From Limnohabitans sp. MORI2 (GTDB lineage Bacteria > Pseudomonadota > Gammaproteobacteria > Burkholderiales > Burkholderiaceae_C), in contig NZ_AP027058.1 of NCBI RefSeq assembly GCF_027925025.1, positions 1,240,001 through 1,304,000 on the forward strand: a DNA stretch of 64,000 nucleotides, read 5' to 3'. Below the pieces are notes generated by a model. The model did no database searches and was not told the DNA's origin. It saw only the letters and a program-made list of their open reading frames with translations. Made by a program: the position numbers and the translations under genes. Positions 1 through 64,000 of the stretch are shown here, in pieces. Positions within the stretch are counted from its first letter, which is position 1; every line of letters starts with the position of its first letter.

Positions 1-1
1 T

Positions 2-307
2 CGCTTAAGAGACTGGAATAGATCTCGAAAATGGAATGATAAGGAAATCTTTCATTACCGTTATGGCGAAGATTGGGATTTATGCATCAAATTGGTTGAG
101 GTTTGTGATTTCGACCGAGTCTCATCTGTTTTATACAAGTATAGAGTAAGAAATTCGGGTATAACAAATACCGAATCATCTGCTGATAAGTTTAAGCAAA
201 CTAAATCTGTTGTTGAATCGAATTTGCGGTCTAATAATTTCTTGGATTATAAAATCCTTCAGGTTGATCCAAACAATTCTCATTCAATTGGATTTATAAA
301 GAATTAA
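2..307 (+). CDS. Glycosyltransferase family 2 C-terminus (5' truncated by window edge)
   Basis: The frame is open from base 2 to the stop at 305-307, about 101 residues, so this is the tail of a gene that begins before the window. Residues read as RYGEDWDLCIKL about 20-30 residues in. A Glu-Asp pair followed by a D/E-x-C/x-hydrophobic-Arg/Lys stretch is the acceptor-side ED motif of GT-A family 2 enzymes. The tail after it (FDRVSSVLYKYRVRNSGIT) resembles the usual beta-strand and Arg-rich end of these proteins. The gene is very AT-rich, like the next two, and only 3 bp separate it from the next start, so they probably share an operon for a surface glycan. Sugar specificity cannot be read. Confidence 0.6.
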   Translation, partial: RLRDWNRSRKWNDKEIFHYRYGEDWDLCIKLVEVCDFDRVSSVLYKYRVRNSGITNTESSADKFKQTKSVVESNLRSNNFLDYKILQVDPNNSHSIGFIKN

Positions 308-310
308 TTC

Positions 311-1342
311 ATGTCTAAAAAACATTACTTTGATCAACATTCACTGAACTTCGAACGATTAAAAAGGGTGACCTCAAATAGGCTTCTACTTTCAGATGAT
401 CTTATTCCGCTAATGCACGCCTATGAATCTGCAATTGATTTTTACAATGAGTATTTAAGTCATTCAATCGATCCTGAAGTTGTTAAACACCTCAAACTAA
501 GTCGTTTGGCACTTGTGCAATTGGCCTCTATGGTTAGTTCAAATAACGAACCTGGATTTTCGGTTGGTGAAATTCGGTTACGATCTTTTGAGGGGGGGTT
601 GGCAAATCGGTTAAGAGCACTTTGTGCCGCGATGGTAATTGCTAATATTTCGAATAAGAATCTGGAAATATCATGGGTTCCAGATGATCATTGTGATTTG
701 GATTTCGATATTATGTTTCCTGATGGTTTATTGAATAATTTTGTAAAGAAAAAACCATCTTTTTATATAGAATCTATTTTGGCTTTAAATGGGTCATGTT
801 TTGAAATTGTTGGCAATCCTTCTGCTTGGGTTTTATGGGATAAATATTGCAAGGAGATTATTGATTGGGGTGGTTTTTATATTTTATACAGAAAGTTTTT
901 AAATGAAATTTTTAATGATAACCTAAACCCTCTATTGCTTGCGAAGGCTAATAAATTGTTGAATCAGAACATTATGGATGATGTTATTGGATTACATATT
1001 AGATCAACAGATTTTCAGCGTCACTATGAATTGACCTATCCAGATAGGAAGTTGGCAGAGGTTGATGATTTCATTGCCTTGTTGCATGATTGTTCACATT
1101 CTAAGGTTTTTTTGGCAACTGACTCTATTGCTGTTAAGCATGAGTTTGTTATGAAATTCCGCGGTGAAATTATTAATGCGGAACACAGTTTTCAGGTTGA
1201 AAATTTTCGACAAACTTCTATTGAGTCTGCTTTGTGTGATATCTATACCCTATCTAAATGCAAAAGTTTGATTGCTACTTATGGGTCTTCCTTCTCTGGT
1301 ATGGCTGCTGATTTGTCTGGGGGTGAAATTCTGTACATTTGA
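311..1342 (+). CDS. NodZ / fucosyltransferase-like glycosyltransferase
   Basis: 343 residues. Two motifs support a GT-B fucosyltransferase-superfamily fold (GT11/GT23/GT65/GT68 relatives). One is an N-terminal GGLANRLRAL donor-fold motif near residues 95-105, similar to GxGNRLxAL of NodZ-like proteins. The other is GLHIRSTDFQRHY near residue 230, matching the HxRRxD peptide that binds the GDP of GDP-fucose. Here the second Arg is Ser, so the motif is a variant. The C-terminus (CDIYTLSKCKSLIATYGSSFSGMAADL) matches the Ser-Ser-Phe segment at the end of such domains. Four codons' worth of spacing or less on either side places it in the island operon. gmd, 1.6 kb downstream, supplies GDP-4-keto-6-deoxymannose, a precursor of GDP-fucose or GDP-rhamnose, which fits. 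The exact donor is inferred. Very AT-rich. Confidence 0.6.
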   Translation: MSKKHYFDQHSLNFERLKRVTSNRLLLSDDLIPLMHAYESAIDFYNEYLSHSIDPEVVKHLKLSRLALVQLASMVSSNNEPGFSVGEIRLRSFEGGLANRLRALCAAMVIANISNKNLEISWVPDDHCDLDFDIMFPDGLLNNFVKKKPSFYIESILALNGSCFEIVGNPSAWVLWDKYCKEIIDWGGFYILYRKFLNEIFNDNLNPLLLAKANKLLNQNIMDDVIGLHIRSTDFQRHYELTYPDRKLAEVDDFIALLHDCSHSKVFLATDSIAVKHEFVMKFRGEIINAEHSFQVENFRQTSIESALCDIYTLSKCKSLIATYGSSFSGMAADLSGGEILYI

Positions 1343-1361
1343 TAATTCATGGTTTTTTTAA

Positions 1362-2942
1362 ATGACTAATATCAATACTATTTTAGTAATCGGCGAATCT
1401 AATTCTGTTATGCGTAATGGATGGGTTTCTGGTTTTTCATCATTTAATCCCGATTTGACTATTGTTAACAAGAGTATAGGATCTACGGGAATATTTAACT
1501 CTATTCGAGTTATTTCTGAGTCGATTGATCAAGGCTTTGATTTGATTGTTGTTGATTCATTTATTAATGATTCAATTTTTTTTATCGCTGATCCATTGCT
1601 TTATAGGCGAATACTGAAGTCAGTATTTTCAAGTTTATCTAATAAATTCAAATCTAGGATCGTTTATTTGTGCTTTGGCGGGAAGTATATTGACTCGTCT
1701 AAACTTTTGCTAAAAAAAGTGTTGGAAGAGGAGTGTGAGTTATTTGGAGTTTATTTTTTTGATGTAAATGTTTTCTTGCATGACTATGCTTCTCAAACGA
1801 ATTGTGATTTTGAATCTACTTATTCTGATGATGCTCATCCGAAGGCTGAATTGTCTTTTTCGCTCGGTTTATTCTTGGCTAGTCACTTAGTTGATTTGAA
1901 TATTAAAATTGCGAATTCGGATCCTAATCTTGTCGATTTATTTCAAGTTTTTTGTCCTGCAACAGACTCGGGGTTTTTAAATTTTCCAGAGATTACTTCT
2001 CGAAGAATCACAAATAGTTTAGTTGACTTACCAGTTGTTGCTATTGATTGTGGATCTTCTGAGATTACATTTGAGCCATTGAAAGGTTTTTTTCCTCTTG
2101 GTTTTTTCTTTAACGCTGCGGGCTCTAAAGGTGCATTTAAGATTGTTGGGGCTACTGAATTAGTAAAAAATTTGGGTTTAAATAACTTTGTCGAAGGATC
2201 TAATATAGTTTGGGCACGTCCTATTCATGGCCTAATTTCGCCCTCGCAAGAGGGTGGGTATAAAATATATTCAACTGATGAATCCTCGTTTGAGGAAACG
2301 GAGCATTGTGCTAGCTTAAATTCGTATTGCCGTAATCCATCATTTGAACTTATTTATATTATTTTTGTTGACTATTTAAAACTGTTTGGGGATCAGTCGG
2401 GAGAATGGTTTCTTTCAAAGTTTGATCATTTAAATGCTGATTTGATTGCTTGTCGTGCTTATTCTGCTGACTATGCTGCTATTAGTAAATTTTTAATAGG
2501 TCGATTATCTGGTATGGAAAATTTGGCTTTGAATGCTCATGCATCTCAAAGTAGTCTATCTCCGCATTCTACGGCCGACGGTGCTGGTGGTGGCTGTAAT
2601 GGAAATATTACTGGAGGTTTTGGGTTTCATACTGATAAGCAATTCAATCCTTGGTGGATGTTGGATTTTGAGAAGATTATTAATGTGAGTTTGGTTGTTA
2701 TATACAACCGTATGGACGCAGCTTCCGAGCGCGCTAATTCTCTTCGTTTATTTGTTTCTGACGATGGTGAAAAATGGTTCCAGATTTATAATAATAAAGG
2801 GAAAGGTTTGGTGGGGGGGTTATTTAACAATAGTCATAACCCTTTAGTTATTCCATTTCCTTCTGGGTTTTCATTGCGTTTTATCAAAATTGATTTGCCT
2901 GGTGAGCAGATTCTTCATTTGGATGAGATTCAAGTTTTTTAA
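1362..2942 (+). CDS. SGNH/GDSL-like hydrolase fused to a C-terminal F5/8 type C (discoidin) domain
   Basis: 526 residues. The N-terminus reads ILVIGESNSVMRNGW, which has the place and shape of SGNH block I (GDSN/GDSL) with the nucleophile Ser at GES. SFINDS near residue 66 may be the Asn block. YSDDAHPKAEL near residue 155 supplies the D-x-x-H of block V. Residues about 190-390 match nothing I recognise. Residues about 395-526 (NLALNAHASQSS, PWWMLDFEKI, NSLRLFVSDDGEKW, LRFIKIDLPG, LHLDEIQVF) are a textbook discoidin/F5-8C fold, a sugar-binding module. A role as a glycan O-acetylesterase or acyltransferase held on its polymer is inferred. It lies in the AT-rich island between a fucosyltransferase-like gene and gmd. 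No signal peptide is obvious. Confidence 0.65.
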   Translation: MTNINTILVIGESNSVMRNGWVSGFSSFNPDLTIVNKSIGSTGIFNSIRVISESIDQGFDLIVVDSFINDSIFFIADPLLYRRILKSVFSSLSNKFKSRIVYLCFGGKYIDSSKLLLKKVLEEECELFGVYFFDVNVFLHDYASQTNCDFESTYSDDAHPKAELSFSLGLFLASHLVDLNIKIANSDPNLVDLFQVFCPATDSGFLNFPEITSRRITNSLVDLPVVAIDCGSSEITFEPLKGFFPLGFFFNAAGSKGAFKIVGATELVKNLGLNNFVEGSNIVWARPIHGLISPSQEGGYKIYSTDESSFEETEHCASLNSYCRNPSFELIYIIFVDYLKLFGDQSGEWFLSKFDHLNADLIACRAYSADYAAISKFLIGRLSGMENLALNAHASQSSLSPHSTADGAGGGCNGNITGGFGFHTDKQFNPWWMLDFEKIINVSLVVIYNRMDAASERANSLRLFVSDDGEKWFQIYNNKGKGLVGGLFNNSHNPLVIPFPSGFSLRFIKIDLPGEQILHLDEIQVF

Positions 2943-2955
2943 TTTTGGAGATTGA

Positions 2956-4080
2956 GTGTTAAAAAAAACTGCGTTAATTACAGGTATAACAGGCCAAGAT
3001 GGTTCTTACCTAGCCGAGTTTCTTTTGGAAAAAGGCTATATCGTTCACGGCATCAAGCGCCGTGCATCGTTGTTCAATACTGACCGTATTGACCATATTT
3101 ACCAAGACCCACATGCAAACAACAAAAACTTGCATTTGCACTATGGTGATTTGTCTGATACCAGCAATCTCACGCGCATCATCCAAGAGGTGCAGCCAGA
3201 CGAAATCTACAACCTAGGCGCCCAAAGCCATGTGGCGGTGTCTTTCGAGTCCCCCGAATACACAGCCGATGTAGATGCTGTAGGCACATTGCGTCTGCTA
3301 GAAGCCATTCGCATGCTGGGGCTGGAAAAGAAAACCCGTTTCTACCAAGCCTCCACATCCGAGCTGTATGGTTTGGTGCAAGAAATACCGCAAAAAGAAA
3401 CCACACCTTTCTACCCACGCAGCCCCTATGCCGTGGCCAAGATGTATGCGTATTGGATTACGGTCAACTACCGCGAGGCCTATGGCATTTATGCCTGCAA
3501 CGGTATTTTGTTTAACCACGAAAGCCCACGCCGTGGCGAAACCTTTGTCACCCGCAAAATCACCCGTGGTATGGCCAATATTGCCCAAGGCTTGGAAGAT
3601 TGCCTGTACATGGGCAATATGGATGCCCTGCGCGACTGGGGCCACGCCAAAGACTACGTGCGCATGCAGTGGATGATGCTGCAGCAAGACAAGCCGCAAG
3701 ACTACGTCATTGCCACAGGCGTTCAATACTCTGTGCGTGAGTTCATCAGCAAAACAGCCCTGCAATTGGGCGTGACCTTGGCCTTTGAAGGCGAGGGCGT
3801 GAACGAAGTAGCCAAGGTTGCCAGCATTACCGGCAGCGATGCTCCCGCGCTGAAAGTGGGCCAAGTGGTGGTCAAGGTAGACCCCCGCTATTTCCGTCCC
3901 ACCGAGGTAGAAACCTTGCTGGGCGACCCCAGCAAAGCCAAAAAAGACCTAGGCTGGGTGCCAGAAATCACCCTAGACGAGATGGTGAAAGAAATGGTGA
4001 CCCACGACCTGAGCAAAGCCAAGCAACACGCGCTGCTCAAGCAACATGGCTACAACGTGGCTGTGGGGGTAGAGCGGTAA
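2956..4080 (+). CDS. gmd: GDP-mannose 4,6-dehydratase
   Basis: Converts GDP-D-mannose to GDP-4-keto-6-deoxy-D-mannose in the cytosol, the first step to GDP-L-fucose, GDP-D-rhamnose and GDP-perosamine. 374 residues, the normal family length. The NADP-binding motif [10 protein letters not shown] is at residues 9-18. The YxxxK catalytic motif appears in [12 protein letters not shown] near residue 157, and [15 protein letters not shown] near residue 189 is diagnostic of Gmd. The start is GTG, supported by a GGAG Shine-Dalgarno at 2947-2950, 5 bases upstream. Base composition changes from very AT-rich to GC-rich within the first ~150 bp of this gene. No fcl/wcaG or rmd partner is visible in the window, so the final sugar is unknown. 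Confidence 0.97.
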
Positions 4081-4116
4081 GCGGAATAAAAATTTGTTCG
4101 AAACGGCTTGATTGCA

Positions 4117-5391
4117 ATGACTGAGAAAACATCCACAACGCCGTTGGTTTCGGTGGTAATGCCATCGCTCAACCAAGTGCAGTTTTTAGAGGCTGCAGTT
4201 CGTAGTGTTTTAGAACAAGACTACCCGCACGTCGAGCTGATCGTGGCCGATGGCATGTCGACCGATGGTTCGCTAGAGCTGCTGATGCAGCTACAAGCCG
4301 AGTACGGCGAGCGCTTGCGCTGGACCAGTCAGCAAGACGGCGGAGCCGCCGAGGCGCTGAACCACGCCATAGCCCAAGCGCATGGCGATGTGGTGGGCTG
4401 GATCAATTCTGACGACATGTACACCCAAGGCGCGGTGGCGCGCGCCATGGCACATTTTGAAAAGCACCCCAAGCACCAAATGGTGTACGGCGAAGGTCAG
4501 CACATCAATGTGGCGGGTGAGGTGTTGGCCAATTACCCCACCAAGCCGCCCTCTACACCGCTGGATGTGTTTGCCGATGGCAGCTTTATTTGCCAGCCCA
4601 CGGTGTTTATGCGTCGCGAGGCGCTGGCCCAAGTGGGCGAGCTAGATGCGAGCATCAAAACCGCGTTTGACTTTGATTTGTTTGTGCGCTTTTTCAAACG
4701 CTACCCACGCCAAATAGGCATGGTGCGCCGTGTGCAGGCGTTTTCGCGTTTGCATGCCGCCTGCATGACGCAGCGCCTGCGCCGCCAAGTGGCGCTAGAC
4801 GGCATGCGTGTGGTGGCCAAAGAACTAGGCACAGTGCCCGAGCATTGGTTTTGGACGCATGTGGACGAAATGTGCGCCAGCTACCCGCTGGGGCCAGATG
4901 CGCTGCCGCTGGTCAAGCAGCTAGAAGCGTTTTTGAAAGAGGCCAGCGCCTACCTCAAGCCCGAAGTGTTGAAGGGGCTGATAGAGCGCCTCAAGGCCGA
5001 CTGGCGTGTGCGCCTAGCCACGCCCGAGCTGTTTGTCACCGTGCAGCCCGATGCATGGGCCAACAAGCAACTGACCATCAAATACCGCTGGCAAGGCAAG
5101 CCCGCCGCCGCCGTGCTGGTGCGCTGCAACGCCCCGTGGCCCGTGCCAGGCAAGCTGCGCCTAAAGGTGCAAACCCCAAGCGGCAAAGTGCAACGCAGCG
5201 TGCTGGACGTGCCCGACGATTTTGTGCTGCGCTTTGAAGTGCCCGAAACCACGCAAAGCGGCTGCATGGTGTGGACGGTAGAAACCACCCAAGGCTTTGT
5301 ACCCGCCAAGCACGACAAAGCATCGAGCGACAAGCGCAAGCTGGCGTTTCAGGTGTTAGAGCTTTCAACCGAGGATGCAGATGGTGTTTAA
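4117..5391 (+). CDS. GT2 family glycosyltransferase with C-terminal extension
   Basis: 424 residues from the ATG at 4117. An in-frame TTG at 4108 is a less likely start. Residues 9-110 are a GT-A fold: LVSVVMPSLNQVQFLEAAVR, then the nucleotide-sugar motif VELIVADGMSTDGS, then the metal site GWINSDDMYTQGAV (D-D). A conserved acceptor segment FICQPTVFMRREAL near residue 165 is followed by the base-like FDFDLFVRF (ED equivalent). Residues after about 290 form a region rich in beta-strand-like stretches (VTVQPDAWANKQLTIKYRW) that I do not recognise. It may be an accessory binding domain. It follows gmd by 36 bp and overlaps the next gene by 11 bp, so the three are probably co-transcribed. The substrate is unknown. 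Confidence 0.85.
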   Translation: MTEKTSTTPLVSVVMPSLNQVQFLEAAVRSVLEQDYPHVELIVADGMSTDGSLELLMQLQAEYGERLRWTSQQDGGAAEALNHAIAQAHGDVVGWINSDDMYTQGAVARAMAHFEKHPKHQMVYGEGQHINVAGEVLANYPTKPPSTPLDVFADGSFICQPTVFMRREALAQVGELDASIKTAFDFDLFVRFFKRYPRQIGMVRRVQAFSRLHAACMTQRLRRQVALDGMRVVAKELGTVPEHWFWTHVDEMCASYPLGPDALPLVKQLEAFLKEASAYLKPEVLKGLIERLKADWRVRLATPELFVTVQPDAWANKQLTIKYRWQGKPAAAVLVRCNAPWPVPGKLRLKVQTPSGKVQRSVLDVPDDFVLRFEVPETTQSGCMVWTVETTQGFVPAKHDKASSDKRKLAFQVLELSTEDADGV

Positions 5392-5962
5392 TTTTTTTGG
5401 TTTGAAGAAAAAGCCCGTCATCGAAGACGTCGAGGCCAAAGTACCCACGCCAGCGGCTAAGCCTGCACCAATGACGTTTGACGAGGCTTTGGCTGCGCAA
5501 GCGGCTGAAGAGGCTACGGCTAAAGGCCAAGCCGAGCCGGAGGCTGTTGCGCCAGTTGCACCGGCCCCTGAGCCAGCACCTGTGGTGGCTGAGCCGGTTG
5601 TTGCTGTGGCTGCAGAGGCTGCGCCAGTTGAGCCAACTGAGCCAGCGGCTGATGCTGCGCCAGCCGCCGAGCCCGAGGTGCTGGGCCAGATGGACACGAT
5701 GAAGGCAACGCGCGAAGACGTGATTGCGGCCTACAAAATCTTCCTTGGCCGAGTGCCCGAGTCGATGGAGGTGGTGGACCACCGCGTAGGCCAGCCCGTG
5801 GCTGCGGTGCTGGTGGACTTTTTGGCATCGAAAGAGTTTTTAGACCAAGCCCCCAAGGCGCAACTGGTGTTGGCAGTGGCTAAAAAGATCTTGGATGAGC
5901 GCAAGCAAGCAGCAGCTGCCGAGGGTGCAGCGACTGCAGAGCAAGGGCAGCCAGCGGCTTAA
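5381..5962 (+). CDS. Ala/Pro/Glu-rich protein with a DUF4214-like C-terminal segment
   Basis: 193 residues from the ATG at 5381, chosen because GAGG at 5371-5374 lies 6 bases upstream. An alternative in-frame ATG is at 5375. Residues 1-20 are basic (FFGLKKKP). Residues ~20-108 are a low-complexity Ala/Pro/Glu/Val linker. Residues ~110-165 carry VIAAYKIFLGRVPES and LVDFLASKEFLDQ, which resemble the Y-x-x-hydrophobic-L-GR-x-P and F-x-x-S-x-E-F motifs of DUF4214, a small domain often attached to or encoded beside glycosyltransferases. The gene overlaps the upstream GT2 by 11 bp and is followed at once by a rho-independent terminator, so it closes the glycan operon. Function unknown. Confidence 0.7.
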   Translation: MVFNFFGLKKKPVIEDVEAKVPTPAAKPAPMTFDEALAAQAAEEATAKGQAEPEAVAPVAPAPEPAPVVAEPVVAVAAEAAPVEPTEPAADAAPAAEPEVLGQMDTMKATREDVIAAYKIFLGRVPESMEVVDHRVGQPVAAVLVDFLASKEFLDQAPKAQLVLAVAKKILDERKQAAAAEGAATAEQGQPAA

Positions 5963-5980
5963 GCGGTATTTACTTCTAGC

Positions 5981-6011
5981 AAAGCGCGACATCTCGGTGT
6001 TGCGCTTTTTT
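5981..6011 (+). terminator. Rho-independent terminator of the glycan operon
   Basis: AAAGCGC at 5981-5987 pairs with GCGCTTT at 6002-6008. A G-T wobble and an inner ACA/TGT extend this to an 11-bp stem. A run of T follows at 6006-6011. It sits 18 bp after the stop of the DUF4214-like gene. Confidence 0.8.
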
Positions 6012-6036
6012 ATTGCATTCGTATTTTTTGAGTGTG

Positions 6037-6177
6037 ATGCAAATCATTATTAAAACCAAGAGCGCTATTTCCCGTCTTGAATCTTCGTTGCGCAACGACA
6101 TGCATTCGCCATCCTTTGCAACTTTAAAAAAATATGCGCACGATTGCGGCAAGCGTCTGGTGGTGCAGTTGGTTTGA
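6037..6177 (+). pseudogene. Remnant of an XRE/HigA-type HTH regulator (C-terminal part only)
   Basis: A 46-codon reading frame starts at ATG 6037 (GTG at 6034 also in frame) and ends with TGA at 6175-6177. It reads KSAISRLESSLRNDMHSPSF and then ATLKKYAHDCGKRLVVQLV. This is the recognition helix and C-terminal half of XRE-family antitoxin-like regulators, whose usual text is xSxISRLExGxxxPSxxTLxKxAxALGxxLxxxLV. The first two helices are missing and no upstream frame supplies them, because the terminator of the preceding operon lies there. I read it as a decayed regulator of a lost toxin-antitoxin locus. A real micro-protein is possible but less likely. Confidence 0.55.
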
Positions 6178-6195
6178 GACAGTGTTGGTAGTGCT

Positions 6196-7284
6196 TTAAC
6201 GCAAATACGTTTTCAAAATGGGCCTGTATTTAGAGGCCAAGGCTTCGTGCATGAACTGTGCACCGTCGTTTTGGCCCTGAGTATTGGGCCCTTTTTTTGC
6301 GCGTTCGTAGGCTAGTTCTAGTTGTTGTACGGCGCTGCGTTCGTCGGGGTCGGCCCACCAGCTGGGCTCAGTAAGGTGAGGGTAGTCGTTGGGGCCTACG
6401 TCGGTGCGTTGCCAGTTAACGAGCAGGGCGTTTTGCGGGGTGAGGTAGTCTTGCGGGCCAGAAAAATCGGTGCTGACGACATGTAGGCCGTTTTGCAGGG
6501 CTTCGACCAGCGTGCGGCCAAAGCCTTCGCTGCGGTGCAGCGACAGGTAGCAGTTGGCGCTTTGGTAAAGGTCGGTCAGCTCGCCTGGGCTGAGGGTGTC
6601 TTTGATGAGCTTGATGCGTGGGTGTTTGGGTATCCAGCCTAGCGCGTTAGAGCCCATGTTTTGCCAGCGGCTGATTTTTAAGAACAGATAGGCGTCGGGG
6701 TGGCTGTGCGCAAACTCCAAGAACACGCGCAGCACCGCATGTGGGTTTTTGCGGGTGAGGGTGGAGTGCAGGTCAAACATGTAGAGCGACACAAAGGCTT
6801 TGGCGGGCACTTTGAGCTCTTTACGAAACTTGCGGCCTGTGGGCGGGTGCTGCACCACCGGCAGTGGCAGCGAGAGGGTGAGCTGGCGTGATTTGGCAAA
6901 GAAGGCCTGTTGCACAAAGCGGGTGGGGCACCAGATGTGGTCAACCAGTTTGAGCGCGGCTGTGTGCTGGCTAGGAAAGTCGGGCAGTTCCCACAAGAAG
7001 TAGCCAATTTTGCGTTTGGGTTGGCTAAAGAGCTGTGGGTGAACGCGGGCCAAGTTTTGGCATTCCATGGCTGACATGAAGAACACGCTGGTGTCGTAGT
7101 CGTGCGTGGTCATGTGCTGCCACTGCACGCTCACTTGGCCTTGTACGTCGGTGGGTATGTCGATGACGGAAAACGGGATTTGCAGGTGGTCAAGCATGGC
7201 CGCGAACGACCGCAAATCTTCGCCCAAACCCATGGGCGAGGTGGCGTAGCCAATGAGGTTGAAGCCTTGGGAAGGTGAATGCAT
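6196..7284 (-). CDS. GT4-like glycosyltransferase
   Basis: 362 residues. A Rossmann-type start (FNLIGYATSPMGLGEDLRSF) carries the Gly-rich acceptor-side loop seen in GT-B enzymes. A central KELKVPAKAFVSLYMFD begins the donor domain. HRSEGFGRTLVEALQNGLHV near residue 252 is the E-x7-E nucleotide-sugar motif of family GT4 (E...E with SEGFG). HSTLTRKNP near residue 170 is the K-P/R-K-N phosphate contact region. It stands alone on the minus strand among + strand glycan genes. Its 5' end faces a small putative membrane-protein gene with which it shares a few bases (7279-7284). It probably adds a sugar to a surface glycan. Donor and acceptor are unknown. Confidence 0.82.
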   Translation of the reverse strand: MHSPSQGFNLIGYATSPMGLGEDLRSFAAMLDHLQIPFSVIDIPTDVQGQVSVQWQHMTTHDYDTSVFFMSAMECQNLARVHPQLFSQPKRKIGYFLWELPDFPSQHTAALKLVDHIWCPTRFVQQAFFAKSRQLTLSLPLPVVQHPPTGRKFRKELKVPAKAFVSLYMFDLHSTLTRKNPHAVLRVFLEFAHSHPDAYLFLKISRWQNMGSNALGWIPKHPRIKLIKDTLSPGELTDLYQSANCYLSLHRSEGFGRTLVEALQNGLHVVSTDFSGPQDYLTPQNALLVNWQRTDVGPNDYPHLTEPSWWADPDERSAVQQLELAYERAKKGPNTQGQNDGAQFMHEALASKYRPILKTYLR

Positions 7285-7290
7285 TCAACA

Positions 7291-7500
7291 ATGATAATCG
7301 TGCCCATGGATGTTCAAACTTTAGAGTTGTGTGCAGCGCTACTTTTGACCGCTTTATCGGTAAATAGGCTTTGGCACATCACGCGATGCAGGCCATTTGT
7401 GTCGGTGGCTAATGCGCGCAGCTTGGTGTTTGCAGGTGGGCTGCTAGCAAGCTGTATTTATTTTTGGATGCACCTCATAAAGCCTTATGCAGCGCTTTAA
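7291..7500 (+). CDS. Putative small two-helix membrane protein
   Basis: 69 codons from ATG 7291. ATG 7279 and ATG 7306 are also in frame. Two hydrophobic stretches suggest transmembrane helices: LELCAALLLTALSVNRLW and LVFAGGLLASCIYFWMHL, separated by a basic loop with HITRCRP. No clear Shine-Dalgarno precedes any start. It is divergent from the GT4 gene. I recognise no family, and it could be a chance frame. Confidence 0.35.
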   Translation: MIIVPMDVQTLELCAALLLTALSVNRLWHITRCRPFVSVANARSLVFAGGLLASCIYFWMHLIKPYAAL

Positions 7501-7555
7501 AACTCTTCTCATACTGCTATTAAACTAGCCGAAGAATTAATGCGGAGTAATCACA

Positions 7556-8713
7556 GTGGCTGTATCTAAACCCAAAGCATCAAAAGCAACGCCAAAGGCA
7601 GCAAAAACTTCGACGCGTAAGGCGGCATCAGCGCCAGCAGTGGCAGCAGTGGCAGAGGCTGTAGAGGCCAAGCCTGAGGTGCTGCCCGCCACCGAACAAG
7701 CCCCTGTTGCGCCAGCGAATACCTTGCCTGCTGTGGTGAAAAAAAGCAGCAAAAAATCCAAAGCGGTAGTTGCTGAACCCGCTGCACCAACACCGGCTGT
7801 AGATGCCAAGTTAGAGACCAATTTGGCCAAGCAACCGCCTCGGGCTTTGAATTCGCCGATTCGTATTTTTCAAATCTATTTCGAGCCTTGGCAGCGGGAG
7901 CTGCTAGACCCCGCGTTTTACCCGCTGGATAACAGCCGTGGCAGCTCTGAGCTGATGGAGTTTGCGGTGTTTGAGCAGTTGCAAAAGAACGCAGCCACAC
8001 AAGGTGCGGTGTTGTGGGGCGCTTTGTCTTGGCGCTTTGGCGAGAAGACGGGCATGCTGGGCGCGGATTGGGTGAAGCAGATTGTGGAGCACCCCGGTCA
8101 TGATGTGTATTTTTGCAACCCCCATGTGAACAATGAAGCGGTGTTTCACAACATGTGGATGCAGGGCGAGGTGTCGCACCCGAACTTTGTGCAAATAGTG
8201 AAAGCGTTTTTTGCGGCTGCAGGCTTGGATGACAAAGAGATCAACGCGATACACCCCTCCAACAGTTTTTCAGCAGCTAATTACTTTGTGGCGACGCCGA
8301 AGTTTTGGGAGCGTTTCATTCCGTTTGTGCGTAAGACCTTGGTGACGGCTGATAAAAACCTCAATCCGCAAGTGCGTGATTTGTTGCACTCCAAAGTCGC
8401 CGACGACAAGGGCTTGCACGCAGGGGCCACATATGTGCCATTCATCGTGGAGCGTTTGTTTGCCTACTTCATGCGTACCGAGGGCAAAGACCTGAAGGCG
8501 TTCAAGATTGCTTTGCCCGAGCGCGAGCGCGAGTTGAATGTGCACTTGAAGTTGCTGCGCGAGATGAAAGACGTGGCACACCGCACGCAGTCGGCTTGGC
8601 TAGCGGCGTGTTGGGTGAACTACCGCAATTTGTATTTGAGCCAAACCAATAGCAAGGCGTGGTGCGAGAAGTATTTGCGCGCCATCACACCGACCGAAGT
8701 GCGCTTCGTTTAA
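7556..8713 (+). CDS. Glycan-cluster protein of unknown function with Lys/Ala-rich N-terminus
   Basis: 385 residues from a GTG start with GGAG at 7543-7546 ahead of it. Residues ~1-95 are low-complexity Ala/Lys/Pro. From ~100 a folded domain begins with IRIFQIYFEPWQRELLDP and contains LWGALSWRFGEKTG, DVYFCNPHVNNEA and ANYFVATPKFWERFIPF. PFIVERLFAYFM recalls the FxxERLFSxxL segment near the end of DUF4422-type and related sugar-transferase-like proteins. That likeness is weak, so I leave the function open. Position between a GT4 and a GT2-like gene suggests a part in the same glycan pathway. The following gene begins 10 bp after its stop. Confidence 0.65.
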   Translation: MAVSKPKASKATPKAAKTSTRKAASAPAVAAVAEAVEAKPEVLPATEQAPVAPANTLPAVVKKSSKKSKAVVAEPAAPTPAVDAKLETNLAKQPPRALNSPIRIFQIYFEPWQRELLDPAFYPLDNSRGSSELMEFAVFEQLQKNAATQGAVLWGALSWRFGEKTGMLGADWVKQIVEHPGHDVYFCNPHVNNEAVFHNMWMQGEVSHPNFVQIVKAFFAAAGLDDKEINAIHPSNSFSAANYFVATPKFWERFIPFVRKTLVTADKNLNPQVRDLLHSKVADDKGLHAGATYVPFIVERLFAYFMRTEGKDLKAFKIALPERERELNVHLKLLREMKDVAHRTQSAWLAACWVNYRNLYLSQTNSKAWCEKYLRAITPTEVRFV

Positions 8714-8723
8714 CGAGCCGCCC

Positions 8724-9383
8724 ATGGACTTTGAGCAGGTTGACTCGGCCCAGCTGCAAGTGCGCCAATGGACGGTGGACGACCCCGTGATGGTGCTGCC
8801 CTATACCGACGCCGAGATGGCCCAGCGTGCAGGCCAACTGGCCGCGCAGCGGGCCGGGGCCAAGGGCCTGGTGCTGGCGGTGCATGACACCGAGCGACAA
8901 GGTTTCGTAGCCACCGTCAACCAAGCCTTTGCGGCCACACGCAGCCCATGGCTGGGCTACATGGCCCAAGACGCTTTTGCCGGGCGCGACTGGATGGCGC
9001 TTGCGCTACAAGCGCTGCACCGCCAACGCGGTGTGTTTTTGGGGTTCAACGATGGCAAATGGCAGGGCGCTTTGGCGGCTTTTGGACTAGCCAGCCGCGC
9101 TTGGGCTGCGACCAACTATGCTGCTTTAGCGGGCGCAGGGGCGGCACAAGGCCCATTTTTTCACCCCAGCTACCAGCGCCACTACGCCGATGCTGAACTG
9201 ACCGTGCTGGCCCACCAAGCCAAAGGCTATGTGTACGAGCCCAACAGCGTGCTGGTGGAAGTGGACTGGACCAAAGAAGCCCAAGCCGTCAACGCCCCCG
9301 ACCGAGCCCTGTACCGCCAACGCGCCGCGCAGGGGTTTGATGGGCGGGTGGTGGATGGAGCGTTGTTGGGGTTGTTTGGTTAG
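8724..9383 (+). CDS. Small GT2/GT-A-like glycosyltransferase
   Basis: 219 residues. The segment QGFVATVNQAFAATRSPWLG followed by YMAQDAFAGRDWMA looks like the GT-A nucleotide-sugar region with the QDAFAGRDW text standing where a DxD motif is expected. VFLGFNDGKW and the acceptor-side YQRHYADAELTVLAHQAKG (H-Y-x-D-x-E-L) fit the rest of such a fold. The classical VxVVDDGS opening is not seen, so it is a diverged or shortened form. It sits 10 bp after the preceding gene and 40 bp before the nucleotidyltransferase-fold gene. Specificity unknown. Confidence 0.55.
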   Translation: MDFEQVDSAQLQVRQWTVDDPVMVLPYTDAEMAQRAGQLAAQRAGAKGLVLAVHDTERQGFVATVNQAFAATRSPWLGYMAQDAFAGRDWMALALQALHRQRGVFLGFNDGKWQGALAAFGLASRAWAATNYAALAGAGAAQGPFFHPSYQRHYADAELTVLAHQAKGYVYEPNSVLVEVDWTKEAQAVNAPDRALYRQRAAQGFDGRVVDGALLGLFG

Positions 9384-9425
9384 ATTGGCCGTAGAATAAT
9401 CTAAATTTAATTTAATACGGCCAAT
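9384..9425. promoter_or_regulatory. Perfect 10-bp inverted repeat enclosing an AT-rich core and the start codon
   Basis: ATTGGCCGTA (9384-9393) and TACGGCCAAT (9416-9425) are exact reverse complements, 22 bp apart. The spacer is almost pure A/T and contains a second palindrome, TAAATT-T-AATTTA at 9402-9414. The right arm includes the A and T of the ATG at 9424-9426, and the left arm abuts the stop codon of the preceding gene. No Shine-Dalgarno is present. It could be an autoregulatory operator or an RNA hairpin that hides the start. Which of these applies is inferred. Confidence 0.65.
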
Positions 9426-10356
9426 GGATTGGATCAACATACCCGACAACGCTGCGAGGCAGTGGATTGATTCGTCCACCATTTTTCAAGAGTTTCAGAG
9501 TACCAAGCTCAAGGCCAGCAACTATGCAGGCGGCATGTATTGGAAAAAGCAAGGTAGCTACGAATACCTTGTCAAAACTTATCCGGACAACCGTCAGCAG
9601 CGTGTGGGTGCGCGAAGCGCTGAGACAGAACTAATTTATCAAGAGTTCAGCGCAAAGAAGACAGCCATAGAGGCACGCTTAAGCACATTACGCATTGCCT
9701 TGAAAGAGGCTGAGCGGTTGAATAAAGCGCTCAAAGTAGGGCGAGCACCGGCCTTGCTGATTGACATTCTTCAAGCACTAGAGGACAGCGGTTTAGCTGA
9801 TCATTTCACAGTGGTAGGGACGCATGCTTTGTATGCCTACGAAATGGCAGCAGGTGTGCGCATTGAGCAGGCTGCATTGGCCACATTGGATGTTGATTTG
9901 CTGTGGGATGCTCGCAAGAAAGTGCAGTTCATCAGCGACATGGCAAAGTTGGATGATTCAGTTTTGAGTGTGTTGCAGCGTGCTGACCGCACGTTTGTGC
10001 GCAAAGAGGGGCAAAACGAGTCTGCCATCAACGCGACTGGCTTTGAGGTTGATTTTTTGAGACGTATGCAAGAGGGGGATGATCCGCATCCGTTCAGGTT
10101 TTCGGATGATGAAGACGATATTTGGCCTGTGCAGGCCATGCGAGCATCTGTGCTGACGAGTGCACCCAAGTTTGAGAGAGTGGTGGTCAGTGCCACAGGG
10201 CGTATGGCCAAAATGAGGACGATATCTCCTCAGACATTTGTGGAATTTAAGTATTGGTTGGCTGAAAAAGCGCAGGCACGTGACCCGATCAAACGCCGAC
10301 GCGATGAGCGACAAGCTCGAATTGTGCAAAAGCTATTAAATGAGCAACTTTTATGA
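9424..10356 (+). CDS. GSU2403-family nucleotidyltransferase-fold protein (NTP_transf_8-like)
   Basis: 310 residues. The pol-beta-type nucleotidyltransferase core is visible: FTVVGTHALYAYE near residue 137 corresponds to the hG(G/T)xA motif, followed by ATLDVDLLWD near residue 158 with the catalytic D-x-D. GFEVDFLRRM near residue 205 supplies the third acidic residue. This matches the GSU2403 nucleotidyltransferase family. The N-terminal ~100 residues, with a predicted helical segment AEARLxTLRIALKEAERLN-like, are typical of this family as I know it. Relatives in this superfamily include toxin nucleotidyltransferases of type IV systems. Whether this one is a toxin is not shown. It overlaps the next gene by 4 bp (ATGA). 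Its base composition looks slightly lower in GC than its neighbours, which fits acquisition. Confidence 0.75.
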   Translation: MDWINIPDNAARQWIDSSTIFQEFQSTKLKASNYAGGMYWKKQGSYEYLVKTYPDNRQQRVGARSAETELIYQEFSAKKTAIEARLSTLRIALKEAERLNKALKVGRAPALLIDILQALEDSGLADHFTVVGTHALYAYEMAAGVRIEQAALATLDVDLLWDARKKVQFISDMAKLDDSVLSVLQRADRTFVRKEGQNESAINATGFEVDFLRRMQEGDDPHPFRFSDDEDDIWPVQAMRASVLTSAPKFERVVVSATGRMAKMRTISPQTFVEFKYWLAEKAQARDPIKRRRDERQARIVQKLLNEQLL

Positions 10357-10913
10357 GCATTACCCAATTCAATGCCACCTACGTGCAAGAGGAAGACCGC
10401 GTGATGTTTCGCTTCAACACGAGCGCATCGCAAGAGTACCGCTTGTGGTTCACGCGGTTGGTGGTGCGCGATTTGTTGCGTTTGATTGACCAAGGCAGTG
10501 TGCAGGTGTTGGCCCGCGAGCACCCTGTGGAGCAAGCCAAGGCAATTGCCGAGTTCAAACAACAGGCCAAGGCGGCGAATCCGCAGTTCACCACGTTTGT
10601 GCCGGCTACGCAGTTTCCGCTAGGGGCCGATCCGGTGCTGGTGCATGGCATGCGCTTGACGGTGCAGCCCGAGCACACGGCGCTGGAGCTGCTGATTCCC
10701 AAGGGCCAAGTGCTGGCGATGCGTTTGACCGAAGACATGTTGGGCCAAGTGCGCTTGTTGCTGCAAACCATTGAGCAACGTGCGCAGTGGGGCTTGACAA
10801 CCCCTGCCGAGCCGCACGCCTTGGCGGGCGATACGCCTGTGCCAGCCGTCAAGCTTGGCCCAGAGCCTGAGGCTGATGCGGCGGGTACGCCGCCTAAAAA
10901 GCTGCTGCACTGA
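10353..10913 (+). CDS. Conserved-looking hypothetical protein coupled to the nucleotidyltransferase
   Basis: 186 residues. The start ATG overlaps the preceding stop (ATGA), so translation is probably coupled. An N-terminal beta-rich stretch EEDRVMFRFNTSASQEYRLW is followed by FTRLVVRDLLRLI. The pattern 'EYRLWxTRxxVxxLL' is reminiscent of YjeJ-like proteins, but I hold that only as a suggestion. A middle region has LVHGMRLTVQPEHTALELLI. The C-terminal 40 residues are Pro/Ala-rich and probably disordered. No catalytic motif, signal peptide or membrane span is seen. It lies 8 bp before the OGT-like gene. Confidence 0.6.
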   Translation: MSITQFNATYVQEEDRVMFRFNTSASQEYRLWFTRLVVRDLLRLIDQGSVQVLAREHPVEQAKAIAEFKQQAKAANPQFTTFVPATQFPLGADPVLVHGMRLTVQPEHTALELLIPKGQVLAMRLTEDMLGQVRLLLQTIEQRAQWGLTTPAEPHALAGDTPVPAVKLGPEPEADAAGTPPKKLLH

Positions 10914-10921
10914 CGAGACGC

Positions 10922-12352
10922 TTGCCGCCAGAAAGTAGCCCAGTGCCTCAAGAGCTTTTAAAAGTCGCGCAACGTGCCATGGCCGAGGGCCGCTGGCCCG
11001 AGTCGGCCCAATACTTTGGCCTAGCCGCGCAACGCAACCCCAGCCACGCGGGGGTGTGGCACAACTTAGGCGTGAGCTTGCTGGCCTTGGGCAAGGCTCA
11101 GCCTGCGCTGGCCGCGTGCGAGCGTGCGTATGCGCTCAACCCCGCGCTGTGGCAAAGCCGATTGATTCAGGGCAAAGCCCAAAAGATGCTGGGCCAGTTA
11201 CTGGCGGCAGATGCTTGTTTTGCCGATGTGATGCAGGCCGACCCCACCAACGGCGCAGCCCGCGTGGCCCGTGCTGACTTGGCCATGAACACATTTGGCC
11301 TGCCCCTGCAGGCGGTGGAGTGGGTGAAGCCCCTGCTAGGCAGCGCCGAGCATGGCGAAGACGCAGAGCTCACTACGCTCATGGCCAGCCTGTACGACCG
11401 CGACGAAAGCGCCGAGGCGCTGAACACCCGCATCATCAGCTTTTCGCGGCGAGTGTTGCGGCTGGATGCCGCGCAAGTGCTGGCGGGCCAACCAAAGCCT
11501 GCCAGCCAACCACGCCAACGCCCACGGGTGGGCCTGCTGTCGCCATTGTTTTGTGTGTCGCCGGTTTACTTCCTCACCATTGCGGGTTGGCAGCATGTGG
11601 CCAAGGGCAGCGACATCGTGGTGTTCAACCGTGGACACAAGGCCGACTGGGCGACCGAGATTTTCAAAGGCTTAGCCAGCGAATGGCACAACGTGCAAGA
11701 GATGGATGCCGTGCGTTTGGCCCAAGCCATGCACGCGGCCGACCTGGATGTGCTGTACGACCTCGGCGGCTGGATGGACCCCGTGGGCCTCAAAGCATTG
11801 TCGGTCAAACCCGCCAAGCAAATGTTCAAGTGGGTGGGCGGCCAAAGCGTGACCACGGGGCTGGACAACTTTGATGGCTGGATCGGCGACGAGGGCCAAT
11901 CGCCCAAGCATTTGCAACACCTGTACACCGAGCCTTTGGTGAACATCGAAGGCGGCTACGCCACCTATACGCCACCCGACTATTTGCCGCCTGTACCGAA
12001 GCGCAAGAGCGATGTGCCGGTGGTGTTTAGCAACCCAGCCAAGGTGTCACGCGCTTTTTTGGCAGAGCTGAAGGCCATGCCGGGCAAGAAATGCTTTGTG
12101 CACCGCCAGTTTCAATACCCCCAAGTCCGCGCCCGTGTGGAAGAAGCGCTGGGCGCAGCCAATGTGGAATTTGTGCTGCCCAAGAGCCACCACGAAGCCC
12201 TAGAAGTGCTAGGCCAGCACAAGGTGATGCTCGACACCTTCCCCTACAGCAGCGGCCTCACCGCCCGAGAAGCCCAAGCCATGGGCGTGCGCGTGCAGGC
12301 CAAAGTGGGCACGCTGTTTTGCGAGCGGCATTGCGCTAATTTGGTGGGTTAA
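10922..12352 (+). CDS. TPR protein with GT41 (O-GlcNAc transferase-like) C-terminal domain
   Basis: 476 residues from a TTG start. The next in-frame ATG, at 10979, would cut into the first TPR. Residues ~5-125 are about three TPR units (WPESAQYFGLAAQRNPSHAG, VWHNLGVSLLALGKAQPALA). Residues ~200-476 resemble the UDP-sugar transferase half of OGT/SPINDLY: RVGLLSPLF, LYDLGGWMD (standing for the D-L-x-G-xT motif), and the nucleotide-binding end VMLDTFPYSSGLTAREAQAM then GTLFCERHCANLVG. The usual LDTxPYNGGTTxxxALWMGVP text is altered but aligned. It stops soon after that motif and so is shorter than typical GT41 proteins. It is convergent with the DUF1501 gene, 5 bp apart. The protein acceptor is unknown. 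Flagellin or surface proteins are guesses. Confidence 0.75.
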   Translation: MPPESSPVPQELLKVAQRAMAEGRWPESAQYFGLAAQRNPSHAGVWHNLGVSLLALGKAQPALAACERAYALNPALWQSRLIQGKAQKMLGQLLAADACFADVMQADPTNGAARVARADLAMNTFGLPLQAVEWVKPLLGSAEHGEDAELTTLMASLYDRDESAEALNTRIISFSRRVLRLDAAQVLAGQPKPASQPRQRPRVGLLSPLFCVSPVYFLTIAGWQHVAKGSDIVVFNRGHKADWATEIFKGLASEWHNVQEMDAVRLAQAMHAADLDVLYDLGGWMDPVGLKALSVKPAKQMFKWVGGQSVTTGLDNFDGWIGDEGQSPKHLQHLYTEPLVNIEGGYATYTPPDYLPPVPKRKSDVPVVFSNPAKVSRAFLAELKAMPGKKCFVHRQFQYPQVRARVEEALGAANVEFVLPKSHHEALEVLGQHKVMLDTFPYSSGLTAREAQAMGVRVQAKVGTLFCERHCANLVG

Positions 12353-12357
12353 ACCAC

Positions 12358-13569
12358 TTAAGACACGAAGACGCGCTTGCCCAAAGAGGCCAGCACTTGT
12401 TTGATGTCTTTGGTTTGTTGCAAGTCCAGGCCTTGATCAAGTTGCTGACTTTCTAGCCCGGGCCATTGGGTGGCGGGCAGCAGCTGGCGGGCTTGGGTGT
12501 CGAGCAGCCACATGGCTCCGCCGTGGCCGTGGTCTGTGCCGCCGCTGGCGTTGGCTTTGAGGCGGCGGCCAAATTCGCTGACTACCACCACGCTGACGTG
12601 TTGGCCAGCGGCCGACACATCGTCAAACAAAGCGCGTAGGTTGGCCGACCATTGGCGCACGAGGTTGTTGACTTTGCCGCTTTGATACTCGTGGGTGTCC
12701 CAGCCACCAAAGTCGAGGCAGGCGACTTGCAAGCCCACGTTCATGCGGATGAGTTGGGCCACGGTTTGGCAGGCGTGTTGCCATTCGTAGTTTTCGGTGT
12801 TGTAGGTCACGCCTTTGGGTGGACTGTAGGGCGCAACACGGCCATCGACACGAGGCGCTTTGGCATCGATCAGGGCCATTTGCGAGAGGGTTTGCTGGCC
12901 CATGAGGGCGGCTGCATCGGTGCTTGGGGTGTCTGTGCCGTAGAGGGCTTCAAGCACGCTGCGGCCCATGGCGTCGCCAGGCAAGGTGATGGCGTTGCGC
13001 AGTTCGCCCGTGACGCTCAAGCCCGAGCGCAGGCCTTGCAGGCTGCGTATTTGCCCCGGAGTGTTGCCCATGGATTGAATGGCCGCCGCATTGGCGGCTT
13101 TGCTGGCACGCACATGGGGCGTGAGCCAGCCATCGGAGCCATTGGGCGTACCTGATTTGCTGGGGAGGCTGGCTTCCAAAATTTCTTGGGCTTCAAAGTG
13201 GCTGCGGGTGGCGTTGGCCAAGCCGCAGGCGTGCAGCAGCTGGGCATGGCCGCTGCCAAACAGTTCGGCCAGGGGCGCAGCGGCGGGGTGGATGCGGCAG
13301 TCGCGGTTGGGGGCAAAGGGTTTGGCTAAGCGAATGCCGGGCGTGTTGCCACTGTCCATGATGCGCAGGTCTGCAGGGCGTGCGCCGATGTAGTGGGCAT
13401 CGTCCACAGGGGCGGCCATGTGCAGGCTGTCGGCCCCGCCGCGCAGAAACACGACCACCAAGGTGCTGTGTTGGCTGCTGGGGTTGGCGGCAAAGCTGAG
13501 ATTGCGCAAGCCTGAGGCGCTGGCTGCACCAGTGCAGGCGAGGGCTTTGAGGAGGTCGCGGCGCTGCAT
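12358..13569 (-). CDS. DUF1501 family protein with twin-arginine signal
   Basis: 403 residues from the ATG at 13567-13569. The open frame extends further upstream, but that part overlaps the DUF1800 gene and lacks family features. The N-terminus MQRRDLLKALACTGAASASG is a Tat-type signal (RR followed by hydrophobic segment), implying folded export to the periplasm. VVVFLRGGADSLHMAAP near residue 38 is the hallmark opening of DUF1501. Later motifs are LDFGGWDTHEYQ, VVVVSEFGRRLKANASGGTDHGHGGAMWLL, which in this sulfatase/alkaline-phosphatase-like family carries the putative metal ligands. It follows the DUF1800 gene by 5 bp, the usual pairing. The biochemical role is not established. Confidence 0.9.
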   Translation of the reverse strand: MQRRDLLKALACTGAASASGLRNLSFAANPSSQHSTLVVVFLRGGADSLHMAAPVDDAHYIGARPADLRIMDSGNTPGIRLAKPFAPNRDCRIHPAAAPLAELFGSGHAQLLHACGLANATRSHFEAQEILEASLPSKSGTPNGSDGWLTPHVRASKAANAAAIQSMGNTPGQIRSLQGLRSGLSVTGELRNAITLPGDAMGRSVLEALYGTDTPSTDAAALMGQQTLSQMALIDAKAPRVDGRVAPYSPPKGVTYNTENYEWQHACQTVAQLIRMNVGLQVACLDFGGWDTHEYQSGKVNNLVRQWSANLRALFDDVSAAGQHVSVVVVSEFGRRLKANASGGTDHGHGGAMWLLDTQARQLLPATQWPGLESQQLDQGLDLQQTKDIKQVLASLGKRVFVS

Positions 13570-13574
13570 GGTGT

Positions 13575-15143
13575 TTATTTCCACTGAAAAGCAGGCGACA
13601 TGGCCAGATAGGCCAAGGTGCGGCGTACGCTGGCCCACTCGTCGTTGGCCACGCCCAACACGCGTTTGGCGGGTGTTTTTTGGGCGGCAGCGATTTGCGC
13701 CAAGGCTTGTGGCGCTTGGTCTTTGCCCAGCAACAGCTGAGCGTGGTGGGCAAAGAGGGCGGTTTCTTCCACGGGTTTGGCAAAGCCCTTGGCCAAGTGC
13801 TCGGGGGCAATAGCGCCAGTGGCCCACCAGTTGTCGATGAGGCCCATGGGGATGAACCAGCGGCGGCGCATGCTTTGGGTGGTGAGCCAGTAGTCGGTCA
13901 CGTCGGGGTGGCCATCGGGAGTGGGCCACAGGTAGAGGCGCTGACCTGCCGCAGAGAGTTCGTTGGCGAGTTGGATCGATGGGGCGTGGGGTAGGTCGAG
14001 TTTGCGCACAAAGCTCATGGCCAGTTCGAGCGGACGTTTGAGTTTTTGAGGGCCACCGGTTTGGGTGGCTTGTGCAAAAGCATTGGATGTGAAGATGTGT
14101 TCAAGCACCCGCGCAATTTGCTGGGGGTGGCGTTTGTGTTGGGTCCACACCTTGGCGCTAGAGGCCACAAGGGCAGCGGGCGGTGTGTCGCTGACAAAGC
14201 GGCGACAGAGTTTTTCACACAGGTAGTGGGCCGTGCCCGGGTGGTCGGCCAACATGTTGAGCACGGCTTCGCCGTCTTTCATGGGCGGGGCGAAGGGGTC
14301 GAGCTCTTTGGCGAGTACGCGTTTTTGGTAGGGGTCGTGCCAGGTGTCGAGATAGGCGAATTGGCCTGTTTTGGGCAGATTAGCCCCGTTGCCAATGCCG
14401 CGCCCGTCTTCGACCACCCAGCCGGTGAAGGCGCGGGCGGCTTCGTACACGTCTTGGTCGATGTAGCCCTCTGGGAGGCCCTTGTCCGCGCCCGGTACTT
14501 GACGCCACTTGTTGTAGAGGTCGTTGAGGTAACGGCCTTTGCCTAGGGTGTGCAGTTCAAACAGCTCGCGGGCGTAGTTTTCGTTGGGTGCGCCGGTTCT
14601 GGATGAGCGGTTGTTGAGGTAAATGAGCATGGGCGTGCTCTTGGCCACGCTGTGTAGTAGGTCGGCAAAGTTGCCGAGGCTGTGTTTGCGGATGGCGTCA
14701 CGCTCAAAGCTGGGCATGGCCACGGCAATGGATTGGTCACCCGCATGCACGTTGAAGTGGTCGAGCCAAAAGTCGACCATGCGTTCTTTGACTTGCCAGC
14801 GGCTATGCGCGGCACGTAAGAGCCTTGCGGCCGTGAGTTCGCGCAGGGGGCGAATGCGCTCTTCGTAATGAATTTTGTTTTGACCATCGGCCAAGTGCCA
14901 GAGTTCGGGCGTGGTTTTGTCGAGCAGGCCTAAAGGACGGTTTTCGTTGACCGCCGCAAAGTCAGGTGTTGCGCCGTAGCTGATGCGAAGCACAGCGGTT
15001 TTGAGGGCCTCTTCCACGGCAGGGTCTTCTGCCGTGGGAGCAAGCTGCTCGGCGATCCACTGGCGCAGGCCCACTTTGTCAACATGGTCCAATTCGGCGC
15101 GCTTGGCGCCAAAGGTGAGGCGGTCTAGGACTCTTTGTGACAT
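13575..15143 (-). CDS. DUF1800 family protein
   Basis: 522 residues. Family text is clear: VLDRLTFGAKRAELD at the N-terminus, RMVDFWLDHFNVHAGD near residue 128, NENYARELFELHTLG near residue 188, and the YEAARAFTGW segment near residue 235. The length fits the family (about 450-600). It is the first gene of a two-gene minus-strand operon with DUF1501, and the two occur together in many proteobacteria and planctomycetes. Unlike its partner it has no Tat or Sec signal. It might be carried out with DUF1501 or remain cytosolic. The 66 bp before its start are shared with the divergent clpS gene. Confidence 0.9.
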   Translation of the reverse strand: MSQRVLDRLTFGAKRAELDHVDKVGLRQWIAEQLAPTAEDPAVEEALKTAVLRISYGATPDFAAVNENRPLGLLDKTTPELWHLADGQNKIHYEERIRPLRELTAARLLRAAHSRWQVKERMVDFWLDHFNVHAGDQSIAVAMPSFERDAIRKHSLGNFADLLHSVAKSTPMLIYLNNRSSRTGAPNENYARELFELHTLGKGRYLNDLYNKWRQVPGADKGLPEGYIDQDVYEAARAFTGWVVEDGRGIGNGANLPKTGQFAYLDTWHDPYQKRVLAKELDPFAPPMKDGEAVLNMLADHPGTAHYLCEKLCRRFVSDTPPAALVASSAKVWTQHKRHPQQIARVLEHIFTSNAFAQATQTGGPQKLKRPLELAMSFVRKLDLPHAPSIQLANELSAAGQRLYLWPTPDGHPDVTDYWLTTQSMRRRWFIPMGLIDNWWATGAIAPEHLAKGFAKPVEETALFAHHAQLLLGKDQAPQALAQIAAAQKTPAKRVLGVANDEWASVRRTLAYLAMSPAFQWK

Positions 15144-15209
15144 GCGTAAATTATTAACCTATTTTGCGTATGTTTCATGCGGTTGATGGGCGCTCGATAG
15201 AATGACCGA

Positions 15210-15557
15210 ATGCCAACTAAAAAGCCCACTCCCAAAGTCCAACTGTCCGACCGTGACGATGGCGGATCGGTCGTTTTAGAGCGCCTGACTCAGCGCACCA
15301 AGCCGCCGCAGATGTTTCAGGTGCTGATGCTCAATGACGATTTCACGCCCATGGAGTTTGTGGTGGTGGTGTTGCAAGAATTCTTCAACAAAGACCGCGA
15401 AGCCGCGACGCAAATCATGTTGCAAATCCACCTGGATGGCAAAGGCGTGTGCGGCGTGTACAGCAAAGATGTGGCCGCGACCAAGGTGGATCAGGTCATG
15501 GACGCCGCCCGCAAGGCCGGACATCCGCTGCAGTGTGTGGCGGAACCGATTGAATGA
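15210..15557 (+). CDS. clpS: ATP-dependent Clp protease adaptor ClpS
   Basis: 115 residues. ClpS delivers N-degron substrates, proteins with a bulky hydrophobic N-terminal residue, to ClpAP. The N-terminal ~30 residues are the flexible tail. [20 protein letters not shown] carries the N-degron-binding Asn-Asp-Asp and the Met gatekeeper. The conserved histidine lies in [20 protein letters not shown]. The gene stands 96 bp ahead of clpA in the classic order. A TAGAAT hexamer lies just before the start, but its -35 partner is not convincing. Confidence 0.97.
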
Positions 15558-15587
15558 ATCATGGTTTGCACTAAAGAAACAAACCTA

Positions 15588-15617
15588 TTGAATAAATGGC
15601 TTTTGTTTCCATATACA
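15588..15617 (+). promoter_or_regulatory. Candidate sigma-70 promoter for clpA
   Basis: TTGAAT at 15588-15593 and TATACA at 15612-15617 are separated by 18 bp, 35 bp before the clpA ATG. GAAACAAA at 15576-15583 and TTTGTTTC at 15602-15609 form an 8-bp inverted repeat around the -35 region, a possible operator. GAAGGAAA just before the ATG serves as Shine-Dalgarno. Confidence 0.5.
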
Positions 15618-15652
15618 TTTGAATCTCAGTTGCAAGCACCGAAGGAAAACAC

Positions 15653-17986
15653 ATGATTGCCCAAGAACTAGAAGTCAGCTTGCACATGGCCTTTGTCGAG
15701 GCCCGTCAACAAAGACACGAATTCATCACGGTCGAGCACCTGTTGCTCGCCTTGCTAGACAACCCCAGCGCCGCTGAAGTGCTGCGCGCGTGTTCAGCCA
15801 ATATCGACGATTTGCGCAAGTCGCTCGCCAATTTCATTGCAGACAACACGCCACAAGTGTCGGGCACGGAAGAGGTGGACACACAGCCTACGCTGGGTTT
15901 CCAGCGCGTGATTCAACGCGCCATCATGCATGTGCAGTCCACCGGCAACGGTAAAAAAGAAGTGACCGGCGCGAATGTGCTGGTGGCTATCTTTGGCGAG
16001 AAAGACTCTCACGCGGTGTACTACCTCCACCAACAAGGCGTGACGCGCTTGGATGTGGTGAACTTCATTGCCCACGGCATCAAAAAGAATGACCCACCTG
16101 AGGCCGTCAAAGGCGGTGAGTCGCAAGCCGAGCAAGAAGAGGGCAGTGCTAGCGGTTCTGAAAAGAACGAAAAGGCCTCTCCACTCGAGCAGTTCACCCA
16201 AAACCTCAACCAAGCTGCCAAAGACGGCAAGATTGACCCGCTGATTGGCCGCGATTACGAGGTGGAGCGCACCATCCAAATCCTGTGCCGCCGCCGTAAA
16301 AACAACCCGCTGTTGGTGGGTGAGGCCGGCGTGGGTAAGACCGCGATTGCCGAAGGTTTGGCATGGCGCATCACCCAAGGCGATGTGCCTGAGATCTTGG
16401 CGGAATCCATCGTGTACTCGCTGGACATGGGCGCTTTGCTGGCCGGCACCAAATACCGTGGCGACTTTGAGCAACGCTTGAAAGGCGTGATCAAGTCGTT
16501 GCAGGGCAAGACCAATGCGATTTTGTTCATCGACGAAATTCACACGCTCATTGGCGCGGGGGCTGCGTCTGGCGGAACCTTGGATGCCTCTAACTTGCTC
16601 AAACCTGCACTGTCCAGCGGTCAGCTCAAGTGCATTGGCGCTACCACGTTCACTGAATACCGTGGCATCTTTGAAAAAGACGCGGCCTTGAGCCGTCGTT
16701 TCCAAAAGGTCGATGTGGTCGAGCCCACCGTGCCTGAAACCGTGGACATCCTCAAAGGCTTGAAGTCGCGCTTTGAAGAGCACCACAACGTCAAGTACGC
16801 TTTGGCTGCGCTGCAAGCGGCTGCTGAGCTGAGCGCCAAGTACATCAACGACCGCCACTTGCCCGACAAGGCGATTGACGTGATTGACGAGGCTGGTGCG
16901 GCGCAACGCATCTTGGTGGCGTCTAAGCGCAAGAAAACCATTGGCAAGGCCGAGATTGAAGACATCGTGGCCAAGATTGCGCGTATTCCGCCCGCCAATG
17001 TGTCCAACGACGACCGCAGCAAGCTGCAAACCATCGAACGCGATTTGAAGAGCGTGGTGTTTGGTCAAGACAAGGCCTTGGAAGTGCTGGCCTCTGCCGT
17101 GAAGATGGCGCGTTCGGGTCTAGGCAAAGCCGACAAACCGATTGGCGCATTCTTGTTCAGCGGCCCCACGGGCGTGGGCAAGACCGAAGCGGCCAAGCAG
17201 TTGGCCTACATCATGGGCATTGAGCTGATTCGCTTTGACATGTCTGAGTACATGGAGCGCCATGCTGTGAGCCGCCTGATTGGTGCGCCTCCCGGCTACG
17301 TGGGCTTTGACCAAGGTGGTTTGCTGACCGAAGCCGTGACCAAGAAGCCGCACTGCGTGCTGTTGCTCGACGAGATCGAAAAAGCGCACCCCGACATCTT
17401 CAACGTGTTGTTGCAGGTGATGGACCACGGCACGTTGACCGACAACAACGGACGCAAGGCCGACTTCCGCAACGTCATCCTCATCATGACAACCAACGCG
17501 GGCGCTGAGACCATGAACAAAGCCACTATTGGCTTTACCAACCCTCGCGCCCCTGGCGACGAAATGGGCGACATCAAGCGCTTGTTCACGCCTGAGTTCC
17601 GCAACCGTTTGGACGCCATCGTAGGCTTCAAGGCCTTGGACGAAAACGTCATCATGCGCGTGGTCGACAAGTTCTTGCTGCAACTCGAAGGCCAGTTGGC
17701 TGAGAAGAAAGTCGAAGTCACCTTCAGCGACACGCTGCGCAAGCACTTGGCCAAGAAGGGTTTTGATCCGCTCATGGGTGCACGCCCCATGCAACGCCTC
17801 ATCCAAGACACGATTCGCAAGGCCTTGGCCGACGAATTGCTGTTTGGTCGCCTCACCGAAGGTGGCCGCTTGAGTGTGGACATCGACGACAAAGAAGAAG
17901 TGCTGCTCGACATCACGCCTTTGCCTAAGAAAGACAAAGGCTCGAAAGGCGAAGCCAGCCACTCGGAAGAGCCTGCCACGAGCTAA
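15653..17986 (+). CDS. clpA: ATP-dependent Clp protease ATP-binding subunit ClpA
   Basis: 777 residues, close to the E. coli length. Unfoldase of ClpAP in the cytosol. Order of parts: an N-domain (residues 1-150) with the ClpS-binding surface, a linker rich in Glu/Ser, the D1 AAA+ domain with Walker A GEAGVGKTAIAEG near residue 222 and Walker B ILFIDEIH near 290, and the D2 domain with Walker A GPTGVGKTEAAKQ near residue 503, pore loop GYVGFDQGG near 545 and Walker B VLLLDEIEKAHPD near 570. Both AAA+ sites appear intact. The last ~20 residues are a Lys/Glu/Ser-rich tail. A terminator follows 40 bp downstream. Confidence 0.98.
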   Translation: MIAQELEVSLHMAFVEARQQRHEFITVEHLLLALLDNPSAAEVLRACSANIDDLRKSLANFIADNTPQVSGTEEVDTQPTLGFQRVIQRAIMHVQSTGNGKKEVTGANVLVAIFGEKDSHAVYYLHQQGVTRLDVVNFIAHGIKKNDPPEAVKGGESQAEQEEGSASGSEKNEKASPLEQFTQNLNQAAKDGKIDPLIGRDYEVERTIQILCRRRKNNPLLVGEAGVGKTAIAEGLAWRITQGDVPEILAESIVYSLDMGALLAGTKYRGDFEQRLKGVIKSLQGKTNAILFIDEIHTLIGAGAASGGTLDASNLLKPALSSGQLKCIGATTFTEYRGIFEKDAALSRRFQKVDVVEPTVPETVDILKGLKSRFEEHHNVKYALAALQAAAELSAKYINDRHLPDKAIDVIDEAGAAQRILVASKRKKTIGKAEIEDIVAKIARIPPANVSNDDRSKLQTIERDLKSVVFGQDKALEVLASAVKMARSGLGKADKPIGAFLFSGPTGVGKTEAAKQLAYIMGIELIRFDMSEYMERHAVSRLIGAPPGYVGFDQGGLLTEAVTKKPHCVLLLDEIEKAHPDIFNVLLQVMDHGTLTDNNGRKADFRNVILIMTTNAGAETMNKATIGFTNPRAPGDEMGDIKRLFTPEFRNRLDAIVGFKALDENVIMRVVDKFLLQLEGQLAEKKVEVTFSDTLRKHLAKKGFDPLMGARPMQRLIQDTIRKALADELLFGRLTEGGRLSVDIDDKEEVLLDITPLPKKDKGSKGEASHSEEPATS

Positions 17987-18025
17987 GCCCTCTGCGGTTG
18001 TTCATTCAATCGTTTCAACAAAAAC

Positions 18026-18057
18026 GCCGTCTGTGTTGCCACAGGCGGCATTTTTTT
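18026..18057 (+). terminator. Rho-independent terminator after clpA
   Basis: GCCGTCTGTG (18026-18035) pairs with CACAGGCGGC (18040-18049) through a 4-nt loop, with one G-T wobble, and is followed by A and a run of seven T. It separates clpA from the convergent YjgR-like gene. Confidence 0.88.
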
Positions 18058-18089
18058 ATGGGCTTGTTTATTGGTTTCGCGAAGGCGGT

Positions 18090-19631
18090 TTAGCGCTTGC
18101 GTCCACCCAAAATGCTGCCCATCACTCCACGCACAATCTCGCGGCCCACGGCCGAGCCGATGTTGCGCACAGCCGACTTGACCATGACTTGCGCCAGGCC
18201 CTGGCGCTGACCGCCGCGTGGGCCTGTGGAGCCGAACAGGGCTTCACCTAAACCAGACAAGACTTGGTCCGTCACCGACGGCTGTGCTGGCGCTTGGCCT
18301 GCGGGAGATATTGCTCCAGTAGCAGCGCCAGCCGCTGCAGGCGAACCAGCAGCAGGCGCTGCACCCTTGAGGCGCTCATAAGCCGATTCACGGTCCAAGG
18401 TTTGTTCATACACCCCAGCCACCAACGAGTTGGCCAGCAAAGCATGGCGTTGCTCTGGCGTGATGGGGCCAAGTTGGCTGCCGGGCAAGAGCACATAGAC
18501 CTGTTCGGTCTCAGACGGGCGGCCTTTGGCATCCAGCAAGCTGACCAAGGCTTCGCCCACGCCCAGCTCGGTGATGGCTTTTTCAATGTCGAGGCCCGCT
18601 TTGCCGCGCATGGTTTGCGCGGTGGCTTTGACGGCTTTTTGGTCGCGCGGTGTGAAGGCGCGCAAAGCGTGTTGCACACGGTTGCCCAACTGGCCCAGCA
18701 CGGTTTCGGGCACGTCCAGCGGGTTTTGGGTGACAAAGTACACGCCCACGCCCTTGGAGCGAATGAGTCGCACCATTTGTTCGATGCGTTCCAGCAGCAC
18801 TTTGGGCGCTTCGTTGAACAGCAAATGCGCTTCGTCAAAGAAGAACACCATCTTGGGCTTTTCGACGTCGCCAATCTCAGGCAGTTGCTCAAACATTTCA
18901 GAGAGCATCCACAGCAAGAACGTGCCGTACAGGCGCGGCGCGTTCATCAGCTTGTCGGCGGCCAAGAGGTTGATCACGCCCATGCCTTTGGCATCGGTTT
19001 GCATGAAGTCTTGGATGTTGAGCATGGGCTCGCCAAAGAACTGGTCACCGCCTTGGGCTTCGATCTCTAGCAAGGCACGCTGAATCGCGCCAATGCTGGC
19101 GGCGCTGACGTTGCCGTATTCGGTGGTGAACTCGCGTGCGTGTTCGCCCACGTGTTGCAGCATGGCTCGCAGGTCTTTGAGGTCGAGCAGCAGCAAGCCT
19201 TGGTCGTCTGCAATTTTGAAGACCATGTTGAGCACGCCCGCTTGGGTGTCGTTGAGGTTGAGCATGCGGCCCAACAACAGCGGCCCCATGTCGGTGATGG
19301 TGGCGCGAACAGGGTGGCCAGACTTGCCAAACACATCCCACAACGTGGTGGGGCAGCCAATGGGCTCTGGCATGGGCAGGCCGCGCTCTTGGATGGACGC
19401 TGCGAGCTTAGGAGGAATGTTGCCAGGCTGGCTGATACCTGCCAAGTCGCCTTTGACGTCGGCCATGAACACGGGCACACCGATTTTGGAGAAGCCTTCG
19501 GCCAGCGTTTGCAGCGTGACGGTTTTGCCCGTGCCGGTTGCGCCCGTGATGAGGCCATGGCGGTTGGCCAAGGCTGGCAACATGTGGCATTCAGTCGTAT
19601 TGCGGCGTGCAATCAGCATCGGTTCGGCCAT
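18090..19631 (-). CDS. YjgR/DUF853 family HerA-like ATPase
   Basis: 513 residues from ATG 19631. TTG at 19634 is also in frame. The Walker A motif [18 protein letters not shown] is at residues ~29-46, with [14 protein letters not shown] next to it, a text typical of DUF853. Walker B is [12 protein letters not shown] near residue 262. [18 protein letters not shown] and [15 protein letters not shown] are further family motifs. The C-terminal ~80 residues are a Pro/Ala linker and then a basic tail ending in GGRKR. HerA-like ATPases move DNA, but the role of YjgR proteins is not settled. It is divergent from yebC, with 69 bp between starts. Confidence 0.9.
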
Positions 19632-19700
19632 CAAAAGTTCTCCATCACTTGAAAAGTAAAATAACCAGATAAGGTTAATTCAATTCAAGAGGATTTTTCG

Positions 19701-20416
<716 letters not shown>

Positions 20417-20420
<4 letters not shown>

Positions 20421-21709
20421 ACGTACTCGTTATTGGCGGCGGTGGCCGCGAACACGCTTTGGCGTGGAAAATTGCCCAATCCAACAAGGTGCAAAAAGTG
20501 TTTGTGTCCCCCGGCAACGGCGGCACAGCACGCGACAAGCGCTTGGACAACATTGACATCACCGACGTGGTGGCCTTGCGCGAATTTGCGCAAAGCAATG
20601 GCGTTGAGCTGACGGTGGTCGGGCCTGAGACGCCATTGGCAGCAGGCGTGGTGGACGAGTTCCGCGCCCACGGCCTGCGCATTTTTGGCCCTACCAAGGC
20701 CGCCGCGCAGCTGGAAAGCTCTAAAGCGTTCAGCAAGGCGTTCATGAAGCGCCACAACATCCCAACGGCTGAATACGAAACCTTCACCGACGCGCAAGCC
20801 GCGCACGACTACGTCAACGCCAAAGGTGCGCCGATTGTGGTCAAGGCCGATGGTTTGGCCGCCGGCAAGGGTGTGGTGGTGGCGATGACCGCCGCCGAGG
20901 CGCACGAGGCGATTGACTTCATGTTGCTCGACAACAAGCTGGGTGTGAGCCACAACGAAGGTGGCGCGCGCGTGGTGATTGAAGAGTTTTTGCAAGGCGA
21001 AGAGGCCAGCTTCATCGTCATGTGCGATGGCAAAACCGTGTTGCCCTTGGCCACCAGCCAAGACCACAAGCGCTTGCTCGACGCCGATCAAGGCCCCAAC
21101 ACGGGCGGCATGGGCGCGTATTCGCCAGCGCCCGTGGTCACGCCCGAGGTGCATGCCCGCGCCATGCGCGAAATCATTTTGCCCACCATCAAGGGCATGG
21201 AAAAAGACGGGATTCCGTTCACCGGCTTCTTGTACGCAGGTTTGATGATTGACCCACAAGGTCACGTTAAAACCCTCGAGTTCAACTGCCGCATGGGCGA
21301 CCCCGAAACCCAGCCCATCATGGCTCGCTTGAAAACCGATTTGGTTGATGTGTTGCTGGCCGCTACGGCCAACCACGCGGAAACCCGCTTTGACGATTTC
21401 GAACTGGAATGGGACCGCCGCACTGCCATTGGCGTGGTGTTGGCCGCACACGGCTATCCCATGAGCCCGCGCAAGGGTGACGCCATCACCGGCTTGCCGC
21501 AAGACAGCGACGATGTGGTGGTGTTCCACGCCGGCACGCAGATGAAAGACAGCCAAGTGCTCACCAGCGGTGGCCGCGTGTTGTGCGTGACCGCTTTGGG
21601 CGGTACTTTGAAGCTGGCGCAGCAGCAGGCCTACGACACCATCAAAGGCATTCACTTTGATGGTGTGCAGTACCGCAGTGACATTGGCTACCGCGCGATT
21701 GCGCGATAA
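20417..21709 (+). CDS. purD: Phosphoribosylamine--glycine ligase
   Basis: 430 residues. Makes glycinamide ribonucleotide from phosphoribosylamine, glycine and ATP in purine synthesis. The N-domain opens with [18 protein letters not shown]. The ATP-grasp region has [17 protein letters not shown], a Gly-rich phosphate clamp, [11 protein letters not shown], and the PurD signature [13 protein letters not shown]. The metal-binding end is [12 protein letters not shown]. All key residues seen. Start overlaps the stop of yebC, so the genes are translationally coupled. Confidence 0.98.
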
Positions 21710-21719
21710 GCAGTAGACC

Positions 21720-22370
21720 ATGAGCAGCGAATTCGCCAAACCTCTTGCCGTGCAATGCAAGCCCCAAGCGTGGGCCGCATGGTTGGTCAAGCTCATGGGC
21801 TGGAAGATCGAGTTTGACGGCTTGCCCACCAAACAAGGCGTGCTCATTGGCTACCCCCACACCAGCAACTGGGACTTCGTCACCATGATGCCGGTCAAGT
21901 GGGCGGTGGGTTTGCCGGTGCAGTTTTTTGCCAAGGAGAGCCTATTTCGCATCCCGCTGTTTGGCCGCTGGATTCGCTTCATTGGCGCTGTGCCAATTGA
22001 CCGTTCATCCCCCAAAGGTGTGGTGGGTGAGATGGTGGATGCCTTGAAGACCCACAAGCAAAACGACGGGTTTTTATGGATTGGTCTTTCACCCGAAGGC
22101 ACGCGCAAGCTGACCGATGGCTGGCGCAGCGGCTTTTACCAGCTGGCTTTGGGGGCCGATGTGCCGTTGCTCATGCTACGGATTGACTATGGCCAAAAAG
22201 TAGCCAAGATCAATGACTTCTTGCGATTGAGCGGCGACGTGCAAGCCGATTACGCCCACATTGCCCAGGTGTACGAAGGCGTTCAGGGCTTTCACATCCA
22301 CCAAGCTGCCCCCATTCGACCTTTGCCACCGCGTACCCCTGCGGCCAACGACGCGTCGACAACTCGATAA
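21720..22370 (+). CDS. PlsC-like lysophospholipid acyltransferase family protein
   Basis: 216 residues. The acyltransferase catalytic HX4D motif is HTSNWD near residue 47 in [29 protein letters not shown] corresponds to block II, and [12 protein letters not shown] near residue 120 is block III (S-P-E-G-T-R), which binds the glycerol phosphate. The protein is short and lacks clear membrane spans, so it is likely peripheral. It lies between purD (10 bp) and hemF (10 bp). The exact acceptor is not known. Confidence 0.88.
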
Positions 22371-22380
22371 GCCACTCACG

Positions 22381-23337
22381 ATGACCACCACGCCCCACGA
22401 CCCTAGCCATGCACACGTTGTAGCGGCTGCCCGCGACTACCTGGTTGGCCTACAAAGCCGCATCACCGATGCGATTGAAGCCAAAGATGGGCAAGCCAAG
22501 TTTTTGACTGACCACTGGGAAAAAGGCCCGGGCGAGCAGCTGCAAGGCAACGGCATCACAAAAATCTTAGAAAACGGCCCGGTGTTTGAGCGTGCCGGCT
22601 GCGGGTTCTCGCATGTGCGTGGCCCGAAGTTGCCACCCTCAGCCACGCAACACCGACCTGAGTTGGCCGGTGCGCCGTTTGAGGCCATGGGCGTGTCGTT
22701 GGTGTTTCACCCGCGTAACCCCTATGTGCCCACGGTGCACATGAATGTGCGCATGATTGCGGCCACGCCTGCCAATGGCAAAACCGTGGCGTGGTTTGGC
22801 GGCGGTATGGACCTCACGCCTTACTACGGCTTTGCCGAAGACGCCAAGCATTTCCATCAGGTCTGCCACGATTCGCTGCAGCCGTTTGGCGCAGACTTGT
22901 ACCCACGTTTCAAAACTTGGTGCGACGAGTACTTCTGCAACAAGCACCGCAGTGAGCAGCGCGGTATTGGCGGCATCTTTTTTGACGATTTTTCTGAGCT
23001 GGGCTTCGAGCGCAGCTTTGAGATGCTGCAAAGCGTGGGCGATGCCTTTTTGCAGGCCTATTTGCCCATCGTCGATCGCCGTGTGAACACCCCTTATGGC
23101 GAACGCGAGCGCAACCACCAGTTGTACCGCCGTGGCCGCTATGTGGAGTTCAACCTCGTGTGGGACCGTGGCACGCACTTTGGCTTGCAGTCGGGTGGGC
23201 GCACCGAGTCCATCTTGCTGTCCATGCCGCCGTTGGTGAGCTGGTCGTACCAGCACCAGCCAGAGGCAGGCACGCCCGAACACGACTTGCTGCACGACTT
23301 TTTGCAGCCGCAGGACTGGCTGGCGCGCCAGCTTTAA
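22381..23337 (+). CDS. hemF: Oxygen-dependent coproporphyrinogen-III oxidase
   Basis: 318 residues from ATG 22381. The frame is open further upstream, but that part overlaps the acyltransferase gene and has no family likeness. HemF makes protoporphyrinogen IX from coproporphyrinogen III in heme synthesis, using O2. Signatures: [38 protein letters not shown] with the conserved Asp, and the C-terminal [20 protein letters not shown] with [10 protein letters not shown]. Complete. An aerobic or microaerobic lifestyle is consistent with this enzyme. Confidence 0.97.
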
Positions 23338-23349
23338 ACCGCATAGAAC

Positions 23350-23952
23350 ATGAGCCACAAGCCGAGACTTGGTGTGTTTGGCGGTGCGTTTGACCCGCCG
23401 CACATCGCGCATCTGGCATTGGCGCAGCACGCCATGGCGCAGTTTGGCCTGCAGCAGTTGCGCATCATCCCCACGGGGGACGCTTGGCACAAAGACCACA
23501 CGCTCACCGCGTCGCCACACCGCTTGTCCATGGCGCGTCTGGCGTTTGAAGGCCAGTCGAACGTGGTGGTGGATGACCGCGAAATCAACCGCGCAGGCGC
23601 GACCTACACCTACGACACCTTGCTAGAGCTCAAGGCCGAGCACCCCAATGACGACCTGTTTTTGTTCATTGGGGCCGATCAAGCCAATGCCTTCAAGACT
23701 TGGCATCGTTGGCAAGACATTTTGAAACTCGCTACCTTGGTGGTGGCGCAGCGGGGTGGGGCGGCACAGTGGCACAATGTGGTATCGCCCGATGTGCAGC
23801 GGCTGGACATGCCCAGCCTCAAGGTGAGCGCCACTGACATTCGCGCCCACTACGCCCAGCACACGGTGGCGCAACCGCCTTTTTCAAACTGGTTGCCCGC
23901 TTCGGTGCAGCATTACATTGAACAACACAGCCTCTATAGATTGAACCGATGA
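23350..23952 (+). CDS. nadD: Nicotinate-nucleotide adenylyltransferase
   Basis: 200 residues. Forms nicotinate adenine dinucleotide from nicotinate mononucleotide and ATP in NAD synthesis. The adenylyltransferase motif GGAFDPPHIAHLAL (GxFxPxHxGH type) is at residues ~10-23, and the ISSTxIR-type motif appears as VSATDIRAHY near residue 158. LFLFIGADQANAFKTWHRW is a NadD-specific stretch. It overlaps rsfS by 4 bp (ATGA). Confidence 0.96.
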   Translation: MSHKPRLGVFGGAFDPPHIAHLALAQHAMAQFGLQQLRIIPTGDAWHKDHTLTASPHRLSMARLAFEGQSNVVVDDREINRAGATYTYDTLLELKAEHPNDDLFLFIGADQANAFKTWHRWQDILKLATLVVAQRGGAAQWHNVVSPDVQRLDMPSLKVSATDIRAHYAQHTVAQPPFSNWLPASVQHYIEQHSLYRLNR

Positions 23953-24671
23953 ACGATACAAGCGCTAAAAAAGACGTCCAAAAACTGCAACGCACCGTGG
24001 TGGATGCGCTGGAAGACGTCAAAGCCCAAGACCTCCAGGTGTTTGACACCGAACACCTGTCCTCGCTGTTTGAGCGCGTCATCGTGGCCTCGGGTACGTC
24101 CAACCGTCAAACCAAAGCCTTGGCCTCCAGCGTGCGCGACAAAGTGCGTGAAGGCGGTTTTGGCAAGCCTCGCATCGAGGGCGAAGACAACGGTGAGTGG
24201 ATCATTGTGGACTGCGGCCCAGTGGTGGTGCACATCATGCAACCCACCATCCGAAGCTACTACAACCTCGAAGAAATTTGGGGCGAAAAGCCTGTGCGTT
24301 TGAAGTTTGGTGCGCCTAAGCCTGTCAAGGCCGCTGAGCCTAAAGAAGATACTCCTGCCAAGAAGTCGGCTGGCAAAAAACCTGCGACTAAGAAAGCTGC
24401 TGCAGATAAGAAGCCAGCCGCCAAATCGGCAAAGCCTGCATCGCGTTCAGCGTCTGCTGGCTCGGCAAAAGCGGCACCCGCCAAAACAGCTGCTGCCAAA
24501 AAGCCCGCTGCCAAGACTGCCGCCAAGTTGCCCATCGTTAAGGTGGCACTCAAAGGCGCTAAGTCTTCGGCGAAATCTGCTGCGCGTGCCGCGACCACTG
24601 CGGGCAAGCCCGCAGCCAAAACTGCCGCCAAACGCCCAGCCGCTAAAAAGACCACTGCCCGCAAAGCATGA
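23949..24671 (+). CDS. rsfS: Ribosome silencing factor RsfS with long Lys/Ala-rich C-terminal tail
   Basis: 240 residues. The RsfS domain occupies residues ~8-115: [51 protein letters not shown] and YYNLEEIWG. This domain binds ribosomal protein uL14 and blocks subunit joining in starvation. Residues ~115-240 are an added tail of Lys, Ala and Pro (repeats like AAKK and PAAKTAAK), about as long as the domain itself. Ordinary RsfS proteins end near 105-120 residues. The tail resembles histone-H1-like domains and probably binds rRNA or DNA non-specifically, an inference. It is in a chain of ATGA overlaps with nadD and rlmH. Confidence 0.95.
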
Positions 24672-25135
24672 AGCTGTGGGTCGTCGCAGTCGGCCAACGT
24701 GTGCCGGACTGGGCGCAAACCGCTTGGGACGATTACGCCAAGCGGTTTCCGTCTGAGCTGAAGGTCGAGCTCAAGGCCGTCAAAACCGAGCCGCGCAGCT
24801 CTAAAACGCTAGACACCATCTACGCCGCCGAGCGCGAGCGCATCGAAGCTGCCATTCCGCGCGGCTGCCGCATCGTGGCGCTGGACGAGCGCGGGACCAA
24901 CCTCACCACCGTGGCCTTGGCCGCCAAGCTCAAGCATTGGCAGCTCGAGGCAGACGATGTGGCCTTGGTCATTGGCGGGCCCGATGGTTTGTGCCCTGAG
25001 TTCAAAAAGCAAGCGCACGAGCGCATCCGCATTTCCGACCTGACCCTGCCACACGCCATGGTGCGCGTGTTGTTGGTGGAGCAGCTCTACCGTGCGTGGT
25101 CGATCAATGCCAACCATCCGTATCACCGCGAGTGA
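24668..25135 (+). CDS. rlmH: 23S rRNA (pseudouridine1915-N3)-methyltransferase RlmH
   Basis: 155 residues. SPOUT-type methyltransferase for position 1915 of 23S r[16 protein letters not shown] near residue 72, [14 protein letters not shown] near 100, and the knotted C-terminus [21 protein letters not shown] (ends with the conserved HPYHR/E) are diagnostic. The last motif contacts SAM and substrate. Overlaps rsfS by 4 bp. Confidence 0.97.
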
Positions 25136-25152
25136 AGCAACTAGAGCCATAT

Positions 25153-25779
25153 ATGCCTGACTTCAAATTCGTTTATCTCGCCTCGCAGAGCCCACGCCGC
25201 CGCCAATTGCTAGAGCAGCTGGGTATTCGCTACGAGCTTTTGCTGGCTGATGAGCACGAAGACGCCGAAGCACTAGAAGTGGTGTTGCCCAACGAAGCGC
25301 CGCGTGCCTACGTGCAACGCGTGACCTTGCTCAAACTCGAAGCCGCCTTGGCCCGCATGCAGCGCCGCGGCTTGCCTTTAGCCCCTGTGTTGTGCAGCGA
25401 TACCACCGTGGCCTTGGGTAAAACCATTCTGGGCAAGCCAGACGATGCCAAACATGCTGCGCACATCCTCGGCACATTGAGCGGTCAAACCCACCGCGTG
25501 TTGACCTCGGTCGCCATGGGTACGCTCTCTAAAGCGGGCAAACCACTCAAAACAGAACAGGCTCTCAGCGTGTCCAACGTGCGCTTTGCGCCTTTGACGC
25601 GCACACAAATTCAAAGCTATGTGGCCAGCGGTGAGCCCATGGGCAAAGCCGGCGCGTATGCGGTGCAGGGCAGGGCGGCTGCATACATCGAGCACATCAG
25701 CGGTAGCTACTCTGGCATCATGGGGCTGCCGATGTTTGAAACCGCGCAGCTGTTGCGCGTGTTTGGATTCAAGGTTTAA
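25153..25779 (+). CDS. maf: Maf-family nucleoside triphosphate pyrophosphatase
   Basis: 208 residues from ATG 25153. A longer frame begins inside rlmH and is not supported. The Maf opening is [34 protein letters not shown] near residue 85 carries the conserved Asp. Maf proteins hydrolyse modified or non-canonical nucleoside triphosphates. Whether this is the dTTP/UTP (YhdE) or m7GTP (YceF) type is not decided here. Between rlmH (17 bp) and rng (12 bp). Confidence 0.93.
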
Positions 25780-25791
25780 GTTGGGTTCGCC

Positions 25792-27282
25792 ATGCAACAA
25801 GACATCCTCATCAACTGGTCGCCGCAAGAAACCCGTGTGGCCATTGTCGAAACGGGCGCGGTGCAAGAACTGCACGTCGAGCGCACGCTCGAGCGCGGCT
25901 TGGTGGGCAATGTGTACTTGGGCAAAGTGGCGCGTGTGTTGCCAGGCATGCAGTCGGCCTTCATCGACATTGGCCTAGAGCGTGCCGCGTTTTTGCATGT
26001 GGCCGATTTGATGAGCAGCGTGGCCGCACGCCACGCCGACAACGACAAGGGCGAGCCAGCCCCTGTCATGCCGATTGAAAAACAAGTGTTTGAAGGTCAG
26101 TCGATCTTGGTGCAAGTCATCAAAGACCCGATTGGCACCAAAGGCGCACGCTTGTCGTCGCAAATCAGCATTGCGGGCCGCTTGTTGGTGTTTTTGCCGC
26201 AAGACCAGCACATTGGTGTGTCGCAAAAAATCCCGTTTGAGCAGCGCGAGGCCTTGCGCCAACGCCTGCAAAGCTTGGCCGAAGCCACCGCCCCCGATGG
26301 CAAAACGGGTGGTTTCATTTTGCGCACCAACGGCGAAGATGCCAGCGATGCTGAGCTAGGTGAAGACATTGCCTACCTGCGCAAAACCTGGGCCCGCATC
26401 AAAGAAGCCTCGACCCGCTTGCCACCCAAATCTCTGTTGCACCAAGACCTGAGCCTGCTGCAACGCGTGCTGCGCGACTTGGTGAGCGAAACCACGCAAA
26501 CCATCCGCATTGACTCGGCTGAGCAGTTTCAAAAACTCAAAACCTTTGGCACGGAGTTCATGCCTAGCGCGGTGGACAAACTGCAGCTGTACAAAGGCGA
26601 GCGCCCGATTTTTGACCTCTTCAACATCGACGATGAAGTGGGCAAGGCCTTGGGGCGTCGCGTCGATTTGAAATCGGGCGGCTACCTCATCGTCGACCAA
26701 ACCGAGGCCCTGACTACGATTGACGTGAATACGGGCGGCTACGTAGGCGCGCGCAACTTTGACGAAACGATTTTCAAAACCAACCTAGAAGCCGCAGGCG
26801 CAATTGCCCGCCAACTGCGCTTGCGCAACTTGGGCGGCATCATCATCGCCGACTTCATTGACATGACCCGCGAAGACCACCGCGAAGCTGTGTTGGCTGA
26901 GTTTCGGAAACAACTCGCCCGTGACCGTGTGAAGACGATGGTGAGCGGCTATTCGGCCTTGGGCCTAGTGGAAATGACCCGCAAACGCACCCGCGAATCA
27001 CTGGCTCACATGCTGTGCGAGCCATGCCCCGTGTGCGAAGGCAAGGGCAGTGTGAAAACCACGCGCACCGTGGCCTATGACATCTTGCGCGAGATCTTGC
27101 GCGAGGCTCGCCAGTTCCATCCCAAAGAGTTCCGTGTCATTGCTTCGCCTGGGGTGATTGATGTGTTGCTAGACGAAGAAAGCCAACATTTGGCGGGGTT
27201 GAGCGACTTCATTGGCAAGCCGATTTCTTTGCAGCCTGAGGCGTCGATGTCGCAGGTGCAGTACGACATTGTGTTGCTCTGA
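25792..27282 (+). CDS. rng: Ribonuclease G
   Basis: 496 residues. Endonuclease of the RNase E/G family for 16S rRNA 5' end maturation and mRNA decay. An S1 domain lies at residues ~36-125 (GLVGNVYLGKVARVLPGMQS). The catalytic DNase I-like part has the metal-binding DVNTGGYVG near residue 305 and IIADFIDM near 350. The Zn-link is the CPVCEGKG motif within LCEPCPVCEGKGSVKT. It lacks the long RNase E scaffold tail. Last gene of the hemF-nadD-rsfS-rlmH-maf-rng series. No clear terminator is seen directly after it, only the paired repeat region. Confidence 0.96.
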   Translation: MQQDILINWSPQETRVAIVETGAVQELHVERTLERGLVGNVYLGKVARVLPGMQSAFIDIGLERAAFLHVADLMSSVAARHADNDKGEPAPVMPIEKQVFEGQSILVQVIKDPIGTKGARLSSQISIAGRLLVFLPQDQHIGVSQKIPFEQREALRQRLQSLAEATAPDGKTGGFILRTNGEDASDAELGEDIAYLRKTWARIKEASTRLPPKSLLHQDLSLLQRVLRDLVSETTQTIRIDSAEQFQKLKTFGTEFMPSAVDKLQLYKGERPIFDLFNIDDEVGKALGRRVDLKSGGYLIVDQTEALTTIDVNTGGYVGARNFDETIFKTNLEAAGAIARQLRLRNLGGIIIADFIDMTREDHREAVLAEFRKQLARDRVKTMVSGYSALGLVEMTRKRTRESLAHMLCEPCPVCEGKGSVKTTRTVAYDILREILREARQFHPKEFRVIASPGVIDVLLDEESQHLAGLSDFIGKPISLQPEASMSQVQYDIVLL

Positions 27283-27323
27283 GGTTGCGTTTGGTTTTGA
27301 ACTTCCCCTCGGTGGCTGAGGGC

Positions 27324-27405
27324 GCAAAGCACTTGGGGTGTCTGACTTGGCTTAACGTCCCTGCGGGCCGTGATGGCGCCAAATCAAACACCCCAAGCGC
27401 TTTGC
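27324..27405 (-). repeat. Structured stem-loop element, copy A (read on minus strand)
   Basis: 82 nt. Arms 27324-27348 and 27381-27405 pair over 25 positions and enclose a 32-nt core at 27349-27380. Of the 25 pairs, 22 are Watson-Crick. The other three are A-C or C-A on the + strand but G-U/U-G on the minus strand. The core is the exact reverse complement of the core of copy B. Within the core, in element sense, GGC and GCC at the ends extend the stem, and ACG-G-CCC-GCA-GGG-A-CGT can form an inner hairpin. Confidence 0.8.
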
Positions 27406-27520
27406 TTGCTACGCATCGCTAAAGACAGAGAGCTAGCGCCGCGTGCTGACATCGACCTCAAGTTCACGTCGCGGTCAGTGCCTGATACGGCGCCATCACG
27501 GCCCGCAGGGACGTTAAGCC
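27349..27520. repeat. Perfect 32-bp inverted repeat, 108 bp apart
   Basis: 27349-27380 and 27489-27520 are exact reverse complements over all 32 bases (starting GGCTTAACGTCCC and ending GGGACGTTAAGCC on the + strand). A transcript of the interval could choose between this long intramolecular pairing and the two separate hairpins described as copies A and B. Confidence 0.95.
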
Positions 27521-27547
27521 GTGTCAGGTGCTGGCCGTGACGTGGAC
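27462..27547 (+). repeat. Structured stem-loop element, copy B (read on plus strand)
   Basis: 86 nt. Arms 27462-27488 and 27521-27547 pair over 27 positions: 21 Watson-Crick and 6 G-T wobbles on the + strand, no true mismatch. The 32-nt core (27489-27520) is identical to that of copy A in element sense, but the stems of the two copies share almost no sequence. Copy B lies in the opposite orientation, 56 bp from copy A. The pair fills the space between convergent rng and the minus-strand GT2 gene. Confidence 0.8.
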
Positions 27548-27576
27548 GTGCGAGAGCAATGACTTAAAGCAGAAGT

Positions 27577-28449
27577 TCAAGCAACCAACTTGAAATGCTT
27601 GCGACTGAAGTCCAGCCCAAACGCCTTCTCCAACTTCATCAACCACCGGTGACGCTTCTCACGCTTGGTCAGCTTGTAATCTGGGTCAATCGTGAAGCTC
27701 TTTTCCGCCGAGCTTTCTAGCCAAGGCTTCACCAACTCAGGATGCGTGCCCACGAATGGCTGCAACACTTGCGCGTCAAACTGGCTGTAGCGGATGGTCG
27801 GCGCGCCATGAGACCAAAACTTGCTCACTTGGTCCAGTTTCTTTTGCATGGCCTCGTTGCTTCGCACCCAGCCGTAGTGGTAGATGTGGGCATTGGCCAA
27901 GGCGGCTTGCGGATTACGGCCTTTTTTGTGGTCAGCCGTGATGAGCCAATACTGCCCATCGGGAGCGTACGAGCGGATGGTGTTGCGAATCAGGCGGCAT
28001 TCGCGGCGGTACCACGCGGGGCTGTTGGCCACAAACTCGGGTGTGCCGTAGAAATGAAAGTAGTCAAACACCAAGGCTTCGACGGCAGGGTTGGGGTGGT
28101 GCTTGTCCACACTGGCGCGGATGTTGGCTAGCTCATCTTGATGAACCACTTCGTCGCCTTCCAAATAAAACGCCCAGTCGCCAGTGCAGGCAAATTGGGC
28201 GATCATTTTTTGTTGGGCGTACACAAAGCCACGGTCGGCCATGCGTTCGTTCCAGATGGTTTCAATGATGCGAATCTTGGGTGAGCCAATGGCATGAATG
28301 CGAGCCAAGGTGTCATCGTTGCTTTTGCCCACGACCACAACAAACTCATCGACCAAGGGCAAGAGAGAGCGAATGGAGGCCTCAAACGGGAAGCCCAGCT
28401 CCACGCCGTTGCGAATGAAAGTGAAACCGCTGATGGATGCTTGGCTCAT
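27577..28449 (-). CDS. WaaE/KdtX-like GT2 glycosyltransferase
   Basis: 290 residues from ATG 28449. A longer upstream frame overlaps msbA and is not supported. GT-A features: SGFTFIRNGVELGFPFEASI at the N-terminus, LVDEFVVVVGKSNDDTL near residue 32 (nucleotide-sugar site), and WAFYLEGDEVVHQDEL near residue 92, where EGDE stands for the metal-binding D-x-D. HIYHYGWVR near residue 190 is the acceptor-side motif of WaaE-type enzymes of the LPS core. It follows msbA by 7 bp on the same strand, which favours a role in lipid A-core or glycolipid assembly. Donor unknown. The tail is basic. Confidence 0.8.
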   Translation of the reverse strand: MSQASISGFTFIRNGVELGFPFEASIRSLLPLVDEFVVVVGKSNDDTLARIHAIGSPKIRIIETIWNERMADRGFVYAQQKMIAQFACTGDWAFYLEGDEVVHQDELANIRASVDKHHPNPAVEALVFDYFHFYGTPEFVANSPAWYRRECRLIRNTIRSYAPDGQYWLITADHKKGRNPQAALANAHIYHYGWVRSNEAMQKKLDQVSKFWSHGAPTIRYSQFDAQVLQPFVGTHPELVKPWLESSAEKSFTIDPDYKLTKREKRHRWLMKLEKAFGLDFSRKHFKLVA

Positions 28450-28456
28450 AGGTGGC

Positions 28457-30253
28457 TCAGATGCTGGTTGCGTCAGAAAAATGGTTGTCCGTGCTTTGTG
28501 CAGCCACCTGGTAAAGCGCTGCATACGCGCCGCCTTGGGCCATGAGTTGGGTGTGCGTGCCCGTCTCCACAATGCTGCCCGCTTGCATCACCACAATCAG
28601 GTCGGCGTGTTCGATGGTGGACAAACGGTGCGCAATGACCAGCGAGGTACGGCCCTGCATCAGCACATTCAGTGCGTCTTTTACGGCTTGCTCAGAAGCT
28701 GTGTCCAAGGCCGAGGTGGCTTCGTCCAAAATCAAAATAGGCGCATCTTTGTAAATGGCGCGGGCAATTGCCAAGCGTTGGCGCTGGCCGCCCGAGAGTT
28801 GGGTGGCGTTGTGGCCAACGAGCGTGTTTTCTTGGTGGGGCAGTCCGCGTACAAAGTCGCCCAAATTGGCGGCTTCCAGGGCTTTCCACACGCGCTCCGT
28901 GTCGACGGTTTCGCCCAAGGCGATGTTTTGCGCCACGGTGTCGTTGAACATGACCACGTCTTGGCTCACATAGGCTACTTGGCGACGCAAGCTGACGAGG
29001 GACCAGTCTTTGAGTGGTACGCCGTCTAGGCTGACTTGCCCCGCGCTGGGGTCAAGAAAGCGGGGCAATAGGTTGGCCAAGGTGGTTTTGCCCGAGCCTG
29101 AGGGGCCAACCAAGGCCACAGTTTGGCCGGGGTGAATGGTGAGGCTCACGCCATTCAGGGCAGGGCTGGTGGCCGAAGGGTATTGCAAGGTGACGTGGTC
29201 AAAGCTGATTTCGCCTTTGGCATGGTCGCTGGTGTGCGTGCCTTGGGTTTCGTCGGGCGCGAGCTCAAGCAAGTTCAAGCCGCGCTCCAGCGAGGTGACG
29301 CCGCGCGTGAGCGTGCCCGCCACTTCGGACAAATGCTTGATGGGCGAAATGAGCATCAACATGCCGGTGATGAAGGCGGCAAAACTGCCCACGGTGACGG
29401 TTTGGCTGTTGCTGTCGCCCGTGCTTTGGTACAGCGCCACCATGATGACGGCAGACAAGGCCAAGGCAGCCAGCATTTGGATGAGCGGTGTCATGACCGA
29501 GTTGGCAATGACGGCTTTGATTGCGAGTTGGCGTAATTTGAGGTTGGAGCCTGCAAACTTGTGGGTTTGGCTTTGCTGGGCGTTGTGTAAGCGCACCATG
29601 CGGTAGGCGAGTACGTTTTCTTCCACGACATAGGCCAAATCGTCCGTCGCATCCTGGCTAGCCCGGGTCACATGGTCGAGACGGCGAGAGAGGTTTTTCA
29701 CCACCCATGCAATGGGCGGGAAAATGGCAAACACAATGAGGGTAAGTTTCCAATTCAGCACCAACAAATAGCCAAGCAACGCAAGCAGCGTGACCAAGTC
29801 TTTGGCAAATGCGAGCAGGGTAGAGACCAACAAGCTGGCCCCGTTGTTGACTTCGTACACCATGGTGTTGGTCAGGCCGCTGGTGTGTTTGTCCGCAAAT
29901 AGTTTGGGATCGGCTTTGAGTAACTTCTCAAACAGGCGTTGACGCAGGCCTTCCATCGAGTAGTTGGTCACGCGAGCCAAGCAATAGGCGGCGACAAAAC
30001 CGGCAAATCCACGAACGCCAAATAACAGCAGCAAGACAACCGGGATCATCCACAGGTCAAGCGTGCCACGGTCAAAACCCGTATCGAGCAGGGGCTTCAT
30101 CATGGCGGGAATGGCTGGCTCAGTGGCCGCACCCACAAAAATCCCGGCAATGCCCAAGGCCAGAGCACCCGGATGCCCAGAGAACCAGGGAGCCACGCGT
30201 TTGAGCCTGAGCAACAAAGAGTCAGAGGGCTGCAAAGGGTCGGTGGTGGTCAT
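28457..30253 (-). CDS. msbA: Lipid A/LPS-type ABC exporter MsbA
   Basis: 598 residues, a half-transporter that works as a homodimer in the inner membrane and flips lipid A-core. Residues ~25-330 hold six hydrophobic segments (LDLWMIPVVLLLLFGVRGFAG region and others). The ATPase part has Walker A LVGPSGSGKTTLANL near residue 382, the signature LSGGQRQRLAIAR near 485, Walker B ILILDEATSALD near 504, and the H-loop VIAHRLSTIEHAD. A downstream GT2 gene in the same operon supports the LPS role. Other lipid or drug exporters of this fold cannot be fully excluded. Divergent from tolB. Confidence 0.92.
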   Translation of the reverse strand: MTTTDPLQPSDSLLLRLKRVAPWFSGHPGALALGIAGIFVGAATEPAIPAMMKPLLDTGFDRGTLDLWMIPVVLLLLFGVRGFAGFVAAYCLARVTNYSMEGLRQRLFEKLLKADPKLFADKHTSGLTNTMVYEVNNGASLLVSTLLAFAKDLVTLLALLGYLLVLNWKLTLIVFAIFPPIAWVVKNLSRRLDHVTRASQDATDDLAYVVEENVLAYRMVRLHNAQQSQTHKFAGSNLKLRQLAIKAVIANSVMTPLIQMLAALALSAVIMVALYQSTGDSNSQTVTVGSFAAFITGMLMLISPIKHLSEVAGTLTRGVTSLERGLNLLELAPDETQGTHTSDHAKGEISFDHVTLQYPSATSPALNGVSLTIHPGQTVALVGPSGSGKTTLANLLPRFLDPSAGQVSLDGVPLKDWSLVSLRRQVAYVSQDVVMFNDTVAQNIALGETVDTERVWKALEAANLGDFVRGLPHQENTLVGHNATQLSGGQRQRLAIARAIYKDAPILILDEATSALDTASEQAVKDALNVLMQGRTSLVIAHRLSTIEHADLIVVMQAGSIVETGTHTQLMAQGGAYAALYQVAAQSTDNHFSDATSI

Positions 30254-30346
30254 AAATTCTCAGAGTGGCAACAAACGCAATACAACGCATTATCGCCACT
30301 CGTTCGCCACTAAAATCTATGGATTCGTTTGGCTATCTCTTTCACC

Positions 30347-31630
30347 ATGACACGTCACCTTTTTCGCTGCGCACTTGGACTTTTGACCGCCGGTTTATTG
30401 GCGCTGCCAAGCTGGGCGCAGTTTCGTGTGGAGGTGTCTGGTGTGGGTTTGACCCAAGTGCCTATTGCCTTTGCCCCGTTGCGCGGGGAAGAAACATCGC
30501 CACAAAAAATCTCAGCCATTGTTCAGGCAGACCTTGAACGCAGCGGCCAATTCCGCGGTGTCACAGCGGGAGTGGTGACGGACGAGACCCAACGCCCCGA
30601 CATCAGCGCCATGCGCCAAAAGGGCGCTGATGCCTTGCTCACAGGCAGCATCAGCCGCATGAACGATGGCCGCTATGACGTGCGCATCCGCCTGTGGGAT
30701 GTGGTGCGTGGACAAGACTTAGGCGCCATGAGCTATGTGGTGGTGACAGGCGATTTGCGCTTGGCCTCGCACAAAATCTCGGATTTCGTTTACGAAAAAC
30801 TCACTGGCGACAAGGGGGTGTTTTCCACCCGCATTGCTTATGTGACCAAGTCAGGCGCTCGTTTTAATTTGTGGGTGGCCGACTCTGACGGCGAAAACGC
30901 GCAGTCGGCCTTGGCCAGTCCAGAGCCGATCATTTCACCCAGCTGGTCGCCCTCAGGCACTCAATTGGCCTATGTCTCGTTTGAGTCGCGCAAGCCCGTC
31001 GTGTATGTGCATGATGTGTCGACAGGCAAGCGACGTGTGATTGCCAATTTCCGTGGCTCCAACAGTGCGCCGAGCTGGTCGCCAGATGGTCGCAGCTTGG
31101 CCGTGACACTCAGCCGCGATGGTGGCTCGCAATTGTTTGTCATTGATGCCAACGGCGGTGAGCCTCGCCGCTTGACGCAATCTGCAGCCATTGACACCGA
31201 GCCCGTGTTTTCGCCCGATGGCTCTGCCATTTATTTCGTGAGCGATCGCGGCGGCGCACCTCAGATTTACCGCATGCCAGCCTCGGGCGGGCCAGCTAAC
31301 CGCGTGACCTTCAATGGCACCTACAACATTTCGCCCTCGATCAGCCCCGATGGCCGTTGGTTGACCTATATCTCTCGCATTGGTGGTGCGTTTAAGTTGC
31401 ATGTGATGGACATTGCCAGCGGTAACGTGGCTGCTATCACCGACACCAGCCGTGATGAACGCCCCAGTTTCGCCCCCAACAGCCGCTTGATTGTGTACGC
31501 GACTCAGCAAGATGGCCGTGAGGCGCTGATGACCACGACTTTGGATGGCCGTATCAAGGCCCGATTGTCGGGTCAGGGTGGTGATTTGCGAGAACCGAAC
31601 TGGGGCCCTTTCAGTAAGGCGCTGCCTTAA
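30347..31630 (+). CDS. tolB: Tol-Pal system protein TolB
   Basis: 427 residues from ATG 30347. TTG 30329 is also in frame but would spoil the signal peptide. Signal: [20 protein letters not shown] then PSWAQ, cleaved near AQ. The N-terminal domain holds [12 protein letters not shown] and the [22 protein letters not shown] strand. The C-terminal beta-propeller has PD40-type blades: [56 protein letters not shown] and [15 protein letters not shown]. Periplasmic partner of Pal. tolQRA are not next to it, so the Tol genes appear to be split. Confidence 0.96.
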
Positions 31631-31648
31631 ATTTTTACTCTTCAACGG

Positions 31649-32164
31649 ATGGCTATGAAAAAACTTCTTCTTATCGTTTCTGTGGCGGCTGCTTTGGCAG
31701 GCTGCGCTTCCGGCGTCAAATTAGATGACGTGCAAGTGGATGATCGTTCTGGTGGTGCGGCTGGCCAAAGTGGGGTCAACGGGTTGAACTCCCGCAACTT
31801 GGGCGCCATGCAAGGCATCAAGACAGGCCCTGCAGGTGTGGAACACATCATTTACTTTGATCTCGACAGCTACACCGTCAAGAGCGAGTACCAAAGCGTG
31901 CTCGAAGCGCACTCGCGCTACTTGCGTGCTGATCGCAACCGTCGTGTGAACCTGGAAGGCCACACCGACGAGCGTGGCGGCAGCGAATACAACTTGGCCT
32001 TGGGCCAAAAGCGCTCGGACGCCGTGCGTCGCGCGTTGAGCGCATTGGGCGTGCCCGAAGGTCAAATGGAATCGGTGAGCTTTGGCAAAGAAAAACCAGT
32101 GGCCCAAGGCTCTGACGAATCGGCTTACTCTCAAAACCGCCGTGCGGCATTGAACTACCAATGA
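31649..32164 (+). CDS. pal: Peptidoglycan-associated lipoprotein Pal
   Basis: 171 residues. Lipobox LAGC with Cys about residue 19 follows MKKLLLIVSVAAALAGC, so the mature protein is anchored in the outer membrane. The OmpA-like domain has HIIYFDLDSYTVKSEY, VNLEGHTDERGGSEYNLALG, and GQKRSDAVRRAL, which bind the diaminopimelate of peptidoglycan. ATG 31655 is an equally possible start. Overlaps cpoB by 4 bp (ATGA). Confidence 0.97.
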   Translation: MAMKKLLLIVSVAAALAGCASGVKLDDVQVDDRSGGAAGQSGVNGLNSRNLGAMQGIKTGPAGVEHIIYFDLDSYTVKSEYQSVLEAHSRYLRADRNRRVNLEGHTDERGGSEYNLALGQKRSDAVRRALSALGVPEGQMESVSFGKEKPVAQGSDESAYSQNRRAALNYQ

Positions 32165-32892
32165 AACTGAACACTTCTTTTTCTCTGCGCGCGGTGGCGT
32201 TGGCTGCTGCAGTCTTAGCCAGTGTCAGCGCTCAAGCCGCTCTTTTTGAAGATGAGGAAGCGCGTCGTGCTATTTTGGATCTGCGTCAGCGCGTCGAGCG
32301 CCAAGGTGAAGAGATTCAAAACTTTCAACGCAGCTTGCTAGAGCAACAAAATCAGTTTGAAGCCTTGCGCGCTGAAACTGCGCGTTTGCGTGGTGAAAAA
32401 GAAGAGTTGACCCAAGAGCTACGCCGCGCCCAAGAGCTATCGCAAGGCGTGGACGACCGCCTCAAGAAATTTGAGCCCGCCAAGGTCAAGGTGGATGGCG
32501 TGGAGTTTGTGGCTGAGCCTGCAGAAACCAAGGCGTATGAAGATGCTTTGGCCATTTTCCGTAAAGGTGAATTTGGTGCAGCCAGCATGGCCTTCAACGA
32601 CTTCATCAAACGCAACCCCAAGAGCGGCTATGTGGTGCCGTCGTTGTTTTGGTTGGGCAATGCTCAGTATGCCAACCGTGACTACACCAATGCCATTAAA
32701 AACTTCAACACCTTGCTCGCAAAAGCCCCAAGCCACATGCGCGCGGCCGACGCCATGCTGTCAGTGGCCAACTGTCAGCTGGATCTGAAAGACATCAAGG
32801 CGGCACGTAAGACCCTGGCTGAAGTGGTCAAGGCTTATCCGCATACCGAAGCTGCGGCAGCGGCTTCTGAGCGTTTGGCCAAACTCAAATGA
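32161..32892 (+). CDS. cpoB: Cell division coordinator CpoB (YbgF)
   Basis: 243 residues. Signal peptide with SVSAQA near residue 28. Residues ~30-95 form a coiled coil (LRQRVERQGEEIQNFQRSLL), the trimerising N-domain. Residues ~120-243 are TPR units (AYEDALAIFRKGEFGAASMAF, YTNAIKNFNTLLAKAP, ARKTLAEVVKAYPHTEAAAA). It links Tol-Pal to PBP1b during division. The next gene overlaps the last codon. Confidence 0.95.
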   Translation: MKLNTSFSLRAVALAAAVLASVSAQAALFEDEEARRAILDLRQRVERQGEEIQNFQRSLLEQQNQFEALRAETARLRGEKEELTQELRRAQELSQGVDDRLKKFEPAKVKVDGVEFVAEPAETKAYEDALAIFRKGEFGAASMAFNDFIKRNPKSGYVVPSLFWLGNAQYANRDYTNAIKNFNTLLAKAPSHMRAADAMLSVANCQLDLKDIKAARKTLAEVVKAYPHTEAAAAASERLAKLK

Positions 32893-33971
32893 ACGAGCTG
32901 ACCACGCTCACCAAAGAGGTCCTTGGGGCCTTTTTTCTTGGGGGCTTGCTGTTGGGCTTCATCAGTCAACGCACACACTTTTGCACCATGGGTGCGATTT
33001 CGGATGTGGTGCACATGGGCGACTGGACCCGCGCACGCCAGTGGGCCTGCGCTGTTGCCGTCGCCACCTTCGGCTTTACTGCCTTGTCAGATCTAGGCTT
33101 GATTGACGCCAGCAAAACCCTGTACGCCAGTCATCGCTTGATGTGGCTGTCTACCGTGGTGGGCGGCTTGATGTTTGGCTATGGCATGGTCATCGCTTCC
33201 GGTTGCGGCAACAAAGCCTTGGTGCGTGTGGGGGGCGGCAACCTCAAATCGGTGGTGGTGGTTTTGGTGATGGGCATCACAGCCTTTGCCACCATGAAAG
33301 GCATCACGGCCGTGTTGCGCACGCTGACAGTAGATACCGTGTTCATTGACATGCCAGCCGGTGCGAGCCTACATGCCTTGGGCGTGAGCGGAGTTGGCTA
33401 CATCGTGGCTGCTGGTATTTTGTTTTGGGTGCTGAACGACAAAGAGTTTTGGACTGCCAACAGTTTGTTGGCGGGCGTTGGCGTGGGAGCCATTGTGGTG
33501 GCCATGTGGTGGGTGAGTGGCCATTTGGGGTTTGTGCCTGAACACCCTGAAACCCTTGATGCGGTGTACTTGGGAACCAGCTCAGGCCGCATAGAAGCGC
33601 TTAACTTTGTTGCACCCATCGCCAATACGTTGGATTGGCTCATGTTTTACAGCGATGCGTCCAAGGTGCTCACCACGGGCGTCTTGGCTGTGGTGGGGGT
33701 GATTTGCGGCTCTGCCGTTTCGGCGATTCAAAGCCGAACCTTCCGCTGGGAAAGCTTTGCCGATGCCCGCGATCTAGGGCAGCACCTTGTGGGCGGTGTG
33801 CTCATGGGGGTGGGAGGTGTCACAGCCATGGGCTGTACCGTGGGGCAGGGCTTGAGTGGGCTTTCCACCCTCAGTTTGAATGCCGTGCTGGCGGTGCTGG
33901 CAATCTTCACTGGTGCTGTGCTGGCTTTGCGCCAGCAAGCGGCACGTCTAGAGCGCACCGCCTGTGCTTGA
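32889..33971 (+). CDS. YeeE/YedE family sulfur (thiosulfate-type) transporter
   Basis: 360 residues, integral inner-membrane protein with about nine to ten hydrophobic segments in two homologous halves. The conserved cysteines of the YeeE/TsuA family are present: RTHFCTMGAISDV near residue 32, ASGCGNKALVRVGGG near residue 105, and TAMGCTVGQGLSGLS near residue 312. TsuA takes up thiosulfate. The substrate here is inferred from these cysteines. The gene starts within the last codons of cpoB (4-bp overlap) and its 3' end overlaps tcdA by 8 bp, so it is in the tol-pal transcription unit. Confidence 0.9.
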   Translation: MNELTTLTKEVLGAFFLGGLLLGFISQRTHFCTMGAISDVVHMGDWTRARQWACAVAVATFGFTALSDLGLIDASKTLYASHRLMWLSTVVGGLMFGYGMVIASGCGNKALVRVGGGNLKSVVVVLVMGITAFATMKGITAVLRTLTVDTVFIDMPAGASLHALGVSGVGYIVAAGILFWVLNDKEFWTANSLLAGVGVGAIVVAMWWVSGHLGFVPEHPETLDAVYLGTSSGRIEALNFVAPIANTLDWLMFYSDASKVLTTGVLAVVGVICGSAVSAIQSRTFRWESFADARDLGQHLVGGVLMGVGGVTAMGCTVGQGLSGLSTLSLNAVLAVLAIFTGAVLALRQQAARLERTACA

Positions 33972-34740
33972 AGACGCAGATTTGGAACGTCGCTTTGGCG
34001 GCTTAGCCCGACTGTATGGGGTAAGTAGTGCACAGCGCATTCGTTGTGCCCATGTGGTGGTGGTTGGCATTGGCGGCGTTGGGTCTTGGACGGTGGAAGC
34101 CTTGGCTCGCAGTGGGGTAGGGCGATTGACTTTGATTGACCTCGACAACGTTGCCGAATCCAACATCAACCGGCAAATTCACGCGCTCGTTGACACGCTG
34201 GGCCTGGCCAAAGTCGAGGCCATGCGCCAGCGCATTGCACGCATCAATCCCACCTGTGTGGTGAGCTGCATTGAAGATTTTGTGACGCCAGACAACTGGC
34301 CATCCATCTTGCCTCACGCGCAACCGGATGCGGTGATTGATGCTTGCGATCAGATCAAAGCCAAGACTGCGATGGCGGCTTGGGCGCTCAAACATCAAAG
34401 TTTGTTTATCACTGTGGGGGCAGCGGGGGGTAAACGCCATGCACATCAGGTAGAGGTTGATGACCTTTCCAAAACCAGCCATGATCCACTGTTGGCCAAG
34501 TTGCGTTACAACTTGCGCCGTGAACACGGAGCCGCGCGCGATGGTAAAAAAATGGGCGTGACTTGTGTATTCAGTCGAGAAACGGTGGCTCCGCCTGATG
34601 CGAGCTGCGAAGTACAGGGCGATGGCTCGCTCAATTGCAGTGGTTATGGCTCAGTAGTCAGCGTGACAGCAACATTTGGGCAGTGCGCGGCGGGTTGGGT
34701 GCTTGATCAAATTTCTTCAGCTGCGTTGCCAAAAGGCTGA
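33964..34740 (+). CDS. tcdA: tRNA threonylcarbamoyladenosine dehydratase TcdA (CsdL)
   Basis: 258 residues from a GTG start that overlaps the preceding gene by 8 bp. E1-like ATP-dependent enzyme that closes t6A37 to cyclic t6A in tRNAs decoding ANN codons. The nucleotide site is VVVGIGGVGSWTVEALARSG followed by GRLTLIDLDNVAESNINRQ. TVGAAGGKRHAHQVEVDDL and YGSVVSVTATFGQCAAGW are further family motifs. The promoter of the tRNA-Lys gene lies in its last codons. Confidence 0.94.
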   Translation: MLEDADLERRFGGLARLYGVSSAQRIRCAHVVVVGIGGVGSWTVEALARSGVGRLTLIDLDNVAESNINRQIHALVDTLGLAKVEAMRQRIARINPTCVVSCIEDFVTPDNWPSILPHAQPDAVIDACDQIKAKTAMAAWALKHQSLFITVGAAGGKRHAHQVEVDDLSKTSHDPLLAKLRYNLRREHGAARDGKKMGVTCVFSRETVAPPDASCEVQGDGSLNCSGYGSVVSVTATFGQCAAGWVLDQISSAALPKG

Positions 34741-34755
34741 AAAATGCGTTATACT
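34726..34755 (+). promoter_or_regulatory. Sigma-70 promoter of tRNA-Lys
   Basis: TTGCCA at 34726-34731 (inside the tcdA 3' end) and TATACT at 34750-34755 are 18 bp apart. The tRNA begins 47 bp downstream. A GC-rich TCTTCGCAGGG follows, as a discriminator. Confidence 0.7.
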
Positions 34756-34802
34756 CTTAGTCTTCGCAGGGTACGAAGCAAACGCTGAAGATCCTACGTG
34801 AT

Positions 34803-34878
34803 GGGACCATAGCTCAGTTGGTAGAGCAGCGGACTTTTAATCCGTTTGTCGTGGGTTCGACCCCCGCTGGTCCCACCA
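34803..34878 (+). tRNA. tRNA-Lys (anticodon TTT)
   Basis: 76 nt with encoded CCA. The acceptor arms GGGACCA (34803-34809) and TGGTCCC (34868-34874) pair fully. The D loop has AGCTCAGTTGGTAGAGC, the T arm GTGGGTTCGACCCCCGC. The anticodon loop CTTTTAA (34834-34840) places TTT at 34836-34838. A terminator follows 7 bp after CCA, so it is a single-gene unit. Confidence 0.98.
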
Positions 34879-34885
34879 AAATCCT

Positions 34886-34918
34886 AAAAGGACTTAGAGA
34901 AATCTAAGTCCTTTTTTT
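34886..34918 (+). terminator. Rho-independent terminator after tRNA-Lys
   Basis: AAAAGGACTTAGA (34886-34898) pairs perfectly over 13 bp with TCTAAGTCCTTTT (34903-34915) through a GAAA tetraloop, followed by T residues. One of the strongest hairpins in the window. Confidence 0.95.
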
Positions 34919-34990
34919 ATTGTCGCTTCAAAATTGCATTTTTCTTAAAATAAATATGAATACGATTTATCTTATGTAAACATAAAAATC

Positions 34991-35023
34991 AAACACAAAA
35001 CCACCGAGGAGGAGCAGTGGTTT
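34991..35023 (-). terminator. Candidate terminator for the minus-strand TPR gene
   Basis: On the minus strand AAACCAC (35023-35017) pairs with GTGGTTT (35004-34998) around a 12-nt loop. After it come TGTGTTTGATTTTT-like bases. It starts 16 bp after the stop at 35039. The stem is only 7 bp, so the call is moderate. Confidence 0.4.
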
Positions 35024-35038
35024 GATGTTTGGTGGTGT

Positions 35039-35320
35039 TTAGGCCGCAGCGTGGCCGGACAAATAGTTGGCGTAATTGTTGGTCAACTGGTCGTAGGCAT
35101 TGGCTGCATCACTGAAGAGATTTTGTTTTTGCAAGAGCCAGCCATAATTGAACCATGCAACATGCTTGCGTTCATCTTGACTATGCTTCAACCATTGGCG
35201 ATAAAGATCGATGGCTTCTTCGTAGCGGCCAGCGGTTTCGAGCATATCGGCGGCTTTTGTTAGCTCATCGAGCGTAAAGCTGGTCAATTTTGCGCCTGAA
35301 AGGTGTTGGGTAGTAGACAT
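35039..35320 (-). CDS. Small TPR protein
   Basis: 93 residues. AGGAG on the minus strand is 6 bases upstream of the ATG at 35320, so translation is well supported. Sequence: SFTLDELTKAADMLETAGRY then EEAIDLYRQWLKHSQDERKH, then WFNYGWLLQKQNLFSDAANA. This is about two TPR units, similar to the N-terminus of TPR-GT41 (SPINDLY-like) proteins, but the gene ends there. It has no signal or membrane segment. It is divergent from the secreted protein gene at 35401. It could be a free adaptor, or a leftover of a longer TPR protein. Confidence 0.65.
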   Translation of the reverse strand: MSTTQHLSGAKLTSFTLDELTKAADMLETAGRYEEAIDLYRQWLKHSQDERKHVAWFNYGWLLQKQNLFSDAANAYDQLTNNYANYLSGHAAA

Positions 35321-35400
35321 GGTGAACTCCTGAAAAAACGAATTTGAATTTAATTAAGCATGATCTATGCCAAGAAAAATTGACACTACAACTTAAAAAT

Positions 35401-35874
35401 ATGAAAAGTCCAACCCTGTTAGTGCTGGCCTTGCTATTGACGCCTAAGCTAGGCCAGTCAGCAGAACTTCGTACCTTTGATGAGTTGCGTGTCCAGTACC
35501 AAACCTACAAAGACCCCACGCGCTTGTCTTACTTATATAACCGATGTGCGGCATTGCAGCTGAATGTGTCTGCTTTGCTTGCCCGCAAGGGGCAGCAACA
35601 GGGTGCCAAAGATTTCGAGGCATTGGCCCAGCACTACATGGTGTTATCTGAAGCAAATGAGCGTGAGATCGATAAAAAACGCGGCATGAAAAGCAAAGAC
35701 ACCATGAAAACCGTCACGCGTAATGTGGCTAATGTGTCTGAGACCTACAGCAAACGCATGAATGCCAACTTTGCCAAGCGCGGCGAGTACTTGGTGGGCG
35801 ATCCGCAGTTGGAGTCAGAGCTGGCTGAGTGCAATTTGCCAGATCAATTTAAGAGAAAAGCGCTGACCGACTGA
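35401..35874 (+). CDS. Small secreted protein of unknown function
   Basis: 157 residues from ATG 35401. A frame beginning with TTG upstream would bury the signal peptide. Signal: MKSPTLLVLALLLTPKLGQS then AE. The mature part is helical and charged (EANEREIDKKRGMKSKDTMK, TYSKRMNANFAKRGEYLVGD) with two Cys, one in YNRCAALQLNVSALL and one in ELAECNLPDQF, possibly disulfide-bonded in the periplasm. No family recognised. It is 64 bp upstream of the orphan POTRA gene and may belong with the secretion system. Confidence 0.6.
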   Translation: MKSPTLLVLALLLTPKLGQSAELRTFDELRVQYQTYKDPTRLSYLYNRCAALQLNVSALLARKGQQQGAKDFEALAQHYMVLSEANEREIDKKRGMKSKDTMKTVTRNVANVSETYSKRMNANFAKRGEYLVGDPQLESELAECNLPDQFKRKALTD

Positions 35875-35938
35875 AGCGCAAACTTTGGCACACGCTATGC
35901 TTGATATGTACAAACCATCTGACATGGAAAGGGGTTTT

Positions 35939-36400
35939 ATGCGTAACTTGACATCGTTATTGGCTGGATCTTTTGTATTTTTGACATCACATGTCTGCGC
36001 ACAGTCTGGTTACGACCCCAAGCAAATACCGACCTACGATGCAGGGGCATTGTCTCGTCAAGCCGAGCAAACGCTGAAACAGAATCAATTGCAACGCAGT
36101 GCACGGTTGCGCGAGGCTTATCCGCCAGTCATGGTTTTGAACGATCAAACCACGGTGAAACCTAAAGTGATCAAGTTTTTAGGTGCAAGGCAATTCACGC
36201 CTGAGCAACTCCAAACCACAGCATCACCGTACCTTAACCGTGACTTGACGCGGCATGAACTCAATCAATTGACAGAAGCTGTGGTCGCTGCCTATCGGCA
36301 AGAGGGATGGATTGTGCGGGCCTACATACCCCAACAAGACCTTTCCCGGGATGATCTGACGGTTCAAATCCTAGAGAATCTGCAGCCCAGCGCACGATAA
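35939..36400 (+). CDS. Stand-alone POTRA_2 domain protein (secreted, no beta-barrel)
   Basis: 153 residues from ATG 35939, chosen because GGAAAGGGG lies just upstream and a signal peptide begins there (MRNLTSLLAGSFVFLTSHVC then AQ). The C-terminal ~75 residues match a ShlB/FhaC-type POTRA domain: VIKFLGARQFTPEQLQ, LNQLTEAVVAAYRQEGWIVR and AYIPQQDLSRDDLTVQILEN. The last motif (Y-x-P-x-Q-D-x-x-D-x-x-x-V-x-V-x-E) also occurs in the full TpsB that follows at 36490. The N-terminal part is Gln-rich. There is no transmembrane barrel, so it probably works in the periplasm beside TpsB or substrate. Confidence 0.75.
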   Translation: MRNLTSLLAGSFVFLTSHVCAQSGYDPKQIPTYDAGALSRQAEQTLKQNQLQRSARLREAYPPVMVLNDQTTVKPKVIKFLGARQFTPEQLQTTASPYLNRDLTRHELNQLTEAVVAAYRQEGWIVRAYIPQQDLSRDDLTVQILENLQPSAR

Positions 36401-36435
36401 AGCCTGAAAACCCTCATCTAACTGTCAAAAGCGGC

Positions 36436-36453
36436 AAGGCACGGAACTTGCAT
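36436..36453 (+). promoter_or_regulatory. Sigma-54 (RpoN)-type promoter upstream of TpsB
   Basis: GGCACG (36438-36443) and TTGCA (36448-36452) match the -24/-12 consensus TGGCACG-N4-TTGCW apart from one A for T. GG and GC are 10 bp apart exactly as required. The predicted transcription start is near 36463, 27 bp before the TpsB GTG. No activator gene is visible. Confidence 0.6.
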
Positions 36454-36457
36454 TAAG

Positions 36458-36477
36458 ACAACCCCTATGGTTGTTTT
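36458..36477 (+). terminator. Short hairpin between POTRA and TpsB genes
   Basis: ACAACC (36458-36463) and GGTTGT (36469-36474) with a 5-nt loop, followed by TTT. It could end the POTRA transcript. It overlaps the expected start site of the sigma-54 promoter, so a pure DNA signal is also possible. Confidence 0.4.
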
Positions 36478-36489
36478 AGTACTCGTTTT

Positions 36490-38262
36490 GTGAAATTAAC
36501 TCGGTCGCGAATCATTGCTGCGATTGCATTCCTGTGTCTTTTGGCAGGGTCGTTGGACATCTACGACCCCGTTGTGCCTAAAGATGCAGGCACCGTCCTG
36601 CGCGCGATTGAGGGCAAAACGAACCTGCCCGTCACGGAATGGGCTGAAGCTATCACCGGCAAATCCTTTGCTAAACCCAAACAGCCACGCAGCTTGGTCG
36701 ATGCGGCCATGGACAAAATGGTGGAGCAGCAAGAGGTGGAAGAGGCCGCCAAAGCCCTCATTACCCTCAAATCCATCCAATTCCAAGGTGTCACCATCTT
36801 GGGCGATATGGAGCTCAGGGGCATCGTCGAACCTTTCATTGATACCCCCATGACGTACGAGCAAATGCTCGAAATCGGCATGGTGGTTGAGTCTTATTAC
36901 CGCAAAAACAACTACTTAGCGCGTGCCATCTTGCCGCCCCAAGATCTGACCGACGGTGTTTTGACGGTCGACGTCATTGAATCGGTCTTCTCCAAAGTTG
37001 AAATTGAGCAAGAGCTCGAAGATCTGCCCAACACCCAAGCCCACGTCGAAGCCATCATTGAAGCGCAACAAAAAACGGGCGAGCCTTTGAACAGCAAGTC
37101 CTTGGACCGTGCACTGGCCTTGGCCAATGACATTCCAGGCTTGAGCGCCCAAGGTTCTTTGCGCCAAGGTCGTGACGCAGGCGAAACCGAGCTATTGCTT
37201 AAGTTGTACCAAGGTCGTACCCGCCAGGCTGAACTCAGCATTGACAACGCCGGCTCACGTTCAACGGGTTTCATGCGTTTCATGACCACATTGAACTGGT
37301 TCAACCCCAACGATTTGGGGGATTTGCTCAATGTGGTGGCCGTCCACACACGGGGTAGCGACTACGCCCGACTGGCCTACAGCGTGCCAGTCGGTACCGA
37401 TGGTTGGCGCATGGGCCTGAACGCCTCGGCCATGAGTTACGAAGTCGTGGTTGGCGAACAGGGCATGGTTGGCGCCGTGGGCCGTGCCATGACACAAGGC
37501 ATGGAATGGATCTACCCATTGCTGCGTGAGGACGACCGAAGCGCCACCGTGACCCTGACGGCAGACAACAAAAACTTCCAAAACACATCGGCCCAGGGTT
37601 TGGTGATGTCCGACTACAACGCCAAAGTCATGACGGCCCAGGTCTCGGGCTTCTACCGTGACCTCAACCCGGGGGGTGGAACGGGTACTTATGCGCTACA
37701 ACTATCCCACGGCATCATCAATTTAGATGGGTCTTTGAGTCAGCAAACAGATGCCACAACCGTCCAAACCGAGGGTATTTTTAACAAAATTCGCCTCAAT
37801 GGCAGCTGGCAGCAGCCGATTACTACGCAAACATCAGCACTTGTTTCGGTCTCTGGGCAGCTGGCTGACAAAAACCTTGACTCATCAGAAAAGATGCAGC
37901 TCGGTGGCATGAATGGCGTGCGAGCGTACCCAACGGGTGAAGGCTCAGGCACAGACGCGCAGCTGATTCAGCTAGAAATCAAACATCAACTGGAATCCGG
38001 CATCAATATGGCTGCCTTCTACGACTGGGGGCAAGTGTGGCTAGCGCACGACCCGTCATACCCGGGCGGACCACAGCACAACCGCAATGTCTATAAAGGC
38101 TTTGGTGCCAGCATTGGGTACACCACAGAAGATGGCATCAACATCAAAGCCACTTGGGCGCGAAAAGATGGCAGCAATCCCAATCCTACACAAACGGGTA
38201 ACGACCAGGACGGTACACGCGACCGCAACCGTTATTGGCTGCAAGTTACTTTACCGTTCTAG
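36490..38262 (+). CDS. TpsB outer-membrane transporter (ShlB/FhaC/HecB family)
   Basis: 590 residues from GTG 36490, without an obvious Shine-Dalgarno. N-terminus hydrophobic (RIIAAIAFLCLLAGSLDIYD) but with no clean signal-peptidase site. A linker to residue ~95 is followed by one clear POTRA_2 domain (residues ~97-165: SIQFQGVTILGDMELRGIV, YRKNNYLARAILPPQDLTDG, VLTVDVIES) and a second (LDRALALANDIPGLSAQGSL). Residues ~230-590 are the 16-strand barrel. GGMNGVRAYPTGEGSGTDAQ near residue 475 is the L6 loop motif (VRGY-like), and the protein ends in RYWLQVTLPF, a barrel signal with C-terminal Phe. It exports the giant protein encoded next, 70 bp away. Confidence 0.92.
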   Translation: MKLTRSRIIAAIAFLCLLAGSLDIYDPVVPKDAGTVLRAIEGKTNLPVTEWAEAITGKSFAKPKQPRSLVDAAMDKMVEQQEVEEAAKALITLKSIQFQGVTILGDMELRGIVEPFIDTPMTYEQMLEIGMVVESYYRKNNYLARAILPPQDLTDGVLTVDVIESVFSKVEIEQELEDLPNTQAHVEAIIEAQQKTGEPLNSKSLDRALALANDIPGLSAQGSLRQGRDAGETELLLKLYQGRTRQAELSIDNAGSRSTGFMRFMTTLNWFNPNDLGDLLNVVAVHTRGSDYARLAYSVPVGTDGWRMGLNASAMSYEVVVGEQGMVGAVGRAMTQGMEWIYPLLREDDRSATVTLTADNKNFQNTSAQGLVMSDYNAKVMTAQVSGFYRDLNPGGGTGTYALQLSHGIINLDGSLSQQTDATTVQTEGIFNKIRLNGSWQQPITTQTSALVSVSGQLADKNLDSSEKMQLGGMNGVRAYPTGEGSGTDAQLIQLEIKHQLESGINMAAFYDWGQVWLAHDPSYPGGPQHNRNVYKGFGASIGYTTEDGINIKATWARKDGSNPNPTQTGNDQDGTRDRNRYWLQVTLPF

Positions 38263-38316
38263 CGCGTGAGTTTGGTTTTTGAACAACTCGCGCAAATATC
38301 CCTCAAGAAGTCCGCC

Positions 38317-38337
38317 GCCATTCCGAATCGGAATGGC
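38317..38337. promoter_or_regulatory. 21-bp perfect palindrome over the TpsA start
   Basis: GCCATTCCGA (38317-38326) and TCGGAATGGC (38328-38337) are exact reverse complements with one central base. The right arm contains the first in-frame ATG (38333-38335). The second, at 38339-38341, lies just beyond it. No T run follows, so it is not a typical terminator. It may be a translation-control hairpin or an operator. Confidence 0.7.
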
Positions 38338-41300
38338 TATGTTTCGCCTTGAACAAACACGCCCCTTGGAAGCAGACGTTCTCAAGCGTCTGGGTGCTAA
38401 GCCGCGTGTACATATATGTGTGTTGGCGCAGCTTCTAGGGATAGCGGGTTTGTTTTCAAACCCAGTTTTGGCCCAAACCATTGCATCCAGCGTAGCGGCG
38501 ACACAGCTGCCTACAGGCGGCCAAGTGAGTGCGGGTCAGGGCAGCATCAGTCAATCTGGCAACACGCTCAACGTCAACCAAACCAGCCAACGCGCGGTGG
38601 TGGACTGGAACACATTTAATGTGGGTAAGGACGCCACGGTCAATTTCCTGCAGCCCAACGCCCAGGCGGCCACACTCAACCGTGTGAACGACACCCAGCC
38701 TAGCCAAATCTTGGGGCGCATCACCGCGCCGGGCACGGTGGTCTTGGTCAACCCAGAGGGTGTGTACTTTGGTAAAACATCCAATGTTGATGTGGGTGGT
38801 TTAGTAGCTACCACGCACGCTATTGGCAACCAAGACTTTATGAATGGGCAGCTCAAATTCGCCCGCAACGGCGCCACGGGCAAGGTTGAAAACGAGGGCG
38901 AGCTGCGTGCCGCGCTGGGCGGCTACATCGCCATGCTCGCGCCCGAAGTGCGTAACAGCGGTGTGATTGTGGCCAACCTAGGCACCGCCGCGCTGGCCGC
39001 TGGTGAAGCCTTTGAACTCAAATTTGATGGCAATGGGGCTTTGAGCCGCGTGGTTGTCACCGCCGCCGCCATCAACACCTTGGTGGAGAACAAAAACGCC
39101 ATCAAGGCGCCGGGCGGCTTCATCATTCTCTCGGCCCAAGCCGCCAGCCGCTTGCAAAGCGGCGTCATCAACAACAGCGGCACGATCGAGGCCACGGGCT
39201 TGGTGCAACGCACAGGTCGCATCTTGCTGGAAGCCAGCAGCGCCATCCTCAACAGCGGGACGATCAAAGTCGACGCCACCAGCGGTGCTAACGGAGGGCA
39301 AGCGGGCAGCATCACGCTCAACGCACCTTATGTTCAAAGCTCGGGCACGCTATCAGCCACTAACTTAGCGGCAAATTCTTTCCCCTCCAACGGCAACGTG
39401 GTGGCAGAAATTGGCCGCATCCAAATCAATGCCGACACCTTCACTCAAACCGACACCGGTTTGCTCGATGTGTCGGCCATCGCGGCCCAAGCGGGCAATA
39501 TTGACATCGTCGCCGCTCAGTCCATCGCCGTCAGTGGTCGCATCTTTGCCAACGGCGTCGTTACCGACCCCGCCCACATCGTGGCCAACGCCTTGGGGGG
39601 CAGCATTCAGCTACAAACCACCAGCCGTGTGGACATGACCACCGCCGTGCTTGACGCCTCCGGCGAAGGCGGGGCGGGGCGCATCCACATACAGGCCGAT
39701 GGCGTACCCGGACCCACAAACGACCCTGCCAACAACCCAGCCCAAGCCCCCATCAAAGGCATAGTGGCCTTGGCCAACAACACCGTCCTGCGCGCCAACA
39801 GCAACCGCGCCCAAGCCGGTCGCGTGGAAATAGAGGGCGACGACATCAGCCTAGACTCCGGCACCCGCATCGAAGCTATCGGCTCATCAGCTGGCGGCAC
39901 CGTGCTCGTGGGCGGCGACTGGCAAGGCAGCGGCGCTCTGCGCCAAGCCACCACCGTGACTATGAGCGCCGACAGCACCATCGACGCCAGCGCCACTGAC
40001 AACGGGCAAGGCGGCAAAGTGGTGCTGTGGAGCGATGTGCACAACGCCAGCTCGGTCACCACCGTCAACGGCAGCATCTATGCCAAAGGCGGCGTCAACG
40101 CGGGCGATGGCGGGCAGATAGAGACTTCGGGCCATTCGCTGTCCATCTCTGGTTCTCAAATTAATGCGTATTCATCATCTGGCAAGTCGGGCTTATGGCT
40201 CATTGACCCAACAGATGTGACCGTCGATGTCGGTTCAGCCGCAAGCATCGTGTCTGGTCTCGGTACAGGTGATGTGGAAATCAGTGCAATCCGCGATATT
40301 GTGATTTCGGCCAACATCGCCACCAACACCAATAACAAGTTGCTGTTCACGGCCGGTGGTTCCATCAATATGACGGGGGGGTACAACATTTGGTTGAACA
40401 CATCCAACAGCGCTACATACATAGCTTCAACTGGCACGGGCTCGCTCTACATGGGGGGCTCAGCAGTCACAACCATCAACTCGACCAACTGGAATAGCAG
40501 CTGCGTAACCACCTGCTACGCCCAAGCCTCGACCACCTTGCCATATGCGGGTGTCCGACTTGGCGTGTCGTCTGCAGTTGATATTCGCGTTGGCGGTGAT
40601 GTGGTCGTGGCAGGGCGAAACACCCAAGCGACAGGCGGTTATGCCGGTAATGTTTTGTTTTCCGGTTCAATCGTCTGGGGCAACAACGTTAGCTTCTACG
40701 GCATCAGCAGTGCGGGGGTCGGCCAGCAACTGAGCTGGGGAAGTACTGCACAAATTGACCTGAAAGCAACCAACACACTCTTTATCGCTGGTGAATCTTC
40801 GTACTACACAACCAACGCCCCCATGGGTTATGGCACGTTTTTAAACGGCACCAAATTAACTGGATCGACGGTTGAAATTTGGGGGCGTAACAGCAATGCC
40901 AGCTGCACGTCTGCGAGTTGGTGCGCAGGCGTCAGCCTTGGCTGGATTGACCAACCGTCCCAGCTGACTAACATTTATGCTGATGTGCTCAAGTTGAAGT
41001 CCAACACCGTTGTTTTGGGAGCTTCAGCTGTGAATGTGGCCAAACTGAACTCGACTTTCGGGGTAGATTTTTCCTCTTACGACGCGAGTAGTAGTTTGAG
41101 CTTTCAAAACTCGACCAATACTTTTTCATCTGTTTTGCCAGTTGCTGGCAGCAACTATGGCGGCTCTCTCTTATTACCCAGTGGTGTAGGCACAAGCGCC
41201 GCCCCTTGGAGCGTGTACCGCTACAGCGGTAATTCATCGGTCAGTCTCAACACGGCCATCTACAGCACAGGGCCTATTGGCATAACTGCCAGCGACATCG

Positions 41301-44300
41301 CGCTCAATTCCAACCTTTATACGAGCAACACCAGCACGGGTGATGTCACCTTAACGGGCAACGTCAGCGGCTCGGGCAATATATCGTTGGCTTCTGGCCG
41401 TGGGTTGACGATGACCCAGTCAGGCACGTCGATTTACAGCGGCGTTATTTCCGGCACCAACGCCACGCTCACCAAATCGGGCACGGGTCGCTTGAGTTTG
41501 ACCAACGTCAATACCTACACAGGCGGCACCACCCTCAATGCAGGCACCTTGGGTTACTACGTTGACGGTGCATTTGGCACTGGCTCCTACACGGGGGCTG
41601 GCGGCACGCTCATGCTGGGCCGTGGCATTAGCACCTTTGGATACAACATCAACCTCACAGGCAACATGACTGCCACGTTTGACACCGATGTGGACTATCT
41701 CATCGTTGCGGGCGGCGGCGGCGGCGCAGGCGGCATTGGCGGTGGTGGTGGTGCGGGTGAATTCATCACTGGCAGCACCTCGGTCACGGGCACCAGCTAC
41801 ACCGTCACGGTGGGTGCGGGTGGCGCTGGTGGCTACTGGAATAACGCTGGCTCTTCGGGTGGTTCAAGCTCAGCGTTTGGCATTTCTGCGGCAGGTGGTG
41901 GTACGGGTGGCACTTGGGCCGCTTCTGGTCAAGCTGGTGGTTCAGGCGGCGGCGCAGGTGGTGGTGCAGTGACCAGCGCCAGTGCTTCTGTCACCACCGG
42001 TGGTGGCTTTGGCTCTGCGGGTGGTGCTGGTGTCGCTGGCGGTGGTAGCGAGGCTGTGGCCGGTGGTGGTGGTGGCGCCGGCGGCGCGGGTAGCTCTGGA
42101 AATGCCAGTGCACAGTCGGGCGGCAATGGTGGCGCAGGTAAAGCCAGCGACATCACGGGTACCAGCGTGATGTATGCAGGCGGCGGCGGCGGCGGTATCA
42201 ACGGCCAATTCGGTTGGTCAGCTGGCAGCCCCGGCACAGGTCAGGCGGGTGGCGGCAATGGCGGTCCTAGACAAGCTAGCTCAACTGAGCCCCGAAACAA
42301 CGGTGGGGCTGGTGCAGCCAACTCTGGCTCAGGCGGTGGCGGAGGCAGTAACTCCGACTACGGCGGCGCGGGTGGCTCAGGTATTGTTATCGTCCGCTAT
42401 TTGGGCGCTGCAGCCAGTACCAGTGGCACGGTGAGCTCTGGCACAGGTACGGCCACCGGCTACACACTGCAAAAGTTCACCACCACGGGCAACAACACAT
42501 TCACGCTGAATGCACTTTCTGCCACCTTCAGTGGCACTATCAGCGGCTCAGGCTCATTCATATCCAACCCCACGGCGAACGGCAAGTTCAACCTCACAGG
42601 CACCAACACCTATGCTGGCAACACCACCATCAGCGGCGGCACGTTCCAAATTGGCGGTGCGGGCTCGTTGGGCTCGGGCAGCTATGCCGGCAATATTGCA
42701 AATGCAGGTAGCTTTTTGTATTCATCTTCTGCCAACCAGACCTTTTCTGGCAGTATCACGGGCGCAGGCGGTTTACAAAAAGATACCAGCACCTCATCCA
42801 CTCTGACGCTATCAGGTACCAGCGCGTACACAGGGGCGACCAACGTTAACGCAGGTACCCTCAAAATCACAGGCTCTATTTATTGCGGTACATGCTTGGG
42901 CGGTTCGGGCGTTGCAAGTACAGCATCTGCGATTACCACCGTCAATACAAACGGCGCGTTGGAGCTGACCAACTGGGGTTGGGTAGGCAGCTTGGGTGAC
43001 CGTTACTACGATGCAACCGCTTTGGTGATTAACGGTGGCACGTTGCGTTATTCAGGGCCAAACACCAGCGCAGCAAATAGTTCTGGCCGGGGTTTCACAG
43101 TCGGTGCGTCTGGCGCCACATTTGAATCTGCCACAGCTGGTACCACATGGTCTTTGTTGGATGGCACCTCATCCAATTCAAGTTACAAGTCCGTTTTCAA
43201 CGGCAACGTGACATTTCAGGGCTTGGGTGATTTCAACGTAAGTCACATCATTTCCGGTGCAAACACCCTGACCAAGTCGGGTGCCGGCACGCTCACACTC
43301 AGTGGCCTGAACACATATACGGGCACTACAACCGTTAACGCTGGCACCTTGGCGTTGGCAAGTGCGGGCAAGATTTACTACAACGGTGGCTCCTCAATGG
43401 TCACCACCACGATTACCCTGAACTCGGGTGCGGTGCTTGACCTTAAAAGCTGGGACTGGGCCGGCAGCTTGGGTTATTTAAACTTCGATGCAACTAGCCT
43501 CGTCATCAACGGCGGCTCAGTGCGCCAGTCAGGCAGCACAGCCAATAGTGGCGCTGGCTTAAACATGAGCTCTCGCCAGTTCACGATTCAAGCAGGGGGC
43601 GCCACGTTTGACAGTGCTACCGCAGGCGTCACATGGACGATGGACCGTGACTCTCGCTCCAACTACCAAGTCGCCACCACTGGAAACGTCACCTTTACTG
43701 GAGCGGGCAACATCTTGTTCAACACTTGGTTGTCAGGTGCTTACAGCGTGACCAAAAACGGCACGGGCACCGTGACGATGAGTGGGAGCAACACCTACAC
43801 AGGCGGCACCAACTTCAACGCAGGCACCTTAAACGTCAACAGCAGCACAGCCTTGGGCTCGTCTGGCACGCTCAGCTTTGGTGGCGGCACCTTGCAATAC
43901 AGCGCCAATAACAACACCGACTACTCAGCACGAGCCAGCAACGCGGCCAGTCAAGCCTACAAGATAGACACCAACGGTCGAGATGTGACCTGGACCAGCA
44001 CACTCACCAGCTTGGGCGGTACGCTCACCAAGCTTGGCACAGGCACATTGACGCTCACAGGCACCAACACCTTCACGGGCGACACCACCATCAGCGCAGG
44101 CACGTTGCAGCTGGGCAATGGCGGCAGCTCAGGCAGCTTGGCATCTATCAACATTGTTGACAACGGCACCTTGGCGTTTTACACAAGCGCCGACACCACG
44201 GGGGCTTACAACATCAGCGGCACGGGTGGGGTGCAAGTGACGGGTGTCACGCGTGGGTCGGCTTTGTACAGCAGCTTTTTAACCACCACCGCACAAACCA

Positions 44301-47300
44301 TTGCCACCAACACCACGGTGGCTGAGGTGTTGTATCGACTATCCGGTGCTCGCGAAAATGGGCAAGCCGTGGCTAACGGAGTCGCCGCTCAGGCAGGGGT
44401 GTACGTCAAGAGATTTGACCCGCAGACCAACACGGCCAATTTGCAAGTGCAACTCTTTGACGGTTCTTACACCAAGATGGTGTACGTCAAATTAATTCAA
44501 AACGGTAACGACGTCCAAGCGCTGGCTGACACCTCAAACAACACCGGCACAGGGGCAGGTTATAAAACTGGCAATTACTTAGGTCAAGACATGACAGTAG
44601 GGGCCAGCAGTATGGGCCTTGCTACCTCGACGGGGCCGAGCACGGGTTATGGTGTTGACGTTCTTTACACCACGGCCAAAGTCAGTCTCACAGGCACCAA
44701 CACCTTCAGCGGTGGCATCACCCTGAACAACACCACGACCTTGGTCACTCAATACACCCAAACCGCCTTGGGCACTTTGCAAGTGCCCAGCCTCAGCTCG
44801 GTGGGCAGCATCACAAACAACGGCTTGCTGATTCAAAACGCCAGCGCTGCCGAAACATACAGTGGCATCATGTCGGGCGCGGGCTATTTCATCAAGAACA
44901 GCGCCAACACGCTCACCCTGAATGGGACCAACTCCTTCACAGGCACGGCGGTGGTCAGCACGGGTACGTTGCAGTTGGGCAATGGTGGCACCACGGGCAC
45001 CTTGAGCGCAGCCACCAACATTTACTTGCCTTCTTATTTGAGCGACTCCAACCTCACGGTCAGCCACAGCGACAACGTGTCGATGGTGGCTAACATTTCA
45101 GGCTTGGGCAGTTTGAGCCAATTGGGCACTGGCGGCCTCACACTCACAGGCGTGGCAGGTTACACGGGGCTTACCTCGTTATCAGCCACCGCGACGGCTA
45201 ACAGCCTCACGTTTACCAACGATGTTCTGCCTAGCACTAGCGGGTTCACAGGCAAAGGCGTGCTGACCATTCAGCCTGCCACCACCAGTTTCACCACCGC
45301 CTACCTGCCTAATTACGCTTTTCCCACCACGTTGACAGGCTTGACCGTGGGCAAGTCGGGCAACACGGCTGACATCACCTTGCCGTATTCGCTCAGCATC
45401 GCAGGCCCCATCAGCCTTTACGGTGGCAACGTGTATGTGGGGGGCGATTTCACGTCCACAGCCGCATCGGGCAACAACCTGTTGGTGCAAGGCACAGGCG
45501 ACGTGACGGTGGTGGGCAATGTGTCCACCACAGGTACATTCAGCGCCACTGCTGGCGCGGCCAAGAGCTTTGTGATGGGCATGAACTACACCACGGGCGT
45601 GGGCTCCACCATCACAGCCAATGGCGGTGTCACGCTCAATGCCGGCACCAGTTACTTGGGCGGTAACGTCACCACTGCGGGCACAGCCATCAGCGTGACA
45701 GGTGGTGTGCAAGTGGCCAGCCTAGACGCAGACCCTGTGGCCAACCCCGTTACCTTTAACTCAGGTGGTGGTGCCATGACCTTCACAGGTGGCACGGTGA
45801 CTGGCTTTAGCGGCACCGTGGCTGACTATGCGTTGTTGAGTTTGAATAAGTTCAACGCGGCAATGGGCACTGGTGCCACGCTCAACAGTGCCGTGATTAG
45901 CGGTAACGGTTACGTGATTTACCAATACGGCGCAGCGGGTGCCGATACGTTTTATGTGCCTTACAGCGTTTCTTCTGTCGACTATCTGCTGGTTGGCGGC
46001 GGCGGCGGCGGCGGCGGCGGCTCTCAAAATAACTGGTCTGGTGGTAATGGCGGCGGCGGCGGTGTGTATCAATCGAGCTTGTCCGGGCTCACTGTGTCTC
46101 AAGCCCTCGATTTGACAGTCGGAGCGGCTGGCGCACAGGGCAATGGCATTTACTCTTACGGCGGCAGAGGTGGTGATACTGGCCTCAATAATGTTTGGGT
46201 CGGTGGCGGTGCTGGTGGTGGAGCCAGTGGAGATGCCAATGGTGGTTATGCTGGCCGAGTGGGCACAGGTAATAACAACGTTGCTGTTGCTGGGCGCAGC
46301 TACGTTGCGGGCGGCGGCGGCGGCGGCGGCGGCGGACTCTATGGGGCAGGAGGCGTCGGGGGAACAGGCACCGTTTCCAATGGTTCAACAGGTCAATACG
46401 GCTCATACACCTACACGGCAACTGGCGGTAAGGGCGGTAATGGCGGTGGTGGTGGCACATCGACTTTCACAGGGACATCCATTTTTTATGGCAATGGCAG
46501 CGGTGGTGAAACACCCGGCAGCTCTGGATGGAACGCGAATTACTCCAACTCAAATGCCGCTGAAAGGGGTTTAGTTGCCATACGCTTCAGTGTTGCAGGC
46601 GGAGCGCGAACGGCTGGCACTACACTCAAGTTGACATTAGGCACAGGCGCTTTGACGTTCAGCTCCAACGCCTCTGGCCTGAGCAACCTCAACGTCAACA
46701 GCACCAACGCCTACACCTTTGCCGGTAATGTCTCGGGTACGGGGAGCACATTCACCAACAGCGGCGCGGGTGCACTCACCATGACGGGCGTGGCCAGCTA
46801 CACGGGCTTGACCAAGTCGTTGAGCACGGGCGTGACCTTTACCAACAACACACCCACCAGTACCAGCGGTTTTGACGTGATGGGGCCTGTGGTGGTGCAG
46901 CCGTCCACCAGTTTTAGCAGCACCTACAGCGTGAACCACACCTATGCCAACGTCACCAGCTTGACGCTGGGCAGTACAGGCAACACAGCGGGCAGCATCG
47001 CACTGGCGTCCAACATCGCCATCACTGGTCCTATCAATGTGTATGCAGGTTCGATTACCCAAAACGCAGGGGTGAGCGTCACCAGCGGTGGCAGCAACAT
47101 CACCTACGCCGCAGCGGGTGTTAGCTACACCGCCAGTGATGACAAGGTGATTTCGATTGGTGCGACCACCGGTGCCCGCGCTGTCATTAACGCGGGTGGT
47201 GGCAACATCAGCTTAACTGGTGGTTGGGGCACGACGGGTGTGGCGGGCGGCAACGATGTTGCTGTTTCTCTTTACGGTTCAGATATCAAAACTTCAGGCG

Positions 47301-50300
47301 CGGGCACCATCAGCATCACTGGTGACGCAACCAACACTACAACAACGGCAACAGCTCGCGGTGTTGATTTAGGCAACGCCACACTGATTCAGACCGAAAC
47401 AGGCGCACTCAGCATCACCGGAACGGGGGGCAAGGCAGCTAGCTGGTCGCGTGGTGTGGTGGTTGACACACAAGCGGCGAAAGTGCTGTCTAGCTCTGGT
47501 GCCATCCTCATCAAAGATTTGTCACCCGTAGGCCTGACGGGTACTTACGCTGGCTTCTATTTCAAACCCAGCGCCTCGGCCAATATATATTTGGGCTCAG
47601 ACGGCAGCACGGCTCTGTCGGTCACGTCGACGACCGACAGTTCGTCGAGTATCACCATTCAGGCAGACAAGGCCGGTTTTGTCACTAACGGTACGTACAA
47701 AACCCTAGCTACCACAGCGGGGGCTGTAGTGTTGGAGTCGGTGGGTAATTTGTTTACAGCCGCGGTTGATGCAACAGCTTTCAGCGTTTCAGGTGGACCT
47801 TCCAGTGTGCGCGTGGGCAAAACCACCAATACGGGTGACATCACTTTGGGTGCAGCCATCACAGCAGCTGGCCCCATCAACGTGTACGGCGGCAATATCA
47901 CCGTGAATGGTGGCTTGACTACAACCACCTCTGGCTCCGCCATTAGCCTGACAGGCACAGCAAAAATCACGCTGGGCGCATCCACCACGGTACAGACTTT
48001 GTTGGGTGACATCAACTTCAAGGCCAGCTCATCAGGCAGCACAGCGGGTGGCATTGTGTTGAATACGTCTAGCGCTTTGAAGTCGTTTGGCGGGAACATC
48101 ACCTTGGGTGGTAGCTACAACGGTTCGCAAGGCAATGGCCTGTATTCGGCTACGGCCAATGCGCCTGGGGTGTTGATTAGCTCGGCCACCGTGAATGCAA
48201 GCGGCACGATGGTGGGTGGCAACATCAAAATTTACGGCAACAACACCGCCAGTGTTGACGATGGCGTGCGCATTGCCGGCGGCTCTATCACCACCATGGG
48301 CAGCGGCACCATCGGCATTTATGGTGATTCTTATGGCGGCGGCTCCAGCCCCTACTACAACGGTGTTACCTTTAGTTTAGGTGGTACCACTGTTCAAACT
48401 GGCAGTGGCGCCATTCAGGTGATTGGCACCTTGACCAATTCCAGTTCTACAAACGGGGCAGGTGTTGGTTTTTATAACGGCACTTCTACCACTGGGTCGA
48501 TTCAAATTCTTTCGACGTCTGGCGATATTTTGGTCAGTGGCAACGAGTACGCCTCGCTCGCCAGCACCTATGGACTTAACCACTGGGGGCAGGGCGATGT
48601 CTATATTGGTTCGCCATCCAGTGCCGCATGGACCGCGAGTGGCAATCTCACGTTGAGGTTCTCTGACATTTGGCCATCTACCGTCAAGACCCTTAACCTG
48701 AAAACCACAGGTGGGGTGATGTTTGAACCCTACGGCACTAGTTTTTCCAGTGCCTTGTCATTTCCCAGTACGAATGTGGCTGTAGCTGCCGGAGCCTCCA
48801 GCTTAACCATTGGCAAACCTAGCAATACCGCAGACATCACCATTGCTGCTGCTACAAGTGTGGCAGGCCCCATCACGGTGTACGGCGGCAATATTACCGT
48901 CAACCAGTACGCCAACCTCACCAGTACTGCAGCGGGCAAAGGCATTTTGCTCAAGGCTTCTGGCAACATCACCTCCAATAGCGATGTGGCTTACACCACC
49001 AACGCAGGTGACATCACGTTCTGGAGCGACAGCGATGGTTCAGGCTCTGGCTACATTTATGTGTACGACCGAAACACACTAGACACCCGCACCAGCGCCA
49101 ACCGCACCAGCAGCCTCATCAGCACAGCCAGTGGCGGCGGCGCCATTACCTTGGGTGGTGGCAGTGCCAGCACCACGCTGGCTTCGGGCACGGTGGTGCC
49201 TACGGGCTATGCGGTAGAAAACAGCGGCACTATTTTTGGTGGTGTGTCATTGGGTTACTTCAACACAGCCCACGACTCTGCCAACAAGTTTTATTCAGGC
49301 GGCGGCGATATCACTGTGCGTGGTAAGTCCACCTCTAGCAAGTCGAGTGAAAGCAATGGCATTGCCACGCTCGAAGGTTTGACGATGGATGCGGGCAGCA
49401 ACGGCAACATCACGTTGGAGGGGTTAGGCGCACCAAGCAGCGCAACTTATTCGGGCGGCTTTTACTTGGGGATGTGGAGTGGCACAGGGACTGCCACGAG
49501 TTTGTTGAAAACAGCAAATGGCAACATTTCGATCACCGGCACAGGAATCAACGCCACAAATAACCGAGGCATTATTTTCTGTTGCAACGCCACCAAGCCT
49601 TTCACCGTCGAGGCGACGGGCACAGGCTCCATCACACTCACAGGCACGGGTTCAACCCAAGACTTTGTGCTTTACGGGGCGCACAACATCTTGGCAGCCA
49701 GCGGGGCGATCACCCTCACAGGGACGGGGGCTGGCCCGTTGAATACCGACACAGCAGTGACCACCATTGGCTACAAAGCCGCTACCGATGTAACCAGTTC
49801 AACCAGCAACATCATCATCACCAACGACAGTTTGAACCTGACTGCGGCTAAAGGCTTGCAAGTCAACACCAAAGGTACAGTGACGGTTCAGCCCTATGGC
49901 GATAGCTTTAGCTCGTCGGTGACGTGGCCCATCACAGATTTTGCGCTTTCATCGGATGTGACAGGCCTGACTGTGGGTAAAGCCACGGTGAGCACGGCAC
50001 GTACAGATACGGTGACGATTGGCGGTGCAACCAGTATTTCGGGGTCCATCAATGTGTACGCGGGCTCCATCAACGTGAACGCCAACCTCAACACATCGGG
50101 CGGAGGTGCCAACGGCGATATCTTGCTCAAAGCAAGCGGTGGCATTACCCATGCCAGTGGCGCGACGGTTACCACCAACGGCGGTGATGTGACGTATTGG
50201 GCTGACAGCGACGGCACCGGTGGTGGCTATGTGTGGTTCAAAGGCGGCAGCATTGACACCTCGACAGCAGCCAACATTGTGGTGTCGGGCGGTAATGTTG

Positions 50301-53300
50301 CTGACATTGCCACGCTCACCAGTTCGGGCAATGCCTCAGGCATGACAACCACCATCGGTAACGGTGTGACGATGGATTCAGTGTCCATGTATTCACGCGG
50401 GGGCAACATCACCATTCGCGGCAAGAGTGCAGTGTCTTATACGACTTATGCCAGTACGGATGCCGCATCCACTGGAAATGCAAACGGTATTCGCGCACAC
50501 GGTAGCGTCACCTTAGATGCGGGTGTGGGCAAGTTGAGCCTCTGGGGCTATGCCCAGTCATCCACAGGTTCGAGTAACGGCATCGAGTTGAGCTTGTTGG
50601 GTACATCCGTCTACAAGTCTGCTTCAACGGCCGCAGACGCCATCACATTCGACGGCACAGCTGCTAACTCATCCGCAGGCAATGCCTGGGGGGTGTACCT
50701 CTGGGGCACAACGAGCATTTTGGCGACCAATGGTGGTGGTATCTCCGTCACGGGTTCTGCAGCACTTCACTCGGCAGTCGCTGTCCCCTTGGGCGCGTCA
50801 ATCCTCTCAACGAGCGGCCCCATCGTTTTGAAGGGCAAAGCTTACGGCTCTAGCTATTACGCCGTGGATGTGGCGGGTTATGTGGGGTTGAAGGCGGGTT
50901 CGGTCATCACCAGCTCGACATCCAACATCACACTGGTCGGCGACAAGTTTTCGCTCACGGGCAACGTGGCATCAACGGGTGTACTCACACTCAAGCCCTA
51001 CACCGCCAACACCACCATTGGTATTGGTACGGGCTCTGGCACTTGGACGATGGACAACAGCTTGTTCAGCGGTAGCTCGGTGTTCAAAGATGGTTTCAGC
51101 AGTATCGTCATTGGTGCGTCTGACGCAGGCAACATCACCGTAGGCGGCACCAACAGCTTTGTAGACAGCGTGACCTTGCTGACCGGTGGCAACGTCACCC
51201 TCAACTCGGGTGCCACCATCACCGATAGTCAAACCAATGGCTACCTTGCCTTGGCCGCCACAGGCAACTTCATCAACAACGCGGGTTCATCTGCGCTGAG
51301 CGCTACAGGCACAGGTGGCCGTTGGTTGGTGTACAGCAATGCCCCGGGCACCGACACGTTTGGCAGCCTCAACAGCGCCAACGGCGCAGTGTGGAATGCC
51401 ACCTACGCCACCATGGCGCCTAGCGCCGTCACAGCCACAGGCAACCGCTATTTGTTTACCGGCACACCGTCGGTGACGGTGGCTGCCAGCGCCACCAAGA
51501 CTTATGGCACCACGCTCACCGCCAGCGATGTGCTGAGCCTCACCAGCAGCTCGGGCAGTTCGTCCGTTTACACGCAGCCCAGCTTGTCTGATGTGTTCAG
51601 TGTGAATCCCACCGTCACGTCGCTGGGCTTGGCGGGTACGGCTTCTGTGGCGGGTGGGCCTTATGCCATCACGGTTTCGCCCGGCACATCGACGGGCAGC
51701 TACACCATCACCTACGCAACGCCCGGCACCATCACGGTCACACCCAAAGCGTTGACGGTAAGCGGCACCACTGCGATTAATAAGACGTACGACGGCACAA
51801 CCAGCGCGGTGCTGACAGGCGGTACTTTGGTGGGCGTGCAAAACAACGAGACCGTGACCTTGGTGCAAGCCGGTAGCTTTGCAAGCGCCAATGCGGGCAC
51901 AAGCATTGCCATCACGGCAGCAGACAGCATCACGGGCGCCACAGTGGCCAACTACACCCTCACACAGCCCACAGGATTGAGTGCCAACATCACCAAGAAG
52001 ATGTTGACCATCACCGCCAACAACGATGCGCGCTTTGCAGGCCAAACCGATACGGCTGGCTACTACGGCGTGAGCTACGTGGGTTTTGTCAGCGGCGAGA
52101 GCAGCGCCAACCTCAGCACCTTGCCCACCATTACACGTAGCAACAGCAGCGAGGGTACGGCTGGCAGCTACGCCAATGTGTTGGTGCCATCGGGTGCGGC
52201 CGCTACCAATTACGACTTCACTTATGTGAAGGGCAACTACACCATCGTCGGCGCCAACGAGTTGTTGGTGCGTTTGGGCACAGTGAGCAATGTGTACGCC
52301 ACCACGCCCACCTACACCGTGACCGAGGCCAAGTACGTGTTTAACAGCGGCGTGGTCGACCTGCTCAACACGGGTGCAGGCAGCGCCAGTGTGAGCGGGG
52401 CAGGGCAGGTGACGGTCACTGACACCAGCGGCGCATCGGCCACGTTCAACGCCGTGGCTTTGAATGGCACCAACAGCACCTCTGGCTGGCTCAATGTGGG
52501 CACGTACCAGTGGGGTGCCAGCAATGTGGTCACGTCCAGCGGTGTGAACTTCAGCAACAGCATCCATGTGGTGGGCTCGCAAACGGTAACCACCAAGTTC
52601 TTTGCGCCCACGCCCACCATCAGCAAGGTATACGACGGCACCACCACCATTGCCGCGTTGTCGGGCACGCCCATTGGCGTAGTCACGGGTGACGTGGTGA
52701 CCCTCAGCGGCGCAGGCGCGTATGCCAACAAAAACGCAGGTACCAACAAAACCTACACCCTGAGCAACTTGGCCTTGAACGGCACAGATGCGGGCAACTA
52801 CGGCTTGAGCAGTGGCTCTAGCCTGACGGCCAACAACGGCACCATCACAGCCAAGGCCATCACAGTCACTGGCATTTCGGCCAACGACAAGGTGTATGAC
52901 GGCACCAACACCGCCAGCGTGAGCGTTGCCAACGCCGTGTTCAACGGCATGGTGGCGGGCGATGCGCTCACCGTGGCTGCCACCGGCACCTTTGGCAGCG
53001 CCAATGTGGCCTACAGCGGCTCGGCCTTGGCCGCGCAAGTGGTGGCGTTCACCAGCACCTACGGTGGGGCGGACGTGAACAACTACACCTTTGCCGGCAG
53101 CCCCACCACCACGACTGCCAAAATCACCCCCAAATCTCTCACCCTCAGCGGCGTCGCCGCGAACGACAAAACCTATGACGGTGGTGTGGTGGCCACCATG
53201 AGCAGTTATGGCACCCTCAGCGGTGTGTTGGCCGCCGATGCCGCCAATGTGAGCTTGGTCACCACCAGCGCTTCAGCCAGCTTCGCAGATAAAAACGTGG

Positions 53301-56300
53301 CCTACAACGGCAATACGGTCACCACCAAAACAGTCACCTTGTTGGCCTCTAGCTTGGGCCTGTCAGGCACCAAGGCTGGCAACTACGACATCTCGGGCCG
53401 CTACACCACCGTGAGCAACCTCACGGTCACGGCCAAGATCAACCCCTTGGCCGTGACCGTCACAGGCATTGCCGCCAACGACAAGGTGTACGACGCCACC
53501 ACAGCCGCAACGGTCAGCACCACCAACGCCAGCTTCACAGGCAAAGTCGCGGGCGACGACATCAACGTCGCGGCCACTGGCGTGTTCACCGACAAAAACG
53601 TGAGCTGGCTCAACGGCACGATCAACGGAACGACCGTGGTCAAAACCGTCAACCTCACCAGCAGCTACACCGGCGCTGACTTGGCGAACTACACCATCAC
53701 AGGTCAGGCCACCACCAGCGCCAAGATCACCCCCAAGGCCTTGACCGTGTCGGGCTTTGTGGCTAACAACCGTGTGTACGACGGTGATGTGGTGGCGACA
53801 GTAAACGCAGCCAATGTGTATTTAGCGGGGCTCATCAGCGGTGATGTGGTGACGGCCACCGCTACGGGCACGTTTGCCGACAAGAACGTGGGCACAGGCA
53901 AAACCGTCACGCTCACCAGCAGCTACGCGGGCACGGACAAAGGCAACTACACCATCACCAACCAAGCCACCAGCACCGCCAACATCACACCTAAGGCCTT
54001 GACCATCAGCGGCATCACAGCGGCAGACAAAACCTATGACAACACCACCGCCGCCACTGTGTCGGTGAGCGGTGTGGTGAAAACTGGTTTGGTGGGTAGC
54101 GATGCTGTGAACGTAGCGGCCACCGGCGTGTTCAGCGACGAAAACGCCGCCTCGGGCAAAACCGTCACGCTCAGCAGCACGTACACCGGCACTGACGTGG
54201 GCAACTACACCATCACGGGCCAAGGCACAACCACAGCGCGCATCAACCCGCTGGATGTGCAGTTGCCAGCCGCCGCAAGCTTGACCAAGGTGTATGACGC
54301 CACCACCACGGTGACCACCGCCACCGCCTACGGCAGCTTGGCCGTCACCAGCGCCAACAACAGCAGCCCGTACACCACAGCTCTGACCGCTGACAGCAGT
54401 GGCCTCACCTTGGTGGGTCGCCCCGTATTCAGCAGTGCAGACGCTGGCAACGTGACCGTGGACCAAGGCAGTGTGCAGCTCACAGGCGCGCGTGCTGCCA
54501 ACTACCGTTTGGTTTGGGTGCCTGCCAGCGCCACCATCACCCCCGCACCGTTGACGATGACAGCCAACAACGATGCACGTTTTTATTCGCTTAATGACGA
54601 CCCCGCCTATGCCGGTGTGCGCTACAGCGGTTTTGTGGGCGGGCAAACTGCCAGCGTACTGACGGGCACTGCGGTGGTGACGCGTAATCGCACAGGCTTG
54701 TCAGGCACGGACGACTTGGATGCAGCCAGCGCGACTGCCTATGTGGGCAAATTGGTGCCATCCGGCGTGACATCCAACAACTACACCATCACGCCCGTCA
54801 ACGGCAACTACACCATCGTGCCAGTGGGCGAACTGTTGGTGAAAGTTGCCAACACCAGCGCCACCTATGGCAGCACACCCACTTACACGCTGACGGCGGC
54901 GGGGTACATGGACAACGCGCTTCAAGTGAACGACCTGCTGGCAGCTGGCCAAGCGAGTGTGACTGGCACCTTGGTCACAGTGACCGATGGCGCAACCCCC
55001 ACACCCGCCACCGTGGCGAGTTTTAACCTCGGTGCAGTGAGCCCATCGTTGAGCAGCTCGGGCACACTCAAGGTCGGCGCCTACAGCGTCGGCTCGACGT
55101 TGATCAGTCGCACCAGCAGCAACTTCAACAACACCATCAACGTGGTAGGGACCTATGAAGTGACGCCCAAGTCCGTCACCGCCAGCGCCACCAACGTGAC
55201 CAAGGTGTACGACGGCAACACGGCCTTGGGTAGCTATACCCTGGCACCTGTTGGTTTGGTGAGTGGCACGGTCAACAGCGTGTTGGTGACAGATACCGTC
55301 ACGCTTACAGGCGTGGGTACCTATGCCAATAAAAACGTAACAAACGCTACCGACAAAACCTATACCTTCACCAGCTTGGCGCTGGGCGGTGCTGATGCTG
55401 CCAACTATGTGTTGGTCGATGGCAGCAACGTCGCGACCACTACCTACACTGCCAGCAATGGGGAAATTACCCCACGTGCGCTGAGCGTGACTTACACAGG
55501 CGTGAACAAGGTGTACGACGGCAGCACCACCGCCACGGTCACCACCAGCGACAATCGTGTAGCGGGCGACACGCTGAGCATCATTCGCAGCGCTGACTTC
55601 AACAGCAAAGATGTTCTCACGGCCAACACAGTGACTGTGAGCGGCGTGAGCTTGACGGGTACAGACGCCATCAACTACGACGTGTCATCCGTGGGCAGCA
55701 CCACGGCCAGCATCACACCCCGGGCTCTGACCATCAACTACACTGGCGTCAACAAGGTGTACGACGCCACTACCACCGCCAGTGTGACCACCACTGACAA
55801 CCGCGTGATTGGCGACGACTTCGTCATCAACTGGGTTGCCAGCTATGCCGACAAAAACGTGGCGGGTGGGAAAACCATCAGCGTGAGCAGTGTGACTCTG
55901 AGCAACCCCACTGGCGCAAGCACGGTGGACGCAGGCAACTACACCGTGGTGTCTACGGGCACCACTACCGCCAACATCACCCCACGCCCCTTAAGCGTGA
56001 GCTACACCGGCGTGAGCCGCGTGTACGATGGCGGCGCGGTGGCCACTGTGACCACCACCGACGACCGCTTGAGCGTGAGTGGTACCCCCGATGACTTGAC
56101 CATCATCCGCACCGCCAGCTTTGCCGACAAAAACGTAGGCCCAGCCAAAGCGGTAAGTGTGAGCGGTGTATCGTTGAGCGGCGCTGACGCCGACAACTAC
56201 AGCGTGGTGGCCACTGGTAGCACAGCAGCCGACATCACTGCACGCCCCTTGACCGTGGTGTACACCGGCGTGGCCAAAGAGTACGACGGCTTGGTGAGCG

Positions 56301-59300
56301 CCGCAGTGACGACCAGTCTGACCTCGGCCAACGGCTACGTGAATGGCGATGTGCTGAGCGTGAACCGCACCGCCAACTTTGTGGACAAAAACGTGGCGTA
56401 CACAGGCAGCACCGTTGCGCCTGTGAATATCAGCGTCACGGGTGTGAGCCTGAGCGGCACCGATGCTGCCAACTACAGCGTTGCCAGCACTGGCAGCGCG
56501 TCGGCCAACATCACGCCCAAATCTTTGTCGGTGGCGCTCACCGGCACCATCAACAAAACCTACGACGGCAACACCGATGCTGCGTTGACCTCGGCCAACT
56601 ACAACCTCACCGGCTTTGTGACGGTGGGTGGAGCGACTGAAGGCGCCACCATTACCCAAACCTTGGGCGCCTACAACAGCCGCAACGTGCTCGAAGCCAA
56701 CAGCGTGACCGCCACTTTGGCCACAGGCGACTACACCGCCAACAGCGGCACCACACTGACCAACTACACCTTGCCCACCAGCGCCACAGGTGCGGGCAGC
56801 TTGAGCCTGCGCACCCTGACCGTGGGCTACACCGGCGTGAACCGCACGTACGATGGCACCGCAGTGGCTACCGTCACGACCACCGATAACCGTGTGAGTG
56901 GCGACAGCTTCACCATTAACCGCACGGCCAGCTTTGCCGACAAAAACGTGGGCACAGGCAAAACCATCAGCGTGTACGGCGTGGCCTTGAGCGGCACCGA
57001 TGCCACCAACTACTTGGTATCGGGCACGGGCAGCACATCGGCCAACGTGACGCGTTTGGATTCAGCCACATGGATTGGCGGTGCATCGGGTGAGTGGTTC
57101 AATCCTGCCAACTGGGCGGTGACCGGCAATCTGACATTGACGGGCGTGGTGCCTGACCTGAACAATGTGCGAACCGTGCTGGTGCCTAGCGGCGCTGGCG
57201 GTGCAGCCATCAGTTTTGACGACAGCGTGGCGGGCCGCAGCGCAGGCGCGTTGTCGGGCATTGTGTTGGTGGACAGCCTGACCTACCAAGACTCGGTGGC
57301 CTTGAGCAACCTGAACTTCAAGAACGGCTCGTTGGTGGTGAGCGGCAACGCTACCCTCGGCGGCTTTGAGAGCGCCGCAGGCACCACACTGACTGTGGGC
57401 GGCACCTTGAGCACCGATATCACCACAGGCTCCACCAAGACCATGGCTGGTTTGCTCAACGGCGCAGGCAGCTTGAGCAAAACAGGCGCAGGCACTTTGG
57501 TGATGACGGGTGGCAGCGCCTACACAGGCACCACCACCATCGACGCAGGCACTTTGCAAGTGGGCAATGCGGGCACGAGCGGTAACTTAGGCAGCGCCAA
57601 CATCATCAACAACGCCACCTTGGTGTTCAAACGCAGCAACGCTATCGGTATTGCCAACGTCATTTCTGGCAGCGGTGTGCTCAAGCAAGAGGGCGCAGGC
57701 GCCTTGACGCTGAGCGGCACCAACACCTACACCGGCGCCACCTATGTGAACGCTGGCAGCTTAGCCATCAGCAGCGACGACAACTTGGGCGCAGCCCCCG
57801 CCAGCACGCAAGCCGCACAGCTGGTGGTGAACAACGCCACCTTGTATTTCTACCCCGTGTTCACCACGGCCACCAGCGCCAACCGTGGCCTGACCTTGAT
57901 AGGCAGCAGCACCCTCAACACCGCCACCGACAGCAGCGTGACATGGGCAGGCCCCATCACCGGCACCGACTTGACCAAAGTAGGCGCAGGTACCTTGAAG
58001 TTGAGCGGTAACAACACCTATGCAGCTACCACCGTGAGCGCAGGCACCTTGCAAATTGGCGCAGGCAACACGACGGGCACATTGGGCGCAGGTGCGGTGG
58101 CTAACAACGCAGCGCTGGCGTTTAGCCGCTCAGACAACACCACCGTGGCCAACGCCATCAGCGGCTCGGGCACGTTGAGCAAGTTGGGCAGCAATACGCT
58201 CACACTGACTGGCTTGCAAACCTACACCGGTGCAACAGATGTGGCGGGTAGTTTGGTGTTCCAAAACGATGTGATACCCATGACCCCAAGCTTCACAGGC
58301 ACGGGTCAAGTGGCGATGGAGCCCAGCAGCAACAGCTTTACAGCCAACCTCACAAGCAGCTACAGCTTTGCAAGCACCTTAACGGGTGTGCGTTTGGGCA
58401 AAGACGGTAACACCAAAAACATCACCAGTAGCTCGGCCATCAGCATTGCAGGCCCGATTGAGTTGTATGGCGGTGCGCTGCTCATCAACAACGACGTGCA
58501 ATCGAGTGCATTGGGTGCCAAGGTGTTGTTCAAGGCTTCTGGCAGCATCACCTTAGATGCCTCACGCTCGGTAACCACCAACGGTGGCGACATTACCTTC
58601 TGGGGCGATAGTGATGCCTCGGGTGCTGGCGGCATCATGCTCAAAACAGGCTCTACGCTGGATGCACGACGCAACACAGACCGTGGCAACAGCGTGACCT
58701 CTGATGCCACAAGCGGTGGGGTGATCACCTTGGCAGGTGGCCTGGATGATGGTGGTGTAGCGTCTGGCACCGCTGGGCTGATTGCAGGCTTGGTGGCAGG
58801 GGATGGTCGCCCCGATGGCTATGCCGTGAACTACGGTGGCAGTCAGATTCAGTACGGCATCATGCTCGGCACGGAGGCAGTGAACAGCGCTCAAAATGCC
58901 AACATCAAGGTGTATTCAGGTGGTGGTGACATTCGTATGCACGGCTTGGTCACCACGGTGCTAGGCGGCGGTGGTAACGGGCCCACGGGCTTGATCGCTT
59001 ACCAAGGGATCAACATGGACGGCGGCTTGGACGGTGACATCCGTTTGCTGGGTAATGCCAATGTGAGCACGCTGTACCCCATCGGTATAGACCTTCAAGC
59101 ATGGCGCGGCAACACCGGCGTGACCAGCACGCTGCGAACGCAAAACGGTGACATTCAAATTGTGGGTCGATCCACAGGAGCGACGTCCTCAGGCGTGGGT
59201 TTGTCGATGCAGGCCCAAGACAGTACCCGACGTATGCTGATCGCTGCGACAGGAACTGGATCAGTCACGATCAACGGCAAAGCGCAGGGCACTTCACCGA

Positions 59301-62300
59301 CCGACCTAGCCATGAGTTTTGTGGATGTATTGGCATCCAGTGGTGCGATCCGTCTCACGGGTGAAACCACGGGCTTGGTGTTTGGTACCTGGCCAAATGG
59401 TTCCACCAATTTTGTAGGTAGCAAAGTGGGTGGATTGGTTGAAGCCTCCTCATCCAATATTTACTTCGACGGCAACAAGCTCGACTTCTCCGCGCCTGTC
59501 GCGGTGAAAACCACTGGCTATGTGACAGTCGAGTCGTTTAGTGATGCGTTCACCACCGCGGTGTCATTGCCTTCTACATTCACGGTTGACAGCGCAGCCA
59601 CTAGCTTCACCTTGGGCAAATCCACCAACACCGCCAACTTGACGGTGGCATCGCCCCTCACGGTCAATGGCCCCATCCATTTGTATGGCGGCAACATCAC
59701 GCTCAATGCTGCGTTGACGACCAACAACGCTACCACAGGCGATGTGTCGCTGAGTGGTGCTGACATCAACGGCGCATACAACATCAGTTTGGCTTCGGGA
59801 CGAACACTGACGGTCAACAACACCGGCAACAGCAGCGTGCTCTCAGGCGTGATTTCGGGCACTGGCGTGAGTGTGTCTAAGTTGGGCGCGGGCGTGTTGA
59901 CGCTGACCGGCAACAACACCTACACCGGCGGCACCAGCATCGACACGGGTAGCACCTTGGTGGCGGGCAATGCCGCCACATCTGGTGCGTTGGGTACAGG
60001 TGCCATCAGCAACAACGGCGTGTTGAGCTTCAAGCGTTCAGATGCCATCAGCGTGGCTGACATCATTTCTGGCTCGGGCATCGTCAAGCAAGAAGGCTCA
60101 GGCACGTTGACGCTGAGCGCCACCAACGCCTACGCGGGTGGTACGCAGGTGAACGCAGGCACCTTGGCCATCAGCACCGACCGCAACGTGGGTGCCGTGC
60201 CTTCGACCTTGGACGCAGACAACGTGTTGTTGAACGCTGGCGCCTTGCGCTTCATGACGGGCTTCACCATCTTGCAGGCCAACCGTGGCATCACCTTGGG
60301 CGCAGGCAACGGCACGCTGAGTACCGATGCCTCGGTGTCTGTGAACTACAGCGGCGTGATTGCAGGCACAGGCGGTTTGACCAAGTCTGGCTCGGGCACG
60401 TTGACGCTCACCAACGTGCAAACCTACACCGGCACCACCACCATTTCTGGTGGCATGCTGAACGTGGGTGACGGCTCGAACGACTCAGCGGCTTTGAGCG
60501 CCAACACCATCAGCATTGGCACAGGCGCCACGCTCAACTTCAACCACAACGCAGCGGTGACAGTGGCCAATGCCATCAGTGGTGCGGGTCAGATGAACAA
60601 AATCGGCACCAACACGCTCACCCTCACAGGCGTGAACAGCTATAGCGGCGCCACCGGCACAGGCACGGCAGGCGGTGTGGTGTTTGCCAACAACGCAACA
60701 CCAAGCACCAGCGGTTTTGCAGGCTCGGGCACGGTGACGATTGAACCCACCAGCAGCTTTGCCAGCGCGGTGACAGCCAACTACACCTATGCCAGCACCC
60801 TCACAGGCTTGACCTTGGGCAAGTCGGGTAACTTGACGAACATGACCTTGGACAGCGTGGTCAACATCGCCGGCCCCATCACGGTGTACGCGCCACAAAT
60901 CACGGTGAACCAAGCCCTGAGTGGCACAGGCGGCTTGACGCTCAATGGCGCATCGGTACTCAACGGCGGCAGCATCAGCACCACAGGCGCACAGGCATAC
61001 AACGGTGCGGTCACGTTGGGAGCAGCCACGATGCTGACGAGCACAGGCGCCGCTGCCATCACCTTTGGCAGCACGGTCAACGGCGGCTACACCTTGGCCG
61101 TCAACACCTCGGGCGCGACCACGTTCACAGGCGCTGTCGGCGGCAACGCAGCGTTGACCAGCCTCACCACCGATGCAGGTGGCACGGTGGCCATCAACGG
61201 CGGCGCTGTCACCACCACAGGCGCACAAATTTTCAACGAAGCTCTGAGCTTGGGTGCCAACACAGCGTTGACAGCATCTGGCGTGACCTTTGGCGCCGCC
61301 GTTCAAGGCACAGGCAGTTTGGCCGTGACAGGTGCAGCCAACCTCAACGGCGGCAGCGTGACCACCGTGGGCGCTCAAACCTACAGCAATGCAGTGAGCA
61401 TGGGCGTTGATACCAACTTAACCGCGCCGACCTTGACCTTCAACGGCGCAGTTACAGGCACTGGCTTCTTGAGCGTGCAGGGCGCCTCGAGCTTGAATGG
61501 CGGCAGCGTGAGCACCGCAGGCGCACAAACCTACAGCGGTGCCTTGAACTTGGGTATCAGCACCACGCTGACTGCGCCGAGCGTGACCTTTAGCAATACC
61601 GTGAGCGGGTCAGCCAACTTGACAGTCGCAGGTGCTGCCCACGTGAACGGTGGCAGCGTGACGACCACGGGTACGCAAACCTACAACGGTGCGGTGAGCC
61701 TGGGCACAAACACCGTGCTCACTGCCACGAAAGTGACATTCAATGATGCGGTAACAGGCACAGGCAGTTTGCATGTGGTGGGCGCAGCCGATGTGAATGG
61801 TGGCAGCCTGAACACCACTGGCGCACAAACGTATGACGGCGTGATCAATCTAGGTGCCGACACGCTCTTTGCTTCCTCAGGTGGTTTGGATGTAACCTTC
61901 AGCAGCACGCTCAACGGTGCCTACGCTTTGACGGTGAACACATCGGGCATCACCACCTTTGGTGGCGCTGTGGGTGGCACCACAGCCTTGACCAGCGTGA
62001 CCACCGATGCAGGCGGCAGCGTGGTCATCAGCGGTGGTAGCGTGCACACCACAGGCGCGCAAACCTACAGCGACGCGGTGACTTTGGGCGCGGCCACCAC
62101 GCTGCAAGGTGTGAATGTGGCCCTGATGTCCACCGTGGATGGCGCCCAAGCGCTGACCCTGAGCGACAGCGGCACCACGGTGCTGGGCGGCATCATCGGT
62201 GGCAGCACGCCGTTGCTCAGCTTGACCACCGATTCACCCACCACCGCAGCGGGCGAAACCCAGCTCAAAGCAGGCAGCATTCACGTCACCAACAACGCGG

Positions 62301-64000
62301 TGTTCAACGACATCGTCAAGGTGTTCACCGACGTGACCGTGCAAACCGGTGGCGACTTGAAGTTCATGCAAACCGTCAACGGTGACTCGGCCAACACCCG
62401 CAGCTTGACACTCGATGCAGGCAACTTGGGCAACATCACCGCGCAAGGCGTGGTGGGTGGCAGCGCAGCGCTCAAAACCTTGCAAGTGGTCAACAGCAAC
62501 ACCGCCACCTTCAACAGCGCCGTGATCACCGGCACCAGCGTGGTGTTGACCGACACCGTGGATGCCCACGTCATTGCCTTTAACGCAGGTTTGACCACCC
62601 CCACCTTCACTGTGGCGGCTGAGCCGTTTGCCTTGACCTTGCGCGGCAACATCGCCGTGGCAAATGGCATCAACCTCGCCAACACCGGGGCCTTGGTGCT
62701 AGACGGCACGTTCGCCACCAACAACCAAGCCTTGACCTTGGGCCAAGCAGGGCAGACCACCACCTTGTTGGCCAACACCAGCTTGAACAGCGGCACAGCC
62801 ACCACCACCGTCAACGGCAGCTTGAGCGGCAGTGGCTTTACGTTGGGCTTTGCCAGCCCTGTGAACTTCAGTGGCGCAAGCACGCTCACAGCCAGCACCG
62901 TCACTTTTAGCATGGGCGTGACTGCAGGCGGTGACCTGACAGTGAACGGCGCCACCGTGGTGAATGGCGGCAGCGTGAACGCGGGCAGCCATACCCAAAC
63001 CTACAACGGCAGCGTGACCGTGGGCGGTGCGGCAACCGATACCACCACCTTCACAGGCGTGGGCATGACGTTTGGTAGCACCTTAGATGGCACCTCACGC
63101 GTGGTGGTGGCTGACAGTGGCAACACCACGTACACAGGTGCCATTGGTGCCACCACCGCACCTGCACACTTTGAAACAGACGCCGCAGGCAGCAGCACCT
63201 TTAGCGGTGTCTTGGTGCGCACCAGCAGCCCCAACTCCATCGTCATCGCTGACGATGCCGTGGTCACAGCCGCCAGCACAACCTTTGACACGACGAATAA
63301 CGGTGCCTTGGCAGCAGGCGCGAACATCACCTTTGCCAAGACGCTCAATGGCAGCACCAACAATGGTCAAGCGGTGACGATCAACGCGGGTACGAATGGC
63401 ACTGTGTTGGTCAGCGGCACGATTGGCAACACAACGCCGTTGAGCACGCTCACCCTCACGAACAGCAACGGCGCCACCTTTAGCAGCGCAGTGACCACGG
63501 GCACGAGCGTGGTGTTGAGCAACACCGTGGCGGGTCAAACCATTCGTTTTGCAGACAACTTGAGCACACCTGTGCTCACCACCACAGCGAACGGCTACAA
63601 CGTTGAACTGCTCGGCACAACCACCAACGTGAGCGCAGCCAACACTGCCACCACGTTCTTGAACACGGGTAATTTGGTGCTGGGCAACGCAGCGGGTGAC
63701 ACGCTCACCTTTGCAGGTGGATTAACAGCGACGGCACCTGCAGCCATCAACGCAGCAGGCACGGTCAACACCACCAACACAGCCATGAGCTTGGGCGACA
63801 GTAACACCGCGCTCACACTCGCTGACCACCTCACCCTCAACACCACCGGCGGCAACGCCAGTGCGGGTGGCAGCCTGACCTTGGGTGGCGCGGTGAATGG
63901 CACTACGGCCAACACACAGTCGCTGACCCTCAATGCCGGTAGCACCGGCGCAGTGAGCGTGGTGGGTGCCGTGGGCCAAAGTGTCGCGCTCAACACGCTG
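38333..64000 (+). CDS. Giant TpsA exoprotein / filamentous-haemagglutinin-like adhesin (3' truncated by window edge)
   Basis: The frame starting at ATG 38333 (or 38339) has no stop found through base 64000: at least 8,556 codons, with the gene continuing beyond. The extended signal peptide (RPLEADVLKRLGAKPRVHIC, then a hydrophobic stretch ending NPVLAQ) is followed by a TPS domain, a beta-helical shaft, PATR repeats, two Gly-rich cassettes, YDG/MBG repeats, another PATR block and a final array of GAQTYNGAV-type repeats. Such proteins cross the outer membrane through the adjacent TpsB and form long fibres for adhesion or self-aggregation. The absence of stops was checked by reading codons at several places across the frame, not at every codon. 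Confidence 0.93.
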   Translation, partial: MAMFRLEQTRPLEADVLKRLGAKPRVHICVLAQLLGIAGLFSNPVLAQTIASSVAATQLPTGGQVSAGQGSISQSGNTLNVNQTSQRAVVDWNTFNVGKDATVNFLQPNAQAATLNRVNDTQPSQILGRITAPGTVVLVNPEGVYFGKTSNVDVGGLVATTHAIGNQDFMNGQLKFARNGATGKVENEGELRAALGGYIAMLAPEVRNSGVIVANLGTAALAAGEAFELKFDGNGALSRVVVTAAAINTLVENKNAIKAPGGFIILSAQAASRLQSGVINNSGTIEATGLVQRTGRILLEASSAILNSGTIKVDATSGANGGQAGSITLNAPYVQSSGTLSATNLAANSFPSNGNVVAEIGRIQINADTFTQTDTGLLDVSAIAAQAGNIDIVAAQSIAVSGRIFANGVVTDPAHIVANALGGSIQLQTTSRVDMTTAVLDASGEGGAGRIHIQADGVPGPTNDPANNPAQAPIKGIVALANNTVLRANSNRAQAGRVEIEGDDISLDSGTRIEAIGSSAGGTVLVGGDWQGSGALRQATTVTMSADSTIDASATDNGQGGKVVLWSDVHNASSVTTVNGSIYAKGGVNAGDGGQIETSGHSLSISGSQINAYSSSGKSGLWLIDPTDVTVDVGSAASIVSGLGTGDVEISAIRDIVISANIATNTNNKLLFTAGGSINMTGGYNIWLNTSNSATYIASTGTGSLYMGGSAVTTINSTNWNSSCVTTCYAQASTTLPYAGVRLGVSSAVDIRVGGDVVVAGRNTQATGGYAGNVLFSGSIVWGNNVSFYGISSAGVGQQLSWGSTAQIDLKATNTLFIAGESSYYTTNAPMGYGTFLNGTKLTGSTVEIWGRNSNASCTSASWCAGVSLGWIDQPSQLTNIYADVLKLKSNTVVLGASAVNVAKLNSTFGVDFSSYDASSSLSFQNSTNTFSSVLPVAGSNYGGSLLLPSGVGTSAAPWSVYRYSGNSSVSLNTAIYSTGPIGITASDIALNSNLYTSNTSTGDVTLTGNVSGSGNISLASGRGLTMTQSGTSIYSGVISGTNATLTKSGTGRLSLTNVNTYTGGTTLNAGTLGYYVDGAFGTGSYTGAGGTLMLGRGISTFGYNINLTGNMTATFDTDVDYLIVAGGGGGAGGIGGGGGAGEFITGSTSVTGTSYTVTVGAGGAGGYWNNAGSSGGSSSAFGISAAGGGTGGTWAASGQAGGSGGGAGGGAVTSASASVTTGGGFGSAGGAGVAGGGSEAVAGGGGGAGGAGSSGNASAQSGGNGGAGKASDITGTSVMYAGGGGGGINGQFGWSAGSPGTGQAGGGNGGPRQASSTEPRNNGGAGAANSGSGGGGGSNSDYGGAGGSGIVIVRYLGAAASTSGTVSSGTGTATGYTLQKFTTTGNNTFTLNALSATFSGTISGSGSFISNPTANGKFNLTGTNTYAGNTTISGGTFQIGGAGSLGSGSYAGNIANAGSFLYSSSANQTFSGSITGAGGLQKDTSTSSTLTLSGTSAYTGATNVNAGTLKITGSIYCGTCLGGSGVASTASAITTVNTNGALELTNWGWVGSLGDRYYDATALVINGGTLRYSGPNTSAANSSGRGFTVGASGATFESATAGTTWSLLDGTSSNSSYKSVFNGNVTFQGLGDFNVSHIISGANTLTKSGAGTLTLSGLNTYTGTTTVNAGTLALASAGKIYYNGGSSMVTTTITLNSGAVLDLKSWDWAGSLGYLNFDATSLVINGGSVRQSGSTANSGAGLNMSSRQFTIQAGGATFDSATAGVTWTMDRDSRSNYQVATTGNVTFTGAGNILFNTWLSGAYSVTKNGTGTVTMSGSNTYTGGTNFNAGTLNVNSSTALGSSGTLSFGGGTLQYSANNNTDYSARASNAASQAYKIDTNGRDVTWTSTLTSLGGTLTKLGTGTLTLTGTNTFTGDTTISAGTLQLGNGGSSGSLASINIVDNGTLAFYTSADTTGAYNISGTGGVQVTGVTRGSALYSSFLTTTAQTIATNTTVAEVLYRLSGARENGQAVANGVAAQAGVYVKRFDPQTNTANLQVQLFDGSYTKMVYVKLIQNGNDVQALADTSNNTGTGAGYKTGNYLGQDMTVGASSMGLATSTGPSTGYGVDVLYTTAKVSLTGTNTFSGGITLNNTTTLVTQYTQTALGTLQVPSLSSVGSITNNGLLIQNASAAETYSGIMSGAGYFIKNSANTLTLNGTNSFTGTAVVSTGTLQLGNGGTTGTLSAATNIYLPSYLSDSNLTVSHSDNVSMVANISGLGSLSQLGTGGLTLTGVAGYTGLTSLSATATANSLTFTNDVLPSTSGFTGKGVLTIQPATTSFTTAYLPNYAFPTTLTGLTVGKSGNTADITLPYSLSIAGPISLYGGNVYVGGDFTSTAASGNNLLVQGTGDVTVVGNVSTTGTFSATAGAAKSFVMGMNYTTGVGSTITANGGVTLNAGTSYLGGNVTTAGTAISVTGGVQVASLDADPVANPVTFNSGGGAMTFTGGTVTGFSGTVADYALLSLNKFNAAMGTGATLNSAVISGNGYVIYQYGAAGADTFYVPYSVSSVDYLLVGGGGGGGGGSQNNWSGGNGGGGGVYQSSLSGLTVSQALDLTVGAAGAQGNGIYSYGGRGGDTGLNNVWVGGGAGGGASGDANGGYAGRVGTGNNNVAVAGRSYVAGGGGGGGGGLYGAGGVGGTGTVSNGSTGQYGSYTYTATGGKGGNGGGGGTSTFTGTSIFYGNGSGGETPGSSGWNANYSNSNAAERGLVAIRFSVAGGARTAGTTLKLTLGTGALTFSSNASGLSNLNVNSTNAYTFAGNVSGTGSTFTNSGAGALTMTGVASYTGLTKSLSTGVTFTNNTPTSTSGFDVMGPVVVQPSTSFSSTYSVNHTYANVTSLTLGSTGNTAGSIALASNIAITGPINVYAGSITQNAGVSVTSGGSNITYAAAGVSYTASDDKVISIGATTGARAVINAGGGNISLTGGWGTTGVAGGNDVAVSLYGSDIKTSGAGTISITGDATNTTTTATARGVDLGNATLIQTETGALSITGTGGKAASWSRGVVVDTQAAKVLSSSGAILIKDLSPVGLTGTYAGFYFKPSASANIYLGSDGSTALSVTSTTDSSSSITIQADKAGFVTNGTYKTLATTAGAVVLESVGNLFTAAVDATAFSVSGGPSSVRVGKTTNTGDITLGAAITAAGPINVYGGNITVNGGLTTTTSGSAISLTGTAKITLGASTTVQTLLGDINFKASSSGSTAGGIVLNTSSALKSFGGNITLGGSYNGSQGNGLYSATANAPGVLISSATVNASGTMVGGNIKIYGNNTASVDDGVRIAGGSITTMGSGTIGIYGDSYGGGSSPYYNGVTFSLGGTTVQTGSGAIQVIGTLTNSSSTNGAGVGFYNGTSTTGSIQILSTSGDILVSGNEYASLASTYGLNHWGQGDVYIGSPSSAAWTASGNLTLRFSDIWPSTVKTLNLKTTGGVMFEPYGTSFSSALSFPSTNVAVAAGASSLTIGKPSNTADITIAAATSVAGPITVYGGNITVNQYANLTSTAAGKGILLKASGNITSNSDVAYTTNAGDITFWSDSDGSGSGYIYVYDRNTLDTRTSANRTSSLISTASGGGAITLGGGSASTTLASGTVVPTGYAVENSGTIFGGVSLGYFNTAHDSANKFYSGGGDITVRGKSTSSKSSESNGIATLEGLTMDAGSNGNITLEGLGAPSSATYSGGFYLGMWSGTGTATSLLKTANGNISITGTGINATNNRGIIFCCNATKPFTVEATGTGSITLTGTGSTQDFVLYGAHNILAASGAITLTGTGAGPLNTDTAVTTIGYKAATDVTSSTSNIIITNDSLNLTAAKGLQVNTKGTVTVQPYGDSFSSSVTWPITDFALSSDVTGLTVGKATVSTARTDTVTIGGATSISGSINVYAGSINVNANLNTSGGGANGDILLKASGGITHASGATVTTNGGDVTYWADSDGTGGGYVWFKGGSIDTSTAANIVVSGGNVADIATLTSSGNASGMTTTIGNGVTMDSVSMYSRGGNITIRGKSAVSYTTYASTDAASTGNANGIRAHGSVTLDAGVGKLSLWGYAQSSTGSSNGIELSLLGTSVYKSASTAADAITFDGTAANSSAGNAWGVYLWGTTSILATNGGGISVTGSAALHSAVAVPLGASILSTSGPIVLKGKAYGSSYYAVDVAGYVGLKAGSVITSSTSNITLVGDKFSLTGNVASTGVLTLKPYTANTTIGIGTGSGTWTMDNSLFSGSSVFKDGFSSIVIGASDAGNITVGGTNSFVDSVTLLTGGNVTLNSGATITDSQTNGYLALAATGNFINNAGSSALSATGTGGRWLVYSNAPGTDTFGSLNSANGAVWNATYATMAPSAVTATGNRYLFTGTPSVTVAASATKTYGTTLTASDVLSLTSSSGSSSVYTQPSLSDVFSVNPTVTSLGLAGTASVAGGPYAITVSPGTSTGSYTITYATPGTITVTPKALTVSGTTAINKTYDGTTSAVLTGGTLVGVQNNETVTLVQAGSFASANAGTSIAITAADSITGATVANYTLTQPTGLSANITKKMLTITANNDARFAGQTDTAGYYGVSYVGFVSGESSANLSTLPTITRSNSSEGTAGSYANVLVPSGAAATNYDFTYVKGNYTIVGANELLVRLGTVSNVYATTPTYTVTEAKYVFNSGVVDLLNTGAGSASVSGAGQVTVTDTSGASATFNAVALNGTNSTSGWLNVGTYQWGASNVVTSSGVNFSNSIHVVGSQTVTTKFFAPTPTISKVYDGTTTIAALSGTPIGVVTGDVVTLSGAGAYANKNAGTNKTYTLSNLALNGTDAGNYGLSSGSSLTANNGTITAKAITVTGISANDKVYDGTNTASVSVANAVFNGMVAGDALTVAATGTFGSANVAYSGSALAAQVVAFTSTYGGADVNNYTFAGSPTTTTAKITPKSLTLSGVAANDKTYDGGVVATMSSYGTLSGVLAADAANVSLVTTSASASFADKNVAYNGNTVTTKTVTLLASSLGLSGTKAGNYDISGRYTTVSNLTVTAKINPLAVTVTGIAANDKVYDATTAATVSTTNASFTGKVAGDDINVAATGVFTDKNVSWLNGTINGTTVVKTVNLTSSYTGADLANYTITGQATTSAKITPKALTVSGFVANNRVYDGDVVATVNAANVYLAGLISGDVVTATATGTFADKNVGTGKTVTLTSSYAGTDKGNYTITNQATSTANITPKALTISGITAADKTYDNTTAATVSVSGVVKTGLVGSDAVNVAATGVFSDENAASGKTVTLSSTYTGTDVGNYTITGQGTTTARINPLDVQLPAAASLTKVYDATTTVTTATAYGSLAVTSANNSSPYTTALTADSSGLTLVGRPVFSSADAGNVTVDQGSVQLTGARAANYRLVWVPASATITPAPLTMTANNDARFYSLNDDPAYAGVRYSGFVGGQTASVLTGTAVVTRNRTGLSGTDDLDAASATAYVGKLVPSGVTSNNYTITPVNGNYTIVPVGELLVKVANTSATYGSTPTYTLTAAGYMDNALQVNDLLAAGQASVTGTLVTVTDGATPTPATVASFNLGAVSPSLSSSGTLKVGAYSVGSTLISRTSSNFNNTINVVGTYEVTPKSVTASATNVTKVYDGNTALGSYTLAPVGLVSGTVNSVLVTDTVTLTGVGTYANKNVTNATDKTYTFTSLALGGADAANYVLVDGSNVATTTYTASNGEITPRALSVTYTGVNKVYDGSTTATVTTSDNRVAGDTLSIIRSADFNSKDVLTANTVTVSGVSLTGTDAINYDVSSVGSTTASITPRALTINYTGVNKVYDATTTASVTTTDNRVIGDDFVINWVASYADKNVAGGKTISVSSVTLSNPTGASTVDAGNYTVVSTGTTTANITPRPLSVSYTGVSRVYDGGAVATVTTTDDRLSVSGTPDDLTIIRTASFADKNVGPAKAVSVSGVSLSGADADNYSVVATGSTAADITARPLTVVYTGVAKEYDGLVSAAVTTSLTSANGYVNGDVLSVNRTANFVDKNVAYTGSTVAPVNISVTGVSLSGTDAANYSVASTGSASANITPKSLSVALTGTINKTYDGNTDAALTSANYNLTGFVTVGGATEGATITQTLGAYNSRNVLEANSVTATLATGDYTANSGTTLTNYTLPTSATGAGSLSLRTLTVGYTGVNRTYDGTAVATVTTTDNRVSGDSFTINRTASFADKNVGTGKTISVYGVALSGTDATNYLVSGTGSTSANVTRLDSATWIGGASGEWFNPANWAVTGNLTLTGVVPDLNNVRTVLVPSGAGGAAISFDDSVAGRSAGALSGIVLVDSLTYQDSVALSNLNFKNGSLVVSGNATLGGFESAAGTTLTVGGTLSTDITTGSTKTMAGLLNGAGSLSKTGAGTLVMTGGSAYTGTTTIDAGTLQVGNAGTSGNLGSANIINNATLVFKRSNAIGIANVISGSGVLKQEGAGALTLSGTNTYTGATYVNAGSLAISSDDNLGAAPASTQAAQLVVNNATLYFYPVFTTATSANRGLTLIGSSTLNTATDSSVTWAGPITGTDLTKVGAGTLKLSGNNTYAATTVSAGTLQIGAGNTTGTLGAGAVANNAALAFSRSDNTTVANAISGSGTLSKLGSNTLTLTGLQTYTGATDVAGSLVFQNDVIPMTPSFTGTGQVAMEPSSNSFTANLTSSYSFASTLTGVRLGKDGNTKNITSSSAISIAGPIELYGGALLINNDVQSSALGAKVLFKASGSITLDASRSVTTNGGDITFWGDSDASGAGGIMLKTGSTLDARRNTDRGNSVTSDATSGGVITLAGGLDDGGVASGTAGLIAGLVAGDGRPDGYAVNYGGSQIQYGIMLGTEAVNSAQNANIKVYSGGGDIRMHGLVTTVLGGGGNGPTGLIAYQGINMDGGLDGDIRLLGNANVSTLYPIGIDLQAWRGNTGVTSTLRTQNGDIQIVGRSTGATSSGVGLSMQAQDSTRRMLIAATGTGSVTINGKAQGTSPTDLAMSFVDVLASSGAIRLTGETTGLVFGTWPNGSTNFVGSKVGGLVEASSSNIYFDGNKLDFSAPVAVKTTGYVTVESFSDAFTTAVSLPSTFTVDSAATSFTLGKSTNTANLTVASPLTVNGPIHLYGGNITLNAALTTNNATTGDVSLSGADINGAYNISLASGRTLTVNNTGNSSVLSGVISGTGVSVSKLGAGVLTLTGNNTYTGGTSIDTGSTLVAGNAATSGALGTGAISNNGVLSFKRSDAISVADIISGSGIVKQEGSGTLTLSATNAYAGGTQVNAGTLAISTDRNVGAVPSTLDADNVLLNAGALRFMTGFTILQANRGITLGAGNGTLSTDASVSVNYSGVIAGTGGLTKSGSGTLTLTNVQTYTGTTTISGGMLNVGDGSNDSAALSANTISIGTGATLNFNHNAAVTVANAISGAGQMNKIGTNTLTLTGVNSYSGATGTGTAGGVVFANNATPSTSGFAGSGTVTIEPTSSFASAVTANYTYASTLTGLTLGKSGNLTNMTLDSVVNIAGPITVYAPQITVNQALSGTGGLTLNGASVLNGGSISTTGAQAYNGAVTLGAATMLTSTGAAAITFGSTVNGGYTLAVNTSGATTFTGAVGGNAALTSLTTDAGGTVAINGGAVTTTGAQIFNEALSLGANTALTASGVTFGAAVQGTGSLAVTGAANLNGGSVTTVGAQTYSNAVSMGVDTNLTAPTLTFNGAVTGTGFLSVQGASSLNGGSVSTAGAQTYSGALNLGISTTLTAPSVTFSNTVSGSANLTVAGAAHVNGGSVTTTGTQTYNGAVSLGTNTVLTATKVTFNDAVTGTGSLHVVGAADVNGGSLNTTGAQTYDGVINLGADTLFASSGGLDVTFSSTLNGAYALTVNTSGITTFGGAVGGTTALTSVTTDAGGSVVISGGSVHTTGAQTYSDAVTLGAATTLQGVNVALMSTVDGAQALTLSDSGTTVLGGIIGGSTPLLSLTTDSPTTAAGETQLKAGSIHVTNNAVFNDIVKVFTDVTVQTGGDLKFMQTVNGDSANTRSLTLDAGNLGNITAQGVVGGSAALKTLQVVNSNTATFNSAVITGTSVVLTDTVDAHVIAFNAGLTTPTFTVAAEPFALTLRGNIAVANGINLANTGALVLDGTFATNNQALTLGQAGQTTTLLANTSLNSGTATTTVNGSLSGSGFTLGFASPVNFSGASTLTASTVTFSMGVTAGGDLTVNGATVVNGGSVNAGSHTQTYNGSVTVGGAATDTTTFTGVGMTFGSTLDGTSRVVVADSGNTTYTGAIGATTAPAHFETDAAGSSTFSGVLVRTSSPNSIVIADDAVVTAASTTFDTTNNGALAAGANITFAKTLNGSTNNGQAVTINAGTNGTVLVSGTIGNTTPLSTLTLTNSNGATFSSAVTTGTSVVLSNTVAGQTIRFADNLSTPVLTTTANGYNVELLGTTTNVSAANTATTFLNTGNLVLGNAAGDTLTFAGGLTATAPAAINAAGTVNTTNTAMSLGDSNTALTLADHLTLNTTGGNASAGGSLTLGGAVNGTTANTQSLTLNAGSTGAVSVVGAVGQSVALNTL
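38480..38900 (+). other. TPS (two-partner secretion) domain of the TpsA protein
   Basis: Contains AVVDWNTFNVGKDATVNFLQ and the conserved pair NPEGVYFGKTSNVDVGGLVA, the NPNG-type motif of TPS domains (here NPEG) which the TpsB POTRA domains recognise. Comes directly after the signal peptide, as in FhaB. Confidence 0.9.
41461..45180 (+). repeat. PATR-type (autotransporter-associated) beta-strand repeats, block 1
   Basis: Repeats of the form LTKSGTGxLxLTGxNTYTG followed by GTTxxNAGTLxxG. Instances begin near 41461, 42590, 42795, 43270, 43750, 44035, 44690 and 44915. They are stacked rungs of a beta-helix. The Gly-rich cassette interrupts this block. Confidence 0.8.
41687..42410 (+). repeat. Gly-rich cassette 1 (VDYLIVAGGGGG...GIVIVRYLG)
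   Basis: Begins DVDYLIVAGGGGGAGG and ends SGIVIVRYLG. About 240 residues, mostly Gly, Ala and Ser, with a VTGTSYTVTVGAGGAGG segment. A module with these borders occurs in other secreted repeat proteins, inserted as a unit. Confidence 0.75.
45974..46602 (+). repeat. Gly-rich cassette 2 with GGC microsatellites
   Basis: Begins SVDYLLVGGGGGGGGG and ends LVAIRFSVAGGA. It carries (GGC)9 at 45995-46021 and (GGC)7 at 46310-46330, both in the Gly codon phase. The borders resemble those of cassette 1. Confidence 0.75.
51471..57050 (+). repeat. YDG / MBG repeat array (about 15 YDG units)
   Basis: About 15 units of ~80-90 residues, each with K-x-Y-D-G/A/N-T/G. The YD pairs are near 51.79, 52.63, 52.90, 53.17, 53.49, 53.77, 54.04, 54.29, 55.21, 55.51, 55.76, 56.03, 56.28, 56.56 and 56.85 kb. 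The typical unit is VYTGVNKVYDGTTTATVTT, a F-A-D-K-N-V-G, and NYTVxSxGSTTANITPRxL. Two MBG_2-like units (MTANNDARFYSLNDDPAYAG and a copy at ~52.0 kb) are set among them. Confidence 0.88.
57061..60700 (+). repeat. PATR-type repeats, block 2
   Basis: Starts with ATWIGGASGEWFNPANWAVTG, the W...G.W..xNW opening that commonly leads PATR arrays, then several LTLSGTNTYTGxTxVNAGxL units near 57480, 57700, 57990, 58190, 59890, 60100, 60390 and 60610. Confidence 0.8.
60960..63050 (+). repeat. GAQTYNGAV-type repeat array, about eight copies
   Basis: Units of ~50 residues marked by T-T-G-A-Q-T-Y-x-x-A-V-x-L-G, near 60975, 61210, 61365, 61515, 61670, 61815, 62050 and 62985. Between them lie NGGSVTTTG and LNGGSVST segments. 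The TpsA frame continues past the window after this. Confidence 0.75.

Follow-up and report, generated by a model that had tools for sequence, protein, structure and literature searches.

On balance, the two inverted stem-loops described here, copies A and B, are probably copies of a non-autonomous dispersed palindromic element, of which the folded single strand is the working form. The same architecture recurs at 21 sites in the genome and across the genus, at common and unshared sites, after genes and inside them, with differences in presence or absence and with flips in place. One strand keeps folding: stem changes are two-sided, and the irregular pairs are G-U, rarely A-C.

The window, i.e. 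the whole 64-kb stretch of DNA that was analysed, corresponds to C1:1240001-1304000 of a genome made of a single contig (2.65 Mb). Copy A (27324-27405, 82 bp) folds on the minus strand and copy B (27462-27547, 86 bp) on the plus strand, and both are matched by the covariance models described below. They are located between two convergent genes: a plus-strand gene of the ribonuclease E/G family (RNase G-like, 25792-27282; PF10150, 329 bits), whose stop codon is 41 nt before copy A, and a minus-strand glycosyltransferase-like gene (27577-28572, with a putative start codon; PF13704 at 21.5 bits, below the cut-off of 27.5), whose 3' end is 29 nt after copy B. Each copy possesses an apical core of 32 nt (27349-27380, minus strand, in A; 27489-27520, plus strand, in B), consisting of GGC, an internal loop, an inner hairpin with a GCA triloop, and GCC. 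The positions of the copies, the identity of their cores and the inner hairpin had been reported in the first-pass annotation, and all were recovered as claimed. The stems, reported as fully paired, are so, with 28 pairs including 3 G-U in copy A, 30 pairs including 6 G-U in copy B, and no mismatch in either (the outer GGC/GCC of the core is included in these counts); automated extension of the copy B stem gave 35 positions with two mismatches, both outside the 30 pairs. As RNA, the predicted folding energies are -57.7 kcal/mol for copy A (z -10.7) and -63.8 kcal/mol for copy B (z -9.6), and in both cases none of 200 shuffles was equally stable. When the window was scanned for inverted repeats, copy A ranked first of 20. 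The window also contains, at 53423-53460, a perfect 15-bp inverted repeat around an 8-nt loop; it bears no relation to the element.

At up to 3 mismatches the core occurs twice in the window, against 0 occurrences in 100 shuffles, and four times in the genome, namely in A, in B, and in a second inverted pair at C1:440178(-)/440372(+), which is flanked by a DAHP synthase gene and, convergent with it, a Mur-ligase gene. The members of this second doublet have their inner stem sequence in common with A and B, respectively, and differ from them in the outer stems. The stems of A and B, initially described as almost unrelated, do differ from one another, but each is related to its counterpart in the second doublet. 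Because that doublet has stem sequence and several G-U pairs in common with A and B, their nine G-U pairs, all of which favour the element strand, are not nine independent events, although the asymmetry itself holds across the family, as described below. The 32-nt core had likewise been considered fixed; it is identical in A and B, but many loop types are found in the family as a whole, and these have only an architecture in common.

A search with a shorter core, at up to 2 mismatches, gave matches in 10 of the 84 genomes of the genus, which includes Limnohabitans. The exact core was found at 10 loci in the collection of named genomes, in records titled Limnohabitans, Comamonadaceae or Burkholderiales, and the element is carried by Limnohabitans sp. 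Jir61 (NZ_NESD01000002.1). A covariance model generated from 19 copies (R1) matched 18 of the 84 genus genomes and added divergent loop types, and a second one from 23 sequences (R2) matched 31 of the 84 at E 1e-4. At E 1e-3, R2 also matched 10 of 299 family genomes, including six outside the genus, and a third model from 40 sequences (R3) matched 4 of 349 order genomes at E 1e-5; since only 16 and 14 candidates, respectively, were scored per genome, absence in family and order genomes is only weakly tested. The single matches in G042 and G669 are putative members, judged from their folds alone, and one locus with 3 mismatches to the core (L007, in G170) was rejected as a copy, as it has no stem. 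R2 and R3 combined identify 21 distinct copies in the genome carrying A and B (leaving out one partial match at C1:1834294), which correspond to seven doublets, every one minus-then-plus, and seven singles.

The first-pass annotation had proposed a dispersed structured element without a named family, and had allowed that further copies might not exist; the covariance models found a dispersed family, and searches of Rfam 15 assigned it no name. Within the window, tRNA was the only Rfam family at the gathering threshold. For the element stretch and 20 further loci, searched at permissive thresholds too, every listed match fell below the gathering score, and these weak matches, mostly to miRNA hairpins from eukaryotes, were attributed to the general similarity of long hairpins. 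No copy of the element was found in viral, phage and plasmid collections, where a short match to a Deinococcus plasmid (24 of 74 bases, E 0.5) was taken as chance. Literature searches in which palindrome and repeat terms were combined with the host group returned no relevant paper, and it is by literature searches only that the family would count as unpublished. As to the distribution of copies, a region of ~120 kb (G000:C1:2264703-2381965) holds eleven of the 21 copies of this genome, and some copies in relatives (L194, L195, L175, L176) lie no more than a few hundred bases from the end of a contig, which is where they would be expected to fall if assemblies break at long hairpins or repeats.

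Across the family, the elements are ~80-95 bp in length and show a conserved apical module atop a stem of about 25-31 bp in which little of the sequence is fixed. In sets of 19, 23 and 40 copies, 98.1, 93.9 and 90.5% of cells are pairing, compared to shuffled means of 84.0, 65.3 and 57.6, with some bias to pairing built into these sets because the copies came from pairing-aware searches. In the 40-copy set, both sides vary in 20 of the 22 pairs of the outer stem and in 5 of the 6 inner ones, and one inner pair is non-standard in 30 of the 40 copies; for the count of pairs with two-sided changes alone, the observed value was reached by 14 of 500 shuffles. Pairing is also kept within nine orthologous groups (from which rows below ~50% identity to the group's first row were dropped), where the varied pairs are two-sided in 37 cases and one-sided in 17, and the cells comprise 684 Watson-Crick, 81 G-U, 4 A-C and 23 others. 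The covariation first read from two stems thus extends to the family, whose stems differ with compensatory pairing. Copies at orthologous loci could reflect vertical inheritance, and the long upkeep of the structure at these sites suggests a function beyond selfish spread.

The strand preference was assessed with a finder that gives G-U and A-C the same score. In the inner stem, G-U pairs outnumber A-C pairs at 38 of 43 sites, equal them at 5, and are fewer at none. Of 44 copies compared with their complements, 39 fold better on the element strand, 4 fold worse and 1 folds equally well. When stems are grouped into 19 coarse clusters, four of which (L217, L087, L283, L258) look like chance matches, G-U is higher in 15, lower in 2 and equal in 2. 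Whole stems of 92 copies contain 235 G-U and 70 A-C pairs (G-U higher in 65, lower in 12, equal in 15), the A-C counts being higher here because stems fray; the other 8 of 100 distinct finder matches were dropped from this count, being three real copies failing the loop pattern, two real hairpins on the wrong strand and three chance matches in coding sequence. The preference claimed for A and B is therefore a property of the family, and G-U pairs are not spread equally over both strands. Replication-strand bias cannot be its cause, since A and B, as well as other oppositely oriented neighbours, have the same preference. Close to the apex, 30 of 96 copies have U-G then A-U, 17 have U-A then an A-G mismatch, 11 are regular and 38 differ; these irregularities hint at recognition of one strand.

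Relative to the gene with the nearest 3' end, the folding strand runs antisense at 33 of 43 sites and in the sense direction at the other 10 (sites were labelled by majority, with three ties assigned the first label and one site, L258, probably due to chance). Counting copy by copy gives the same placement, with 67 of 87 antisense and 20 sense, 9 of the 96 copies being left out as no gene 3' end is within reach. The contexts of individual copies may be wrong, because gene calls come from an ORF heuristic. Among 26 neighbouring pairs, several of which are orthologous to one another and so not independent, 23 point outward, two are minus-minus, one is plus-plus and none is inward, and the loops are 0-2 letters apart in 21 of the 26, though the stems differ. 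In the genome carrying A and B, three singles between co-directional genes keep the antisense placement, and the doublet at C1:2264703 is upstream of a minus-strand gene, so not all doublets are convergent.

As the folding strand is mostly antisense to the nearest-ending gene, the strand bias is not accounted for by a simple terminator acting on the mRNA of that gene. It is conceivable, if rather unlikely, that the copies are functional RNAs first, with dispersal secondary: each would act in cis at gene 3' ends or insulate convergent genes from one another, its stable hairpin halting or shielding transcripts that come from the opposite gene and restricting antisense transcription into the neighbour. 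The proximity to the 3' ends of genes is consistent with this, since at those 33 sites, and judging by the fold energies, it is the stable strand that meets transcripts entering from the other side; the outward doublets and the pairing long kept in place are also consistent with it. However, copies are found inside three genes, and the three singles between co-directional genes have no opposing gene adjoining. In a flank table of 43 rows, 10 of them with badly trimmed stems (2, 3 or 16 bp), the sense 3' flanks are T-poor and the hairpins lack a U-run downstream on the folding strand, and a promoter and terminator consensus scan, blind to loops above 8 nt, identified no site at the elements. 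In the same rows, the opposite-strand flanks usually have T at the first base only, and the flank consensus reads CGNA before the stem and GNAG after.

If A and B are instead copies of a dispersed palindromic element, as I favour, this raises the question of what moves such palindromes without a linked transposase, as no linked transposase or partner gene was found. A TnpA-REP/Y1-type gene, which the first-pass annotation had suggested looking for, does exist: one Y1_Tnp gene is present in the same genome, and 63 of the 84 genus genomes have a match. A single element is ~1 kb from the Y1 gene in this genome (with another gene between), in G365 and in G369. Together with the strand-specific folding, the inverted doublets and the placement after stop codons, this fits a single-stranded DNA site of a recombinase or transposase, either a REP or REPIN moved by Y1, or a site resembling attC, in which the strand antisense to the preceding gene is the one that folds. 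I nonetheless consider such a site improbable. Examination of 20 Y1 regions from 19 genomes revealed no real element, the sole finder match being within coding sequence. Y1 is present in genomes without R2 matches (e.g. G304, G305 and G307), and two incomplete genomes that do have such matches (G356 and G370) yielded no Y1. Directly beside the Y1_Tnp gene of this genome (L070:4504-4531) is a different palindrome-like word, related to the GGGGTCAG type, and palindromes of this type may be the true REP of the Y1_Tnp transposase. For these reasons the Y1 gene is an unlikely mover of the element, and a RAYT as its partner was demoted, the gene being present but mostly unlinked. When folded, attC sites have conserved end boxes at their base; none was seen at the stem bases on reading through 92 copies.

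Several described repeats resemble the element. REPs are 20-40 bp long, usually exceed 100 copies per genome, and mostly carry a GTAG or CGTC tag (PMC2817692, PMC3116915, PMC3733652). Like REP, BIME and REPIN-RAYT systems so described, the family has extragenic palindromes in alternating orientation and a Y1 gene in the genome, but unlike REPs it has members of ~80-95 bp, 21 copies, no GTAG or CGTC tag and no Y1 linkage in the 20 regions. NEMIS and Correia repeats have terminal inverted repeats, TA ends and a target-site duplication, and their transcripts form long stem-loops (PMC2229807); the element is similarly a non-autonomous repeat with a long stem-loop, but no terminal repeats, target duplication or TA ends were resolved here. 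The same paper describes RPEs from Rickettsia, palindromes of 105-146 bp with predicted long stem-loops, found in intergenic regions and in frame inside protein genes (PMC2229807). The element resembles RPEs, by description rather than by sequence, in occurring both between genes and in frame within them, while the conserved apical module, the matched-loop outward doublets and the G-U strand bias do not appear in the passages that describe RPEs. Because the features tested were not found, the element is not filed as a REP, an attC site or an Rfam family.

Beta-proteobacterial repeat elements (BREs) were also compared. These are described as GC-rich, ~90 bp long (75-91 bp for full copies) and found in betaproteobacteria including five Comamonadaceae genera; they are mostly intergenic, with some copies within coding sequences, and show signs of past mobility; copies at one locus are tandem and variable in number, and were collected at >70% identity (PMC3110155). 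That the element is itself a BRE or a BRE subtype is doubtful. Its size (82 bp for A and 86 bp for B), Comamonadaceae hosts and combination of intergenic and in-gene copies do match the BRE description. However, 23 of the 26 neighbouring pairs are inverted outward and 3 are in the same orientation, whereas BREs are described as tandem, and the stems are mostly unrelated and drift freely, in contrast with a set above 70% identity; it is by this description only that the element is set apart. R3 matched 4 of the 349 order genomes, at 14 candidates scored per genome. In behaviour, and apart from any sequence relation, the element appears closest to RPEs and BREs as described, and would belong among the small non-autonomous palindromic repeats.

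Returning to the preferred reading of a dispersed palindromic element, the folded single strand, whether RNA or single-stranded DNA, would be recognized through its apical module by an inferred factor, and this recognition might serve spreading and perhaps upkeep. Most retained copies would lie downstream of stop codons, in many cases as outward-facing doublets where two genes converge. A transcript of either convergent gene would first run through that gene's own copy, in the weaker antisense form, and if extended further would take in the copy belonging to the neighbour in its stable form. A doublet could in this way serve to mark, or to protect, both 3' ends where two transcripts overlap; this raises the question of how convergent neighbours keep their transcripts apart. 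More tentatively, the family may represent a new class of structure-defined mobile repeat, in which the apical module is recognized and the stem, needing only to pair, drifts under one-strand folding selection, and which is used as outward hairpin doublets with matched, mutually complementary loops at convergent gene ends. Stem drift with one-strand pairing kept in place allows one to ask whether selection acts on RNA or on single-stranded DNA.

Three of the copies in this genome are within genes (valS, a uvrA-like gene and a DUF3025 gene), all in sense orientation and read through in frame. At the uvrA site, where all 30 loci were read, 19 have the element, 2 have the loop reversed between the arms, 6 have another palindrome and 3 have none; the palindrome of the six (L295, L298, L299, L300, L302, L303), of the GGGGTCAG ... 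CCCAATT type, is unrelated to the element. At the DUF3025 site, with 21 of 30 loci read, 10 have the element, 1 has it reversed and 10 lack a full copy, some of these retaining one arm. The loop is reversed in place, with the arms still pairing, in L281 and L287 (uvrA site) and in L324 (DUF3025 site), showing that these palindromes flip. It is very improbable that A, B and their relatives are simple DNA palindromes whose arms stay perfect through arm-templated correction at replication, folding itself not being selected. Such correction would also yield two-sided changes, and the flips and arm losses show that the palindromes rearrange. However, it predicts equal G-U and A-C on each strand, against 38 sites to 0 (5 ties) and 81 cells to 4, and the common preference of the adjacent, oppositely oriented A and B cannot be produced by replication-strand bias. 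The patterns at the two sites are interpreted as a palindrome being gained, lost and flipped within protein loops that tolerate it; no clean empty site or target duplication was resolved at either, and some relatives without the element look like later deletions. The uvrA-like reading frame (G000:C1:2373997-2375496 and relatives) spans ~2000 codons in most complete relatives, UvrA being usually about half that length.
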